Positions 1-64,000 of a stretch of 64,000 nt of DNA are shown here, piece after piece. How positions within the stretch are numbered: position 1 is the first letter of the stretch; the number at the start of each line of letters is the position of its first letter. Position numbers and translations under genes: made by a program. This DNA is from Nitrosomonas sp. GTDB lineage: Bacteria > Pseudomonadota > Gammaproteobacteria > Burkholderiales > Nitrosomonadaceae. The stretch lies in the NCBI RefSeq assembly GCF_021731985.1, contig NZ_JAKFWH010000064.1, positions 1 through 64,000 on the forward strand, written 5' to 3'. Under the pieces are notes generated by a model. It worked only from the letters and a program-made list of their open reading frames with translations. It made no database searches and was not told the DNA's origin.

Positions 1-335
1 GAAAACAAGAAATGAGGGTAATAATGCAAAAAATGATGCGATTCAGGTCAAAATTGGGCAAATTATCGCAATATTACATGATCACTCGGCTTGATCTCTA
101 CTGCGCGATGAGTTATTCAGCGTTTCCCTAGGTTCATCTTTAACTGGAATAATGTGGCGGTCATGCTGCTGCTATAAATAAATACTTGAACTTTTTCAGG
201 AAACGTGTATCTTACCTATGTCTTTTGGATTCAAGTTATTAAATTGTGATGCTTTTGGTTGACCATTTTTCCTTGATATTCGATGGCTACTATGGATTAC
301 CATAGACGTAAATTTTTAATTATTAAGGAAATAAC
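1..335. other. Left-end region upstream of the cold-shock gene, no gene recognised
   Basis: No convincing coding region. A 39-codon ORF near position 12 on the plus strand resembles nothing I know. The last 150 bases or so are AT-rich and presumably hold the promoter and 5' leader of the cold-shock gene, whose families often carry a long structured leader. I could not define a reliable -35/-10 pair. Confidence 0.5.
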
Positions 336-539
336 ATGGCAACAGGTATTGTAAAATGGTTTAATGACGCTAAAGGTTTTGGTTTTATTACTCCAGACAA
401 CGGTGGAGAAGATTTGTTTGCACACTTCTCTGCAATCAATAGCAATGGTTTTAAATCATTGCGCGAAGCTCAACGCGTTACCTTTGATGTAACAACAGGG
501 CCTAAAGGTAAACAAGCTTCAAATATTGTGCCTGAATAA
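336..539 (+). CDS. Cold-shock protein, CspA family
   Basis: Single cold-shock domain of 67 residues, the full family length. The RNP1-type motif KGFGFITP and the RNP2-type motif LFAHFSAI are both present, so it should be a small cytoplasmic RNA/single-strand DNA binding beta-barrel acting as an RNA chaperone. The start is an ATG preceded by AAGGAA at good spacing. The gene is monocistronic and closed by a strong intrinsic terminator 20 bases downstream. Which numbered Csp paralogue it is cannot be told, and cold induction is not shown by the sequence. Confidence 0.95.
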
Positions 540-556
540 ATTAGAGTATCAATAAC

Positions 557-586
557 AAAAAACCCCGGATTTCCGGGGTTTTTTGT
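557..586 (+). terminator. Rho-independent terminator of the cold-shock gene
   Basis: A GC-rich stem, AACCCCGGA and TCCGGGGTT around a minimal loop, is followed by a T run and preceded by an A run. It can work in both directions and so could also stop transcripts from the DUF1353 gene on the minus strand. Confidence 0.9.
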
Positions 587-627
587 TGGTGAAACCAAAT
601 AATCATTTCTTTATTTCCTTTAAATCG

Positions 628-1035
628 TTACGGTGCGTGCAACAAATCCGATTTTGTATAGAGCCCGCCAAACAAATCCACCGCCAGGTAAACCAAATCC
701 GCATTGAACTTGGGCATACCATCCTCAAGACAAATCTCTCGTAGTAACCAGTCCGCATTTTCACGTGCTTTTTGCGGCAGGTATTTCTCACGCATCAATT
801 GATACAAAGCATCATGCACCAGCGAACCACGCATGATTTTTTGGGTATCGAAAACCGGCCCGCTGGCGCCATCCCAAGCATAATTCTTTTTGATCGTCAG
901 CAAACCGCTCAAATCGAGATCGATAAATCTGGTCGAGATGGCATGCGGGGGGAGAATATTGGTTGGATACTGGAACTCCTTAAATAAATTGTATTTATAG
1001 TGGCGGCGTTCTTTGTAGCTGATGGTGCGATCCAT
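628..1035 (-). CDS. DUF1353 family protein
   Basis: 135 residues with the family hallmark NYAWDGASGP near residues 50-60 and the following HDALYQLM segment. DUF1353 proteins are small, of unknown function, and often phage- or accessory-associated; the conserved Trp-Asp-Gly-Ala-Ser and His-Asp pairs suggest a possible enzymatic or metal-binding site, but no activity can be assigned. No signal peptide. It faces the cold-shock gene convergently, with the shared terminator between them. A shorter plus-strand ORF over the same bases is a shadow. Confidence 0.75.
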   Translation of the reverse strand: MDRTISYKERRHYKYNLFKEFQYPTNILPPHAISTRFIDLDLSGLLTIKKNYAWDGASGPVFDTQKIMRGSLVHDALYQLMREKYLPQKARENADWLLREICLEDGMPKFNADLVYLAVDLFGGLYTKSDLLHAP

Positions 1036-1120
1036 TTTTACCCCTTCTTCGTGAATTAAAAGACAGATTCTAACTCTTCAAAGGCTATTCAAGTACTGTG
1101 CCTAGAACCAGGCCATCACC

Positions 1121-2428
1121 TTAATCAACAGCTTGCCATATTGCTCGCCAAGCTCGGCGGCGCTCGACAGATCTTTGTGCAAGTCTTTCAAAAATGCCAG
1201 GCTGCGCCGTGCCAGACTTTTTCGCTCGGTTTCCGGTTTCCGGTTTATGGCTGATGGCGGCGAGATCGCCGACGGCTTTCTGGGCTTCTTGTTTGTCGAT
1301 GGCTGGCAAGTGGCTGTTGGCCAGCAACTGCTGTAATGCTTGAAGTGCGGTTTTCAGCTCGGCATCGGCAACCTGTTCGATATGATTGCTGACCATACTG
1401 TGATCGCCGAGATTAACGGCGGAATGGTTGATCGACGCGTTCTCGATGTGACGGCTATGATCATTCATGATTTCCACCTTAGGGTTTTCCATAGCTTTGT
1501 TGATAAACTGCGCCAGCAAGCTGTCGTGCTTGTCGCGCAATTCGGTTTCATGGTGATGATGGACTTCGGTTAACTCCAGCTTTTGCGTGAGCAATTGTTT
1601 CTCGTGTTCTCGTTGCAGTAAATTCATTTCCAAAGCCATTTTTTCTTTCACTTCGGCATACACAGCCGCCTTGTCTATGCTGTCATGGCTTTGCGTGCGC
1701 ACCACCACCGATTCGTTTTTGCGCTCCAGGCTCTGGATGACGATATCGCCGCCTTGCTGTTTGATGCTTTCGATCGCGCGCAGCAAGGCTTGCAATTCAT
1801 CCGGGCTATGCGCGATGAAGTCCACGGTGTTCGCGATTTCCTGGTATAGCTTACTGAATTCGCTGGGTTTGAATTCACCTTGCGGCGGGTTGCGCTCGCT
1901 GCGGTCGCGTTGGGTGTAGACGTATTCGCAGTCTACCCGGTCGAATTGCGTTTGCTTGTCCATGCTCCAATTATCGATGATCGCGCCGGTCATTGTTGCA
2001 CCATTAAACCGCGCACCAAGCACCATCGCTTCGGAAAAATCGGCGTCGGTCAAATTGCAATCGCTGCAATCGGCTTCGCTCAAGTCGGCATGGTAAAAGT
2101 TACACTGGGAAAGGTTCAATCCCCGGAACGACAAGCCGCGCAGATTGAGATGGGAAAAATCCCGGTTATCCACTATACCGTCAGTCAATAACAGGCGCAC
2201 TGCTTTGCGTTCCAGCGGTGAACCATATATCCAGGCCAAATGCAGGTTTTTAGCATGGGTGAAATCCGGTTGATGGAACTTGGCAGCGGCAAAACGTGCA
2301 CCCGCCAGATCCGTATCGCTGAAATCGGTATGGGCGAGCGTGGCGCCGGCAAATTGCGTACCGCTCCAGCAACGCCACGCCAACGCATTGCGGTGCAATA
2401 ACGCCAGCATTGGTTCTTCGGATTGCAT
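1121..2428 (-). CDS. Pentapeptide-repeat protein, central and C-terminal part of a frame-broken gene
   Basis: About residues 20-160 are pentapeptide repeats of the A(D/N)LXX type (for example FSDTDLAGARF, LSEADCSDCNL), which fold as a right-handed quadrilateral beta-helix. A Glu/Gln/Lys-rich coiled-coil stretch with a HHHH patch follows near 240-300, then a helical tail. The last 32 residues (after KPETGNRA) are Arg-rich and shadow-like. Shifting frame at a heptamer repeat there gives a much more natural helical end, SLAFLKDLHKDLSS...VMAWF, ending at 1102. The ATG at 2428 has no obvious ribosome-binding site and this frame is already open from 2479, so it is probably the continuation of the upstream ORF. 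Function unknown. Confidence 0.7.
   Translation of the reverse strand: MQSEEPMLALLHRNALAWRCWSGTQFAGATLAHTDFSDTDLAGARFAAAKFHQPDFTHAKNLHLAWIYGSPLERKAVRLLLTDGIVDNRDFSHLNLRGLSFRGLNLSQCNFYHADLSEADCSDCNLTDADFSEAMVLGARFNGATMTGAIIDNWSMDKQTQFDRVDCEYVYTQRDRSERNPPQGEFKPSEFSKLYQEIANTVDFIAHSPDELQALLRAIESIKQQGGDIVIQSLERKNESVVVRTQSHDSIDKAAVYAEVKEKMALEMNLLQREHEKQLLTQKLELTEVHHHHETELRDKHDSLLAQFINKAMENPKVEIMNDHSRHIENASINHSAVNLGDHSMVSNHIEQVADAELKTALQALQQLLANSHLPAIDKQEAQKAVGDLAAISHKPETGNRAKKSGTAQPGIFERLAQRSVERRRAWRAIWQAVD
1227..1246. repeat. Heptanucleotide tandem repeat CGGTTTC, 2.86 copies
   Basis: Two perfect copies of CGGTTTC followed by CGGTTT, inside the 3' part of the pentapeptide gene. Removing one 7-bp copy puts the upstream frame into a well-formed alternative C-terminus ending at 1102. 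The repeat therefore coincides with an apparent +7 (frame +1) insertion. Confidence 0.9.
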
Positions 2429-3078
2429 CGCGTGGCGATTAAGATACCAACCGAATAACGAATAACGAATAGCTGATAGTTATCGCCACTCCCATTCCTA
2501 CTCCTACTCCCGCTAGCACTAGCACTCCTATGTCCGCTTCCACTAGTACTCTTATTTCCTCTTCCATTATCACTAACACCACCGTTCCCGCTATTGCCGC
2601 TCCCACTACCGCTCCTACCGTCCCCACTATCGTTACCAATCCCGCTCCCGTTACCGCTATCGCTAAATAATGCCACCCAATGATCCGCCAAATCCCGGTA
2701 TTTCAGCGCGACCCAAACTGACAGGCAGGTACTCACTGCAAGCAATAATACGAGAGCGAGGAAGTTGTAGCTACCCTCTGTGGTTGCATTGATCCCGGTT
2801 AGGCTCTTAAAAGCATCATTAATATAGAAAAAAGAAAGAAAATTGAAGATCAACGAAATAATTCCACAAGCACTGCCAAGTATGAAAGCCAATGCCCACT
2901 TGAATATAGTGCGTTGCTTATTGACCCCCATTGTCGCCCGGCAAAATTTGGCGCCGGTCAAATCAGCATTGCTGAAATCGCAGCTTTTCAACTGACAATC
3001 GGAAAAATCCGCGCCGCGCAAATCCTGCCCGCGGAAACTGCGGCCGTTCAAATTCTGTCCTGTGAAATTTTTATCCAT
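2185..3078 (-). CDS. Pentapeptide-repeat membrane protein, N-terminal part of a frame-broken gene
   Basis: Real coding runs from the ATG at 3078 to about 2455. It has pentapeptide repeats at residues 5-48 (FTGQNLNGRSFRGQDL, then ADLTGAKF), two hydrophobic helices at about 60-85 and 103-125, then a linker of 50-plus residues made almost only of Ser, Gly and Asn (about 138-200). After NYQLFVIRYS the frame becomes a shadow of the neighbouring ORF, so the printed C-terminus down to 2185 is not natural. The change of frame falls in a heptamer tandem repeat; one extra copy would fuse this to the 1121-2428 ORF as a single protein of about 640-650 residues. It would be an inner-membrane protein with pentapeptide domains on both sides of the linker. 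Confidence 0.7.
   Translation of the reverse strand: MDKNFTGQNLNGRSFRGQDLRGADFSDCQLKSCDFSNADLTGAKFCRATMGVNKQRTIFKWALAFILGSACGIISLIFNFLSFFYINDAFKSLTGINATTEGSYNFLALVLLLAVSTCLSVWVALKYRDLADHWVALFSDSGNGSGIGNDSGDGRSGSGSGNSGNGGVSDNGRGNKSTSGSGHRSASASGSRSRNGSGDNYQLFVIRYSVGILIATRCNPKNQCWRYCTAMRWRGVAGAVRNLPAPRSPIPISAIRIWRVHVLPLPSSINRISPMLKTCIWPGYMVHRWNAKQCACY
2452..2471. repeat. Heptanucleotide tandem repeat CGAATAA, 2.86 copies
   Basis: Two perfect copies of CGAATAA plus CGAATA, lying in the stretch (2429-2479) where both coding frames of the pentapeptide gene are open. Adding one copy, or removing two, joins the N-terminal frame to the downstream pentapeptide frame. Confidence 0.9.
2480..2665. repeat. 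Degenerate hexanucleotide-type repeat coding a Gly/Ser/Asn linker
   Basis: On the minus strand the sequence is a run of GGNAGY/GGNAAY-like units (G-rich, 3- and 6-base periodicity) that encode GSGSGN-type protein. All three minus-strand frames are open over most of it, as expected for low-complexity DNA, so it gives no frame information of its own. Confidence 0.75.
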
Positions 3079-3219
3079 GTGAAGTTGTTAGGGTTAAATG
3101 CTTGAGCCAATCATAGCGAAAATATGGCTCATTGCGGGAAAAATGATAGTGTAATTTCTGGAAAACATGATTGAAGATACGGTAGCATAGCGGCATTCTA
3201 ATAACCGTGATGATTTACT

Positions 3220-4446
3220 ATGCCTGTCAATATTCCTCCTCTAACTCCCGAACAATTGTTGCCCGTTGTGGGCGTAGCCCTTGGTATCGCTGAAGCCGGT
3301 ATCAAAAAGGCGAACCGCAAGGATTTGCTGGTGATGCGGTTGGATGAAGGCGCCAAAGTAGCCGGGGTGTTTACGCAAAACCGTTTTTGCGCTGCGCCGG
3401 TGATTGTGGCAAAGCAGCATTTGGCGCAATCAGCCATCCGCGCACTGGTGGTGAATACTGGGAACGCCAATGCCGGAACTGGGGAGGCAGGGATTCAGCA
3501 TGCTTTGGCGACTTGTTCCGAATTAGGCCGGTTATTGGGTTGCACGACACAGCAGATATTGCCGTTCTCGACCGGTGTGATCATGGAACCTTTGCCGGTG
3601 GATAAGATTATTCAAGGATTGCCCGCCGCGGTATCCAATTGCAAAGCGGATAATTGGTTCAACGCCGTGCATGCGATCATGACAACGGATATCGTGCCGA
3701 AAGCAGCATCGAAGCAGGTCCAGATCGGTGGCAAAACCGTGACGGTGACCGGCATCGCCAAGGGTTCCGGCATGATCCGTCCGAATATGGCGACGATGCT
3801 GGGGTATGTGGCGACCGATGCGGTGATCAGCCAGCCTTTGTTGCAGACAATGGTGCAGTATGCAGCGGACCATTCGTTTAATCGCATTACGGTGGATGGC
3901 GATACGTCGACCAACGATGCGTTCATTGTCGTAGCAACTGGAAAAGCCGGGAATGTGGAGATTACCCGGCAAGACAGCAGCGAATTCGCTCAATTGCAGC
4001 AAGCCGTGACCGCGATTGCCGCCGACTTGGCGAAAATGATCGTGCGTGACGGCGAAGGCGCGACCAAGTTTATTACCGTACAAATCGAAGCGGGCAAGGA
4101 TGCGGAGGAATGTGCCAAAGTGGCTTATGCCATTGCCCATTCACCGCTGGTTAAAACAGCTTTCTTTGCGTCGGATCCCAATCTGGGACGTATTCTGGCG
4201 GCAATCGGATATGCCGGGGTTGATGATCTGGATGTGAGCGGGATTCAATTGTATCTGGACGATGTGCTGGTTGCGGAACAAGGTGGAAGAGCGCCGCATT
4301 ATCGCGAAGCGGATGGGCAGCGCGTGATGAATCAAGCCGAGATTACCATCCGTGTGGTGCTGAATCGCGGTTCCGCTTCTACCACCGTATGGACCTGCGA
4401 TTTTTCTTATGATTACGTTAAGATTAATGCGAGCTATCGCAGTTAA
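3220..4446 (+). CDS. argJ: Bifunctional glutamate N-acetyltransferase / N-acetylglutamate synthase ArgJ
   Basis: 408 residues, normal length. ArgJ transfers acetyl from N-acetylornithine to glutamate (cyclic arginine pathway) and often also makes N-acetylglutamate from acetyl-CoA. The precursor self-cleaves before a conserved Thr in the ATML motif; here [13 protein letters not shown] gives Thr192 as the predicted nucleophile. Other family marks are [28 protein letters not shown] and [13 protein letters not shown]. The C-terminal half looks complete. It is the first gene of a plus-strand run with the DUF815 ATPase (11 bases) and the Nudix fusion. Confidence 0.96.
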
Positions 4447-4457
4447 GCCAATATCCC

Positions 4458-5330
4458 ATGAATGATTTAGACAAGCTCTATGAGCGGGCGGACAGGCTGC
4501 TCGATCACCTGGAGAAGTTTTTGCCGATTACACAACCGGAACCTGACTGGCAAACGGCGATAGCTTTTCGTTGGCGCAGGCAAGGGAATGCAGGGTATAT
4601 CCAGTCGATTACACATCCGCACCGGATTGCGCTCGATGCATTGTGCGGCATTGACGATCAGAAGCAGCGGATTGACCAGAATACGCAGCAGTTTGTGCAG
4701 GGATTTTCTGCTAATAATGTGCTGTTGACCGGTGCGCGCGGCACGGGTAAATCTTCACTGATCAAGGCATTGTTGAATAAATATGCAGGCGATGGATTGC
4801 GCCTGATCGAGGTGGAAAAGCATCACCTCGTCGATTTGCATGACATTGTGGAAAGGATCTATCAGCGTCCGGAGCGGTTTATTTTGTTTTGTGACGATTT
4901 GTCATTTGAGACCGATGAGCCGGGGTATAAGGCGCTTAAGGTTGTGCTGGATGGGTCGATCGCCACGGTTTCCGATAATGTTGTGATCTATGCTACATCG
5001 AACCGGCGTCATATGGTGCCGGAGTTCATGCGCGATAATCTTGATACGCGGCACATCGGCGAGGAAGTGCATCCGAGCGAGGCGATTGAGGAAAAAATTT
5101 CGTTATCGGAGCGTTTTGGTTTGTGGGTATCGTTTTATCCGTTCGATCAGGATCAGTACCTGGAGATCGTGTGCTATTGGCTGGCTTATTTTGGAATCCA
5201 AGAAATGACCGCATTGGCGCGTACAGAAGCTTTGCAATGGGCTCTGGAACGCGGTTCACGCAGCGGGCGGGTAGCTTGGCAGTTTGCGCGGGATCTGGCG
5301 GGTAGACAAAAATCAGGCTGTGGTAATTAA
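4458..5330 (+). CDS. DUF815 family AAA-type ATP-binding protein
   Basis: 290 residues. Walker A is GARGTGKSSLIK (about residues 93-104) and Walker B is FILFCDDLSFE, with the DUF815 hallmark NRRHMVPEFMRDN further on. The family is a single AAA+ ATPase domain of unknown biological role, common in beta- and gammaproteobacteria and often encoded beside argJ and mutT, as here. Cytoplasmic, no membrane segment. The ATG lies 11 bases after the argJ stop, so it is probably cotranscribed. Confidence 0.88.
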   Translation: MNDLDKLYERADRLLDHLEKFLPITQPEPDWQTAIAFRWRRQGNAGYIQSITHPHRIALDALCGIDDQKQRIDQNTQQFVQGFSANNVLLTGARGTGKSSLIKALLNKYAGDGLRLIEVEKHHLVDLHDIVERIYQRPERFILFCDDLSFETDEPGYKALKVVLDGSIATVSDNVVIYATSNRRHMVPEFMRDNLDTRHIGEEVHPSEAIEEKISLSERFGLWVSFYPFDQDQYLEIVCYWLAYFGIQEMTALARTEALQWALERGSRSGRVAWQFARDLAGRQKSGCGN

Positions 5331-5338
5331 AATAATTC

Positions 5339-6307
5339 ATGCACCATTTATCTGCACCACTCGCTGAATCAATCCCAATCGTTGAAGTTGTCGCAGCTGT
5401 GATTTTACGGCCAGATGGGCAATTTTTGCTGGCGCGTCGGCCCGGAGGAAAAGTCTATTCCGGTTATTGGGAATTTCCCGGGGGCAAGGTTGAACCGAAC
5501 GAATCGCTGTTGCATGCGCTGGAGCGTGAGCTGTGGGAAGAGCTGGGCATTCACGTTCGTCAAGCCCATCCTTGGTTAACAAGAATTTTTACTTATTCGC
5601 ATGCTACGGTGCGCTTGCATTTTTTTCGTGTGGTGGAATGGGAAGGCAAGCCTTCGCCCAGGGAAAAACAAGGATTATCCTGGCAACAGCCACATCAAGT
5701 TGAAGTTTCTCCTGTCCTGCCTGCCAATGGCCCCATTTTGCAAGCGCTTTTGTTGCCGCCGGTTTATGCTATTACCCAAGCGACTGAGATCGGGATTGAA
5801 CCGGCATTGAAGCAGATTGAACTAGCATTGCAGAATGGCCTGCGTCTGCTGCAAATTCGCGAGAAACAAATGGCGAAAGATGTACTGCGGGAATTTTCCA
5901 TGCAGGTACTTGCTCTTGCGCAGTCTTATCAAGCAAAAGTGTTGATAAACGGCGATGCGGAACTGGCTCGTGAGTTGGGTGCCGACGGTGTGCATTTTGC
6001 GTCATCGCAACTGATGGCATTGTCGTGCCGTCCTGATCCGGAATATGGTTTATGTGGCGCATCTTGCCACAATGTCGAAGAACTTTTTGCAGCAGAGCAA
6101 CTGGGGTTTGATTTTGTTGTGTTAGGACCGGTGCAATCAACGCTCAGCCATCCGGAAATATCGCCACTGGGCTGGAAAAGATTTGCCACGCTGATTCGTG
6201 ATTATTCGTTGCCGGTTTATGCATTGGGCGGACTACATCCGGAAGATTTGCCGATAGCGCAGGAAATGGGTGCGCAGGGTATAGCCATGATGCGTGGTAT
6301 CGTATAA
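5339..6307 (+). CDS. Nudix hydrolase (MutT type) fused to a thiamine-phosphate-synthase-like domain
   Basis: Residues 1-135 form a MutT-type Nudix domain with the box GKVEPNESLLHALERELWEELGI, expected to hydrolyse oxidised nucleoside triphosphates such as 8-oxo-dGTP. Residues 140-320 form a TIM-barrel domain of the ThiE/TenI type (LQIREKQM, LINGDAELARELGADGVH, GASCHNVEEL, ALGGL). This Nudix-ThiE fusion is widespread in gamma- and betaproteobacteria; the second domain is not thought to be the main thiamine phosphate synthase. The start ATG lies 9 bases after the DUF815 stop, the last gene of this set. Confidence 0.9.
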   Translation: MHHLSAPLAESIPIVEVVAAVILRPDGQFLLARRPGGKVYSGYWEFPGGKVEPNESLLHALERELWEELGIHVRQAHPWLTRIFTYSHATVRLHFFRVVEWEGKPSPREKQGLSWQQPHQVEVSPVLPANGPILQALLLPPVYAITQATEIGIEPALKQIELALQNGLRLLQIREKQMAKDVLREFSMQVLALAQSYQAKVLINGDAELARELGADGVHFASSQLMALSCRPDPEYGLCGASCHNVEELFAAEQLGFDFVVLGPVQSTLSHPEISPLGWKRFATLIRDYSLPVYALGGLHPEDLPIAQEMGAQGIAMMRGIV

Positions 6308-6344
6308 TTGATTGAAACGATGCAGCGGAAAACTGACTAATGGA

Positions 6345-7481
6345 TTATTCCGTCATTTCATACGTTGCCGGATTGGTGTAAACCGCTACCTGATTCCTGC
6401 CGCCTTTTTTGGCGGCGTATAATGCTTTGTCTGCTCTGTCTAGCAGGGTTGTGCCGATAAACTCGGCATCGGGTGGTTGGGCGGTTAATAAGCTTCTTAA
6501 ACTGGCCATGCCGATTGAAATCGATACATTGAATTGTTTGTCATGAAAATTCAAGGTTGTAGAATAAATCGCCTGGCGTAGACGTTCCGCGATTTCATGA
6601 GCAGCCTGTAGTGTTGTCGTCGGCAGCGCGACGACAAATTCTTCTCCGCCGTAACGCGCCACGATATCACAGGATCTGACTTGCTCTTTGATTAAGCTGA
6701 CCATGTGCCGTAACACCAAGTCACCCGTTTGATGCCCGTACGTGTCATTTACATTTTTGAAATGATCAACGTCAAGAAACATGCAAATCAGATCATCATC
6801 CCAGCGGATACATCTGGCAATCTCATCTTTGAAACGCAAATCGAAATAGCGGCGATTATAAGCTTGTGTTAAAACATCCTGATAACTGACTTCCTTGATT
6901 CTTTGTTGGTTGAGGCAATTTTCTACTGCAACGGCAGTCATGGCTGACAGTTTCTGCAGAAAAAGCGTTCCAACACCTTGTTGGTAGCGGTTAATATCGT
7001 GGCTTAACAACAATAATGCGCCGATGATTCGATCGCTACGTAGCAGTGGCAAGAATGCAGCACTTCGAATTTGAGCTTTATTTTTTAAATTGACTGTCAT
7101 CCAAGGGTATTTTTTTAATACTTCAGTACCCAACATCGGATGACTGACCAATGATTGGATGATCTCCGCATCTTTTAAGGTATCAAGAATCAGTAGTTTG
7201 TTCTCAAAATTCAAACGAGCTTCTTCATCGTGTTCAAAAAACAGGCGTTCGGTATCTCTATGATGATCAACGAGACATAACACAACATCCAGGAGCTGAA
7301 ACCGTGCTATGGTTTGAGATAATAGTAAATCACGCAATTGTTTTGGCGTACTGGCTCCGATAATTTCGAAACCAAAAGTTTCATATAATTCCTGTTTTTT
7401 TTCATTGGCTCTGGCCTGTTTGATTAGATGATCCAGCTTGCGCTGTAATTGGCGATTCTTCTCATAAATCGACTCATCCAT
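6345..7481 (-). CDS. Diguanylate cyclase with N-terminal GAF-like sensor
   Basis: 378 residues. A short N-terminal coiled coil (1-40) precedes a GAF-like domain (about 40-195), then a GGDEF domain (about 205-365). The active site is intact as RYGGEEF, with DVDHFKNVNDTYGH upstream for metal and GTP binding. An RxxD product-inhibition site (RSCD) sits five residues before GGEEF, so feedback inhibition by c-di-GMP is likely. No membrane segment, so cytoplasmic. The ATG overlaps the yacG stop (TAATG), so the two are translationally coupled. Confidence 0.93.
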   Translation of the reverse strand: MDESIYEKNRQLQRKLDHLIKQARANEKKQELYETFGFEIIGASTPKQLRDLLLSQTIARFQLLDVVLCLVDHHRDTERLFFEHDEEARLNFENKLLILDTLKDAEIIQSLVSHPMLGTEVLKKYPWMTVNLKNKAQIRSAAFLPLLRSDRIIGALLLLSHDINRYQQGVGTLFLQKLSAMTAVAVENCLNQQRIKEVSYQDVLTQAYNRRYFDLRFKDEIARCIRWDDDLICMFLDVDHFKNVNDTYGHQTGDLVLRHMVSLIKEQVRSCDIVARYGGEEFVVALPTTTLQAAHEIAERLRQAIYSTTLNFHDKQFNVSISIGMASLRSLLTAQPPDAEFIGTTLLDRADKALYAAKKGGRNQVAVYTNPATYEMTE

Positions 7482-7669
7482 TAGATAGACTCATTTGTTT
7501 TATTGTCTTCCAGATTTTTCTCTGGCTCAGGAATTCGGTAAGATTCCTGAGCCCATTGTGACAAATCATTTGTTTTGCACCGTTCAGAACAAAATGGGCG
7601 AAAGCGGCTAGCCGGTTCCCAGATTACATGCTTACTACATTGAGGGCAATTGACTATGCGTTGTTGCAT
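7481..7669 (-). CDS. yacG: DNA gyrase inhibitor YacG
   Basis: Small zinc protein; I chose the internal ATG at 7669 ([11 protein letters not shown]) rather than the longer ORF start at 7720 because it matches the family N-terminus. That gives about 62 residues. The four zinc ligands are in CPQC and FCSERCK, and the family's [13 protein letters not shown] segment follows. YacG binds the GyrB C-terminus and blocks DNA binding by gyrase. It usually lies near coaE/zapD or pilD; here its partner is a diguanylate cyclase. Confidence 0.92.
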
Positions 7670-7942
7670 AAAAGTAGGTCTTTGTTGGGTTGTTAAACAA
7701 TAAGTACTTTGTTTTAGCAAAATATAAGTAGAATAGTTATAAAATCATTGCGCACAGGCATTGATATTGGATTATCTGATATAAACTGCTACTAGGATAA
7801 ATGAAGTCCATCTCCTATTCTTGCAGAAATTTAATATTGTTTCAGCTGTCATTATGATGTTTTTCTGAAGTTTTAAAAACTTCGCACCAGTTGGCTTTAA
7901 TTTTTCAGATTACGTTTAATTTTTACTTAAAGGTTGGCAATT

Positions 7943-8518
7943 CTGGCTACTCGACAAGAACTTTCAGATTTTCTGGCTGGAACCGAGAAGCGCGCCTATA
8001 AACAAGCATTGTTTGCGGTTCATGATGAACATGTGGCATTGGATATTGTGCAAGATTCTATGATGAAGCTTGCGCTGAAATATGCTTCGAAGCCGACGGA
8101 AGAGTTACCACTTTTGTTTCAGCGTATCCTGCAGAATACCATTCGCGATTACTATCGGAGGCAAAAGATCCGTTCATTATGGACTACATTGTTTTCAGCA
8201 TTTACACCCAATGATCAGGACAAGAACCAAGAAGACTTCGATATTCTCGAAACTTTACAGATAAAACCGGAATCCAATTTCACTAAAGAACCTGATGCGC
8301 AGCTAGAAAGATCCCAACTGATTGGTTTAATAGAAAAGGCAATAGAAATTCTTCCGGCACGTCAACGAGAAGCCTTCATACTGCGTTACTGGGAAGAGAT
8401 GAGTTTAGCGGAGACAGCTTTAATTATGAAATGCTCGGAAGGGAGTGTAAAAACCCATTGTTCGCGGGCAGTTCATGCATTGGCAACAATTCTCAGGGAG
8501 AAAGGAGTGAAATTATGA
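7943..8518 (+). CDS. ECF-type RNA polymerase sigma factor
   Basis: About 192 residues. Region 2 holds ALDIVQDSMMKL and LLFQRILQNTIRDYYRR; region 4 holds LPARQREAFILRYWEEMSLAETALIMKCSEGSVKTHCSRA, a clear helix-turn-helix. The reading frame is closed by TAA just upstream and contains no ATG. The ORF-track TTG at 7934 touches AAAGG (7929-7933) with no spacing, too close to use it. ATT at 7940 (6-base spacing) or CTG at 7943 (9 bases) fit better, and CTG gives the expected MATRQELSDFL-like start. It overlaps the DUF3619 gene by ATGA, the usual sigma/partner arrangement in betaproteobacteria. Confidence 0.88.
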   Translation: MATRQELSDFLAGTEKRAYKQALFAVHDEHVALDIVQDSMMKLALKYASKPTEELPLLFQRILQNTIRDYYRRQKIRSLWTTLFSAFTPNDQDKNQEDFDILETLQIKPESNFTKEPDAQLERSQLIGLIEKAIEILPARQREAFILRYWEEMSLAETALIMKCSEGSVKTHCSRAVHALATILREKGVKL

Positions 8519-9084
8519 ACGAACAAGAGCTGGGAAAGGAAATTGCCAGATTTTTAGACTTCGGTGCTGATGAGACTATTAAGCAGAGTACTTTGTATCG
8601 GTTGCAATCAGCCCGTAGAGCGGCTTTGGAGAATTGCCAGCCCACATTGAGGATTATTAATTCAGGTGATGGCACTTCCGTTTACGGCGGACATGGCGAG
8701 CATTTTAATACTGGAAAGCTATTATTGCTGCTGATAGTGCTGTTTACTTTTGCCCTGGTGTCCGCAACTTATTGGCAATTCCTGGAAAAAAGTAAGTCAG
8801 CTATAGATAACACGATACTGGTTGATGACTTGTCGATAGATACGCATATGGGTGATGAATCTGAGCTGGGTGATGAATCATCGCTAGATGCTTATATTGA
8901 CAATGTGCTTAAATTGGTTGATGACTTATCGGTAGACGCACATATTGATAATGAACCTGAACGGATTGATGACATGCCGACAGATGCGCGTATTGATGAT
9001 GAGCCTGAATTGACTGACGAATTACCGATAGATACTCATGTTGATAATAATGAGCTTGATGAATGGTTAGATTCCAATAAATAG
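8515..9084 (+). CDS. DUF3619 family single-pass membrane protein with acidic repeat tail (sigma partner)
   Basis: The start is the ATG at 8515 overlapping the sigma stop, with GGAG just upstream. Residues 1-65 are the cytoplasmic DUF3619 head (LGKEIARFLDFGADE, SARRAAL), about 69-88 is a membrane helix (LLLLLIVLFTFALVSATYW), and the remaining 100 residues are an extremely acidic periplasmic tail made of four or five imperfect units of about 16-17 residues (DDLSIDTHMGDE, DDLSVDAHIDNE, DDMPTDARIDDE, DELPIDTHVDNN). Family members usually carry a single such motif. The topology suits a membrane anti-sigma factor or sensor, which is inferred from pairing only. Confidence 0.82.
   Translation: MNEQELGKEIARFLDFGADETIKQSTLYRLQSARRAALENCQPTLRIINSGDGTSVYGGHGEHFNTGKLLLLLIVLFTFALVSATYWQFLEKSKSAIDNTILVDDLSIDTHMGDESELGDESSLDAYIDNVLKLVDDLSVDAHIDNEPERIDDMPTDARIDDEPELTDELPIDTHVDNNELDEWLDSNK
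8820..9065 (+). repeat. Imperfect tandem repeat of about 48-51 bp in the DUF3619 gene
   Basis: Repeated units beginning near GTTGATGACTTGTCG and GATGACATGCCG encode the acidic D-D-L-x-x-D-x-H/R-x-D-x-E pattern. The copies differ at many third positions and by small length changes, so they are diverged rather than recent. Confidence 0.7.
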
Positions 9085-9432
9085 TTGTTATCAGGTTGTT
9101 TTTTATTTTCATTTGGTGTCTAGATAGAATCCGGCGAACTTTTCTGGAAAGAATTAAAGCCGTAGTAGCAGCGCGATCCAATCACAAATACAGCGCTGGT
9201 ATCTACGAGTAATTCCAGAAAAATCTAGAAAAAGTTCTTAGACCTTGGTCTAACGGTTACCGGTTAGTATAAAATACGCGTTCATTTGATTGAGCGGAAA
9301 TGATAAAAGCATGTTGTTGAAGAAGCTGTAGCTGTAAGCAAATTCTGCATCAATCCATTTGGTATTTGATCGCGCCTCGCCACTTAATTTTCTAGAGAAA
9401 TTCTTATATTGTCTTTTCTTGCAGCTTAGCGA
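9085..9432. other. Intergenic region before the ABC exporter
   Basis: No supported gene in 348 bases. It holds a perfect palindrome at 9238-9253 and presumably the promoter of the ABC exporter operon. ORFs on the minus strand here look random in composition. No U-tract terminator is evident after the DUF3619 gene. Confidence 0.5.
9238..9253. promoter_or_regulatory. Perfect palindrome, possible operator
   Basis: TTAGACCTTGGTCTAA is a perfect 16-base dyad with no U-tract, lying about 180 bases before the ABC exporter start. It could bind a dimeric regulator; nothing identifies which. Confidence 0.4.
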
Positions 9433-11730
9433 ATGCAGCAAATCCAGAGTTTATCACTGAATAATCTCCCATCGATCTGGGTCGAAGCACTTTCTTCACA
9501 ATTAATCGCTGAAGAAAATGTACTTGCCTGGCTTGAAATTGATCTCGATACACAACTCCATTTCGCCACCGGCCTTGTAGTGGTGACCAATAAGCGCTTA
9601 CTGACCAAAATGGCAAGCGATGAAATTTGGCAAGAATGGTATTATCAGAAAGACTTATTGCTGGCGCAACGGGATTACGCCGGTGTCGGTTGTCTTGAAT
9701 TATTTGATGCGCATGCACGGCTTGCTTATTGGCGTTACCGTTTAGGTAACGATATAGCAGTGAGTCGACTCATCGAATGCTTTACGCAACAACTCGACTA
9801 TTATCTTACCGGTAAACTGCCGGTAGTAGCGGAGCATACACAGGTTCAATGCCCGAACTGTGCTGCATTTCTATCCTCTGAACAGGAAGAGTGCCCAGTC
9901 TGCGACAAACAGAGTCATGCACCACCTTCTACCTGGACATTATTGCGTTTGTGGCGCTTCGCAAAGCCCTACAAAGGCCGCTTGCTTATTGGATTTTTGT
10001 TGACCTTATGTAGTACCGCCGCAACATTGGTGCCACCCTATTTAACCATGCCGCTCATGGATAATGTGTTGATACCGTATCAGAATGGTCAACCGATCAA
10101 TACGGATTTGGTAACGCTGTATCTTTCTGGTTTGCTGGTTGCAGCGGTACTTGCTTGGATGTTGGGTTGGGCACGAACGTATATGCTGGCACTGGTTTCG
10201 GAGCGCATCGGTGCTGACCTGCGTACCGCAACTTACGAGCATCTTCTCAATCTTTCCCAGGAATATTTCGGCGGCAAACGTACCGGTGATTTAATGGCAC
10301 GCATCGGCGCTGAAACTGATCGTATTAATCTTTTTATTTCATTGCATTTGCTGGATTTTGCCACCGATGTCATCATGATTGTTATGACAGCCGTGATTCT
10401 AATTTCAATCAATCCGTGGCTGGCACTTGTGACGCTCGTGCCTTTGCCGATTATTGCATGGTTGATTCATCTGGTTCGGGACCGGTTGCGAATTGGTTTT
10501 GAGAAGGTTGATCGTATCTGGGCTGAAGTGAATAATGTGCTTGCGGATACTATTCCGGGCATCCGGGTGGTGAAGGCATTCGCACAGGAAAAGAGAGAAT
10601 CGGCGCGTTTCCACGCCGCAAATCAGCGGAATTTGCAGATCAACGATCGTGTGAACAGAATCTGGTCGTTATTTACACCGACTGTTACGTTACTGACAGA
10701 AGTCGGGTTACTGGTTGTGTGGGTATTTGGTATTTGGCAGATATCGAAGGATGAAATTACAGTCGGGGTGCTTACCGCCTTTCTTGCTTATATTGGCCGT
10801 TTTTATATTCGACTCGATACGATGAGCCGTATTGTTTCCGTCACGCAAAAAGCCGCCGCGGGCACCAAGCGGATTTTTGACATTCTGGACCATGTTTCCA
10901 GCGTTCCGGAATCATCTAATCCTGTGCATTTGCCGGCAATCCAGGGGAAAATTGAATTGCGCAATGTCGGTTTCCGTTATGGAACGCGTAGCATCACGCG
11001 TGACATCAATCTGATTATCAAGCCCGGAGAAATGATTGGCTTAGTTGGGCACAGCGGTTCCGGGAAAAGCACCTTAGTCAATTTGATCTGCCGTTTCTAC
11101 GATGTTACCGAAGGAATGATTCTGATTGATGGGCATGATATACGCTCGTTACCGATTGCTGAGTATCGCAAAAATATCGGGCTGGTTCTTCAGGAGCCTT
11201 TTCTGTTTTATGGCACCATTGCGGAAAATATTGCCTATGGTAAACCGGATGCAACACGCCCGGAAATTGTTTCAGCCGCTCGCGCGGCGCATGCCCATGA
11301 ATTTATTCTGCGACTGCCCCATGGTTACGATTCGCTGGTAGGGGAACGTGGTCAAGCGCTGTCTGGTGGTGAGCGTCAACGTATCTCGATTGCTCGTGCA
11401 CTATTGATTGATCCGCGTATTCTGATTTTGGATGAAGCGACTTCTTCGGTTGATACAACTACTGAAAAAGATATTCAGAAGGCATTGGATAATCTGGTGC
11501 GTGGCCGTACAACGATTGCCATCGCGCATCGCCTGTCGACTTTGCGCGAGGCCAATCGGTTGATTGTTCTTGACCGGGGTAGAATCGTAGAAATTGGAAA
11601 TCATACTGAATTGATGGCGCGTGAAGGCTATTACTATCGTTTGTATCTGGCTCAAGCGCGTAATGTCGATACTGAGGATCGGGCCATTGTTTCCGTTGCG
11701 GAGCATAGTGCTGCGGGGGAACATAAATGA
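9433..11730 (+). CDS. ABC exporter with N-terminal zinc-ribbon extension (cyanophycin-associated type)
   Basis: 765 residues: residues 1-130 are a cytoplasmic domain of unknown fold, 138-157 a zinc ribbon with two CPxC pairs (CPNC and CPVC), 180-470 a six-helix ABC exporter membrane domain, and 490-745 the ATPase (Walker A GHSGSGKST, signature LSGGERQRIS, Walker B ILILDEATSS, H-loop AHRLS). Catalytic residues are intact, so it should act as a homodimer. This architecture followed by DUF1854 is, to my knowledge, the pair found in betaproteobacterial cyanophycin (CphA) loci, but no CphA lies in the window. Substrate unknown. It overlaps the next gene by ATGA. Confidence 0.85.
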   Translation: MQQIQSLSLNNLPSIWVEALSSQLIAEENVLAWLEIDLDTQLHFATGLVVVTNKRLLTKMASDEIWQEWYYQKDLLLAQRDYAGVGCLELFDAHARLAYWRYRLGNDIAVSRLIECFTQQLDYYLTGKLPVVAEHTQVQCPNCAAFLSSEQEECPVCDKQSHAPPSTWTLLRLWRFAKPYKGRLLIGFLLTLCSTAATLVPPYLTMPLMDNVLIPYQNGQPINTDLVTLYLSGLLVAAVLAWMLGWARTYMLALVSERIGADLRTATYEHLLNLSQEYFGGKRTGDLMARIGAETDRINLFISLHLLDFATDVIMIVMTAVILISINPWLALVTLVPLPIIAWLIHLVRDRLRIGFEKVDRIWAEVNNVLADTIPGIRVVKAFAQEKRESARFHAANQRNLQINDRVNRIWSLFTPTVTLLTEVGLLVVWVFGIWQISKDEITVGVLTAFLAYIGRFYIRLDTMSRIVSVTQKAAAGTKRIFDILDHVSSVPESSNPVHLPAIQGKIELRNVGFRYGTRSITRDINLIIKPGEMIGLVGHSGSGKSTLVNLICRFYDVTEGMILIDGHDIRSLPIAEYRKNIGLVLQEPFLFYGTIAENIAYGKPDATRPEIVSAARAAHAHEFILRLPHGYDSLVGERGQALSGGERQRISIARALLIDPRILILDEATSSVDTTTEKDIQKALDNLVRGRTTIAIAHRLSTLREANRLIVLDRGRIVEIGNHTELMAREGYYYRLYLAQARNVDTEDRAIVSVAEHSAAGEHK

Positions 11731-12200
11731 ATGGTGCAGATAAGTATCAACTAAACCGGAATTCATATGGGCGATTGGTTTTTACCGACCGGACCGGCTT
11801 GATGCAAGAGGGTGTAGTGCCGGTACGATCATTTCCGATTACTGATCCAGATCAAGGGATTGCTTTGATTGATTCGCACGGCCATGAGTTATTGTGGATA
11901 GAGCGATTGGCTGATTTGCCGGAAGATTATCGTGTGCTCATTGAATCGGAGCTTGCGAGTCGTGAATTTGTGCCCGAGATAATGCGTGTTCTTAAGGTCT
12001 CAAGCTTTATTACACCGAATACCTGGCAAGTTGAAACGGATCGCGGCGAGTCTACTTTTCTACTCAAAGGTGAAGAAGATATCCGCCGTTTAACAGTGTC
12101 ATCGTTGATGATTACAGATAGCTATGGCATTCATTTTCTGATTCGTGATCGCTTGGCGCTTGATCGCCATAGCCGTAAATTGCTGGATCATTTTCTTTAA
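11727..12200 (+). CDS. DUF1854 family protein
   Basis: 157 residues, soluble, translationally coupled to the ABC exporter (ATGA overlap). The family pattern is visible: GVVPVRSFPITDPDQGIAL, then HELLWIERLADLP and REFVPEIMRVLKVSSF, then WQVETDRGESTFLLKGEEDIRRL. Function unknown; its almost obligate linkage to this exporter type suggests a cytoplasmic partner or regulator of the transporter. It ends convergently with mnmE, 34 bases apart. Confidence 0.85.
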   Translation: MNGADKYQLNRNSYGRLVFTDRTGLMQEGVVPVRSFPITDPDQGIALIDSHGHELLWIERLADLPEDYRVLIESELASREFVPEIMRVLKVSSFITPNTWQVETDRGESTFLLKGEEDIRRLTVSSLMITDSYGIHFLIRDRLALDRHSRKLLDHFL

Positions 12201-12234
12201 TACCAGTTCTCGGTTTATAGCAAAGAAAAAGATG

Positions 12235-13590
12235 CTATTTTCCGATGCAGAAATGAGAAAAAATTTCTCCAAGCAGATCATCAGCAGTAAATTTCCCTGT
12301 TATTGCCGATAGGGCATGTTGTGCAAGTCTGAGTTCTTCGGCGAGCAGCTCCAACTGCGATTCATTTTCAGTGAATATTTGTGCATTTTGCAGATTTTCC
12401 TTGGCTTGTTTCAGCGCTTCCAGATGGCGCTGCCTGGCCATAAAAACCCCCTCTCCGGAGTGATTGAATTGCCAGCCGACGATATCCAGTATTTTTTCGC
12501 GTAGCAATTCGATGCCTGCGCCAGTTTTAGCAGAAAGATGAATGCTGATATCGGTTCTTTCACCTTCAATTCTTGGCCGCTGATTCAGAAGATCAATTTT
12601 GTTGAATACAGTGATCAGGGGCTTGTCACAAGGGATACATTTCTGTATTTGATCTTTTGTATCAGGCTGATGTTGACTGCTATCCACCAACTGAAGCACC
12701 ATGTTGGCATTCTTAATCGCAGCATGCGTGCGTTCGATACCTTTTTGTTCGACAACATCACTGGTTTCTCTCAGACCCGCTGTGTCGGTAATATGAATGG
12801 GTATGCCGGCAATGGCAATAGTTCTTTGGATAGTGTCACGAGTGGTTCCTGGGATTTCTGTAACGATGGCGGCATCATCCTCAACCAGCTGGTTCAATAA
12901 ACTGGATTTGCCTACATTGGGTGCGCCTACGAGGACAATTTTGATCCCTTCCTGCAATAAGTTTCCTCGCTGTGCTGCGATGAATATTTGCTCAAATTGG
13001 GTACGAATATGACTCAGTCTTTCCTTGATGCGCGATGCCTGCAAATTATCAATCTCATCTTCTGGAAAATCGAGAATTGCTTCTATGAGCATGCGGAGCG
13101 TGATCAATAAACTTACCAGCTCATCAATCCTGGCAGAGAATTGGCCTTGCAAAGAATTAATCGCGCAACGTGCAGCCTCATGGGTGCTGGCTTCGATGAT
13201 GGCAGCTACGCTTTCGGCCTGGATTAAGTCAATTTTATTATTCAGGTAAGCGCGTAGTGTAAATTCCCCCGGTTGTGCTAGGCGAGCACCCGCAGAAAGG
13301 CATCGGTTAAGCAACAGATTCATGATTGCTGGGCCGCCATGTCCTTGTAATTCAAGTATGTCTTCGCCAGTGTATGAGTTGGGTGCCGGAAAATAAAGCG
13401 CAATACCTTGATCAATGATCTGGCCATTTGCATCCAGAAATTTGCCGAAGCAGGCGTAGCGCGGTTCTGGGATTTTCCCCAGTATCGTCTCTGCCAAGTG
13501 TTGCAGATTACTGCCGGAAATACGTATTACGCCAATTCCACCTTTGCCAGGGGGTGTTGCGATAGCTGCAATGATATCGGGGCTTACTAT
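12235..13590 (-). CDS. mnmE: tRNA uridine-5-carboxymethylaminomethyl modification GTPase MnmE
   Basis: MnmE with MnmG modifies U34 of several tRNAs. The G domain is complete (G1 GAPNVGKSS, G3 DTAG, G4 NKID), and the chain ends in the invariant CIGK. The ORF track starts at a TTG at 13497, but the frame continues upstream through IIAAIATPPGKGGIGVIRISG, the true family N-terminus (formyl-THF binding region). Between this and an in-frame TAG at 13611-13609 there is no ATG, GTG or TTG. GGAG at 13601-13598 is spaced 7 bases from ATA at 13590, giving IVSPDIIAAIA and 451 residues, the normal length. So initiation at AUA, or a mutated/misread start, is indicated. Confidence 0.93.
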   Translation of the reverse strand: MVSPDIIAAIATPPGKGGIGVIRISGSNLQHLAETILGKIPEPRYACFGKFLDANGQIIDQGIALYFPAPNSYTGEDILELQGHGGPAIMNLLLNRCLSAGARLAQPGEFTLRAYLNNKIDLIQAESVAAIIEASTHEAARCAINSLQGQFSARIDELVSLLITLRMLIEAILDFPEDEIDNLQASRIKERLSHIRTQFEQIFIAAQRGNLLQEGIKIVLVGAPNVGKSSLLNQLVEDDAAIVTEIPGTTRDTIQRTIAIAGIPIHITDTAGLRETSDVVEQKGIERTHAAIKNANMVLQLVDSSQHQPDTKDQIQKCIPCDKPLITVFNKIDLLNQRPRIEGERTDISIHLSAKTGAGIELLREKILDIVGWQFNHSGEGVFMARQRHLEALKQAKENLQNAQIFTENESQLELLAEELRLAQHALSAITGKFTADDLLGEIFSHFCIGK

Positions 13591-13617
13591 GAATGATCTC
13601 CATGGATACTACTTAAA

Positions 13618-13651
13618 TTACCGGTTATTCATGATGCTAAATAACCGGTAA
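13618..13651. terminator. Inverted repeat between yidC and mnmE
   Basis: TTACCGGTTAT and ATAACCGGTAA form an 11-bp perfect stem around a 12-base loop, just after the yidC stop. There is no U-tract, so it may be a weak terminator, an mRNA-stabilising stem or a binding site. Confidence 0.5.
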
Positions 13652-13659
13652 ATGATAGT

Positions 13660-15585
13660 CTATTTCTTCTTTGCTCTCTTACTAGCAGGTGCGCTTTTTG
13701 TTTTTGCCGGTGCTTTATTTTGAGCGGGTACTGCTGCGGCAGGTGATTGCGGTTTTTCGTTTTGCGCAGTGTTTGCAACAGATATTACTTCTTCCTTGAC
13801 TGTGTTTTCGTCATCAGCAGCAGAGGGAGCAAGCAGTTGAGATTTCTCTGTAGCAGTTTCTGGTTTGTCCTTTCTTTTTTTCTTATTTTTGTCCTTGTTA
13901 GCTTCTTCTTCAGCTTTGTTTTCGTACATCCGCGTTATTTGCCATTGCTGGGTGATCGAAAGGATATTGTTACAGAGTGAATAAAGTACGAGTCCAGACG
14001 GGAAAAAGAAAAAGAAAATGCTAAATGCAATAGGCATAATCTGCATTACTTTTGCCTGCATTGGATCTGCAGGTGTAGGGCTGAGTTTAGATTGGATCCA
14101 CATTGATACGCCCATAATTACCGGGAGTACATAATACGGATCAGGTACAGACATATCAGTGATCCATAATGCAAACGGTGCATAGCGCAATTCAACAGCA
14201 GCCATTAATGTCCAAAACAAAGCAATAAATACGGGAATCTGGACTAAAATTGGCAAACAGCCGCCCATCGGGTTAATTTTTTCTTCTTTGTAAAACTCCA
14301 TCATCGCTTGATGCATACGCTGACGATCACTGGCGTATTGTTCACGTATTCGCTGCAATTTAGGAGTAACTACCCGCAGTTTAGCCATGGAGCGATAGCC
14401 GGCTGCAGATAGCGGGAAAAATATCAATTTGACAGTCAACGTCAGGAGAATAATTGCTGCACCCCAGTTGTCTGTCCACGAATGATAAAAAGAAAGCAAC
14501 CAAAATAATGGCACAGCAAGTACTGTCAACCAGCCATAGTCAACTGTAAGTTCAAGTCCCGGTGCCAGCTCAGCAAGTTTATTTTGCTCCTGAGGGCCTG
14601 CGTAGAAAGGCATTGTTATGTTTTTAGTTTGCCCTGGTTCAATCGTACCAAGGGGTGCAATAACACCGGCTGTATATTGGTTAGGCGCCAGTTGTTTTGC
14701 GTAATACTCACGGGGCGTATTCTGTGCAGGTAGCCAGGCAGTCAAGAAATAGTGCTCAAGCATAGCTATCCAGCCATTATCTGCATTGGTTGGGTATTCT
14801 GCTTTATTTTTATCTAGGTCAGAAAATTTTATTTTTAGAAATTTATCCGCCTCCGTATACATTGCAGCTCCTGTATAGGAGTGAACCATTGTACTGGCAT
14901 CGGTAGGGTCGTTTGCATCCCGGAACATCTGAAAATATGAGAATGGAATAATTGTAGTATCACTATGATTTTCTATCTCAAAATTGACATCTATTACATA
15001 GCTGCCGCGATGGAAGGTATAAATCTTGGCTACTTGTATACCATCCATTTCGGGTGCCAGGAGACGTATCACTATCTTGTCCTGACCAGGCTCAAGTTCA
15101 TAGCTATAATTATTCGAATCTATCGTATATTTTGTTTTGTGATTAGGTAATCCATCGCCGATCAACCCTGATTGTGCAACATGGAATCGCGCGGTTTTAT
15201 CCAATAATAGTTCGTATGGTTTATTTTTATCTTCTCTGGATGGGTGTTGGATTAAACCAAGTTGCCGTATATCGCCGCCTGCTGTGTCAATTTCAGCAAC
15301 GACCATATCCGTTTTGATGTGAATTTTTTCCCCTATTGTGAATAGATTAGGCGTTACGGATGGGTTGCCGTTTTCTATTCCGGAAGAAATTCCAGGTTCC
15401 CCGGTTGACGAAGACAATTCATCGCCTGGCACTGGTAACGGGTCATGACGCTGATTTGATGAATTCGAGGCCGCTCCGGACATTACTTGTGAAGCAGACG
15501 GGTATAATTCTTTTTGCCACGCGTCCCAAAGAAAAAGTAACGAGGTGGAGAAAATGATAATAAGTACAAGTTTTTTTGTTTCCAT
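13660..15585 (-). CDS. yidC: Membrane protein insertase YidC with a long basic C-terminal tail
   Basis: 641 residues, longer than the common 540-560. A first membrane helix (residues 7-22) is followed by the periplasmic beta-supersandwich domain (about 85-370) and the conserved five-helix insertase core (about 375-555; GGCLPILVQIPVFIALFW, MQAKVMQIMPIAF). After the last helix a tail of about 85 residues is rich in Lys, Ala and Glu (KNKKKRKDK, ending SKRAKKK). YidC inserts and folds inner-membrane proteins alone or with SecYEG. It sits in the rpmH-rnpA-yidD-yidC-mnmE order. Confidence 0.96.
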   Translation of the reverse strand: METKKLVLIIIFSTSLLFLWDAWQKELYPSASQVMSGAASNSSNQRHDPLPVPGDELSSSTGEPGISSGIENGNPSVTPNLFTIGEKIHIKTDMVVAEIDTAGGDIRQLGLIQHPSREDKNKPYELLLDKTARFHVAQSGLIGDGLPNHKTKYTIDSNNYSYELEPGQDKIVIRLLAPEMDGIQVAKIYTFHRGSYVIDVNFEIENHSDTTIIPFSYFQMFRDANDPTDASTMVHSYTGAAMYTEADKFLKIKFSDLDKNKAEYPTNADNGWIAMLEHYFLTAWLPAQNTPREYYAKQLAPNQYTAGVIAPLGTIEPGQTKNITMPFYAGPQEQNKLAELAPGLELTVDYGWLTVLAVPLFWLLSFYHSWTDNWGAAIILLTLTVKLIFFPLSAAGYRSMAKLRVVTPKLQRIREQYASDRQRMHQAMMEFYKEEKINPMGGCLPILVQIPVFIALFWTLMAAVELRYAPFALWITDMSVPDPYYVLPVIMGVSMWIQSKLSPTPADPMQAKVMQIMPIAFSIFFFFFPSGLVLYSLCNNILSITQQWQITRMYENKAEEEANKDKNKKKRKDKPETATEKSQLLAPSAADDENTVKEEVISVANTAQNEKPQSPAAAVPAQNKAPAKTKSAPASKRAKKK

Positions 15586-15764
15586 TATTTATCTGATCAG
15601 GTTGGTTTTTTTCGACAAAACTGCTTGTGTGCGATGCGTGTCAGTTGATCGTGCAATTGGGTTCTTTGCTGTATTTTCATTTTATGGCAGAGCTACGTCG
15701 TCGATAGTTTTGTAGGTATAAAGTAGTAAATTTTCTATGTGCGATAGCGGGAATTAATACTTAA

Positions 15765-15974
15765 TCAGGGAACCGGCTCGTAACCACCTTTACTCCAAGG
15801 ATTACATCGCAGTATGCGCCAGATACTTAATCGTGTTCCATGGAGTAGCCCATATTTTGCGTATGCCTCACAGGCATATTGTGAGCAGGTTGGGCTAAAA
15901 CGACATGAAGGTGCCGAAAGTGGGCTGATGCAGTACTGGTAGAATTTTATAAAGGCAATAATTAACCGTGACAT
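15765..15974 (-). CDS. yidD: Membrane protein insertion efficiency factor YidD
   Basis: 69 residues, typical length. An amphipathic/hydrophobic N-terminus ([16 protein letters not shown]) precedes the conserved cysteine core [19 protein letters not shown] and the [13 protein letters not shown] end. It assists YidC-dependent insertion at the inner membrane. Its start overlaps the end of rnpA by 13 bases, so it is translationally coupled. Confidence 0.95.
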
Positions 15975-16315
15975 TGCTGTAGCTGGTGCATTAATAATTG
16001 CGTTTCAGTGGCCAGTTTTATCGATTCATTCCTAGCAACAGGACGTCGTAATCGTATTACCCAATCTATTTCATTTGTTTCATCGTTGAGCCGGTTTCTA
16101 CGAAATGTCTCTCGCAGTATACGTTTAATCCAATTACGTTTGACTGCGTGCTGTTCGATTTTCTTTGAAACGATTAGCCCAAGCCGCGCATAACCAAGTC
16201 CATTCGGCTTCATATAAATCTGGATTAAATCACCACTAACCTGATATTTTAAATTAATTATTGCAGCAAATTCTGTTGCTTTATGTAATCTGCAATTTCT
16301 CGGCAGGGTATGAAT
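15962..16315 (-). CDS. rnpA: Ribonuclease P protein component RnpA, non-canonical start
   Basis: The ORF track gives only 83 residues from an internal Met at 16213. The frame runs on upstream and encodes [16 protein letters not shown], the missing RnpA N-terminus, so the true protein is about 114-123 residues. The signature [16 protein letters not shown] is intact. Upstream of that N-terminus, back to an in-frame TAA, there is no ATG, GTG or TTG; candidates are ATT at 16315 (used here), ATT at 16333 or CTG at 16306, none with a strong ribosome-binding site. RnpA binds the RNase P RNA for tRNA 5' processing. It lies between rpmH and yidD as usual. Confidence 0.88.
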
Positions 16316-16355
16316 TTCAACAAATCTAAAAATAAAAAATTTTTATCCAATAAAA

Positions 16356-16490
16356 TTAAACACTCAATCGTGCACGGCCTTTTGCGCGACGAGCGCGAAT
16401 CACGGCAGCACCACCACGTGTTTTCATGCGCACAAGAAACCCATGGGTACGCTTTCTTCTAGTAACGGAAGGCTGATAAGTACGTTTCAT
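16356..16490 (-). CDS. rpmH: 50S ribosomal protein L34 (too short for the ORF track)
   Basis: 44 residues: [18 protein letters not shown] at the start, then the Arg/Lys/Gly-rich L34 body ending GRARLSV. A GAGAG ribosome-binding site lies just upstream of the ATG. It is the first gene of the rpmH-rnpA-yidD-yidC-mnmE cluster. Confidence 0.97.
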
Positions 16491-16857
16491 TTTTCTCTCT
16501 AAATTTATTTAGTCAATGGAACCGCGTATTAAAACTTGTTATGGGGTCTTATGTCAATATCCTTTTTATGAATCAACTGCTACCCCGCATAAAATAGCAT
16601 GAGTAATAGGCGTAAGTATGAGTGATAAGTAATTGATAATTTATTAATAATTGTGTATTTAAATAGTGAAGCGGTTTCTTTACTTGATTACAGTTTTCAT
16701 AAAACGACTTTACATTTTTATAACTGTATGGTAATTAGAGTGGAAATGGTTATTTGTTATGGAAGATCTTGTATTTATTATCCGATAAGATAATTTAATC
16801 GGGGGTAAAAAAGTAGCTGTTTTTATTATATGACTAAATAATGCATGTGGGGTTTGT
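16491..16857. other. Intergenic region between rpmH and the DUF5658 gene
   Basis: AT-rich 367 bases between divergent genes, presumably holding both promoters. In many bacteria dnaA and the origin lie beside rpmH. Here I found no DnaA box cluster (TTATCCACA or close variants) and no dnaA, so I do not call an origin. Confidence 0.5.
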
Positions 16858-17331
16858 ATGGCTAATGCGGTCGCAATTTCTAACAATCGAAGTCGGGATC
16901 GTCGTCAAGGTATGCCTTTTTTCTGTCCTTTTCATTTGGGAATAAAGACTGGCAGGAGAGTTGTTGAACGTAGAGCAACGGATAGAGGAGGGGCAGTGTA
17001 TGTAGATTGTTATGCAGGACATTTGATGCTGTGTACCATCGCTATTCTATTCTTGAGTATTGGTGACGCTATTTTTACTCTGAACATCTTAGCTAATGGA
17101 GGTGAAGAACTTAATTGGTTGATGGCGATTCTTATAGAAGACAGTGTGGAAAAATTCGTTGTTTTCAAGTTGGCACTCACATCAATGGCGCTTATATTGC
17201 TTGTCATTCACCACAACGTTCAGCTGACTGGTGGAATGCGAGTAAGGCATCTTAAGTATATGGTTTTAATTGGGTACAGTGTATTAATTGGCTATGAGCT
17301 ATATTTGCTGGAATTAGCTGCTGCATATTGA
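16858..17331 (+). CDS. DUF5658-type membrane protein
   Basis: 157 residues. An Arg-rich hydrophilic N-terminus (about 1-50, RNRSRDRRQG and RRVVERRATDRG) precedes three to four hydrophobic helices: about 58-80 (CTIAILFLSIGDAIFTLNIL), 92-118, and 133-152. The segment GDAIFTLNILANGGEELNWLM matches the DUF5658 pattern of an Asp in the first helix and an ExN motif before the next. Inner membrane, function unknown. The start ATG has a GTGGGG-type sequence 7 bases upstream. Monocistronic. Confidence 0.7.
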   Translation: MANAVAISNNRSRDRRQGMPFFCPFHLGIKTGRRVVERRATDRGGAVYVDCYAGHLMLCTIAILFLSIGDAIFTLNILANGGEELNWLMAILIEDSVEKFVVFKLALTSMALILLVIHHNVQLTGGMRVRHLKYMVLIGYSVLIGYELYLLELAAAY

Positions 17332-17623
17332 TGATGGTTAAGCGGCGAGAATAGAGAAGCTATCGAGAATCCCGGCAATTGATTTTTCTTTTCATGCAGA
17401 CTCAATTGGGAATATACCAGTAAATCATTTGTAACTGTTTCCGCTTTATCTTAAAAAAATCGATGGGGCAATGAAAGGGAAGGGAATGAATTTGATGGAC
17501 TGGCAGAAGCAACCTTAACAGAGAAAGATTGATTCGGAGCTCTGGTGCAGCAAAGGCGGGTAGATAGTTTTCGTTGTTCACATTATTGTGTATGCTGACA
17601 TGGACATGGTTTCGGATTACTGG

Positions 17624-17640
17624 ACTCCCTAGCTGGGAGT
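17624..17640 (+). other. Hairpin upstream of an intergenic terminator
   Basis: ACTCCC TAGCT GGGAGT: a perfect 6-bp GC-rich stem, 23 bases before a separate terminator stem. The pair looks like the 3' end of a structured transcript. Confidence 0.5.
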
Positions 17641-17660
17641 GTGCGGCCGAATTATAGATG

Positions 17661-17681
17661 TGCCGTCGCTGACGGTTTTTT
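17661..17681 (+). terminator. Intergenic rho-independent terminator, possibly of a small RNA
   Basis: CCGTC GCT GACGG followed by six T. It lies 330 bases after the DUF5658 stop, far enough that it may end an independent non-coding transcript rather than that mRNA. Confidence 0.65.
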
Positions 17682-18218
17682 GGTCTTTCATTTCATCAAC
17701 TGCGACCGATTAAGTATTTCTGAGCCATATACTTGATTTTTTCAGAAGAAGGTGACTTTTTTACCTTACGTTTATCCAAGTCATATCATGACTCATGGAA
17801 TGCTGCGATCAGGAAGTGCTATTGCTGGTTGCTGAACGGTTTCTTTCGCCTGATCATAGTGTGTGTGAAGTATGCAATCTGCATGCAGAGATTGCAATAT
17901 TCAAACTCATATCGCATGTATGCTTCTTCTTATAGAGCCGATGTGTGGCTACCCTGAGTGCAATGCCACTGAAAATCTTTATGCGTAACAAACATACTTT
18001 ATGAGTCTGTCGAACTTTAGACTGATCTGCAGTACCAGTGGGAACAGCGGTTCATATTTCCACAATTCTTCGCTGCAGAGTCTCGTTATGCGCCTCAAAA
18101 TTGTAAGAATCTGTTCTTACTGTTTTGCATGGTTCGCTACGATTGCTCAAGTTCGGCAGATTCCCAGCCGATTCAATATCTTTATCGTGGCTTATATTAT
18201 TCTTCAAGCGGGTGATCA

Positions 18219-18917
18219 ATGCTTAAAAAAATAATGCTCTTATGTTTTCTACTCTGGAATACCACCGTACTAGCAATAGATGCTGATTTCTCTAGGTCTT
18301 TTGTAGTTCCTGAAACATCAGGAGTTAATAGCTTAACTATCGGTGGTATCAATGCAAGCGGCAATACCTATAAAGTTAATTTTAATTTACGCGGTGACTT
18401 AACATTCGCTATTGCTGATGCACAAGTGGAGAAAAATATTAATGAGCAATTAGAACAGGAATTAAGAAATACCACTTGGAAAGGGACATACGAAGCTTCT
18501 GATAGTATTCTACAAACAACTTTGCAACTTGTGGTTGTACAATACGGGTATGTGGGTGGTGAGATCACTCATAAAGGTGCAGGAGATAGTCATCTGAGTG
18601 CAAGAGTGACTGGCGACATAATCACTCAGTTTAAAATTAATGATGAGTTCATTGATGAAGACAGAATTGATCCAGACATCCTAGCAAATATATCAAGTGA
18701 TACAGAGAATCGCCAACTGATTAGAATTAAGCGGACGCGAGCGCTGGAGTTTAATAGTGCTAGTTCTTCTGTCAATTCTGGGTGGAATGCTAATAGAGAG
18801 TATCGCCTCTTATTAGAAGGTAATGTGCTATCAGGAGTAGTTGGAATTCCGAATGAGATTTATGGTACAAATGATACAAAGACAGGCAGTGGAAGCATTA
18901 CATTGGTTAAACAATAA
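18219..18917 (+). CDS. Orphan secreted protein with signal peptide
   Basis: 232 residues. Residues 1-19 are a Sec signal peptide (Lys-Lys, hydrophobic core, cleavage around VLA-IDA). The mature chain is rich in Thr, Ser, Asn and Gly with alternating hydrophobic positions, suggesting a beta-sandwich; segments such as VNSLTIGGINASGNTYKVNF and TGSGSITLVKQ suggest a repeated beta topology. No cysteines, no lipobox, no known motif. I do not recognise the family. A GGGTGATC sequence precedes the ATG. Possibly periplasmic or surface-exposed; the T1SS operon next door points the opposite way. Confidence 0.7.
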   Translation: MLKKIMLLCFLLWNTTVLAIDADFSRSFVVPETSGVNSLTIGGINASGNTYKVNFNLRGDLTFAIADAQVEKNINEQLEQELRNTTWKGTYEASDSILQTTLQLVVVQYGYVGGEITHKGAGDSHLSARVTGDIITQFKINDEFIDEDRIDPDILANISSDTENRQLIRIKRTRALEFNSASSSVNSGWNANREYRLLLEGNVLSGVVGIPNEIYGTNDTKTGSGSITLVKQ

Positions 18918-19104
18918 ATAAAAATGTTGCAGAAATTTGTTGGGTCTTTGCGCGGAAAAAGTATTCAAGCTGGTCCTGATGAAAACATAGCTTTCAATCA
19001 ATTTAGCGGCGTATTCAAACTTGGATTTACCCGGTATTCATGTAAATTGCGATGGTGTTGCAGCAGTGACTACTGTCAGGAAACACTAAAGAAGAATGGT
19101 GTTT

Positions 19105-19122
19105 AATCAACACGGGTTGATT
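19105..19122 (-). terminator. Weak hairpin after the TolC gene
   Basis: AATCAAC and GTTGATT form a 7-bp stem with a 4-base loop just past the TolC-family stop. AT-rich and without a U-tract, so only a candidate terminator of the secretion operon. Confidence 0.3.
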
Positions 19123-19128
19123 ACAGAA

Positions 19129-20475
19129 TCAGTTTTGAGTTATAAAATAACTTGCTATGTTTCTTAAGTCATCGAGTACCAGTGTACCAGCAGCTAACTG
19201 TAAGCGAAGATATGCGAGCATATAATTATATCTTGCCTCTGCGAGATCGCGCCGAGCGGTATGTAATTGTTGTTGAGCATCTAAGAGATTCAGATTAATC
19301 CGTATCCCGCCCCGAATGCTTTTCTGTGTAGCTTCAACAAGTAATTCAGCGGATTTGACAGCGAGTTCTAGCGATTCGATTCTTTTCACACCGCTGAGTA
19401 ATAGATTATATTGTTTACGCAGTTCAACAAGCACTTTATCGGTCATCGCATCGAGATCGGCTTCTGCTCGGGCATGATTAGCCTTTGCCTGAGCAGTGAG
19501 CGCATTCACGCGGCCTCCTGCATATAGAGGTATATTAACTTCTACGCCAACCGTGGCCAGATGAACATCCTGATTGGCAGTAACAAATGATCCTGCCTTG
19601 TTTCGCGTTAAGCTGGCCACGAGATCTACACGAGGAGCATGGCCAGCGTGGTTTTTCCTGATTTCTTCCTTACCGGATGTTACGGCATGACGTTGTGTCA
19701 CTATTTCAGCATTGCGCTCAAGCGCTAATGCGTACCAGTTATCGTAGTCTTGCAGTTGGATGGAGCGAGAACTGAACATGTCAGATAAACGATCCAACTG
19801 GGTAATTTTATGTCCTACAATTGACCCAAGTTTAAGTTGAGCCCCCTCCAGTTCATCATTGGCTTCAATAACGCGTGCTTGTGCAATAGCATGCTTAGAT
19901 TGTGTCTCAAGCACATCGGTAGTAGTTCCTTCGCCTTTCTGTAGCATGCGTTCATTAACGCGTTTTAGTTCTTCAAGGGAGTCGCGTTGTTTCTCAGCAA
20001 GCTTTACGTGATCCTGTGCCAATAATGTTTCCACATAGGCTTCTACCAACCGGACTACAAGTTGCTGACTACGACCGTTAAATTTCGCGCGATTGGAGTC
20101 AGCTTGCGCTTTGCCTTGACGGTAATTGGCGACAGCTTCCATATTAATCAAGGGTTGGCGCAAAGTTAAACTGCTGACTTGGCTATCAAAATTAAGTGAT
20201 TGTGCACCTGCTGCACCAGCAGCACCCGATAGCTCTCTTGTTCCTGTGTTTTTGCTTTGCGTGTGGGTGATGGATAAATTAGGCAATAAACTAGCTAAGC
20301 CGATAGCTTCTGCTTGTTGCCCCGCTTCATTTTCATGGAACGCAGAACGGTAGATTGGGTCATGCATTAATGCGGCCTCGTAAGCATCTAGCAGACTCAA
20401 TGCATGCGCATGGTTAGCCTGGCTGAACAGAATAATACAGACTAAAACAAAAATCTTTTGGCAGGTGAATATCAT
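19129..20475 (-). CDS. TolC-family outer membrane channel of a type I secretion system
   Basis: 448 residues with an N-terminal signal peptide (cleavage near NHAHA-LSLL). The TolC N-terminal pattern LSLLDAYEAALMHDPIYRSAFHENEAGQQA is followed by two long helical/beta repeats ending in LRLQLAAGTLVLDDL. It should form the trimeric outer-membrane tunnel. Last gene of the T1SS operon, 5 bases after the HlyD-family gene. Substrate inferred to be the RTX-like surface protein at 38409. Confidence 0.93.
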   Translation of the reverse strand: MIFTCQKIFVLVCIILFSQANHAHALSLLDAYEAALMHDPIYRSAFHENEAGQQAEAIGLASLLPNLSITHTQSKNTGTRELSGAAGAAGAQSLNFDSQVSSLTLRQPLINMEAVANYRQGKAQADSNRAKFNGRSQQLVVRLVEAYVETLLAQDHVKLAEKQRDSLEELKRVNERMLQKGEGTTTDVLETQSKHAIAQARVIEANDELEGAQLKLGSIVGHKITQLDRLSDMFSSRSIQLQDYDNWYALALERNAEIVTQRHAVTSGKEEIRKNHAGHAPRVDLVASLTRNKAGSFVTANQDVHLATVGVEVNIPLYAGGRVNALTAQAKANHARAEADLDAMTDKVLVELRKQYNLLLSGVKRIESLELAVKSAELLVEATQKSIRGGIRINLNLLDAQQQLHTARRDLAEARYNYMLAYLRLQLAAGTLVLDDLRNIASYFITQN

Positions 20476-20480
20476 CGCAA

Positions 20481-21833
20481 CTATTCTTCACTTAGGGATG
20501 AGTGAACACGATCAAGTATTGGTTTGAATAAATAACTCATTAATGATCGCTCACCTGTTTTAATAAATATTTCTACCGGCATGCCTGCTCTGATCTGTTG
20601 ATCGGACAATTGCTTCATACCATCAGCAGTCACCTTAGCTTTCATATTGTAATATGGAAGACCGGTTCGCTCATCCGTTAGGCGATCCGCTGACACTTGA
20701 GTGACGGTGCCCGGGATATTGGGTGTTTTCTTTTGATTAAGAGCGGAAAAAATCAGATCCACAGAAAGGTCAATATGGACTTTGTCAATTAAATGCACGG
20801 GCACTTGGCCTGTAATGACCAGAACATCATCACTCGGAACGATATCCATTAGCTTAAATCCTGGCCCGATAACGCCACCTTCAGTAAATACATTCATGCC
20901 TACCACGATACCATCAACAGGTGCTCTAACTTCTACGTTAGCTAATTCAAAATCTTGCCCGCTCAAACGGCTGCTTAGACTATCTGCTTCGCGTTGTATG
21001 TCAGATAGTTGCTGGCGTACTTCTTTCTGGTATTCCTGTTGCCTTTGAATGCGACGCTGTTCCAGCTCTGTTATCTGGCGTTGTGTGCGGCCGATATTGC
21101 CGATATCCGAGGAAATTTCTCCTGCTAGTTGTGAATAGTTGCGTTCAAGATCCAGAACCCGGTTACGGGGTACAAAACCATCTTTTGCCAGGTCACGCAG
21201 ATTTACAAGTTGTTCTTCCAGGAATTTCAACTGCTGGTTTTTACTGATCTTTGATGCTTCAAGCCCGCGCAGTTGTACTTTTAAACCGGCAGTGCCTTCA
21301 TCGAGGGCGGCTATTTCATGTTGCAAGGCCAGCCTGCGCGATGTGAATAATTGATTTTGTATGATGATATTATTGGCAACGCGTGGATCACTTTGCAGTG
21401 ACAATAATTCTGCAGGAAATTTAATTTCATTTTCGCTATCACGCTCTGCCAATAAACGTGCTTCTACTGCACGCGCAGTATAAAGCTGGCTACGGGTTAT
21501 TTCGGCCTGCGCTTTGATTTGAACATCATTCATGCGTACCAGGATCTGCCCCACTTTAACATGATCACCTTCCTTCACCAGAATGCTGTCTACAATGCCG
21601 CCAGTTTGATGCTGTACCGCTTGGAGGTGACTGGCGACGGTGACTGTACCTGAAATCGGCACACCTTTATCCAGCGGTGCGAAAGATGCCCACAAAATAA
21701 ATCCGCCAAAGCCCGCCAGAACGATCCACCAGCCAAGCTTGGTATGTTGCGTTTCATCAGTTTCAACCTGATTGGATAGATCGACTGGAACAGTCTCAAT
21801 AATTGTCTTTTTTTCTTCAGCTACAAGCTTCAT
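20481..21833 (-). CDS. HlyD/PrtE-family periplasmic adaptor of a type I secretion system
   Basis: 450 residues: short cytoplasmic N-terminus, one membrane helix at about 34-53 (WWIVLAGFGGFILWASF), a lipoyl half-motif near 75-110 (GGIVDSILVKEGDHVKVGQILVRM), a long coiled-coil hairpin (about 120-300), the second lipoyl half (VRAPVDGIVVGM) and a beta-barrel end. It bridges the ATPase and TolC. The length and the GIVDSI...EGG motif are of the PrtE/RsaE type. 60 bases after the ATPase gene. Confidence 0.94.
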   Translation of the reverse strand: MKLVAEEKKTIIETVPVDLSNQVETDETQHTKLGWWIVLAGFGGFILWASFAPLDKGVPISGTVTVASHLQAVQHQTGGIVDSILVKEGDHVKVGQILVRMNDVQIKAQAEITRSQLYTARAVEARLLAERDSENEIKFPAELLSLQSDPRVANNIIIQNQLFTSRRLALQHEIAALDEGTAGLKVQLRGLEASKISKNQQLKFLEEQLVNLRDLAKDGFVPRNRVLDLERNYSQLAGEISSDIGNIGRTQRQITELEQRRIQRQQEYQKEVRQQLSDIQREADSLSSRLSGQDFELANVEVRAPVDGIVVGMNVFTEGGVIGPGFKLMDIVPSDDVLVITGQVPVHLIDKVHIDLSVDLIFSALNQKKTPNIPGTVTQVSADRLTDERTGLPYYNMKAKVTADGMKQLSDQQIRAGMPVEIFIKTGERSLMSYLFKPILDRVHSSLSEE

Positions 21834-21893
21834 TATTATCCCTGCTCGATGATCGATACTTTCTCAATGTGCAATTGAGCGGCGCGCCATAAT

Positions 21894-23684
21894 TTATTCA
21901 GTTTTGGAGTCAGCTGCATTGGTAGTTTGAGTCGTTTGGTTTTGAGTGGCTTGCTTTTTGGCTTCTTGTTGTGCCAAAAGCGCTTGTTGTGTTTGCTGCT
22001 GTTGTTGGGTCAATGCTTCGATGACTTGATTAGTCGGGCCAAACATTTTTGCCACGCCATCATGTAATAATAGCAGCTTGTTGGTTGCACTGATAATGCT
22101 AGTGCGGTGAGTAATCAAGACAATGGTTTTTCCACGTTTACGCAAATCAATGATGGCTGCCAGAAGCGCTTGCTCTCCCACATCGTCGAGGTTCGAGTTG
22201 GGTTCATCGAGAACAATCAATGATGGATCATCATACATGGCACGCGCTAAGCCGAGACGCTGTTTCTGTCCACCAGAAAGGCCTGTGCCGCCATCACCCA
22301 GCGGTGTGTCGTAGCCGGAGGGCATATTCAGAATCAATTCATGAACACCCGCTCGTTTGGCTGCCAGAATCACCTTATCCGCGTGCACTTCGCCGAAACG
22401 CGCAATATTCTCGGAAACAGTGCCGGCGAATAATTCAATATCTTGAGGCAAGTAACCGATATACGGACCCAGTTCATCCTTGTTCCAGAGATAAACATCC
22501 GCGCCATCCAATCTTACTTTTCCTGCAGCAGCTGGCCATACACCAACTAGTAGGCGTGCCAAAGTGGATTTTCCAGATCCACTCGGACCAATAATGCCGA
22601 GAACCTCACCGGCAGCTAGGGAAAAAGTTAATCCTTTGATAACAGCAACCTTACCGCCAGGTGGAGCCGCTGTAATATTCTCAACAGAAATAACGCCTTT
22701 CGGTTTAGGTAACGCCATGCCTGCTTCGCGCGCCGGATTTTGTTCGAGCAATTTAGTTAAGCGCTCATAAGCACTCCGCGTGCCGCCAATTTGTTTCCAC
22801 ACACTGATTAATAACTGGACCGGTGCAACGGCTCTACCAAATAGTATTGAGCCAGCAATCATCATTCCGGGGGTAATGCTGTTATCTAAAACCAGTAAAG
22901 CACCTAATCCCAGCATGAGTGATTGCAATGCCACGGTAAAAGATTTAGACAGTGCGGTGACAATACCTGCTTTTTCACTCGCTTCAGCTTGTAAGTTAAG
23001 AAAACGGCTATGCAGTTTATACCAGCGTGATTGAATATTGGGCAGCATACCCATGGCTTCAATCACTTCGGCATTGCGCAAATTATTGGATGCCACATTG
23101 GTCGAAGCGACTGCCATTGAATTCGCCTCGGCTAAAGGTTTGTGCGATATTTTTTCATTAATATAGGCCAAAATGAATAATAGGGTTGTACCACATAAGG
23201 CGAAAGCACCCAGAGCAGGATGAAACATGAATATAACGAATATATAAATTGGAAACCAGGGTGCATCAAAAAAGGCGAACAATGCGTTGCCGGTTAAAAA
23301 TTGCCGCAAATTGGTCAGATCTTTTAAAGCTTGCCCGGCATTGTTATTGCCTTGTTTTAAGTTTTCCTCAAAAGCCGCAGTATAGACGCGTTTATTCAAT
23401 TTCATGTCGAGCTGAGCACCGACGCGAATCAATACAAAACTCCGCACATATTCCAGTGCACCCATAAAAGCATAAGCACCCAGCATGATCAGTGTCAGCA
23501 TTAACAGAGTCATTTCGTTGCGGCTGGTTAATACGCTGTCATAGAGCTGCAGCATATAAATGGCCGGCATGAGCATCAGCATATTGATAACTGCGCTAAA
23601 AACACCAATGTTTCTAAAGGTTTTTTTAAAGCTGATCAGTACCTGAGCAATTTCATTCTGAGGCGCTTTAAATTTGAATTTCAT
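21894..23684 (-). CDS. Type I secretion system permease/ATPase, PrtD type
   Basis: 596 residues. An N-terminal six-helix exporter domain (about 20-310) without a C39 peptidase-like domain is followed by the ATPase domain (330-555): Walker A GPSGSGKST, signature LSGGQKQRLGLARAM, Walker B LIVLDEPNSNLD. It lacks the N-terminal extension of HlyB, which is the PrtD/RsaD class used for proteases, lipases and S-layer proteins. The last 40 residues are unusually Gln/Thr-rich (QQQQQTQQALLAQQ...). First gene of the secretion operon. Confidence 0.94.
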   Translation of the reverse strand: MKFKFKAPQNEIAQVLISFKKTFRNIGVFSAVINMLMLMPAIYMLQLYDSVLTSRNEMTLLMLTLIMLGAYAFMGALEYVRSFVLIRVGAQLDMKLNKRVYTAAFEENLKQGNNNAGQALKDLTNLRQFLTGNALFAFFDAPWFPIYIFVIFMFHPALGAFALCGTTLLFILAYINEKISHKPLAEANSMAVASTNVASNNLRNAEVIEAMGMLPNIQSRWYKLHSRFLNLQAEASEKAGIVTALSKSFTVALQSLMLGLGALLVLDNSITPGMMIAGSILFGRAVAPVQLLISVWKQIGGTRSAYERLTKLLEQNPAREAGMALPKPKGVISVENITAAPPGGKVAVIKGLTFSLAAGEVLGIIGPSGSGKSTLARLLVGVWPAAAGKVRLDGADVYLWNKDELGPYIGYLPQDIELFAGTVSENIARFGEVHADKVILAAKRAGVHELILNMPSGYDTPLGDGGTGLSGGQKQRLGLARAMYDDPSLIVLDEPNSNLDDVGEQALLAAIIDLRKRGKTIVLITHRTSIISATNKLLLLHDGVAKMFGPTNQVIEALTQQQQQTQQALLAQQEAKKQATQNQTTQTTNAADSKTE

Positions 23685-23762
23685 TTATCAACACCATGAT
23701 ATTGTGTAACTCATTCAATAATTGCAATATGCTGAATTAATTATGATTGCACATTGTTAGTT

Positions 23763-24641
23763 TTAACCAGGTAAGTCTTTGGCCGTCAGTTTAAACGATC
23801 TAGGGAAAAAGTTTAGATCCTGTTTTGCATCTGAACAGTCAAATGTTAAATCCTGATTCATTCTTTCCGCCATTGCAGATGTCCAGCTGCGGTAACGTGG
23901 CAGCCAGCTAAGCCCCCGTGCCGCTATCTGAAAGAGCCAGAGCGGTATCGCCAACATGCGTGGCGGATGATTGAGTGCCTCAAATACGCGTTTGACCATT
24001 TCGCGATAAGATAAAGTTTCCGCGCCGGTTAGATTATAGGAACGATTGGTCAGATTTAAAGTATCTAGTGCCGCATAACATGCCAAAGCGACATCCTCAA
24101 CGTGAATAGGCTGCCGCAATCCCTTGGCTGATCCCAGTAGTGGAAAGAACCCGAAGCGGCGGATAAATCGTGCTATTTCAGTAATATTCTTATCGTGTCC
24201 GTATCCATAAATCAGTGTCGGACGCAAAATAATCCATTTTACCCCATGCGTGGCTGCCCATGTTTGCACAAACTCCTCACCTTTTATCAATTGCTGCGCA
24301 ATTTTTCGTTCGCTGGGGTCGGATGACGTGTCTTTGGTGAAACGGCTGGTGGAGGATAATACGACAATCCGCCGTGCGCCAGAAGCTGATATGAGATCAA
24401 AGTAGTCAGGCAATGTCCAGACAGGAGCCGCACATATCCAAAAGGGGATATTATTTTCTTCTGTGCCGATTCTTAATTGATTGGTCGTATCCAACTGTTT
24501 CCAGGCGATTTGCGGGTGGCTTTGTGTAATCGGGCGACGAGAGAAAGCAGTGATATGCCAATTGTTTTGTATCAATTGTTTCAGCAAGCATTCACCGATC
24601 AGGCTGGTTGCGCCGAGCAATCCGACATGTCGCTCACTCAT
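23763..24641 (-). CDS. NAD(P)-dependent epimerase/dehydratase family protein
   Basis: 292 residues, extended SDR fold. The N-terminal nucleotide motif is degenerate GLLGATSLIGECLL (about residues 7-20), with RPTLIYGYGHDKN in the middle and the substrate-side YNLTGAETLSYREMVKRVF at the end. The expected catalytic YxxxK is not evident; the place where it would fall reads LIYGYGHDK, so the reaction is uncertain. It could be a nucleotide-sugar epimerase/reductase or an NDUFA9-like protein. It overlaps the upstream glycosyltransferase by 8 bases, which argues for a role in the surface glycan. Confidence 0.75.
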   Translation of the reverse strand: MSERHVGLLGATSLIGECLLKQLIQNNWHITAFSRRPITQSHPQIAWKQLDTTNQLRIGTEENNIPFWICAAPVWTLPDYFDLISASGARRIVVLSSTSRFTKDTSSDPSERKIAQQLIKGEEFVQTWAATHGVKWIILRPTLIYGYGHDKNITEIARFIRRFGFFPLLGSAKGLRQPIHVEDVALACYAALDTLNLTNRSYNLTGAETLSYREMVKRVFEALNHPPRMLAIPLWLFQIAARGLSWLPRYRSWTSAMAERMNQDLTFDCSDAKQDLNFFPRSFKLTAKDLPG

Positions 24642-25575
24642 GTTTTGGTTTCAGCAATTTATAACAATTTTGTAGCGAATAGCGTATCACAGTGATACCG
24701 AAGCGGAGCCAGATGGCGAAGGTGACTAGACCCATCAGCGCGCGTGGATATTGATGCTGAAAAAATTTTCGGTAAAAACGCAGCATACCTTTATGTTTAT
24801 GCCGAGCGACAAAGAATGGCCGGGCACGGCTGCAGGTTCCCTGGAAATGGGTAACCGGAGCATCCGGTACAAAAACAATCTTCCAGTTTTTTTGCTTAAA
24901 TCGCATACACCAATCCAGATCTTCGCAATGTAAAAAATAACTCTCATCCCAGGAACCGACATCATCGATGGCTTCGCGCCGCACCAGCATCAATGCGCCT
25001 GATATGGCTTCAACTTCAATGGGAGATTGCGGCAATGGCTGTTTATCCAGATGAAAATCAAAGAACAGCTGTGGCCAGTATTTCGCCAGATGATATAGCC
25101 CAAAGGCGCGCACAAAAGCCCGCCACGGTGTAGGAATTGCACGCCGCCCGCCGCCTTGCTCGGAGCCATCCGGGTTGATAAGAAAACCGCCAACCATGCC
25201 GATATGTGAATCTGATTCCAATACTTGAGCCATGCGTTGTAATGAGTTTCCCTGCAAAATACAATCCGGGTTCAGGAAAAGAATGTAGGGTTGCGTTGAT
25301 GTGCCAAGACCGATATTACAGCCGGCAGCAAAGCCGGCATTGCTATCAAGACGAACTATCTGAAGGTGACTGTTCGCAGGAAAGCGGGCTTCAAGTTCTA
25401 GCAGACTGGAATCAGACGATGCATTATCAATCACAATTACTTGCTCAGTTTGCTGCAGAGTTGCTTGAACACACTGGGTCAGTAATGGACCGGCATTATA
25501 GTTTACAATAATTACAGATATGGATTGTTTGTGTCGGTTTTCTATGTTGTGGCAGCTTTCTTGTGGGACGTGCAT
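24634..25575 (-). CDS. Family 2 glycosyltransferase (rhamnosyltransferase-like)
   Basis: 313 residues, GT-A fold: SISVIIVNYNAGPLLTQCV near residue 20, donor-site IVRLDSNAGFAAGCNIGL and FLNPDCILQG (DxD-like), and the acceptor-side WDESYFLHCEDLDWCMRFKQ. A hydrophobic C-terminal segment (about 278-298) could attach it to the inner membrane. The pattern is that of WbbL-type rhamnosyltransferases of O-antigen assembly. Donor sugar cannot be told from sequence. Coupled to the epimerase gene. Confidence 0.88.
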   Translation of the reverse strand: MHVPQESCHNIENRHKQSISVIIVNYNAGPLLTQCVQATLQQTEQVIVIDNASSDSSLLELEARFPANSHLQIVRLDSNAGFAAGCNIGLGTSTQPYILFLNPDCILQGNSLQRMAQVLESDSHIGMVGGFLINPDGSEQGGGRRAIPTPWRAFVRAFGLYHLAKYWPQLFFDFHLDKQPLPQSPIEVEAISGALMLVRREAIDDVGSWDESYFLHCEDLDWCMRFKQKNWKIVFVPDAPVTHFQGTCSRARPFFVARHKHKGMLRFYRKFFQHQYPRALMGLVTFAIWLRFGITVIRYSLQNCYKLLKPKHE

Positions 25576-25649
25576 TGTTTACCTTCAAATAAGGCTACTT
25601 TGTGGCCAAATAATTGCTGGTTAGTATTATCGGTAATTCTCTCTATGTG

Positions 25650-26660
25650 TCAATAGTTTGTGTTTTCCTGCTTGATGGATACTTTAGTAAAAGACTTGCG
25701 TGGCCGCCAGGTCATCATTTGAAGTAAGTTCAAGCAAGAGCACGTTCGTTTACTTTGAATTTCTTTTCTTTGCGCCAATAGCAATCGGATATGCTGAAAA
25801 GCGTCGATTTTAGCCTGCATATAAAGTTTTAAACGGCCAGAAGCAGCAAAGAAGCACCCCATATAAAGAATCATGGCCAGATGGACCGGCAGGAGGACGA
25901 GCATTAACGGATCGGGTACATTCTTTATAAACGTCCAGGTTAAGTTGCGGTGCCCATGATAAACCGAAAAATCGCTTGAGCGGCCTGTGATAGCTGAGCC
26001 AACGTGATGAACTCTAGCATTGGGCAATAACAGACTTTTACCTCCGATAAGCCGCAGACGAAAGCCAAGATCGACATCTTCGGAATAAGCGAAATATGTT
26101 TCATCGAAGCCGCCCAACTGGCGGTATGTTTCGGTGCGGTATATTGCCGCAGCTGCGCATGCTGAAAAAACTTCTATCGGATGCGCTGGTGTGATATCGC
26201 AGGGGGCTCCATGACCAGTGCGCCAATGTAACCCGGATATGTGGTAAGTATCGCCAAGCCCATCTAGTTGTAATGGCTGATTTGCGTCAATCAAGCTGCA
26301 GGCAAAGCAATCCACATTCGGAATCTGATTGATATTTTTAACAATTACTTCCAGACATTCCGGCTCAGGATAAGCATCAGGGTTCAGAAAAAAAATCCAA
26401 TCGCTGTGAATATAATCCGCTACAGCGAGGTTATTTGCAGCTGCGAAACCGGTATTTTTGTCAAGGCGAACAAGGCGGCATGGGAAGTTTGTTTTCTCGG
26501 CCGCCTGCCAGGAATTATCCACGCTGTGATTATCTATTACGATGACTTCAAAATTTGAGTAAGTTTGCTTTGCTAATGCGGACAAAGCTTTGGACAGCAT
26601 CTCTCCAGAATTGTAGTTGACAACGATGACAGAAATAAAAGGGTTCTGTGCGAGAGTCAT
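25650..26660 (-). CDS. Family 2 glycosyltransferase
   Basis: 336 residues, GT-A: FISVIVVNYNSGEMLSKAL at the N-terminus, RLDKNTGFAAANN and FLNPDAYPEPECL for the donor site, and GGFDETYFAYSEDVDLGFRLRL on the acceptor side. A C-terminal hydrophobic stretch (MLVLLPVHLAMILYMGCFFAA, about 255-275) suggests membrane anchoring. Related to, but not a duplicate of, the 24634-25575 gene. 46 bases after the 701-residue transferase, so probably cotranscribed. Confidence 0.88.
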   Translation of the reverse strand: MTLAQNPFISVIVVNYNSGEMLSKALSALAKQTYSNFEVIVIDNHSVDNSWQAAEKTNFPCRLVRLDKNTGFAAANNLAVADYIHSDWIFFLNPDAYPEPECLEVIVKNINQIPNVDCFACSLIDANQPLQLDGLGDTYHISGLHWRTGHGAPCDITPAHPIEVFSACAAAAIYRTETYRQLGGFDETYFAYSEDVDLGFRLRLIGGKSLLLPNARVHHVGSAITGRSSDFSVYHGHRNLTWTFIKNVPDPLMLVLLPVHLAMILYMGCFFAASGRLKLYMQAKIDAFQHIRLLLAQRKEIQSKRTCSCLNLLQMMTWRPRKSFTKVSIKQENTNY

Positions 26661-26706
26661 TTGTTTTGCAGATCATGATTAGGTTGCATGATTAAGTATG
26701 ATTTAC

Positions 26707-28812
26707 TCACGCATTGATTGCTTGATTGGCTGTATTTTTGGAATTCTGGCTATCTTGCAGAATATTGCGCAGTTGGCGTTCGGCAACAGCAAATGAGAAA
26801 TGCTCCTCGATATTAACTTTTCCAGAATTGGACAAACTTATCCATAATTGTTCATCATCGTATGCGCGGACAATTTGCTTGGCGAAGTCTTCCGGAGTGT
26901 CTGCAATCAGGATGTCTTTGCCGTGCGTGAGATTCATTCCTTCGGCTGCCACTGTGGTTGCAACTACCGGCACACCGTAAGTCATGCTGGTGTTGATTTT
27001 GCCTTTAACACCAGCGCCATAACGAATGGGGGCGATAGATAGTTTGATACGATCAAAAATTGGTTTTATGTCTGATACAAAGCCCTTAATAATGATATGC
27101 GAAGAAGCATGAGCAGCAATCTTGGGGGGAGTATTGGAGCCGATAATCAAAAGTTTTAAATCCGTTTTTAATGAATGGAGTATCGGGAAAATTTCATTAA
27201 TAAAAAATTCCATTGCATCAACATTAGGCTGGTGCTCGAAGCCGCCGATAAACAGAATATCTTTTCTTTCTTGATATCCATAAACAGTTTCCTGGTTTTG
27301 ATGAATATTCGATAATAGCGCTACTGGAACATCGGGGGCCTCTTGTTTAAATAATTCAATTTCTACCGGGCTGACCAATAATGTTTTATCCGCTTTACGT
27401 GCAGTGCTCAATTCCTGCAGTTTTAGCCTTTCGGCTGCAGCCAATTGCTGTTTGTCCTGATTGATCAAAGCCTGCCGCTGTTCACGCAAAAAATGTAGAT
27501 CCACCGTATCGAACAGTATCATTGCATTCGTGCAGTATTTTTTTGCGGTGTCTATGAATTGCTCAGCAACGTTTACCCGGCTGAGTAATACAACATCATA
27601 TAGATGCCCATGCGCCATTAAATGCGAATGAATCGATTCCAGATAAGGTAAATAAAAGCATTCGATACCGATAGATTGCATTTTTCGCGTATAAACCGGA
27701 TGGTATGCAAGGGTTTTTGCGATAAAACTGACTTTGTATCCTAATCTTTTGAAGATATGCAATAAATTAAACATGCGTAATGAGCCGGAATCATTATCAG
27801 GCATTAGAACCAGGTCATCAAGGACAAGCACACGCTTATTGACGTCGCGTTCTTTCTCAAGATGGGGCATATCTCCGTTGGTCCGGTGAGATTGCAGTGT
27901 TTCGCGCCAGCGTCGATAAAACTTTTCATGATTAACCGTCTGATAACGTTTGGTGCCTTGTGTAACATCTGTTCCGGAAGACACGCCTTCAAAATGAATG
28001 ACCGTGACGGCGGGCTGATAGTACACTTTCTTGCCAATCTTCCTGACACGAAAAGCGAGATCGGTGTCTTCATAATAGGCCGGGGTATAGTAGTCATCCA
28101 ATAGTCCGAGATCGATGAGATCTTGCCGTTTAATCATTAAGCAAGCTCCCGAACAATAATCAACTGTTCTGCAATAGGAATATTCCGGCTTTTCCGGATC
28201 ATCGCTGCGCCCATAATTCCAGGCTGAAGCATCCTGCCACACGATACCTCCGGCTTCTTGCAGCTTGCCATCGGGATAAACCAGTTTGACTCCCACCAAG
28301 CCGGCATCTGGAAAATCCGAGAATGTGTTTGTTAACGCATTCAACCAGCCGCGAGTGACAATAGTATCGTTGTTCAACAGTACGATAAAATGCCCTTTTG
28401 CGACGCTAACCCCGGCATTGCAGGAATAGAGGAACCCCTTGTTCTCTATATTGTGAATGACTGTGATTCCTTTGATATTATTGAGCATCTTAGAAGTTTC
28501 GTCGGTTGATGCATCATCCACGACAATCACTTCATAGGTACTTTCTCCACTGTTTTCATAAACCGATTTAAGGCAGGTGAAAGTGTACAAATGTTTGTTG
28601 TGAACCGGGATGATAATAGAAATATCGGGATGGACGGCCTCTGGAAAACTAAGCGGGTGATAGCGGGTTGCTATTGAATAATCATTTTTCTGTGGAAGGG
28701 CTTTCTGAGGGGTAGAAAAGCACTTTTTGTAGATTCGTGTGAGTAACGCACGTAATCCTTGTGTTCTTAGAATGTTTATTGCGGCTGGAACGTATTTAAA
28801 TAGTTTGGTCAT
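26707..28812 (-). CDS. Two-domain glycosyltransferase (GT2 plus GT4)
   Basis: 701 residues. Residues 60-300 form a GT2 domain (DISIIIPVHNKHLYTFTCLKSV, VVDDASTDET, VLLNNDTIVT, YEDTDLAFRVRK). Residues 325-690 form a GT-B/GT4 domain (VLVLDDLVLMPDNDSGSLRMFN, DILFIGGFEHQPN, IAPIRYGAGVKGKI, GVPVVATTVAAEGM). Both look intact, so the protein could add two successive sugars. This fusion is common in O-antigen and S-layer glycan clusters. Cytoplasmic face of the inner membrane expected. Confidence 0.9.
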   Translation of the reverse strand: MTKLFKYVPAAINILRTQGLRALLTRIYKKCFSTPQKALPQKNDYSIATRYHPLSFPEAVHPDISIIIPVHNKHLYTFTCLKSVYENSGESTYEVIVVDDASTDETSKMLNNIKGITVIHNIENKGFLYSCNAGVSVAKGHFIVLLNNDTIVTRGWLNALTNTFSDFPDAGLVGVKLVYPDGKLQEAGGIVWQDASAWNYGRSDDPEKPEYSYCRTVDYCSGACLMIKRQDLIDLGLLDDYYTPAYYEDTDLAFRVRKIGKKVYYQPAVTVIHFEGVSSGTDVTQGTKRYQTVNHEKFYRRWRETLQSHRTNGDMPHLEKERDVNKRVLVLDDLVLMPDNDSGSLRMFNLLHIFKRLGYKVSFIAKTLAYHPVYTRKMQSIGIECFYLPYLESIHSHLMAHGHLYDVVLLSRVNVAEQFIDTAKKYCTNAMILFDTVDLHFLREQRQALINQDKQQLAAAERLKLQELSTARKADKTLLVSPVEIELFKQEAPDVPVALLSNIHQNQETVYGYQERKDILFIGGFEHQPNVDAMEFFINEIFPILHSLKTDLKLLIIGSNTPPKIAAHASSHIIIKGFVSDIKPIFDRIKLSIAPIRYGAGVKGKINTSMTYGVPVVATTVAAEGMNLTHGKDILIADTPEDFAKQIVRAYDDEQLWISLSNSGKVNIEEHFSFAVAERQLRNILQDSQNSKNTANQAINA

Positions 28813-28934
28813 TTGTAGGCTTGCTTTTGTTGGTTTTGATGTATTTCAGAAACCAATTGAAATACAACGGTTTATTATTGATATTTTGTGGGACAACAAT
28901 TGGACGGCATTTTATAGCATGTGGTGATCGTTTG

Positions 28935-31900
28935 TTAACGTACTAGACCGTGGCCGTAATAATAATCATCCAATACTAATGTGCGCAGCAAATCAGTTTC
29001 GGATCCGGAAGGGTTTTTAATAAACTGCAAGAAAAGATCCTCTGCAATTTCTCCGGGTACTTCAAAATCGGTTAATAAGTTATCTCTTAGATTGATTGAT
29101 TGGTTAACAAAATCCAGAATGCCTCGCCGGATTTCCGCGCGTGCCGCCGCAGTGTGACGTTCTTCATTCGATTGCTCCCGGAATTGGGGCGTTATATCGG
29201 TTGAATTGGTTTTTCTGTAGCACACTACTTGCGCGTCATCGGCACTTAGAAATTTTTCAATTGTAAAACTTTTTCTATATATGATTGGTTCGGTAGCAGT
29301 CGGTTTAGCATAATGACAATAGTAACCCTGTGCAATTACCTGATGTTTCAAAGCAACCTGCTCTGCAGAGTCAAGTGTCATTAAATAATAGCCATGTATT
29401 TTTTGCCCCAGAAGTTGATTGAGGCGTTTTTGTGTTGTCGCCGCATAACCAATATCGACAATGGCAACAGTCGAATCTTTGTGTAATCCAAGATGATGCA
29501 AATAGGCCATTAATCCGGGGCGTTCTTGTCCAGCCTGATTCAGGATTCGCTCTTCGAGTTCTTGCAAAAGCGGTTTCAGATGATCGATATTTTCTTCTTC
29601 AACCGCAACCATTTTTTTCATTGGCCAAATTTTGCGGCGCGCCAATGCTTCACATTCTTCATCTGATAGGTTTAATCCATACCGCTCAAAAATAAAATCT
29701 GGCATTGGGTTGGGCGCATAGTGAGTACATGCGATTTTGAAAATATCATCCAGATTCGAAATCATCGGTACCGTGATTGCGCGGCGTGAGAGCACCAGAT
29801 ATTCAGATGCAACAGCATCAGCCTTACCGGATACCCATAAATCGTAAACTATTTTGAGTATTTGACCTTCACGTGCGAGGAAATATAACCGTTTCATGCT
29901 ATCGGTTGCAGCTTTTTTAACTAACCATTGCACGAAAGAGAGTACCAGGGGCCCCGCGATGGTGAATCCAATCGCCCAGGGTGAAGCGGGAACAAAGTCG
30001 GCCGGATCGAAGCGGGGATAGAACACGGGGTGGAAGTTGCCTTGTGTGATGATTCCGAGTGTAAGCTGCTTATTCAAGTCATTCCGGGCGTCCCGATAGA
30101 GAGCCCGTTCGATAACCGGTTCAAAACGCGGAGTTGCCCGCGCAAGTTCGACAGGGCGCATAATATGCATGGTTCTAAATCCCATATCGACTGGTATTTG
30201 CACATCAGAATGTTCGTTATCACCGATGACCAGGATTTCATGGGGTGATACATTTTCATCGGCCAGGAGTTGACGGTAAAAATGACCGGTATCTTTTCTC
30301 AACCGATTGTCAGAAGATAAGTAAAATTTATGCCATCCATCGATTCCACAGCGTGTCAGCATGGTTTCAATGATAGATCTGGGTAGATACATGTCGCTGG
30401 CAAGAACGACGCGTTTACCGAGATTGATAGCGAGTTTAAATAAGGCAATTGTTTCCGGGCGGGGTGACACGATTGCCAGCTCGATGGTTTTTTCAAGTTC
30501 GCAGATTTCCTCGACGACATCTGCTGATAGGCCGGACAAGGTTGCTAGTTGTTTGAAAATGGCATCCAAACCAACATCGTATCCTGCGATCCGGCGTGCC
30601 TCGTTTTCTGCCGCAGCGCGGAATTCAAGATAAAGCTGACCTGCTTTGCCACCGATACGCTGGGCGACGATTCGCTTGATACTTTCAGGATCCAGCAGCG
30701 GGCGCGTTATCAATGTATCGAATATATCGAATACTATCAGGCGCATGGCGGGGTTTCTGAGTTGAATTCGGATGTCTTCCGGTTTGTGCAACAGGTACTG
30801 GTCAATGCGCCAGCGAGACCAGTTATTGGATTGCTTATCCCAGAGAATAACCGCATTATGGCCGGATTTCCGGGTAACCAAGACGAATAAACGTTCAATG
30901 CAATGTGCCAGTGTTGCATCGGTTTGTCCGGCTTCTTCGAGAAAGTCTTCGATTCTAAGATGAGCTTTGAATAAAGGCTCTAATGCTTTGGATTGCGCCC
31001 AGAACATTGATCCGGCCGGGAAGTCAAAATAGCCTATTGGAAAATCGGCGATGCCCAGTTTTTTACACAAAATATATCCGTTGGCTTTATTGGAGAGCCA
31101 AGTATTTGCCCAATAAGGTAGAACGGATGAATTATGGGGATAAATAAAGCCAACATTTTTGTCACCGGTTAACAGTGAAAAGATTTTCTGGATTTGTAAC
31201 GGATTGCCCAATAAATGGGTCAACAAATATTCGCGCCAGCCATCGGCCGCGCCATTGGTATATAGTGATTTCTTACTGTGAATATGAGCAATATAATCAT
31301 ATTCTTGTAATGCTGCACCAAAAGTACAAAACATAGGTGCAATATCACGTCCGCGGTTGAGCACGATGGTGATGATTAATCGTCCTAGATGAGGCAAATG
31401 AGAAAAAGCATGCTTGCATATTTGGCTTGCTGCCTCATTCGGCGTTGAGACAAACAAGTCATATGGAAAAGGCATATTACCCAGATAGCTTGCAAATTCT
31501 GCTGCCAGATCCGCATAAAAAATATGCGCATGGATGGCAATGCGTCCTGGTGGAGGTGTTGTTAAAGGAGCGATAGTGGAAAGATCTATCATTCCTGCTA
31601 TAAAGCCGTTGGAATCCAACGGTAATGGATTAGCAGAGTCAGTTTTACTTGCTCGCCATAGCTCATAATGGCCCATACCAGAAAAGAGTGGTCCGGCGAC
31701 CCGGTAGGTCATATCCAATATTTTGCTGCGCCAGCGAACCGGTAGGCGCCAGTAAATGCTCTTCAATAGAGGTAAAATTCTACGACGCAGGCCATCCCAT
31801 GCTTCGTGATGCTGGCTGCGGATAATTCGCACTATGAAGCGCAGAGGGGCTGTAATTTTCCATGAGGTTGAATGAAGCAGGTCATTTATTGTTTTATGTA

Positions 31901-33533
31901 GATCATTTATTGTTTTATGCTGATCGTTGATTGTGTTTTGTAATAACCGGTTATGCTGAGAGCTTGCAAGCGCATCTTGCTGGAGGCGATTTTGCAGAGT
32001 AGAAATCAGGTACTCGTTATCAGCTAGTCGAGCCTGGAGATTGGATATCACATCCTCTCTGTATTCAATTAAGTCTTCCAGCTGTTCTCCGGTTAAAAGC
32101 ATTTTCCATTTTTCGTAGACTTTGCTTCTCGATTCCCTCAAGAAGTTTTCGTCCTGTTTCAATCCCAGGCCGGAATGACCATAATTCCGATAAATGGCAG
32201 TAATTTTGTCGACATGTAATATTTCGCTGTGCTGTGTAAGCTGAATCCAGAAATCCCAATCTTCGAAAACTTTCAGATTTTCATCAAAACGACAATGATC
32301 TTTAGTTACCAAAGATTGTTTAAACAACATGGCGTGAATTGGAATAAAATTCCTGCCCCAAAGCCGGTGTTGATTGTAAGGCTCATTAAATGCAGTAACT
32401 GTCTGCAGCTGTTGATCCACGTAATACTCCACGCGTACGCCAGAGTATGCGCATTGAATATTGGAGTGATTTTGCAGAGAAGCTACCAGAGCCGCGATAT
32501 GCTCGGGATAAAATAAGTCATCATCATCAAGAAAAATCAGGTAGTTTCCTTGCGCTGCATTCAAACCAATGTTTGCTGCCTTACTGCGATTCAGTGATTC
32601 ATGATTTGTGGTTATCCGGATTGGAAAACGCCCGCACCATCCGCCTATTTCCCGATGATCTCCACCTTTGGCGTTGACGAGGACCACTTCAATATTCGGA
32701 TAAGTCTGCAAGGCAATCGAGTCCAGCGCATCGGATAATGTAGGGCGATCCATACTGCGAATGATGATACTGACCAGCGGCATGTCGCTGCTGTCCAGAA
32801 CCAATCCCAAGGCTTTCTGGCGGGTGTGTTCCGACTGATACAGTTTGAGCGGATCATTGGACAGCTCTTCAGCCGGGATCACAATATAGGCTTCCGCTGC
32901 CGTTACACTGGTGGACAGGGTATAGGTGCGATAACGGTTGAGCGCGGTGATATGCTGGTCGTAACGCTGTCTTGCATTTTGTGAAACAAAACATTCCATG
33001 GCGGCCGTTTTGCGTGTGACCAGATCACTGATATCAAGCAATTGATTAGGGCGCAATGGGATGCCGACTTCATATAAGGCTACGCGCACTGCTTCGCCTA
33101 TTCTTCTGACGGCTTCCACGACAGCCATCCCCATCACGCGATGATCCGGGTGCATCTCGAAAACCGATGGCGCATAAACCAAGTCAGCGCCAGTTTCACG
33201 AATGGCAGTTAAAATTTCCTGAATGAGTTTCTCGCTATAATAGACTTGCCGGTCCTGGTATTGCCAGAAAATGGGCATGCCGTAGCCAAGGATATGAGCA
33301 GCTGCGATGCTTTCATTCTGACGTTGCCGGGTGTATTCAGTTATATTTTCGTCGCTTACGCCATGCGCACCATCGGATACGATGATGACGCGAACAGGAA
33401 TATCTTGTTCAACGTGACGCATAATAGCACCGCCGCAACCGAATACCTCATCATCGGGGTGCGGGGCAAACACAAGTGCGTGTGTGCAAGGGATAGTTGT
33501 AATGGCTTGATCAGGAACGAGTAGGTTTTCCAA
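28935..33533 (-). CDS. 1532-residue multidomain glycan enzyme: PIG-L deacetylase, GT2, RgpF-like and HAD domains
   Basis: Domains in order: PIG-L/LmbE N-deacetylase, about residues 15-230 (metal motif PHPDDE and later MHPDH); GT2 transferase, about 250-480 (LVSIIIRSMDRPTLSDAL, FLDDDDLFYPEH); a coiled-coil spacer with a 7-residue repeat KTINDLH (about 495-560); an RgpF-type rhamnan-synthesis domain, about 660-900 (IAIHAHIFYADL, LNRGRDIAPM, IHSKKS); a HAD hydrolase, about 930-1130 (FDIFDTLITRP, GDNEHSDVQI); and a C-terminal region containing FLAREG, often seen with such HADs. Such chains make or modify surface polysaccharides. Longest gene in the window, with no internal frame break. Confidence 0.88.
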   Translation of the reverse strand: MENLLVPDQAITTIPCTHALVFAPHPDDEVFGCGGAIMRHVEQDIPVRVIIVSDGAHGVSDENITEYTRQRQNESIAAAHILGYGMPIFWQYQDRQVYYSEKLIQEILTAIRETGADLVYAPSVFEMHPDHRVMGMAVVEAVRRIGEAVRVALYEVGIPLRPNQLLDISDLVTRKTAAMECFVSQNARQRYDQHITALNRYRTYTLSTSVTAAEAYIVIPAEELSNDPLKLYQSEHTRQKALGLVLDSSDMPLVSIIIRSMDRPTLSDALDSIALQTYPNIEVVLVNAKGGDHREIGGWCGRFPIRITTNHESLNRSKAANIGLNAAQGNYLIFLDDDDLFYPEHIAALVASLQNHSNIQCAYSGVRVEYYVDQQLQTVTAFNEPYNQHRLWGRNFIPIHAMLFKQSLVTKDHCRFDENLKVFEDWDFWIQLTQHSEILHVDKITAIYRNYGHSGLGLKQDENFLRESRSKVYEKWKMLLTGEQLEDLIEYREDVISNLQARLADNEYLISTLQNRLQQDALASSQHNRLLQNTINDQHKTINDLHKTINDLLHSTSWKITAPLRFIVRIIRSQHHEAWDGLRRRILPLLKSIYWRLPVRWRSKILDMTYRVAGPLFSGMGHYELWRASKTDSANPLPLDSNGFIAGMIDLSTIAPLTTPPPGRIAIHAHIFYADLAAEFASYLGNMPFPYDLFVSTPNEAASQICKHAFSHLPHLGRLIITIVLNRGRDIAPMFCTFGAALQEYDYIAHIHSKKSLYTNGAADGWREYLLTHLLGNPLQIQKIFSLLTGDKNVGFIYPHNSSVLPYWANTWLSNKANGYILCKKLGIADFPIGYFDFPAGSMFWAQSKALEPLFKAHLRIEDFLEEAGQTDATLAHCIERLFVLVTRKSGHNAVILWDKQSNNWSRWRIDQYLLHKPEDIRIQLRNPAMRLIVFDIFDTLITRPLLDPESIKRIVAQRIGGKAGQLYLEFRAAAENEARRIAGYDVGLDAIFKQLATLSGLSADVVEEICELEKTIELAIVSPRPETIALFKLAINLGKRVVLASDMYLPRSIIETMLTRCGIDGWHKFYLSSDNRLRKDTGHFYRQLLADENVSPHEILVIGDNEHSDVQIPVDMGFRTMHIMRPVELARATPRFEPVIERALYRDARNDLNKQLTLGIITQGNFHPVFYPRFDPADFVPASPWAIGFTIAGPLVLSFVQWLVKKAATDSMKRLYFLAREGQILKIVYDLWVSGKADAVASEYLVLSRRAITVPMISNLDDIFKIACTHYAPNPMPDFIFERYGLNLSDEECEALARRKIWPMKKMVAVEEENIDHLKPLLQELEERILNQAGQERPGLMAYLHHLGLHKDSTVAIVDIGYAATTQKRLNQLLGQKIHGYYLMTLDSAEQVALKHQVIAQGYYCHYAKPTATEPIIYRKSFTIEKFLSADDAQVVCYRKTNSTDITPQFREQSNEERHTAAARAEIRRGILDFVNQSINLRDNLLTDFEVPGEIAEDLFLQFIKNPSGSETDLLRTLVLDDYYYGHGLVR
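31880..31942. repeat. 21-bp tandem repeat in the 1532-residue gene
   Basis: Three units close to GATCATTTATTGTTTTATGTA, the first two nearly identical and the third diverged. They encode NDLHKTI repeats of the coiled-coil spacer, in frame (21 = 7 codons), so copy changes would lengthen or shorten the spacer without breaking the gene. Confidence 0.8.
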
Positions 33534-33850
33534 GAAAATCTCAGTTATCGGTTATTTTTGTTTGCTATGGTCTTCGTGAAACCGAAGCCTGCTATTATTT
33601 TAACCTGAATATGCCATGAATTTAAGCTAATAAGCAGTCTGGCTCAGGGCTAATCTGTTCTGATTGCTAATATATTCAAAAACATGATGTTATGTTGATT
33701 TCCGGTTAGCATCCAAAAAGCACTAATAATCTCTGACTAAACTTTTTAAAATATATAATATATAAATTCAGGTTATCCGAAAAAGCTGAATTTCGTGGTT
33801 TCTGGGGTTAGAGCAAATTTGCCGTGCAGTCTGGCTTGAGTAGTAACCGT
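33534..33850. other. Intergenic region inside the glycan cluster
   Basis: 317 AT-rich bases between two minus-strand genes, the largest gap in the glycan run. No gene or clear terminator seen. It may hold a separate promoter for the 1532-residue gene and those downstream. Confidence 0.45.
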
Positions 33851-35671
33851 TTAGCGGAAGTCTTTATCACCGCTCATTAACCACCAACGATTTTTCAGTG
33901 TTTCTGGAGTCGGCCCATTGCTCCAGGTAGTAGCGGGTATGCGGATATTTGTGCTTTTTTGAGTTCCACCGGTTATCGCAAAATAGGTTGAAAAATTTTC
34001 TGTAATGTGGCAATAAATCCGTGTAGCACCTTGGATACCGGCCAGCCGTCTGGCATGAATAATTAATAATGGAATCTCAACTAGAGATGCAATTAAGTCA
34101 ACAATTTCACAACCTTCAGGATCAAAACGTAGTATCAAAATGCCACGTGCACGACCACTAAAACGATTTTTAACCAATATGACCTGGTACTGTTGATTGG
34201 GATGCTCGAGGTATCGGTGTTGCAGATACTTCCAGTCGCGCACACCTATGATTGCTTGTTGCAGATCTGCGGCCATATGTTGCCAGCATTGATCGGCAAT
34301 AGTTATTGTAAAATCCGTTTGTTCTCGGCCGATCAGGTGTATACGTGTGCCCCACAGCGGGAATTTTGACAAAGGCTTCCATGAGTGTTCAATCATATGC
34401 CCAACTTCAGCATATAATCCGAGCCGCTCTGCTACTTTCATCGCTCGTTCGTTTGGGAAACCAAAACCTACTAGATAGGGTTTGCCATAGCCGACAAAGC
34501 GTTCTGGGAAGGTTGCCGCCATGAGAAAGAAAGGTCCCTTTCTGGTGAGCATGCCGCGTACACTCGCATCAACCATCACATCGCCGATTTGCACGGCGAC
34601 TTGGGGTTGCCCGAAGAACAGGATTTCCCGGCTAACGCCACCATAATGAGCGATCAGTTGATTTTCCTGCCAAACACCAATTTCACGTCCTGAATTTGAG
34701 CCATATTTCCATTGCCATGTGGCCGGCGTCATGTCGTGATGGAATGTTTTCTTAAACAAACTGAACATTTCCGGGGTCTGGTTTTTTTCTAGAATCTTCA
34801 GGCGCCACTTGGGCACCATTTTTTTTCTGAAATGTAACAAGGCATAGCCATAATGACCGCTGGCATATTTTTTGTGATAGGTCCGGTTCGATTCATCCAG
34901 TTGAGCGAGCTGTTCATCGGTTAAGGCAAGGTCTTTGATCAGACTTTGCCGATGAGTTGCAGTAAAGCGCAATAGATAATCCAGTGTGGGTGCCGCCTGA
35001 GTGGATAAATCCATGCGCTCAACCAACTCAAATCCAAATCGTTCTGCAAGTGCTACCATGTCATTAAGCAGATGAAGACCTTCTATCCCTGCTTCATCGT
35101 ATTTCAATGCGAATTCATCAATAATGACTAAATCACCGGGTAAAGGGAGCAGATCGAGTGCTTTATTAAAAATGACCAACGGCTCGATATATTGTGCGGA
35201 TTCTTGCAATAGCACAACATCAAAGCTTTCTGGCTGGACTTTAAAATTTTGCAGCGAATGGCAGCTTACGGAAGCCCCTGAGCCCAAGTTTCTTTGAATA
35301 TAAGCGATCTGTTGTGCGTCGGGAGTGATGCCATGAACATCATAGCCGCGCTGATTTAATAGCGAAAGAGTGGTGCCCAGACCAACACCCACCTCCAGAA
35401 TGCGGCAGGGCGGCGACGGCAGCCTGGCCATCAACAGATCCGTAGAAAATTGCTGTGCTACCTGCAGGCTGGTTTTGTTGTTTTGAAACAATCCATAATG
35501 CAGATAGGTAGCCTTACCTTCTTGTAGCAGCAAAGCATGGGCATAGACATTCAATGGAAAAGTCAGATCCTTGAAAGGGGAAGGTAATGCTGTGGCACTT
35601 GAAGCGATACGACCGGTTTGCCGATAGTGTCTAGAATCTTGCACCAAATTGTGATTAACTGTCTTGGTCAT
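33851..35671 (-). CDS. Fusion of a SAM-dependent methyltransferase and a GNAT-like acyltransferase domain
   Basis: 606 residues. Residues about 85-240 are a class I methyltransferase (motif I ILEVGVGLGTTLSLL, later SFDVVLLQESAQYI). Residues about 285-590 resemble a double GNAT domain (NQLIAHYGGVSREILF, GDVMVDASVRGM, GFGFPNERAMKVAERLGLY). Such a pair could methylate and acylate a sugar, perhaps the terminal residue that caps and sizes a Wzm/Wzt-exported chain. The start overlaps the end of the Wzt gene by 17 bases, which supports a role in that export pathway. Substrates unknown. Confidence 0.78.
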   Translation of the reverse strand: MTKTVNHNLVQDSRHYRQTGRIASSATALPSPFKDLTFPLNVYAHALLLQEGKATYLHYGLFQNNKTSLQVAQQFSTDLLMARLPSPPCRILEVGVGLGTTLSLLNQRGYDVHGITPDAQQIAYIQRNLGSGASVSCHSLQNFKVQPESFDVVLLQESAQYIEPLVIFNKALDLLPLPGDLVIIDEFALKYDEAGIEGLHLLNDMVALAERFGFELVERMDLSTQAAPTLDYLLRFTATHRQSLIKDLALTDEQLAQLDESNRTYHKKYASGHYGYALLHFRKKMVPKWRLKILEKNQTPEMFSLFKKTFHHDMTPATWQWKYGSNSGREIGVWQENQLIAHYGGVSREILFFGQPQVAVQIGDVMVDASVRGMLTRKGPFFLMAATFPERFVGYGKPYLVGFGFPNERAMKVAERLGLYAEVGHMIEHSWKPLSKFPLWGTRIHLIGREQTDFTITIADQCWQHMAADLQQAIIGVRDWKYLQHRYLEHPNQQYQVILVKNRFSGRARGILILRFDPEGCEIVDLIASLVEIPLLIIHARRLAGIQGATRIYCHITENFSTYFAITGGTQKSTNIRIPATTWSNGPTPETLKNRWWLMSGDKDFR

Positions 35672-36947
35672 TATGGGTACTAATATTGTTATTTTCCCAC
35701 TGATGAGGAATTGAAAAATATCCCTGCAAACGACTGGTTTGTTTTACCTGTAAGTGTGCCACACTTTCTGCTGCATCATAGAGATGTATGCCGCGCTCAC
35801 AGAGCAGATATACATTAATCTGATACTCACCCTTTAGTAACGGTACTTGATCCAGTCTGAGACAAATCTGTCCATATCCTTCGGAATTGCGTTGCACACT
35901 AAACTGGTCTTCCCATGTTGCTGCACTGGTGACTGTGCGGCCATCTTTTGCTTGTAATGTTATTCCCACATTGGGGCAAGGCAATGAAGGGTCGGAAGCA
36001 AAGGTGATCCATAACTTGATATCGGATTGACCGCTTGTGATGATAGCATGCTGCGTGATGATCTCATTTGCCAGTAACTTGACTTTATCCAGATGAGCGC
36101 TACCTGATGTGTGATTCCTGGTAAATGCAGAGGCGTCAGTATGGATATCGGGTTTTTCAGGTTTTGAGTTTGTCATGCTTTGATCCAGAAATGCCTGGTA
36201 AGCGGATACCACTTGCGCAGATTCGCCATCTAAAATAATTTTTCCCTGATTAATCCAGACGGCGCGGCTGCATAAAGATTCAACCTGAAACAGCGAATGT
36301 GAGCAGAATAGAATTGTTTTTCCCGCATCGCGCATGTGCATGATGCGATCAAATGATTTGCGGGAAAATGCGCCATCGCCCACTGATAAGGCTTCATCAA
36401 TGACTAGAATATCCGGATCGACATTAATCGCGACCGAAAATGCCAAACGAACATACATGCCACTGGAATAAGTCTTGACCGGTTGATCGATGAAATCGCG
36501 AACACCTGAGAAATCAATAATATCCTCTATGCGATCGGCAATCTCGGATTGACTGAATCCCATGATTGCGGCGCTCATTAAAACGTTCTCACGGCCGGTA
36601 AATTCGGGATTAAACCCAGCACCTAACTCCAGTAAAGCAGCAACACGACCATTTACCCGTACTTCACCCTGAGTGGGCGTCAAAGTGCCGCAAACCAGTT
36701 GTAGTAGTGTCGACTTTCCGGAACCGTTTTGACCTATGATACCAACAACTTCTCCTGGCATCACGGTCAAATTAATATCGTGCAGCGCCCATAACTCACG
36801 ATAAAATTGACGCGGCCCGCACCATTTGTGAGGCCACAAGAATTGTTTTAAGCGATCCTTGGGATGCTGATACAACTGATAACATTTGGATAGCTTTGAA
36901 GCGCTAATGGCGGTTTTAGAATTGGCCGGATTAGAGAACATCAGCAA
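35655..36947 (-). CDS. wzt: Polysaccharide ABC exporter ATPase with C-terminal glycan-binding domain (Wzt type)
   Basis: 430 residues. Residues 20-260 are the ATPase (Walker A GQNGSGKST, signature YSSGMYVRLAFSVA, Walker B ILVIDEALSVGD). Residues about 285-420 form a beta-sandwich like the Wzt C-terminal domain, which recognises the modified non-reducing end of the chain to be exported. That fits the adjacent methyltransferase-GNAT gene, a plausible capping enzyme. Overlaps the Wzm gene by 17 bases. Confidence 0.92.
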   Translation of the reverse strand: MLMFSNPANSKTAISASKLSKCYQLYQHPKDRLKQFLWPHKWCGPRQFYRELWALHDINLTVMPGEVVGIIGQNGSGKSTLLQLVCGTLTPTQGEVRVNGRVAALLELGAGFNPEFTGRENVLMSAAIMGFSQSEIADRIEDIIDFSGVRDFIDQPVKTYSSGMYVRLAFSVAINVDPDILVIDEALSVGDGAFSRKSFDRIMHMRDAGKTILFCSHSLFQVESLCSRAVWINQGKIILDGESAQVVSAYQAFLDQSMTNSKPEKPDIHTDASAFTRNHTSGSAHLDKVKLLANEIITQHAIITSGQSDIKLWITFASDPSLPCPNVGITLQAKDGRTVTSAATWEDQFSVQRNSEGYGQICLRLDQVPLLKGEYQINVYLLCERGIHLYDAAESVAHLQVKQTSRLQGYFSIPHQWENNNISTHNDQDS

Positions 36948-37761
36948 ATCCCTTGCGTGTTTTCATAAACCACATCAGACCAGCCCAGGCAACTATTGAG
37001 GCAAGCATATAATAGATAACTAAGCCGCTCCAATCCGGGAGTTGGCCATATAATGTGACTGCCCGTGTTTGTTCTATGACAAAAGTAAGCGGGTTGAGAA
37101 ATAGATAATCACGAACAGATTCAGGCAATGCTGAAGCAGGATAAAAAATTGGACTCATAAACAGTAACATGGTCAATATCAGGCCAATAAATTGTCCAAT
37201 GTCACGCACATAAACCCCGATTGAAGCAAGCATCCAGGACAATCCCAGGATGAGTAAAAGCAGCGGTAGCACGATGATAGGCAAACAAATCAGCGTCCAA
37301 TGAATGGGGTGATCAATAACCAGTATGAAAATAACTAACACCAAAAAACTAATTCCGGCATGAAATAGTGCGGAACCTAAAGAAACCAGCGGTAAGATTT
37401 CCAGCGGGAAAATAACTTTCTTAACATAATTGACATTGGCAAGTACCAACCCTGGCGCACGGGAAAGGCATTCGGAGAATAAATTAAATAAAATCAATCC
37501 GGTAAATAATAATAATGCAAAGGCAAATTTATCATCATATATATCCGTGTTCTGCGGATCTAAGCGTATTTTAAATACCACGCCGAAAACAAATGTATAA
37601 ATGGCCAGCATCAAAATGGGATTAACAAATGCCCATAATAATCCCAGGAATGAGCCTCTGTAGCGGCCAATCACCTCCCGCTTGATCATTTGCAAGATAA
37701 GCGGGTAGTGTTGCCGAAGGCTTAGAACGTTATCTAAAAAGGTAGTGTTGAACAGATGCAA
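36931..37761 (-). CDS. wzm: Polysaccharide ABC exporter permease (Wzm type, ABC-2 family)
   Basis: 276 residues with about six membrane helices and the ABC-2 pattern (MIKREVIGRYRGSFLGLLWAFVNPILML near the N-terminus; FLNPLTFVIEQTRAV near the end). Pairs with Wzt to flip lipid-linked polysaccharide across the inner membrane. First gene of the minus-strand glycan cluster, diverging from the surface-layer gene across a 647-base region. Confidence 0.92.
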   Translation of the reverse strand: MHLFNTTFLDNVLSLRQHYPLILQMIKREVIGRYRGSFLGLLWAFVNPILMLAIYTFVFGVVFKIRLDPQNTDIYDDKFAFALLLFTGLILFNLFSECLSRAPGLVLANVNYVKKVIFPLEILPLVSLGSALFHAGISFLVLVIFILVIDHPIHWTLICLPIIVLPLLLLILGLSWMLASIGVYVRDIGQFIGLILTMLLFMSPIFYPASALPESVRDYLFLNPLTFVIEQTRAVTLYGQLPDWSGLVIYYMLASIVAWAGLMWFMKTRKGFADVL

Positions 37762-38408
37762 GAAATTGAATATTGAGCATGGAATGACACATTATCGCAG
37801 ATATCAAACGAAAAATAACAATGGAAAAACGATTGACCGTGTTTTAAGTCACCGGGAATCTGTCCGAGAATAGCGCGACCAACTGCGGAAAAGCTATTTT
37901 GATCATATTTTCCGATTATTATTCGTTAACTTACGATTTTTTGTGGTCTTTCCACGCAGATTCCATACCTGTCGGACAGATTCCCGGAAACCAACTGTGA
38001 AATGTACAAAGCTAATTCAAAGGCACTCAATGATTAAAGTATGCGCACATAAGCGAGATTCCGGGTCTGTAGCATCCAAAAAATTAGTTATGGATGTCCA
38101 TTAATACCGGGAAGTGGTTATCCATTGAAATAAAAAAGCATATTCTTATACTCCATTTTAAAGTTTTAACGTGAATAAATGCTGTTACAATGTTGTAAAT
38201 AAGCAACATGCTTAATGCAAACTTCGGCTGCATACTTGCAAAGCGGGTTTGTTTTGGGCAGAATGCACTTTAACTTGGCTTTTGTGGTATCTTCTGGTAG
38301 GTAAATTGTTAACTGCATAGAGGTTACAAAGAGACAAAGTGAAAAGTGAAAAACTTGCAAGTAATTTACTTTCGTAACTATTTTTAATTTTTTATCAAGG
38401 GAGATCCC
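37762..38408. promoter_or_regulatory. Divergent control region between the glycan exporter and the surface-layer gene
   Basis: 647 bases without a supported gene. It contains a 16-bp perfect inverted repeat flanking a 104-base core (37852-37987) and AT-rich sequence before the surface-layer gene. A possible sigma-70 site is TTGGCT (38275-38280), 17 bases, TAGGTA (38298-38303), leaving a leader of about 100 bases. The surface-layer ribosome-binding site AAGGGAG is strong. A minus-strand ORF at 38166-38360 has no features. Confidence 0.45.
37852..37987. repeat. 136-bp element bounded by perfect 16-bp inverted repeats
   Basis: Left arm CCGGGAATCTGTCCGA (37852-37867) and right arm TCGGACAGATTCCCGG (37972-37987) are exact reverse complements. 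Inside are a smaller AATAGC/GCTATT dyad and AT-rich sequence. I see no clear target-site duplication. It could be a MITE, a solo IS-derived element or a regulatory cruciform. Confidence 0.65.
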
Positions 38409-40793
38409 ATGGCTATAACGAGTACACAGAAAACTGAAATTCTGAAGATTGTTGCGGGTTTGTTCAATGCAGCACCGGGTGGTAGCAATCTAACTGAGCT
38501 GGCAAATTTGGTTTCCGGTGGAATGACCACCAGCCAATTGGCCGATGCATTAGCTGCTAACACATTGTTCACTAACGGCATTATGGGCGGTAAGGTTACA
38601 GTAGAAGATCAAGCTGTCGTTTTGGCGCATAATTTTGGTTTGGCGGCTGATTCTGATCCAGCAAGCGCGGGCTCTCAAGCTGTAGCATACTTTACACAAT
38701 TAATTAATGACGGTGTTGGATTTGGTAATATCGTTATTCAAGCAATAACTTATCTGTCGGGTACTCCAGCAACTGAGTTTACTCAGGCTGCAACATTGCT
38801 GGCAAATAAAGTATTAGTTTCGGATGCTTATTCTCAATCAAATTCTTCCAGTGATCTGGGTACTTTGCAAAATGTATTGAGTAAAGTGACGGGAACGGCG
38901 CCTTATACCGATGCTGAGGTGGCTAATGTAATAGGTGGAATACCATCAGCGGGTCATACTTTCACACTCACTACCGGTCAGGATTATGCTGACACTACAT
39001 CTTCTTTTAAGAATGGTGGTTTGCTGCCTAGTGATTTTAAATTTACATCTGGAAGTGATACTGTTAGTGCCGGAGCAGGCACTGTTGGTAATACTGATGC
39101 ATTAGTTGATGGCTCAACTACCGATAGTGATACACTGAATGCAACTCTGACTTCTGGTGCTGTTGCTACGCCGACAATTCAGAATGTTGAAAATGTAAAA
39201 CTGACAATGAGTATTGCAAATTCTGGTTTGGATTTTGCCAGCGTAACTGGAGTTAAAGCAGTTAGTGTGACTGGTACGGCTAACGGCGTTATCAATAATT
39301 TAGGTCTAACCGCGGGAACCACTTTGGCAGTAAATAGTTACGGTAAGGCACTCACTGTTCAAGCAGCAACGCTTGCGGGTACCACCGCTCTTGGTACTGC
39401 TGAAGCACTGGGAGTAACTGTTTCCGGGACTACAAAAGATTCGAGTCTTACGATTGCCTCCGCAACATCACTTACGGAAAATTTGGAGTCGCTGACCATC
39501 ACATCATCTGGTGCTGCTGCCAATATTCTGACGCTAGCAAATGGCACCAATACCGTCAATATAGATAAAATTGTAGTCGCTGGAGCAGCTGATCTGGATC
39601 TGCGTGTGACTTCTGCGGGGATCAGTGGTAACACGATGACTGCTGCAGATCACGCAGGTGTCTTAACATTGACTGTTAACCGTAACGGTACGGCTGGCAC
39701 GACCAACTTAGGTAATGTGTCTGGTGTTGATAATTATGTGTTCCGTGACAGCACCGCCGGGGGTGATAACTTGGTTGTCAGCAATCTGGCTAATGGATCA
39801 AATGTGACTTTGGCAACTGCTTTTGCAGGAACTGATAGCATTACTGTTAAAGGTGCAGCTGCCAATACTGCTAATACTCTGAATGTTACCATTGACAACG
39901 AAACAGATTTGACCGATACAACAATCGGAGGAACATCACTGACCATCGCTGATATCGAAACGATCGGTTTTACTTCCGCTGGTGCAACGTCAGCAGGCGG
40001 TAACACTATCACCGATCTGATTGCAACTTCTGCTGCGACCATCAATGTGACAGGTGATTCCAAACTTGCTCTTGGTTTGGATGCAACCACGTTAGTCACT
40101 AAAGTGAATTTATCTGGAGCAGGTGCACATACGGTTGATTTTACGGCTGGAGCTACCTATGCAGAAGCCAAAACATTAACTCTTGATGGCTCAACTGCTA
40201 CAGGTAAGCTGACATTGAACGGTAGTGATTTTGCTGGCACAGCAGGTGGTGTGCTTGAAACTCTAACCATCAATGGCGGTAGCAACGATGATACGATTAC
40301 GGGCACTTCCGATGCGAATGCAAAAAATGTTATTGATGCTGGTGCCGGTAAAGATACAGTATCCTTGTCAGGGATCAATGGTGCGAGCGTAACCTTGGGT
40401 GATGGAATTGATACACTAAGTCTCACAAGCGTCGTTGGAAGCGGTGCTGTCAAGGTTGCTGATTTTACGCTGGGTACAGGAGGCGATATTATCTCTGTGA
40501 ATGCGGCTGGTGCTATGACATTGGGTACGGCGGGTGCCGTTTCTGTTAGTAATCAGCTGGTCGTAATTACCAGTTCGGTAGTTGATGCAACGGCAGCTAA
40601 AGCATTGGTATCTGCTGGTGCAGCTGCTGAAGCTGCTATTCTTGTAATTGACGATGCAACAGGAGTTGCTGAACTATGGTACGATGCTGATGGAACTGCT
40701 GGTGGCGAAGTTCTTCTCGCATCTTTCGAAAATATAACAACAGTTGGATCGTTGCAAGACTTTTCGTCAGCTAATTTTGGCACATGGGCTTAG
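38409..40793 (+). CDS. RTX-like surface-layer protein, type I secretion substrate
   Basis: 794 residues, no signal peptide, no cysteine, almost no Trp, Arg or His. Dominated by Ala, Thr, Gly, Asn, Ser, Val and Asp with beta-rich repeats. Residues about 1-180 are helical and distinct (TQKTEILKIVAGLFNAAPGG, LANLVSGGMTTSQLADAL), a likely glycan-anchoring domain as in RsaA. The middle is long beta-repeat. Near 620-660 are RTX-like calcium motifs (GGSNDDTITGTSDA, DAGAGKDTV), and the hydrophobic/acidic C-terminus ending SSANFGTWA suits a T1SS signal. Strong ribosome-binding site and its own terminator suggest high expression. S-layer function is inferred from this and from the flanking export genes. 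Confidence 0.82.
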   Translation: MAITSTQKTEILKIVAGLFNAAPGGSNLTELANLVSGGMTTSQLADALAANTLFTNGIMGGKVTVEDQAVVLAHNFGLAADSDPASAGSQAVAYFTQLINDGVGFGNIVIQAITYLSGTPATEFTQAATLLANKVLVSDAYSQSNSSSDLGTLQNVLSKVTGTAPYTDAEVANVIGGIPSAGHTFTLTTGQDYADTTSSFKNGGLLPSDFKFTSGSDTVSAGAGTVGNTDALVDGSTTDSDTLNATLTSGAVATPTIQNVENVKLTMSIANSGLDFASVTGVKAVSVTGTANGVINNLGLTAGTTLAVNSYGKALTVQAATLAGTTALGTAEALGVTVSGTTKDSSLTIASATSLTENLESLTITSSGAAANILTLANGTNTVNIDKIVVAGAADLDLRVTSAGISGNTMTAADHAGVLTLTVNRNGTAGTTNLGNVSGVDNYVFRDSTAGGDNLVVSNLANGSNVTLATAFAGTDSITVKGAAANTANTLNVTIDNETDLTDTTIGGTSLTIADIETIGFTSAGATSAGGNTITDLIATSAATINVTGDSKLALGLDATTLVTKVNLSGAGAHTVDFTAGATYAEAKTLTLDGSTATGKLTLNGSDFAGTAGGVLETLTINGGSNDDTITGTSDANAKNVIDAGAGKDTVSLSGINGASVTLGDGIDTLSLTSVVGSGAVKVADFTLGTGGDIISVNAAGAMTLGTAGAVSVSNQLVVITSSVVDATAAKALVSAGAAAEAAILVIDDATGVAELWYDADGTAGGEVLLASFENITTVGSLQDFSSANFGTWA

Positions 40794-40846
40794 TGATTCT
40801 ATGCTTAAAAGTTATTGAATAAATAAGTTTAAGTGTAGGATAGCCT

Positions 40847-40884
40847 TAAAAAAAGCTGCTCATTCAAAATGAGCAGCTTTTTTT
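40847..40884 (+). terminator. Strong rho-independent terminator of the surface-layer gene
   Basis: AGCTGCTCAT and ATGAGCAGCT form a perfect stem with a 5-base loop, flanked by runs of seven A and seven T. Bidirectional in form, so it may also protect against transcripts from the right. Confidence 0.93.
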
Positions 40885-41073
40885 GTGCATAGGTAAAATG
40901 AATCATAGCCTTTATATTCTTTCAGCAGCGTCCAGTAATTTGGTTAAATAGATTTAGTTGATATTCCTTATTTTGGACAGATAGTATTGTTTTTGGAACA
41001 AATTCTATTGTTCATGAGACCATCACACATCGAACCAATAAGAATATCGGTGCATATATTCCGTTGTGGCACT

Positions 41074-41577
41074 TTAAAGTCGTGAAAATCCGCTTTCTCC
41101 CCGGATTACACCAGAACGATCAATCCAGCAGAAATCCTTAGAAAATTTTCCATTATTCATGAGGTTATGGCGTTCATAGAGTATGAGGCGCCCTTGGCAG
41201 CGGCGTATGAAAGTTCTGGTCAATTGTTTGACGTGCTTACCTGTAATTGCGGTCATAAAGACATCCTGACCTTTTGGATCTATTTCCTCTTTATATGGTT
41301 GCCGTTTTTCAATGATGCAATTTCTCGCTGTATCGCAGGAAATGTGAACATACAATACCACGCCAATACAAGTTTCTGCGTGTACCGCTGCGAAGTAGCG
41401 CTTCTCAAGGATGGTTTGTATAATTTCCTGGACGCGTTCAAAGGGTATGCCAGCATAAGCTGGATCCTGTGCTAGTAGTTGAATGATGTTCACAATACCA
41501 GAATCAATTGGCTGTAAGTAACCGAATTGAATGTTGTTGGCTTCGGAAATTTCAGTTAGGTTAAGTGAGGTATTCAT
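41074..41577 (-). CDS. Uncharacterised protein, possibly a divergent HlyC-like acyltransferase relative
   Basis: 167 residues, soluble. By eye its layout follows HlyC, the toxin-activating lysine acyltransferase: [15 protein letters not shown] for the first helix, [14 protein letters not shown] for the following strand, then [18 protein letters not shown] and a basic [10 protein letters not shown] segment before GKFSKDF. The residues matching HlyC's catalytic His and Asp are not conserved (DPAYAGIP where SPLHRNWP is expected), so activity may be lost or changed. It overlaps pyrF by ATGA and lies 280 bases beyond the surface-layer gene, pointing toward it. The family call is weak. Confidence 0.55.
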
Positions 41578-42290
41578 AAAATTACGTGCGTCTCCTTTCT
41601 CTGCTCAAATATTTCTAAATTTAATTGCTGACACATTAAAAGCGGATCACTTGCCTGAGTGATTGGTCTGCCGATAACCAAATAATTTGCACCATTCAGA
41701 ATAGCCTGCCGTGGTGTTGTAATTCTTTTTTGATCATCTGCTCGATCATTGAGTGGGCGAATACCGGGCGTGACCAAGCAGAAGTCTTCTCCAATTTGGT
41801 GTCGTAGATTTGCTGCTTCCAATGCAGAACAAACTACGCCATCTAAAGCACAGTCTTTGGTTAATCGCGCCAGGCGCTCTACAATTTGCTCAAGATTACC
41901 TTGTAATCCGATATCGGCGAGGTCGTTTTCATCCATGCTGGTGAGTAAAGTGACCGCAATTAGTTTGGTTGATCCTTGTGCAATGGCTTCACGAGCCGCT
42001 AATAACATTTTTCGCCCGCCCAGCGCATGGACATTAATCATCCAGACGCCTAAATTAGCCGCAACTTTACAGGCATTGGCAACCGTATTGGGGATATCGT
42101 GAAATTTGAGATCCAGAAATATGTCGAAGCCCTTCAGCATCAACTTTTCTACCAGACTCGGTCCGGCTGCGGTGAAAAGTTCTTTGCCCACTTTTAGGCG
42201 GCAAAAACGGGGCTCTAGTTTTTCAGCTAGTCTCAACGCATCTTCAGCACTGGAAAAGTCAAGTGCCACTATGATGCGCGGGTCATGCAT
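41574..42290 (-). CDS. pyrF: Orotidine 5'-phosphate decarboxylase
   Basis: I use the ATG at 42290 ([18 protein letters not shown]), not the TTG at 42332, because family members start there and the longer form overlaps lapA. About 238 residues. The active-site array [11 protein letters not shown] (Asp-Lys-Asp) and the phosphate-binding TPGIRP and YLVIGRPIT are intact. Final step of UMP synthesis. The sequence before the ATG reads CCTCCC, the opposite of a ribosome-binding site, so it may rely on coupling to lapA. Downstream gene overlaps by ATGA. Confidence 0.94.
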
Positions 42291-42300
42291 GGGAGGAACT

Positions 42301-42510
42301 TTATTTATGGGTGTTACAACGGCATCGCACAAAGATTAGGGCGATAAGACTGCCCAGTGCGAAGAATATCAGAAGCGCAACACTTAAAGGAAGCTCGATC
42401 GATTTGTCCAGATAATAAAACAATTCAATTGGTTGTGCATTTTTGGAAGCGAATACAGCAAGAATTACAAAGACTACAATGCGCAAAAACCAAGCGATTA
42501 TGTTCATCAT
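42301..42510 (-). CDS. lapA: LapA-domain (DUF1049) inner-membrane protein
   Basis: 69 residues with two membrane helices (about 4-20 and 42-60) around the [14 protein letters not shown] loop typical of LapA. LapA with LapB controls lipopolysaccharide synthesis through LpxC turnover. Normally lapB lies between lapA and pyrF; here pyrF follows directly, 10 bases on. The C-terminal cytoplasmic part is very short. Confidence 0.85.
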
Positions 42511-42687
42511 GATGAGTTTAGCCCATATATGTTGATAAATGATTAATTATAAGCTTTACATAAGCTAATTGAATAACAAATTACTAAAATAGGAATGGTC
42601 AATTAAGCATTCGATATGACTATCTAAAGTAGAAATATAAATTTAATAACTTAAATACATTATTTTTTGATCATGCTGCATTAGGTG

Positions 42688-42716
42688 AGAGCACTTCTAA
42701 TTTTTAGAAGTGCTCT
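42688..42716. terminator. Hairpin after ihfB
   Basis: AGAGCACTTCTA and TAGAAGTGCTCT form a 12-bp perfect stem with a 5-base loop, 14 bases past the ihfB stop. There is no clear U-tract on the minus strand, so it is a stable stem that probably ends or trims the ihfB message. Confidence 0.65.
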
Positions 42717-42729
42717 TCCTTTGATTCGG

Positions 42730-43026
42730 CTACTTGTTTTTTATATCTTTATAATCAACACGTTCACGCATTTCTTTTCCTGCTTTAAAATGTGGAACAT
42801 ATTTTTCAGGTACTTTGACTTTTTCGCCTGATTTCGGGTTGCGGCCAATACGCGGAGGTCTATAATTTAAATCAAAACTGCCAAAGCCGCGTATTTCTAT
42901 ACGCTGACCTTGGGACAGACTTTTTGCCATTGCATCGATAATCGTCTTGACTGAGAGCTCCGCATCTTTGGTGACTAATTGCGGAAAACGTGCCGCTAGT
43001 CGAGTAATTAATTCAGATTTTGTCAT
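42730..43026 (-). CDS. ihfB: Integration host factor subunit beta
   Basis: 98 residues, HU/IHF fold. The diagnostic segment [33 protein letters not shown] carries the DNA-intercalating Pro in the beta-arm. With IhfA it bends DNA at specific sites. The N-terminus [17 protein letters not shown] matches IhfB rather than HU. 9 bases after rpsA, the usual order. Confidence 0.96.
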
Positions 43027-43035
43027 GAATTTTCC

Positions 43036-44748
43036 TTATTGCTCTGTGTTCTTACTATCCATTTTAGCCTTCAGTAAAGCACCCAAACTGGTTGTTCCAG
43101 CATTAACAGGCGTTTTAATTTTTTGCATGGCACTGGATTCATCTGATTTATCTTTTGCCTTAATCGAAAGATTAATGGTGCGATTCTTGCGATCCACATT
43201 GATAATCATAGTTTCGACCTTATCGCCTTCCTTCAAGTGAGTGCGTATATCTTCGACGCGGTCACGTGAGACTTCGGATGCGCGCAAGTAGCCTTCTACT
43301 TCGTTAGTCAGCGCGATTACAGCGCCTTTGGCGTCAATGGACTTCACAGTGCCTTCAATAATGCTGTTTTTATCGTGTTCTGCGACAAAGCTGGTGAAAG
43401 GATCACCTTCCATTTGCTTGATACCCAGTGAAATACGCTCGCGTTCAACGTCGATGGAGAGAATGACCGCTTCTATCTCATCACCTTTTTTATAATTAAG
43501 AACGGCTTCTTCACCAGGATGATTCCAAGATAAATCAGATAAATGCACAAGACCGTCAATATTGCCGGGTAATCCGATGAACACACCAAAGTCTGTAATG
43601 GATTTAATTTGTCCACGGACCTTATCGCCTTTCTCATGATTTGCGGCAAATTCTTCCCATGGGTTGGTTTGGCATTGTTTCATGCCCAATGAGATGCGGC
43701 GGCGTTCTTCATCAATCTCAAGAATCATTACTTCGACTTCATCGCCCAATTGAACAATCTTGGATGGATAAACGTTTTTGTTGGTCCAATCCATTTCAGA
43801 TACATGCACTAACCCTTCAATGCCCTGTTCGATTTCGATAAAAGCACCGTAATCGGTTAAATTGGTTACTTTGCCAAATAGACGGGTGCGTGCTGGATAA
43901 CGCCGTGACAGTCCTACCCATGGATCTTCACTGAGTTGTTTCATGCCTAATGAAACACGATTTTTTTCCTGATCAAACTTGAGTACTTTGGCGGTAACCT
44001 CATCGCCGATATTGACCACTTCGGATGGGTGCTTAACGCGACGCCATGCCAAGTCGGTAATATGCAGCAGTCCGTCAATTCCGCCCAGATCAACGAATGC
44101 GCCGTAATCAGTAATATTTTTGACTACACCTTGAACAACCGAACCTTCCTGCAGGTTGGACAATAAGGTTTCACGATCTGCACCTTGTGTCGCTTCCAGC
44201 ACCGCGCGGCGTGATACCACTACATTATTACGCTTGCGATCAAGTTTAATGACTTTGAATTCCATTTCCTTATTTTCATAAGGTGTAGTGTCCTTGACGG
44301 GGCGGATATCCACTAGCGAGCCGGGCAGAAACGCACGAATGCCATTGATCATAGCAGTCAGGCCGCCTTTCACTTTCCCATTGACCATGCCGGTTACTAT
44401 CTTGCCGCTTTCCATCGCTTCTTCAAGATCATGCCAGGCGGTCAGGCGTTTAGCTTTATCACGTGAGAGGTGTGTTTCTCCATAGCCGTCTTCCAGAGAC
44501 TCAATGGCAACACTGATAAAATCACCCGGCTTAACTTCAATTTCACCGCGATCATTTTTAAATTCTTCGATAGGAATGTAACTTTCGGATTTAAGGCCAG
44601 CGTTGACAACAACGATATTGTAGTCAACACGGACAACTTCGGCGGTGATTACTTCACCGGTCCGCATTTCCTGGCGTGTAAGACTTTCTTCAAAAAGTGC
44701 GGCAAAACTTTCGGGGGATTTCTGGGTTGCAGTGGCAGCTGTAGTCAT
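43036..44748 (-). CDS. rpsA: 30S ribosomal protein S1
   Basis: The internal ATG at 44748 ([23 protein letters not shown]) is the likely start rather than the ORF start at 44793, giving 570 residues. Six S1 (OB-fold) repeats follow, for example [29 protein letters not shown] and [30 protein letters not shown]. The first two bind the ribosome; the rest bind mRNA. Sits in the aroA-cmk-rpsA-ihfB order. Confidence 0.96.
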
Positions 44749-44835
44749 TATAAAAAATACCTGATTGATCATTCCGGCTGGATGAATATCCAACGGACTG
44801 GGTTAATTAATAAAATGTTTGAATAATAAACTCAT

Positions 44836-44863
44836 TTTATCTTCTTTAAAGACAGAAGATAAA
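44836..44863. promoter_or_regulatory. Stem-loop in the rpsA leader
   Basis: TTTATCTTCT and AGAAGATAAA form a 10-bp perfect stem with an 8-base loop between cmk and rpsA. rpsA is autoregulated in other proteobacteria through leader hairpins, so this may be the S1 operator or simply an intercistronic stem. Confidence 0.45.
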
Positions 44864-44874
44864 GAATGCTGTTA

Positions 44875-45564
44875 TTACTTATCCAAACGCGGGTTTTTTG
44901 CAGAGATTACATTATACCAGGAGAGAACGGCGTCTTGTGCCTGGGATATGGTAAGTGAAGTCGTATCAAGCAGTTGTGCATCAACCCCTTGTCGCAAGGG
45001 TGCAATGCTGCGATTGCTGTCGCGTTCGTCACGTTTCTGGATATCCTGCAATAAGTCGGCGATATTATCACTCATTCCTTTCTCTATCAACTGCTTATAT
45101 CGCCTTTGTGCGCGAACTTCCGCGCTAGCAGTTAAAAATATTTTGAGAACGGCATTGGGAAAGATAACGGATCCCATGTCACGTCCATCCGTAACCAATC
45201 CGGGCGGCTGGCAGAATGCGCGCTGACGCTCTGTCAGCGCTTCACGAACCTGTGGATGGGCGGCTATTTGTGAAGCCAAAATACCGCATTGTTCTGCCCG
45301 GATATCGTCAGTGACGATAGTGCCATCTAAATAGACATCTTCATTCACAAAAACCACATTCAAGTTTCTGGCGATTTCGGCGAGTTGGTCTGTATTGTGA
45401 GTGTCAGCATGGGATCGCATTGTTTTCAATGCAACCAGACGATATAGCGCGCCACTGTCGAGGTAATGGAATCCGAGTTTTTTGGCGATCAACTGAGCAA
45501 TGGTGCCTTTGCCGGATGCGGATGGGCCGTCAATGGTGATGATGGGAATTTTATGTGTATCCAT
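44875..45564 (-). CDS. cmk: Cytidylate kinase
   Basis: 229 residues. The P-loop is IDGPSASGKGTIAQ near the N-terminus, and the CMP-binding and lid regions are present (YRLVALKTM, VTDGRDMGSVIFP, RAQRRYKQL, RDERDSNRSIAPL). It phosphorylates CMP and dCMP. 20 bases after aroA and upstream of rpsA, the conserved order. Confidence 0.95.
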   Translation of the reverse strand: MDTHKIPIITIDGPSASGKGTIAQLIAKKLGFHYLDSGALYRLVALKTMRSHADTHNTDQLAEIARNLNVVFVNEDVYLDGTIVTDDIRAEQCGILASQIAAHPQVREALTERQRAFCQPPGLVTDGRDMGSVIFPNAVLKIFLTASAEVRAQRRYKQLIEKGMSDNIADLLQDIQKRDERDSNRSIAPLRQGVDAQLLDTTSLTISQAQDAVLSWYNVISAKNPRLDK

Positions 45565-45584
45565 TAAACAGTCTTGTTATAGAG

Positions 45585-46901
45585 TTATTCAGGATGGGCG
45601 ATTTGTGAAAAAATTTCAAAATAATCGGGAAATGTTTTTGCAACACAGCCGGGGTCGTTGATGCGTACCGGTGCTCCCAGAGATGCCAATGCAAAGCACA
45701 TGGCCATGCGATGATCATCGTAGGTATCAATTGTTGCATGTGAGTGCAAGCCATTATCAGGGGGAATGATGCGCAAGTAGTCTTTGCCTTCTTCAACAGT
45801 CGCACCTAATTTGCGCAACTCAGTAGACATGGCCGCAAGGCGATCTGTCTCTTTCAGGCGCCAACTGGCAATATTGCGTAGCGTGGTGACACCTTCTGCG
45901 AATAATGCGGTAACTGCAAGCGTCATGGCGGCGTCCGGAATATGATTGCAATCCAACTCAATGCCATGCAGAAATTTTCCGGAATGATTGGCTTCCGCGC
46001 CGCATGCTTCGATCCAGTTTTCTCCCATGGATAGGTGTGCTCCCATCATTTCCAATGCGGCAGCGAAATGGATATCGCCTTGTGCACTATCACGTCCGAC
46101 TCCCTGGACGCGTACCGGGCCATGCCCGATTGCGCCTGCTGCCAGAAAATAGGAGGCTGATGACGCATCACCTTCAATGCTGATATGACCTGGGCTACAA
46201 TAATTCTGTTGTGCCGGTATCATAAATTTCTGCCAATTGATGTGTTCGACGCGCACACCAAAACGTTGCATTTGTGCGAGCGTTAATTCGATATAGGGTT
46301 GCGAGATTAAGGTGCCGGAAACATTGATGAAGGAATCTTTTCCGCTGAGTGGCAACGCCATCAGCAATCCAGTTAGAAACTGACTGGAAACATCGCCTTT
46401 TACGGTAACAGAAATGGTGTCGCTTTTAATACGTGAATCGGCTGGTTTGATTTCCAGAGGGGGAAAGCCGGGGTTGCCCAAGTAAGTGATACTGGCGCCG
46501 AATTGGCGTAATGCATCAACTAGGTCTGCAATGGGCCGTTCATGCATGCGCGGCACGCCGGCTAACCGGTAATGCCCCTGCATTAAAGACAGTACCGCAA
46601 CTAAAGGCCGAAATGCAGTGCCGGCATTGCCGAGAAATAAATCAGCTTCTGTCACTGGGAATTTTCCCTTTTCTCCGATGATGCAGTAATCGTTTATACC
46701 TGTTTGTGTTATTGAAACACCCAGTTTGATAAGTGCATCCAGCATACGTGCCGTATCATCAGAAGCCAATAAATCATGAATCTGTGTGGTACCTTCGGCC
46801 AATGCAGCAAGCAGGAGAATTCGATTGGAAATACTCTTTGATCCAGGCAGTCGTACGATGCCATGAGCATTTTTAGCAAACGGGAGATCAAGCCATTCCA
46901 T
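45585..46901 (-). CDS. aroA: 3-phosphoshikimate 1-carboxyvinyltransferase (EPSP synthase)
   Basis: The ATG at 46901 ([22 protein letters not shown]) is the better start than the ORF's 46940, giving 438 residues. Key motifs: [35 protein letters not shown], and [13 protein letters not shown]. It makes EPSP in the shikimate pathway. The GNAGTAFRP sequence is the ordinary class I glyphosate-sensitive type. First gene of aroA-cmk-rpsA-ihfB. Confidence 0.95.
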
Positions 46902-47333
46902 GATGTATGCAGTAGTAAAAATTGCTAGATGATATCCCATTAATACACTCAGGGCGTAATTTTATTGATCTTAAAGGGCGCCGCATTCAGCTGGAATTTC
47001 CTGAGTTGATTCGTTAAATTTGGAAAAATCTTTATTTAACTATCTTGTTTAGGGTAATCTATCGCAGTAAATTTCTAGCGTAGAATACATTGTTAGCTGA
47101 AGCGCTTTTACAGGCTGTTGAAAAACGTATTCGAAGGCAGCCGATGCAAGGAAAGACAAGCGAAAAGCGCATCATTTATGCATGATAAATGACATCTGAG
47201 TTTGTTTTTAACACCATAGCGGCAACACAGATAGTTTTCAAGGGCCTGTTAAGAGGTATTTGCTATCTGGCGCTGGAATAAATTGGTGCAGCAAGATTTT
47301 CGTACTATTTTCACAAAATAAGAGGTTGATTGA
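46902..47333. other. Intergenic region with a MITE-like element
   Basis: Between aroA and a small plus-strand gene. No supported CDS. It contains the 140-bp element described separately, and AAGAGG at 47322 serves as ribosome-binding site of the small gene. Confidence 0.6.
47110..47249. mobile_element. MITE-like element with imperfect terminal inverted repeats
   Basis: Left end ACAGGCTGTTGAAAAAC and the reverse complement of the right end, ACAGGCCCTTGAAAAC, match at most positions over 16 bases. Inside lies a perfect hairpin TCATTTAT GCATG ATAAATGA (47172-47192). The CAGGCTGTTGAAAAA end is familiar from dispersed intergenic repeats in proteobacteria. No ORF inside. No clear target duplication. 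Confidence 0.6.
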
Positions 47334-47582
47334 ATGGAAGATGCAGAAATTGCTTTAATGTTTTCTTTACTGACTATTCCTGTGGCTATCTGGTTGCAGT
47401 TATGGGTAAAGAATCGCAGAGAAAAACGGAGAAATGTTTTAGGTGAAGAAGAATTTGAAAATACATCACGGGCATTCATTTCAATCATTTTAGAGGGAAC
47501 TGCCATTGTGGGAGGACTCATCATGATTATTATGGGGGCCGGAGGGGTAATTAAGTACGTCCTCAATTTTTATGCTGCGTAA
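47334..47582 (+). CDS. Small two-helix membrane protein, unknown
   Basis: 82 residues. Helix 1 is about 6-24 (IALMFSLLTIPVAIWLQLW), then a basic/acidic loop (VKNRREKRRNVLGEEEF), then helix 2 about 52-75 (EGTAIVGGLIMIIMGAGGVI). The good AAGAGG ribosome-binding site and the strong terminator 25 bases downstream support a real gene. The minus-strand ORF across the same bases lacks such signals. No family recognised. Confidence 0.65.
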   Translation: MEDAEIALMFSLLTIPVAIWLQLWVKNRREKRRNVLGEEEFENTSRAFISIILEGTAIVGGLIMIIMGAGGVIKYVLNFYAA

Positions 47583-47606
47583 TTTTTAGGCTTATTGGAA
47601 AAACTG

Positions 47607-47643
47607 AAGACATTCGGGTAATCAAACGATACCCGAATGTCTT
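47607..47643. terminator. Bidirectional terminator between the small membrane gene and topB
   Basis: AAGACATTCGGGTA and TACCCGAATGTCTT form a 14-bp perfect stem with a 9-base loop, flanked by A-rich and T-rich ends. It serves two convergent genes. Confidence 0.88.
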
Positions 47644-47700
47644 TTCTGTGATTCGTTATTGATTCCTCGATAAAAGCAAATAAACCCTTGGTTATTCTCG

Positions 47701-50217
47701 CTATGAAGTAGCCTTGCTGGTTGTTTTGGTTCTGGATTGCTTTGTTTTAGATTTTGTTTCGGCTGTTTTCTTGGGGGCTTTCTGCTCAAACTCAAATCCT
47801 ATTTTTCCATCTACATTTCTGACCAAGTAAGCTGAAAAAGGCCTGCCTTTTTTGGAAATGAATTTTGTGAGCAGGTCTGTTTTTCCAGTTTCCAGCAATT
47901 TGGTGATTTGCTCGCGCTCTATCGGGCGGGTAAGGATGATTTTTCCTGTTTTAAAATTGCAGGTACGGGTTGCCCCGACGGATTTCTCACAAACATACTG
48001 AAGGCCATGCTCATAAACAGCATGATTGCATTTTGGGCATTTTCCTAAGGGAACTTGGTTGCTGAAATCGACTTCTTCATGGTCTTCATCGCTGTTGCCA
48101 AAATCAAATTTCATTTCAAAAGTGTCTGTCAGTTTGATGATGGCATTAAACGATTGTCCCATCTTGCTCCGAAAACCTTGCAGAGGACCTACTTCGCGTT
48201 GAGTAATCAAGGTCTCCATTTCATCAACCTCAAATTGGCGTCCGGCCAGAATTTTCCAGAGCGCAAAATCACATTTCTGGCATTGGAATTTTTTATAGGT
48301 TTCATGCACGATACCACCACATTTAGGACAGGGGGATTTTAGTAAGGAGAAATCTCCTGCAATGGTTCCCCCGCGATGGGTTTTGGCTTGTTCCACAATA
48401 TGACTTGTCATTGCGGCAATTTTCTCCATGAACGCAGTGCGTTTTAGGTGACCTTGCTCAATCTGACGTAACTGAAATTCCCAGTTACCTGTTAATTCAG
48501 GTGAAATAAGTTCGGGAATCTTTAGGCCGCGTAATAACGTGATTAGTGAGAAAGCTTTGGCAGTTGGGTGAAGCTCGCGTCCTACACGCTGTAGATAATT
48601 CTCAAATACCAAACCTTCAATGATAGCTGCACGTGTTGCTGGTGTGCCCAGACCCTTTGCGCTCATGGCTGCACGTAGTTCTTCATCTTCAACGAGTTTC
48701 CCTGCCCCCTCCATGGCAGAAAGTAATGTGCCCTCATTAAATCTTGCTGGCGGGCGAGTTTGATTAGCGATAACGTTAATTTCTTCAGTGATAACCGATT
48801 CACTCGGGGTAATTGCGACGAGTGTTGTGTCATCTTCCAGATCATCCAATTTGGCTGACTTGCCATATACCGCCTGCCAGCCCGGATTAACCATGACTTT
48901 CCCTTCGGTTCTAAAAGGCTCGTTTTCAACCCGGGTAATGCGGGTGGTAATCAGAAATTCGGCGGCGGGAAAGAAAATAGCCAAAAAACGTTTGGTAACC
49001 AAATCATAAATTTTTGCTTCGGCCTCATTTAATTTGGTCGGGTTTAATGAAGTGGGGATGATAGCAAAGTGATCTGAGATCTTGGCGTTGTTGAAAATAC
49101 GTTTGTTTGGAATCACCCAGTTTGAAGCCAGAATCTGCTGGGAAAATTTTCCATAATCCGTATTTCTCAGGCTTTGCAAAGTATCTTTAACGGTGGCGAT
49201 ATAATCTTCCGGTAGTGCACGTGAATCTGTCCGCGGGTAAGTCAATACTTTATGTTTTTCATATAATGCTTGAGCCAGGCCGAGTGTCGTTTTGGCAGAA
49301 AAACCAAAGCGGCTGTTGGCTTCCCGCTGTAAGCTGGTCAGATCATAAAGCAATGGGCAGATTTCTTTGCTTGGTTTGCTTTCTTCGTTAACTTGACCAG
49401 GCTTCCCCTGGCATTTGTCACGGATGACTTCGGCTTTTTTTTGCTCCCAGAGTCGTTCAGGTTTTAATTCAAGATTGACTTTATCTTTGCTGAATTTCTC
49501 ATCAAACCACTTACCGTTATAGCAGCCATTACTGGCTGCAAACGTGGCATGAATTTCCCAATAGTCCTGAGGGCGGAATTTTTTGATTTTTTCTTCACGC
49601 TCGACAAGAATCGCTAATGTAGGTGTCTGTACCCGCCCAACTGTGGTTTTATGAAATCCCCCTTCTTGAGAATTAAAGGCAGTCATGGCACGCGTGCCAT
49701 TGATCCCGACCAGCCAATCTGATTCTGAGCGGCTGACGGCAGCTTCAGCCAGCGATTGTACTTCCGAATTGTCCAATAACTTGGTAAACCCTTCCCGGAT
49801 CGCATCGGGCGTCATGGATTGCAACCAAAGGCGTTTGACCGGTTTATTGGTGCCGACATGGCGCAGGATATAATAAAAAATCAGCTCACCTTCACGTCCC
49901 GCATCACATGCATTGATAAGCGTATCCACATCTTTACGCTTGATGAGTTTGCTGAGTAATTTTAAACGTGAGGAAGTTTTCTCGATTGGGTTCAAATCAA
50001 AATGCGGTGGAATAACCGGTAGATTAGCAAAGCTCCATTTGCCGCGTTTTACTTCATATTCTTCTGGAATAGCCAGTTCGAGCAAATGGCCTACGGCCGA
50101 AGATACGACATACTGGTCGTTTTCGAAGTAATCAGTGTGCTTGGTAAAGCTACCCAATACCCGCGCGATATCTGCTGCGACAGAAGGTTTTTCAGCAATA
50201 ATCAGCGATTTACTCAT
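47701..50217 (-). CDS. topB: DNA topoisomerase III
   Basis: The ATG at 50217 (MSKSLIIAEKPSVAADIARVLG) is the family start; about 838 residues. Toprim domain at the N-terminus with ACDAGREGELIF, catalytic tyrosine in VLTYPRTDSR, and a C-terminal zinc region with CPKC/CQKC and CPKCNHAVYEH...C pairs, followed by a Lys/Thr-rich tail. A type IA topoisomerase that decatenates and relaxes DNA. In related genomes topA or topB follows smg here. Confidence 0.94.
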   Translation of the reverse strand: MSKSLIIAEKPSVAADIARVLGSFTKHTDYFENDQYVVSSAVGHLLELAIPEEYEVKRGKWSFANLPVIPPHFDLNPIEKTSSRLKLLSKLIKRKDVDTLINACDAGREGELIFYYILRHVGTNKPVKRLWLQSMTPDAIREGFTKLLDNSEVQSLAEAAVSRSESDWLVGINGTRAMTAFNSQEGGFHKTTVGRVQTPTLAILVEREEKIKKFRPQDYWEIHATFAASNGCYNGKWFDEKFSKDKVNLELKPERLWEQKKAEVIRDKCQGKPGQVNEESKPSKEICPLLYDLTSLQREANSRFGFSAKTTLGLAQALYEKHKVLTYPRTDSRALPEDYIATVKDTLQSLRNTDYGKFSQQILASNWVIPNKRIFNNAKISDHFAIIPTSLNPTKLNEAEAKIYDLVTKRFLAIFFPAAEFLITTRITRVENEPFRTEGKVMVNPGWQAVYGKSAKLDDLEDDTTLVAITPSESVITEEINVIANQTRPPARFNEGTLLSAMEGAGKLVEDEELRAAMSAKGLGTPATRAAIIEGLVFENYLQRVGRELHPTAKAFSLITLLRGLKIPELISPELTGNWEFQLRQIEQGHLKRTAFMEKIAAMTSHIVEQAKTHRGGTIAGDFSLLKSPCPKCGGIVHETYKKFQCQKCDFALWKILAGRQFEVDEMETLITQREVGPLQGFRSKMGQSFNAIIKLTDTFEMKFDFGNSDEDHEEVDFSNQVPLGKCPKCNHAVYEHGLQYVCEKSVGATRTCNFKTGKIILTRPIEREQITKLLETGKTDLLTKFISKKGRPFSAYLVRNVDGKIGFEFEQKAPKKTAETKSKTKQSRTKTTSKATS

Positions 50218-50381
50218 GAATTTTCCGGGAAATGCCACTGACTATTAATGTGAAATTAAACATGTTGTTTTACTACTGAGTGATTATTATGAATAGGGAT
50301 TGCAAGCATATATGCTGAGTATATTGGGCATACGCACGCCAGCGGTTATCCGTTATGACAAAATAAAGGATACGATTAGTC

Positions 50382-50840
50382 TTAATGCCGGTAATGAGAA
50401 TCGCTGACAATCAACAATTTCTCAAGGATGACATCGTCAGTGAGCTGGTTCTGGATCCACAATTCTGTTAAAACAATCAGTTTGATTTTTTCAAGGCTGG
50501 ATGAATTTTCATCCAGCGTCAGCACGCGATCAATCAACAATTCCCTTTGTAACGGGTTAATGATGCCAGCTTGCTCCAGAAAGAAAATAAATCCCCGGCC
50601 TTCAGTGTCAATTTTTTCTATTTCATACTCTGTAAAGCAGCGGAAAGAGTCGTTTTCTGCAAAGCTTTCCGGATAATTGCCGATATCGTGACGTGCTAGC
50701 TCTGAGAGCCAGTTCAGCGTCTCGTTAATATCTTCATCTGCAAATCCGGCCATGGTGAGTTTGCGAGTCAGAGTGGCAGAGTCAGGATAACTTCCTGAGT
50801 CAAAATAATTTTCAAATAAATAAACGAGTATATCGAACAT
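50382..50840 (-). CDS. smg: Smg family protein (DUF494)
   Basis: 152 residues, acidic, opening with the family pattern MFDILVYLFENYFDSGSYPD and containing FTEYEIEKIDTEGRGFIFFLEQAGII. Function unclear; almost always encoded next to dprA, as here (65 bases downstream). Soluble. Confidence 0.93.
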   Translation of the reverse strand: MFDILVYLFENYFDSGSYPDSATLTRKLTMAGFADEDINETLNWLSELARHDIGNYPESFAENDSFRCFTEYEIEKIDTEGRGFIFFLEQAGIINPLQRELLIDRVLTLDENSSSLEKIKLIVLTELWIQNQLTDDVILEKLLIVSDSHYRH

Positions 50841-50905
50841 AATTGAGTTTAATAAGTTGCAAGTCTATATACAGACTTGCAATCTTTGGTTGATCTTATC
50901 CGATG

Positions 50906-52006
50906 TTATTGAATTCTCTGATAACATCCTCCCGGCAAACTGCTGACCTGACCGTCAAGCTCAAGCGTTAGTAGCATGGCTGATACAACTTCAGCCGTCA
51001 AGCCACTACGGGCGCACAGCGTATTAATATCTACGGCATCATAGCCTAGATATTTGAGTAATAAAGTATTTTTAGTTGGTTGCTCGGTAGTAAATTCTTT
51101 TCCTTTGTCGAGATTTTCATCGCTGACTAATGGAAAATAATTTAATTCATCTAAAATATCCTGTGTATTTTCTATCAGCTTTGCACCTTGCTTAATCAGT
51201 GCATGACAGCCTTTTGAGAGTGGTGAATGAATAGAGCCTGGGATCGCCATTACTTCGCGTCCTTGTTCTAATGCCTGACGTGCTGTGATCAGTGATCCGC
51301 TTTGTAACGCAGCCTCTACCACCAGACAACCTTGACTCATGCCGCTGATAATACGGTTCCTGCGCGGGAAATTCGTCCCGATGGCGGGCGTGCCGAGAGG
51401 AAATTCGGAAATTAGTGCGCCTTCTTTTGCCAGTTTATGTGCCAAAAGATGATTCTTAGCAGGATAAACAATATCCAAACCAGTGCCGACAACAGCGATG
51501 CTGGCAGCTGCGCCGCGCAAACCGCCTTGATGAGCAGCGGTGTCGATACCTAATGCCATGCCGCTGATGATGCAGAATCCGGCATTGCTGGCTGCTTCAG
51601 AAAAAGCCTCTGCATTGGATAGACCTTGCGGTGTGGCATTGCGGCTTCCAACGACAGCCAGTGCGGGTTTCCGCAAGAGTTCCCGCTGCCCTTTGAAATA
51701 AAGTAACGGGGGGGGGTCGGTAATGTTAAGTAGTTGCGCTGGGTAATCCGAATCGGCCAAAGTGATGATGGCATTGGCGGGGTCTTCCAGCCATTTAAGT
51801 GCACTAGAAATTTTATTGCGATCAGCACCCTGCCTAATGCGTTTGGCGATTGGGCTCTTTACAATGCGTTCGAGTGCTGTGATATGGGTTGAAAATATTG
51901 CCGTAGGACTGCCAAAAGCAATTAGAAGCCGACGGATGGATTCGCCGCCCAGGCCGTCAATGAGATTAAGATTCAACCATGATTCAATATCTGGCGCATG
52001 TTTCAT
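50906..52006 (-). CDS. dprA: DNA-processing protein DprA
   Basis: 366 residues: N-terminal SAM-like domain, Rossmann-like core about 85-285 (VVGSRNATPQG, GMALGIDTAAHQGGL, EFPLGTPAIGTNFPRRNRIISG), and C-terminal winged helix (about 305-362). It loads RecA onto incoming single-stranded DNA during transformation. The coding sequence contains a nine-base G:C tract at 51708-51716 (codons for Asp-Pro-Pro-Pro). The frame is intact at the present length. Confidence 0.95.
   Translation of the reverse strand: MKHAPDIESWLNLNLIDGLGGESIRRLLIAFGSPTAIFSTHITALERIVKSPIAKRIRQGADRNKISSALKWLEDPANAIITLADSDYPAQLLNITDPPPLLYFKGQRELLRKPALAVVGSRNATPQGLSNAEAFSEAASNAGFCIISGMALGIDTAAHQGGLRGAAASIAVVGTGLDIVYPAKNHLLAHKLAKEGALISEFPLGTPAIGTNFPRRNRIISGMSQGCLVVEAALQSGSLITARQALEQGREVMAIPGSIHSPLSKGCHALIKQGAKLIENTQDILDELNYFPLVSDENLDKGKEFTTEQPTKNTLLLKYLGYDAVDINTLCARSGLTAEVVSAMLLTLELDGQVSSLPGGCYQRIQ
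51708..51716. repeat. Homopolymer G9 (C9 on the coding strand) inside dprA
   Basis: Nine consecutive G on the plus strand within the PPP codons before LLYFKG. A one-base slip would truncate DprA early. Confidence 0.95.
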
Positions 52007-52024
52007 GAATGTACGGCACTAATT

Positions 52025-53059
52025 TTAAGGCGTTTTAACGGCATCCAGAATTTTTATGGAATGTGTGCTTTGCACAACCAGTGCATAGGATATTTTATCA
52101 AAGACACGAAATACAAATACCAACCCGGTTCTTTCATCCGGTAATTGTACCATTTCTCCTTTAAGGGATTTGGCTTGGCTTTTTCGATAGATAGCGAGCA
52201 CATGCCCCATTTCCAAGTTATCCAGTTCGCCTTTATTCAGTGTGACAATGTCACCTTTGCCAATTTCAGTGACGCCGCCATAGACAGAAATAATTCGTCC
52301 GTTGATTGAAAAATCCGGCGCATGGGGTGCATAGTTATTGAATAGGGTATCAGGGGCGGGAACCAGGCGGTCGCCTTTGAGAATTTCTTCCGTGGCACGA
52401 GTGATAGTTACCGTACTGACATCAGCAAAAACATTCGCTTTGGCATCCCCTAGGTAGGTTGCCTCATAGCCAAGGATCAGGCCTTCTTTGTCCGGGTCTT
52501 TCAGTGCTTTGCCGGGGCGGAAGATTTGCCATGTTGCACCTTTGTCTTGCGGTAATCCACTGACATAAACTGTATTGTCGGTACTTAAAACCACCCGGCC
52601 TTCACTGGAGCCCAGTATATACGGTGCATCGGCAAGACCATCCTTCTCAATGACTAACGGCTGGCTTAGAAATGGCTCGATAGCAGCAGCCGGTATGCTG
52701 GGGATAGCCGCAGTGCTCGATTGTTCTGTACGAATTCTAGGTGATAGTTTGACTGTTTTTATTCCACCTTCATCTTCTACAAGACGCAACCGGTTTCCAT
52801 GGGGTGTTTTTTCCAGTATCACAATATCGCCGGGGTAAATTTTGTGCGGATTCTTCACCTGTTCACGGTTGAATCCCCAGATTTCTGGCCAGCGCCAGGG
52901 GTCTTTAAGAAACCGGGAAGCAATTCCCCACAGGGTATCACCGGGTACAACCACATGCTGATCGGGTGTATCGCCCCGCAATATAATGTTCTCAGCTTTA
53001 ACTGGTGTAACAGAAAGCAGGCCCAGGCATAAAATCATAGCTATAATAGGCTTTCGCAT
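52025..53059 (-). CDS. Secreted LysM-domain protein
   Basis: The ATG at 53059 (MRKPIIAMILCLGLLSVTPVKAE) gives a clear Sec signal peptide of about 22 residues, better than the ORF start at 53089; about 344 residues. A LysM domain follows (about 33-85: VVVPGDTLWGIASRFLKDPWRWPEIWGFN). The rest is the conserved beta-rich region of this family, found upstream of dprA. Periplasmic, binding peptidoglycan. It diverges from def, about 100 bases apart. Confidence 0.92.
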   Translation of the reverse strand: MRKPIIAMILCLGLLSVTPVKAENIILRGDTPDQHVVVPGDTLWGIASRFLKDPWRWPEIWGFNREQVKNPHKIYPGDIVILEKTPHGNRLRLVEDEGGIKTVKLSPRIRTEQSSTAAIPSIPAAAIEPFLSQPLVIEKDGLADAPYILGSSEGRVVLSTDNTVYVSGLPQDKGATWQIFRPGKALKDPDKEGLILGYEATYLGDAKANVFADVSTVTITRATEEILKGDRLVPAPDTLFNNYAPHAPDFSINGRIISVYGGVTEIGKGDIVTLNKGELDNLEMGHVLAIYRKSQAKSLKGEMVQLPDERTGLVFVFRVFDKISYALVVQSTHSIKILDAVKTP

Positions 53060-53155
53060 GAACGATCTCAATGATAGGTTATAAAGCATAAGAATGATTA
53101 TCTAATGATACGTTCTAAATGTGCGATTGAGTTTATTAAACTAAACAAAATTTTC

Positions 53156-53659
53156 ATGGCTATTCTAAAAATATTACAATACCCGGATGAGCGGCTACAT
53201 ACTGTGGCGGCTCCCGTAGCGCAAGTCACTGACAAAATCCGCTTGTTAATAGATGACTTGGCTGAAACAATGTATGCTGCGCCTGGCATAGGATTGGCAG
53301 CGACACAAGTGGATGTGCATAAGCGTGTGATTGTTATTGATACTTCTGAAACACAGAATCAACTGCTTGCTTTGATTAACCCTGAAATTATTACTAGTAA
53401 TGGCCTATCTGATTATGAGGAAGGTTGCTTATCAGTTCCAGGTATCTACGGAAAAGTACAACGTGCCGAATCGATTACTGTAAGAGCTCTAAATGCTCAA
53501 GGCGAATCATTTGTTCTGGATGCTAATGGTTTATTGGCGGTGTGTATTCAGCATGAGATGGATCACTTGGCAGGAAAAGTGTTTGTGGAGTACTGGTCAC
53601 GGCTTAAGCAGGCACGCACACTGGCAAGATTAAAGAAAAAACAGCGCAGCACCATGTAA
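53156..53659 (+). CDS. def: Peptide deformylase
   Basis: I use the ATG at 53156 ([14 protein letters not shown]) over the ORF start at 53105, giving 167 residues. The three motifs are intact: [19 protein letters not shown] and [12 protein letters not shown]. Metal-dependent removal of N-formyl from nascent proteins. First of def-fmt-rsmB. Confidence 0.97.
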
Positions 53660-53774
53660 ACATTGTGCTTTTGTGAAAATATGATGCGTTTTTACCCTGA
53701 AGTTACCTCGGATTAATGGTTTTCTTCTGTCAATGGCTTAGAATCCCCGGAATTCAAATAAATGAAAGATTGAT

Positions 53775-54716
53775 GTGCCTAGGATGAGAATCATTTTTGC
53801 TGGAACCCCCATTTTTGCTGCGACTGCATTGGATGCTTTAATCAAGGTAGGTTATGAGATTGTGCTGGTTTTGACTCAGCCGGATCGTCCTGCTGGTAGA
53901 GGAATGAAAACGGTTGCCAGTGCGGTCAAATTGCTTGCCCAACAACAGGACCTTGCGTTATTACAGCCATTAACACTTAAAGCTGCCGAAATACAAATGC
54001 AATTGCTGGCATTAAATGCAGATGTGATGATTGTGGCGGCGTATGGATTAATTCTACCCGAAGCTGTATTAAAAATTCCTCGCCTGGGTTGTTTGAATAT
54101 ACACGCTTCGTTATTGCCACGCTGGCGTGGGGCTGCGCCGATTCAACGGGCTATTCTGGCGGGTGATCATGAAACCGGTATTACGATCATGCAAATGGAT
54201 GCGGGGCTGGATACCGGCGCCATTTTATTAAAGCATGAGATGGCGATCGCAGCGGATGATACGACGCAATCATTGCACGACAAGCTGGGTCTGCTCGGTG
54301 CGCAGAGTGTTGTTGAGGCTTTGGTGTTGCTGCAACAGGGAAAACTTGTTTCCACCATGCAAGATGAGACATTGGCTTGCTATGCTGCCAAAATAAAAAA
54401 AACTGAAGCAGAAATTGATTGGCGACAGAATGCTGAGCAGATTGACCGTGTTGTGCGCACGTTTAATCCCAATCCAGGCGCCTATACTTATTTCCGGGAT
54501 GTTGTCCTGAAGATTTGGCAAGCAAAAGTGGTTGCAGGGCGGGGAGTCGGTAAACCAGGGGAAATTGTTGTGGTTGATCGTGAAGGCATTACTGTAGCTT
54601 GTGGTTCTGGCATGTTGCAGATTGAAATAGTGCAAAAACCCGGTGGCAAGAAATTGAGTAGTGCAGATTTTCTGGCGGGGAATAGTTTGCAGCCGGGTGA
54701 TATTTTTCTACCGTGA
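53775..54716 (+). CDS. fmt: Methionyl-tRNA formyltransferase
   Basis: 313 residues from GTG at 53775, or 310 from the ATG at 53784 (MRIIFAGTPIFA). GAAAGA fits the GTG better. Catalytic and folate motifs: NIHASLLPRWRGAAPIQRAI and GITIMQMDAGLDTGAILL. The C-terminal tRNA-binding beta-barrel is complete. It supplies fMet-tRNA for initiation. Confidence 0.96.
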   Translation: MPRMRIIFAGTPIFAATALDALIKVGYEIVLVLTQPDRPAGRGMKTVASAVKLLAQQQDLALLQPLTLKAAEIQMQLLALNADVMIVAAYGLILPEAVLKIPRLGCLNIHASLLPRWRGAAPIQRAILAGDHETGITIMQMDAGLDTGAILLKHEMAIAADDTTQSLHDKLGLLGAQSVVEALVLLQQGKLVSTMQDETLACYAAKIKKTEAEIDWRQNAEQIDRVVRTFNPNPGAYTYFRDVVLKIWQAKVVAGRGVGKPGEIVVVDREGITVACGSGMLQIEIVQKPGGKKLSSADFLAGNSLQPGDIFLP

Positions 54717-54734
54717 ACCATTCCACTTCAAAGC

Positions 54735-56012
54735 ATGATTAAAACCCAACTTGTTGCATCTTCTACAATCGGTAAGGTGCTGGCTGGCGCAAGTTTGACG
54801 GGAGTATTGCAGGAAGCTTGGCGCGCAGACACCTTGTTATCAAAGCAGCAAAGAGGTGCCATTCAGGATTTAAGTTATGGTGTGTTGCGATTTTATGGGC
54901 AATTGGAGGCAATTCTTGGTTTGTTGCTGAAGAAATCGCTACGTGACAAGAGTCTGCACCATCTACTGTTAGTCAGCTTATATCAATTGCAATACAGTAA
55001 AACATTGCCGCATACAGTGGTTGATCAGGCCGTTGCAGCCTCACGATCTTTGGTGCATGGCAAAGGCATGCAGGGACTGGTGAATGCGGTATTGCGCAAT
55101 TTTATCCGGCAGCGCGAGAGCTTGTTAAAAAAAGCTGCTGAAAATGAGGTCGGGCGGTATTCGCATCCGCAATGGTGGATCGATAAATTGCGCTGGCAAT
55201 ACCCGCAAAACTTCCATGCCATATTGGAGGCAGACAATAAACGTCCTCCGATGACTTTGCGGGTTAATCAACGTAAGATCAGCGTGGAAAGTTACTGTAA
55301 GCTGTTGGCAGAGAAAGCGATGCATACAGAGTTGTTAGGGTCTGGCGCGCTGCAATTGAAACAGCCGGTTATGGTGGAAAACCTGCCTGGTTTTGCAGAA
55401 GGCCTGATAACCGTGCAAGACGCAGGAGCTCAGTTTGCTGCGACGTTTCTGGATGTGCATGATCGCATGCGCGTATTGGATGCTTGTGCGGCACCCGGAG
55501 GGAAAAGCACACATTTGCTGGAGTTGGCCGATATTTCGCTGACGGTACTGGACAATGATTCAGCTAGGCTTATCCAAGTTCAGCAAAATCTTGCGCGGTT
55601 GAATGTGACGGCTGAACGTTTGCTGTGCGGGGATGCCTCGAATCCCGATGCATGGTGGGATGGTCAGCCGTATGATCGTATTTTGGCGGATGTACCTTGT
55701 TCTGCATCTGGTGTAGTATGCCGACACCCAGATATTAAATGGTTACGGCGTGAAAGTGATCTGGTCAAATTTGCAGCCATTCAACAGGCAATTCTGAATG
55801 CATTGTGGAAAATTTTAAACAGGGATGGTAAGTTGCTCTATGTAACCTGCTCAATCTTTGCCGAAGAAAATACAATGCAGATAGAGAAATTTCTTAAACA
55901 TCATCCTGATGCCTGTCCATTACCGCTTTCTGGGGCAGCAATGGTGGATGGGCAACTGTTACCAGATATTCAACATGATGGTTTCTTTTATACATTGCTG
56001 CACAAAAGCTAG
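54735..56012 (+). CDS. rsmB: 16S rRNA (cytosine-967-C5)-methyltransferase
   Basis: 425 residues. N-terminal NusB-like helical domain (about 1-145) and a C-terminal Rossmann methyltransferase (about 200-425): DACAAPGGKSTHLLEL, DVPCSASGVVCRHPD and LYVTCSIFAEEN with the two catalytic cysteines (PC and TC). Follows fmt by 18 bases, the usual order. Confidence 0.96.
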   Translation: MIKTQLVASSTIGKVLAGASLTGVLQEAWRADTLLSKQQRGAIQDLSYGVLRFYGQLEAILGLLLKKSLRDKSLHHLLLVSLYQLQYSKTLPHTVVDQAVAASRSLVHGKGMQGLVNAVLRNFIRQRESLLKKAAENEVGRYSHPQWWIDKLRWQYPQNFHAILEADNKRPPMTLRVNQRKISVESYCKLLAEKAMHTELLGSGALQLKQPVMVENLPGFAEGLITVQDAGAQFAATFLDVHDRMRVLDACAAPGGKSTHLLELADISLTVLDNDSARLIQVQQNLARLNVTAERLLCGDASNPDAWWDGQPYDRILADVPCSASGVVCRHPDIKWLRRESDLVKFAAIQQAILNALWKILNRDGKLLYVTCSIFAEENTMQIEKFLKHHPDACPLPLSGAAMVDGQLLPDIQHDGFFYTLLHKS

Positions 56013-56019
56013 CCAAAGT

Positions 56020-56619
56020 ATGTGGCGTGCACAGTTATCACTTGCCAATTTGATTTTTTTGCTATTGATTTTGTTGTTGCCGGTCGCGGTTGCGCAAGCG
56101 GAAGGCATCCAAATAAAGTCTGTCAGTATGACAGCAGTTGAACAAGGGTATGAAATCGGCATTGATTCTGAGATTGCTCTTAATGCCACTTTGGAGCAAG
56201 CGCTTGAGAAAGGCATCGTGCTTTACTTTGTGACCAAATTCAGTTTAATTGATTCGCGTTGGTATTGGCTTTACGACGAAGTTGCGCGTGGTAAATTAAG
56301 AGTTGGGTTACGATATTACGCGTTGACGCGTCAATATCATTTGAACCATCCAACATTTTCACAAAGCTTTAACACGTTAACGGAAGCATTGCAGGCTTTG
56401 GGTCAATTGCGTGATTATCCATTGATTGTCAAATCTGCTTTAAAGCAGGATGTTGATTATATCGCATCATTGCGTATCTGGCTTGATTTGACACGGATGC
56501 CCAAACCATTCCAAGTTGAAGCTTTGGGTTCCAGTAAGTGGGATTTGAGTTCAGATAAGCTGGAATGGCGTATGAAATTACCAACACCAGAGCAACCGTT
56601 CCAGATGAAAGGCCATTAA
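56020..56619 (+). CDS. DUF4390 domain protein with signal peptide
   Basis: The ATG at 56020 is chosen over the ORF start at 55909, which lies inside rsmB. It gives 199 residues with a signal peptide (LIFLLLILLLPVAVAQA). Then the DUF4390 pattern: GYEIGIDSEIALNATLEQALEKGIVLYFV and LRVWL-type repeats (IASLRIWLDLTRMPKPFQVEAL). Periplasmic, unknown function, nearly always just upstream of an NtrY-type kinase, as here. The stop overlaps the kinase ATG (TAATG). Confidence 0.9.
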   Translation: MWRAQLSLANLIFLLLILLLPVAVAQAEGIQIKSVSMTAVEQGYEIGIDSEIALNATLEQALEKGIVLYFVTKFSLIDSRWYWLYDEVARGKLRVGLRYYALTRQYHLNHPTFSQSFNTLTEALQALGQLRDYPLIVKSALKQDVDYIASLRIWLDLTRMPKPFQVEALGSSKWDLSSDKLEWRMKLPTPEQPFQMKGH

Positions 56620-58796
56620 TGAAATATGTACTCATTATTGGAGCGGGATTGGGAGCGGTTATGCTTTTTTTGCTGGCAACAGCAGGCGCCAACACTGAGT
56701 TTTTTGAAAGGAAATACCGGCTATTGCTGGGTATCAACATTGCTTTCGTATTGTTTCTCATGGTTATCGTGGGATTTTTGTTGTGGCGATTCCGGCGCAG
56801 ACTCAAGTCGGGTGTATTCGGCTCCCGGTTGGCGCTACGTTTAATGTTGGTTTTCTCTTTGATGGCGATTCTTCCTGGTGCTTTGGTGTATGCCGTATCG
56901 GTTCAGTTTCTTGAGAAGAGTATTGAGTCCTGGTTTGATGTTAAAGTGGACCGCGCGCTTGAAGGTGGTTTGAGTCTAGGGCAAACCATGCTTGAGAACT
57001 TACTGGGAGAATTACAAAAGAAAGCACAGGCTACTGCATTGATATTATCTGAGTCTTCCAGCCAACCGTTGCAAGTGCTTAATGAGTTATTGCTGCAATC
57101 GCAAATTGAGGAAGCAACTTTATTTAATCAAGATGGCAAAGTAATTGCATTTTCCAGTGAAAGTAACTTGGCGTTATTTCCTGAAATGCCCAACGCAATG
57201 GTGTTGCGACACATTAGAATTCAAAAAGCTTACAGTGCGATTGAATCCATCGCGGATAAGGGTTTGTATTTGCGCGTGGTTGCGCCTGTCAATGTATTGA
57301 GTCTGAAGGAAGATATCCGGGTGCTTCAGTTTTTGCAGCCGGTTCCTGTGCAACTGGCAAGAGATGCCGAACGGGTGCAAGCAGGGTATCGGGATTATCA
57401 GGAGCTTTCTTTGTCTCGCCAGGGATTAACTCGGTTGTATAGTGTTACATTGACACTGGCATTGCTTTTGTCATTGTTTTCAGCATTGGCGGCTGCTTCA
57501 TTGCTCAGTGAAAAATTGAGCGCTCCACTCGGCATGCTGGCGGAAGGTACGCGTGCTATTGCGCAAGGCGATTACAGCCGCCGTCACTTGGTCCAGAGTA
57601 GCGATGAGCTGGGTGTGTTGACAGAATCTTTTAATTTGATGACGCAACAACTGGAGGAAGCGCAAGCGACAGCGCAACACAATCAGCAGGAAGTGGAGAG
57701 CGCGCGTGCGCATCTGGAGAGTATTCTGGCAAATCTCTCATCCGGTGTATTGGTGTTTGACGATCAATTGGTTTTATCCAAGGCAAATCGCAGCGCAGAG
57801 CAAATACTACAAATCCCTATGATCAGTCTGGATGGTTCAATCATTGAAGGTTGTGTGAATAATGAACCGCAATTGAATACTCTGGTTGTAGAGATCAGAG
57901 AAGGTTTTAACTCTGGAGAGACAGGTGTTTGGCAGCGTCAATTAACGCGTTCAGGGGATGGTAATAATCAAGTCTTACTGTTACGGGGAACACGTTTGCC
58001 CAAGATATCGGGGGGGGGCGGGGTGGTGGTTTTTGACGATATTACTAATTTACTACAAGTGCAGCGCGCAGTTGCCTGGGGTGAGGTTGCGCGCCGACTC
58101 GCGCATGAAATTAAAAACCCGTTGACGCCGATTCAACTCTCTGCTGAACGGGTGCAGCATAAGTTGATCAATAAACTGGATGTGGAGGATGCAAAAATAC
58201 TGCGCCGTTCTACAGAGACGATTGTCAATCAGGTTGAAGCGCTAAAAAGAATGGTCAATGAATTCAATCAGTATGCGCGTGTTCCTGAATTGGAATTACG
58301 TCAGCTTGACTTTAATCGATTGGTGCGAGAAGTGTTGTCACTGTATGAAACAGCAAGTATGACAACCGATAATAGTAAACACATACAAATCAAACCGGCA
58401 TTGGCAGATGATTTGCCTGTGGTCAGAGGCGATGCTGCGCAGTTACGACAGGTGCTGCATAATTTGTTGCAGAATGCGCAAGATGCCTTGGCAGATACAT
58501 CAGAGCCTGTGATCGAGGTGAGGACCGAGATGGTGCATGGGGGTGTGCAACTGAGTGTGCGCGATAATGGCTGCGGTTTTTCAGACGAGATCAGGGCGCG
58601 GGTTTTTGAGCCTTATGTCACGACCAAGTCGAAAGGTACTGGATTGGGGCTGCCCATCGTCAAGAAAATTGTTGAAGAGCATGAAGGTTTGATTCACATT
58701 GAAAATATTAAACCCCGTGGCGCACAAATTTCAATTATCCTGCCGACGGTAGAAAAGAATATCTCTGCGGGAAATAACAAACTGGCGTTAAGTTAA
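56619..58796 (+). CDS. ntrY: NtrY-type transmembrane sensor histidine kinase
   Basis: The ATG at 56619 overlaps the DUF4390 stop; 725 residues. Membrane helices near 4-24, 35-55, 75-98 and about 285-310 frame a periplasmic sensor region, followed by HAMP (about 310-365), a PAS-type domain (about 375-480), HisKA with H-box RRLAHEIKNPLTPIQLSAERV, and HATPase (LLQNAQDAL, DNGCGF, GTGLGLPIVKKI). Pairs with the regulator at 58946. The coding sequence contains a G9 tract at 58010-58018. Nitrogen or redox sensing is only inferred from the family. Confidence 0.92.
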   Translation: MKYVLIIGAGLGAVMLFLLATAGANTEFFERKYRLLLGINIAFVLFLMVIVGFLLWRFRRRLKSGVFGSRLALRLMLVFSLMAILPGALVYAVSVQFLEKSIESWFDVKVDRALEGGLSLGQTMLENLLGELQKKAQATALILSESSSQPLQVLNELLLQSQIEEATLFNQDGKVIAFSSESNLALFPEMPNAMVLRHIRIQKAYSAIESIADKGLYLRVVAPVNVLSLKEDIRVLQFLQPVPVQLARDAERVQAGYRDYQELSLSRQGLTRLYSVTLTLALLLSLFSALAAASLLSEKLSAPLGMLAEGTRAIAQGDYSRRHLVQSSDELGVLTESFNLMTQQLEEAQATAQHNQQEVESARAHLESILANLSSGVLVFDDQLVLSKANRSAEQILQIPMISLDGSIIEGCVNNEPQLNTLVVEIREGFNSGETGVWQRQLTRSGDGNNQVLLLRGTRLPKISGGGGVVVFDDITNLLQVQRAVAWGEVARRLAHEIKNPLTPIQLSAERVQHKLINKLDVEDAKILRRSTETIVNQVEALKRMVNEFNQYARVPELELRQLDFNRLVREVLSLYETASMTTDNSKHIQIKPALADDLPVVRGDAAQLRQVLHNLLQNAQDALADTSEPVIEVRTEMVHGGVQLSVRDNGCGFSDEIRARVFEPYVTTKSKGTGLGLPIVKKIVEEHEGLIHIENIKPRGAQISIILPTVEKNISAGNNKLALS
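58010..58018 (+). repeat. Homopolymer G9 inside the NtrY-type kinase gene
   Basis: Nine G followed by CGGGG, coding for Gly-Gly-Gly-Gly just before the last strand of the PAS-type domain. Slippage would remove the kinase core. Confidence 0.95.
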
Positions 58797-58945
58797 ATTA
58801 ATGAATCAGTGATTACAGGAAAGATGAATAAAATCTTTCATACTCGGGCACTCGTCAATCAAAAAAACTTGGAATCCATAGATGATCGTGAAATTTAACA
58901 GTTATGAATAAGCTGATTAGATTTCGTTAGTGGAGAGAATTCTAA

Positions 58946-60208
58946 ATGATAACAAACAATACAATACTTGTTGTTGATGACGAAATTGGCATACGCGAAT
59001 TGCTGTCTGAAATTTTGCGTGATGAAGGCTATCGTGTGGCGTTGGCAGAGAATGCTGAACAAGCACGAATCTGGCGAAGCCAGACGCGTCCGGATCTGGT
59101 GTTATTGGATATCTGGATGCCAGATACCGATGGCATTACACTGCTGAAAGATTGGGCCAGTAACGGAATGCTGACGATGCCGGTGATCATGATGTCTGGG
59201 CATGGCACTATCGACACAGCGGTCGAAGCGACGCGTATTGGTGCATTTGGTTATTTGGAGAAACCAATACCGCTGCAAAAATTGCTGAGTACTGTCAGTA
59301 AGGCCTTGCGAGGGGGGCCAAGTAAGCAGCAATCAACACTTTCTCTCGCCAGTTTGGGTAAGGGTGCTTTGATTGCAGATCTCAGGAAAAGATTAGAACA
59401 AGTTACAAATCTGAAAACGCCTTTGCTGCTGATGGGTGAACCGGGGGCCGGCGCGGAGATTTGTGCGCGTTTTATGCATCGCCCTAATACACCCTGGGTG
59501 GAGCCAGAGACATTGTTGTCGTTAGCTGAATCACCTCTCGATTTGCTGGAACTTGCGCGTGGTGGTCTGTTATTTCTAAAGGATGTGGGTGAAATCAGTA
59601 AATTGGCGCAGAAGGGTTTGTTGTTATTGTTTAGCAAGCTGGATAAATATAACGTGCGGTTGGTTTGCGCGACATCTCAACCTTTGGCAGAGTTAACGGC
59701 ACAAGGCGTTTATCATCCCAAATTATACGAAGTGCTGAGTAGTTTAAGCATCGGCATTCCAGCATTGAGAGCGCATCGGGAGGATATTCCTGATTTGGCC
59801 AGTCAAATTTTGTCACGTTTTGTAGAATCGGGTGAGGCTTCATCAATTTTGCAGTTCAGCACGGCAGCGCTTAACTGCTTACGGAATTATGATTGGCCTG
59901 GCAATCTTACACAGTTAACAGGTGTCGTGCATTCTTTGGCATTGACATGTACCGGTGATGAGATTTCGGCTGAAGCCGTTCAACAGGCAATGGTTTTTCC
60001 AGAATCGGTTTCCACATCTGTTGCTCCTGAAATTCCGCTGGATCTTTCGCTGCGCGAAGCACGTGATTTATTTGAAAAAACTTACTTTGAAAGGCTGATT
60101 GATCAGGAGAGCGGTAATATGACGCGTGTGGCTGACAGGGCTGGGTTGGAGCGCACACATCTTTATCGCAAAATAAAATTACTGGGAATTAAACTGCGGG
60201 GAAACTGA
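58946..60208 (+). CDS. ntrX: NtrX-type response regulator with degenerate sigma-54 AAA+ domain
   Basis: 420 residues. Receiver domain 1-120 with VVDDEIGIRELL, phospho-acceptor in LVLLDIWMPDTDG and switch Lys in FGYLEKPIP. The AAA+ region (about 145-345) is shortened; the P-loop reads GEPGAGAEICARF instead of GxxGxGKE, and no GAFTGA loop is present, so ATP hydrolysis and sigma-54 contact are unlikely. The C-terminal Fis-type helix-turn-helix is intact (NMTRVADRAGLERTHLYRKIKLLG). Follows the kinase by 149 bases; it probably acts as a DNA-binding regulator without sigma-54 activation. Confidence 0.9.
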   Translation: MITNNTILVVDDEIGIRELLSEILRDEGYRVALAENAEQARIWRSQTRPDLVLLDIWMPDTDGITLLKDWASNGMLTMPVIMMSGHGTIDTAVEATRIGAFGYLEKPIPLQKLLSTVSKALRGGPSKQQSTLSLASLGKGALIADLRKRLEQVTNLKTPLLLMGEPGAGAEICARFMHRPNTPWVEPETLLSLAESPLDLLELARGGLLFLKDVGEISKLAQKGLLLLFSKLDKYNVRLVCATSQPLAELTAQGVYHPKLYEVLSSLSIGIPALRAHREDIPDLASQILSRFVESGEASSILQFSTAALNCLRNYDWPGNLTQLTGVVHSLALTCTGDEISAEAVQQAMVFPESVSTSVAPEIPLDLSLREARDLFEKTYFERLIDQESGNMTRVADRAGLERTHLYRKIKLLGIKLRGN

Positions 60209-60349
60209 TTTTGTAAGAAAATTTTGCTGCTACTGGATTGGTTTTGTGCGCAGAATAATAGATAATACTAATTTTTCCGCCGATGTATCGCATATGAATA
60301 TGCAGACCGGCCATTTCTATTTGTTGAAAATATAGGGGAGTTAGTATCG

Positions 60350-62365
60350 ATGGGTACATTTAAGGATTTTGACGCGCCGGTGTTTAAAGATTTGACCAGT
60401 GCAATTCGCGCGTTGGCTATGGATGCCGTGCAAAAAGCCAATTCTGGTCACCCCGGTATGCCGATGGGTATGGCTGAAATTGCTGAGGTGCTGTGGATTC
60501 ATCATCTGCGTCATAATCCTGGCAATCCGGAGTGGGTCGACCGTGACCGGTTCGTGCTTTCCAATGGGCACGGATCCATGTTGATCTATGCCTTATTGCA
60601 TCTGACCGGCTACGATTTGCCAATGGAAGAAATTAAGCGTTTCCGGCAGTTTCATTCGAAGACACCCGGACATCCGGAATATGGCTATACCCCCGGCGTA
60701 GAAACCACAACAGGTCCATTAGGTCAGGGTATTACCAATGCGGTAGGCATGGCGCTGGCAGAAAAAGTGCTAGCCGCTGAATTTAACCGTCCTGGCTATA
60801 ATATTGTGGATCACTACACCTATGTTTTTCTGGGTGACGGCTGCCTGATGGAAGGCATCTCGCATGAAGCGTGTTCCTTGGCAGGTACCTTAGGTTTAGG
60901 CAAACTAATCTGTTTTTACGATGATAATGGTATTTCCATTGATGGTCATGTGGAAGGCTGGTTTACCGACGACACGCCAAAGCGGTTTGAATCTTATGGC
61001 TGGCATGTTGTGCCCAATGTCAACGGGCATGATCCAGAAGCGATTGAAGCGGCGATTGAGGCTGCCAAGCAAGTAAACAATAAACCATCAATGATTTGTT
61101 GCAAAACGGTCATTGGATTGGGCTCACCAAATATGGCCAATACCCATTCGGTACATGGCGCCGCGTTGGGTGATGTAGAGATTGCGGCTACTCGTCCACA
61201 CATTGGCTGGCATCATCCACCTTTTGAAATTCCACAGGAGGTTTATAGCGCTTGGGATGCAAAAGCGAAAGGCCAAATACTTGAAACGGAGTGGAACCAG
61301 AAATTTGCTGAGTACGCAGAAAAGCATCCTGCCGAAGCCGCTGAGTTTAACCGTCGTATGGCAGGCGATTTACCCGCAAACTGGCGCAGTCATGTTGACG
61401 GCGTTATTAATCAGGTCAACGCAAAGGCAGAGACGATTGCTAGCCGCAAAGCCTCGCAAAACGCGATTGAAGGCTTGGCACCAATTCTGCCCGAATTGAT
61501 CGGCGGTTCTGCGGATCTGGCGGGATCTAACTTGACTTTATGGTCAGGCTCTAAGGGAATTAGCCAGAAAAACGGTGGTAATTATGTTTACTATGGCGTG
61601 CGTGAATTTGGCATGAGTGCCATGATGAACGGATTATCGTTACATGGCGGCTTGATTCCTTATGGCGCCACATTTTTGATGTTTTCTGAATATGCTCGTA
61701 ATGCGCTGCGCATGGCTGCATTGATGAAAATTCGTAATATCTTCGTATTTACCCATGATTCCATAGGCTTGGGTGAGGATGGCCCGACGCATCAGCCAGT
61801 GGAGCAGACAGCCACATTGCGTTATATCCCCAACATGGATGTATGGCGGCCCTGTGATACCGTTGAATCAACTGTTTCTTGGGCGCGCGCTATCGAACGT
61901 AAAGACGGCCCTTCAATATTGATTTTTAGTCGTCAGAATCTGCCATTTCAGAAGCGGGATACAGCTACGATCAAATCGATTGATAAGGGTGGCTATGTCT
62001 TGTCTGAAGCAGGCAACGGGAAAGCACAAGCTATCCTGATTGCCACAGGTTCAGAGATGGGTTTGGCTATGAATGCACAAAAAGTATTGGCTGAAGAGGG
62101 TATTCATGTGCGCGTTGTTTCCATGCCTTGCACGAATGTATTCGATCGTCAGGAACCATCTTACAAGGACAGTGTCTTGTCAAAAGGCGTTAAACGGGTT
62201 GCCATAGAAGCCGGTGTGACAGATTTTTGGCGTAAATACGTCGGTCTGGAAGGCGCGGTGGTAGGTATGGATACCTTTGGTGAATCGGCACCGGCGGATG
62301 TATTATTTAAGCATTTTGGCTTTACCGTCGAGAACGTGGTCAAGACAGTCAAAGGCATTCTCTAA
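60350..62365 (+). CDS. tkt: Transketolase
   Basis: 671 residues, full length. Thiamine diphosphate site [13 protein letters not shown] with the Asn of [12 protein letters not shown]-terminal [26 protein letters not shown], and pyrimidine domain with [19 protein letters not shown]. Works in the pentose phosphate and Calvin cycles. GGGGAG precedes the ATG. Followed by gap and pgk, as in Calvin-cycle operons of autotrophic betaproteobacteria. Confidence 0.97.
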
Positions 62366-62394
62366 TCGAATTGATGATTAAAGTAGTTGGGTGA

Positions 62395-63444
<1,050 letters not shown>

Positions 63445-63525
63445 TTTTGTATTTGAAGATACGTGGTTAAGAAAAAATAGAATCTTGATTGCTATCTGAC
63501 TTTAATTTTCAATTCGTTAAGACAT

Positions 63526-63549
63526 AAAGGGTAGCGTTTGCTATCCTTT
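63526..63549 (+). promoter_or_regulatory. Stem-loop between gap and pgk
   Basis: AAAGGGTAGC and GCTATCCTTT pair over ten bases (one G-U) with loop GTTT. No strong U-tract, so it could be a partial terminator or processing stem that sets the gap:pgk ratio. Confidence 0.5.
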
Positions 63550-63581
63550 ATACTTTCTTAAAGACAATTTTGGAGCTTGCC

Positions 63582-64000
63582 GTGTCTGTTATTAAACTTG
63601 TTGACCTTGATCTGAAAGGTAAACGTGTATTTATACGCGCTGATCTGAATGTGCCTGTGAAGGATGGTAAAGTAACATCGGATGCACGCATTACCGCGTC
63701 GATGGCGACGATTAATCATTGCCTTAAACAAGGCGCCAAAGTGATGGTTACATCGCATCTGGGTCGCCCTGAAGAAGGCGTGTGGACAGAGGAAAATTCA
63801 CTGAAACCGGTCGCGGATAATATTGCAGGCCGTTTAAATAAGCCCGTGCGTTTAATCCGTGACTGGGTGGATGGCGGTTTTGATGTGGCCGATGGAGAAT
63901 TGGTGGTGTTGGAAAATTGCCGCATCAATAAAGGTGAAAAGAAAAATTCGGAAGATACCGCACAAAAGTATGCGAAATTATGCGATGTCTTTGTGATGGA
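63582..64000 (+). CDS. pgk: Phosphoglycerate kinase, N-terminal part (cut by window end)
   Basis: Open to the last base (139 codons seen). The GTG at 63582 has TGGAG upstream and gives [29 protein letters not shown], the classic PGK N-terminus, followed by SHLGRPEEG and [13 protein letters not shown]. The ORF track missed it because it runs off the end. Expected full length is about 390 residues. Confidence 0.95.

Follow-up and report, generated by a model that had tools for sequence, protein, structure and literature searches.

A probable recent pseudogene: a Nitrosomonas pentapeptide-repeat gene broken at two heptanucleotide arrays and a T-run

The window, i.e., the whole 64,000-nucleotide stretch of Nitrosomonas sp. 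DNA analyzed here, carries a pentapeptide-repeat gene whose reading frame is broken at three places (Table 1). Its native frames were compared with those of two relatives (G030 and G026) segment by segment, and each of them stays open and shows homology to the relatives across its own segment only. The two frames that can be read today overlap at approximately 2185–2479, as judged from the ORF listing and three-frame translations. Between 2473 and 2690, two frames are open at once, one of them Ser/Gly-rich and the other Val/Ala-rich and membrane-like, and this middle segment diverges fast in all three species (dN/dS near 1). The neighboring genes are intact in the window. One of them, a DUF1353 gene (628–1035), comes after the broken gene; it is visibly broken in a third relative, G016 (L057), while in G030 and G026 it was not seen immediately behind the pentapeptide-repeat gene. 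A scan for promoters and terminators gave results at chance level. At 8817–9048, the window further contains a 48-bp tandem array (4.8 copies, 68% matches), the unit of which is a multiple of three.

Table 1. Segments, frame breaks, and present-day reading frames of the pentapeptide-repeat gene (positions in the window).
Feature	Position	Strand	Basis
Broken pentapeptide-repeat gene	1102..3078	−	Conserved ATG at 3078 to ancestral stop codon at 1102–1104; intact single-ORF orthologs in G030 and G026
N segment, native frame, with the first pentapeptide block plus two predicted membrane helices	2693..3078	−	Pfam PF00805, hydropathy, segment alignment
Frame break 1: T-run, +1 base relative to both relatives; no heptamer array there	2690..2692	−	DNA alignment
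Middle segment with six-base-like purine-rich repeats	2473..2690	−	Three-frame translations; dN/dS near 1
Frame break 2: heptamer array CGAATAA ×2.86, +7 bp relative to the relatives' frame	2452..2471	−	
Main pentapeptide-repeat domain plus helical region, native frame	1249..2449	−	PF00805, 63.2 bits; dN/dS 0.21 against relatives
Frame break 3: heptamer array CGGTTTC ×2.86, clean 7-bp gain relative to both relatives	1227..1246	−	
Native C-terminal helical tail beyond break 3, frame still conserved	1105..1230	−	
Present-day ORF, 297 aa: N part and Ser/Gly stretch, with an out-of-frame tail	2185..3078	−	
Present-day ORF, 435 aa: pentapeptide domain and out-of-frame Arg-rich tail	1121..2428	−	

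In both G030 (L027:2093–4138, 681 aa) and G026 (L028:1559–3661, 700 aa), the ortholog is one intact ORF beside argJ and zapE; these lengths are counted from the first possible start, and counting from the conserved ATG gives about 28 and 37 residues less, respectively. DNA alignment of the window with both relatives revealed exactly three out-of-frame insertions (+1, +7, and +7). Neither heptamer array is present in G030 or G026, and each is one unit longer than in these kin. The ancestral single ORF is thus documented by two relatives, and the alignment assigns the three insertions to the window lineage. A preliminary description made from the window alone had proposed that a single gene is broken at both heptamer arrays, which the intact single-frame orthologs at the same locus bear out. 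Its count of two frame changes holds in that both arrays are breaks, but a third exists off the arrays, namely the +1 at the T-run. Because this break was overlooked, the Ser/Gly reading of 2473–2690 had been taken as native. Both relatives use the hydrophobic, Val/Ala-rich, membrane-like frame here, and in G030 a stop interrupts the Ser/Gly frame, which excludes a Ser/Gly linker as the native frame. The suggested fusion of the two halves by one extra copy, or two fewer, at 2452 is therefore arithmetically right for the Ser/Gly frame, but not for the hydrophobic frame of the relatives, and the statement that 2452–2471 lies within the only stretch open in both frames was loosely put, given the extent of the overlap. 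We also examined whether kin have arrays of equal length and the two halves as separate conserved genes, and found that they do not. Programmed frameshifting is not indicated either, as the frame change is not conserved and the orthologs in G030 and G026 are single-frame.

A strong match to the gene was obtained in 4 of 85 congeners and, at the thresholds used, in none of the genomes searched elsewhere (125 of the family and 399 of the order). G016 retains a remnant, in which about the first 25 codons, with a stop within them, run directly into the end of the gene, a deletion of ~1.84 kb having removed what lay between. By nucleotide identity of argJ, G016 groups with G030 and G026 (92–94%) and the window falls outside (82–84%); the losses in G016 and in the window are therefore independent. 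Patchy presence together with two losses suggests an accessory role for the gene. The only other pentapeptide-repeat matches in the genome of the window (G000) lie in a 1663-codon open frame (contig C11, 3624–3845; L003). Several congeners have ammonia monooxygenase, one complete genome with as many as three copies; a search of the draft to which the window belongs did not find it, perhaps because multi-copy genes assemble poorly.

With respect to the encoded protein, the two window fragments scored 63.2 and 36.9 bits against PF00805 (gathering cut-off 20.2) and the intact relatives 88.7 and 83.8. In these relatives, two pentapeptide blocks exceed the Pfam cut-off; hydropathy predicts membrane helices between the blocks, and a long helical tail comes after them. 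The best scores against NCBIfam equivalog models stayed below the cut-offs (Alr5209, 68.1 versus 125; MfpA, 65.1 versus 360; HetL, 59.2 versus 260; Qnr, 47.2 versus 240). Since all of them are far below, we regard the product as a pentapeptide-repeat protein, but not as a member of any of these four families. MfpA, HetL, and Qnr, the nearest named models, have the pentapeptide repeats (PF00805) in common with it; in contrast to them, its blocks are split by the predicted membrane helices and a long helical tail follows. Matches to solved structures were generic pentapeptide proteins, e.g., 2bm4. Structure prediction without alignment for the intact G030 protein gave a mean pLDDT of 42.9 and was confident over about the first 45 residues only. 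PADLOC returned one weak match, to the G030 tail, and none to the window ORF. A literature search yielded precedents only and nothing on this gene.

Both heptamer arrays are perfect, 20 bp long, and of period 7, and each lies exactly at a frame change (Tandem Repeats Finder and ORF listing), in agreement with the preliminary description. A scan of 940 kb of the window's own genome, in sampled stretches that make up about a third of it, found no perfect period-7 array of at least 18 bp other than these two. None of 20 bp or more occurred in five sequences of 464 kb generated with an order-3 Markov model, nor in 400 kb of the congener G026. Together, the three scans rule out a chance origin, and the earlier argument that arrays of equal length at both breaks are not a coincidence is sustained. 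The arrays record real events. An array of another kind was noted in G026 at L085:8895–8923, where the octamer array TTTTCTGC spans 29 bp; the 400 kb hold no other period-8 array as large.

The native frames still bear the marks of selection. For the pentapeptide part, dN/dS is about 0.21, compared to 0.205 for the intact relatives between themselves, an equality expected if the lesions are too recent for relaxed selection to show. The tail past break 3 has a dN/dS of about 0.02 (41 codons only, with dS near saturation), and window-specific changes in 1105–1230 number 4, 1, and 16 at codon positions 1, 2, and 3, respectively. All 647 codons of the native frames (647/647) are without a stop. 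Low dN/dS and the absence of stops indicate that selection acted on the gene along most of the branch, and the lesions are therefore recent. A stop is created by 3.5% of random substitutions, and neutral drift is bounded at about 0.043 substitutions per site (95%). As the chance of seeing no stop after 30 neutral substitutions is 0.34, plain decay suffices to account for the intact codons.

We consider it probable that the locus is a recent pseudogene, formed by ordinary decay of a dispensable accessory gene. As the two relatives show, the ancestor had a single ORF, about 650 codons long, for a protein with a short pentapeptide block, several membrane helices, the main pentapeptide domain, and the helical tail. 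Each 7-bp gain may have arisen when replication slipped across a pair of 6-bp direct repeats with a single base between them, by which a 13-bp period-7 stretch would have grown to 20 bp; period-7 stretches of at least 13 bp occur here at 0.23 per kb, and about 0.45 are expected in a 2-kb gene. Whichever lesion came first would have abolished function, and the later ones would then have been free to persist. Decay by 7-bp slippage and frozen mutations, both offered as readings in the preliminary description, are supported. The gene resembles frameshift pseudogenes made in bacteria by small slippage insertions: kin carry an intact ortholog at the corresponding position, the out-of-frame insertions are small and lie at short direct repeats, and another species has lost the gene independently. 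It differs from them in two lesions of equal size (7 bp), the sole such arrays in 940 kb, and in the absence so far of nonsense changes. Three indels without a nonsense change could, as a counterpoint, mean that the locus is unusually prone to indels, and tolerance after the first lesion explains only partly why both long arrays of 940 kb lie in one 2-kb gene. In the extreme case, the arrays of a slippage-prone locus would change often, and the population would mix whole, tail-swapped, and soluble states, the last with the Ser/Gly linker replacing the membrane helices; we regard this as very unlikely.

Several other explanations were weighed against decay. The organism might carry the native gene whole, with at least one of the three insertions being an artefact of draft assembly near a contig end. 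The genome is a draft of 93 contigs, only about 1.1 kb separates the gene from the end of contig C7, the +1 falls in a short T-run, and native-frame constraint is fully preserved with stops absent, all of which would fit such an error. However, the neighboring genes are intact, and among 180 matched relative ORFs (some of them mutually orthologous) this gene is the only credible frameshift, so the assembly is not generally frame-poor and any error would have to be local. Only two of the 180 ORFs were multi-frame, this gene and an apparent antisense shadow ORF, and genome-wide frame errors or decay were accordingly rejected as the main cause. Sequencing errors do not usually take the form of clean 7-bp tandem gains, which also counts against an artefact, and we judge this explanation unlikely. 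A split into two working genes, a membrane-anchored N part (2185–3078) and a soluble pentapeptide protein (1121–2428), could draw on the length of both present ORFs. Yet both end out of frame, whereas conservation is highest in the native tail that they have lost; the arrangement is seen in no second species, and no clear ribosome-binding site is visible by eye before 2428. Two functional products are thus very unlikely.

Phase variation, also raised in the preliminary description, would require the heptamer arrays to slip reversibly, switching the protein on and off or swapping its tail. Two non-triplet tandem arrays placed exactly at frame breaks and unique in 940 kb would suit such a contingency locus, as would recent lesions in preserved native frames, and precedents exist. 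Heptanucleotide loci of H. influenzae have up to 38 units, in one strain with the tract inside a frameshifted ORF (PMC2651432), and PMC4022640 cites capsule phase variation by tandem duplication in pneumococci (Waite et al. 2001, 2003). The H. influenzae loci share the seven-base unit and, in that one strain, the position within a frameshifted ORF, but each array here has 2.86 units and the relatives are without the tract. The capsule genes share an out-of-frame tandem duplication in the coding region, but the gene here has three lesions, one of them off the repeats, and neither variation nor reversion has been seen in it. A one-step slip would never yield the whole frame, as the +1 at 2690–2692 and the other array remain. 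Moreover, both intact relatives are without tracts in a comparison of one genome per species, the gene is lost outright in the sister species (G016), and 2.86 copies are short; for insertions of up to 9 bp in pneumococcal wchA, reversion at a frequency no higher than about 1e-5 is cited in PMC4022640. The off-array frameshift, the lack of any single restoring slip, the absence of tracts from kin, and the very short arrays all speak against a switch, which we consider quite improbable.

The protein, with pentapeptide blocks around membrane helices, is uncharacterized; in the genomes searched, it occurs in only a few Nitrosomonas. That one gene has gained 7 bp twice poses a small puzzle about local slippage. 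Read alone, a broken gene can resemble a switch; here, comparison with relatives reveals a further lesion away from the repeats and shows that a sister species has lost the gene independently, both of which point to decay.
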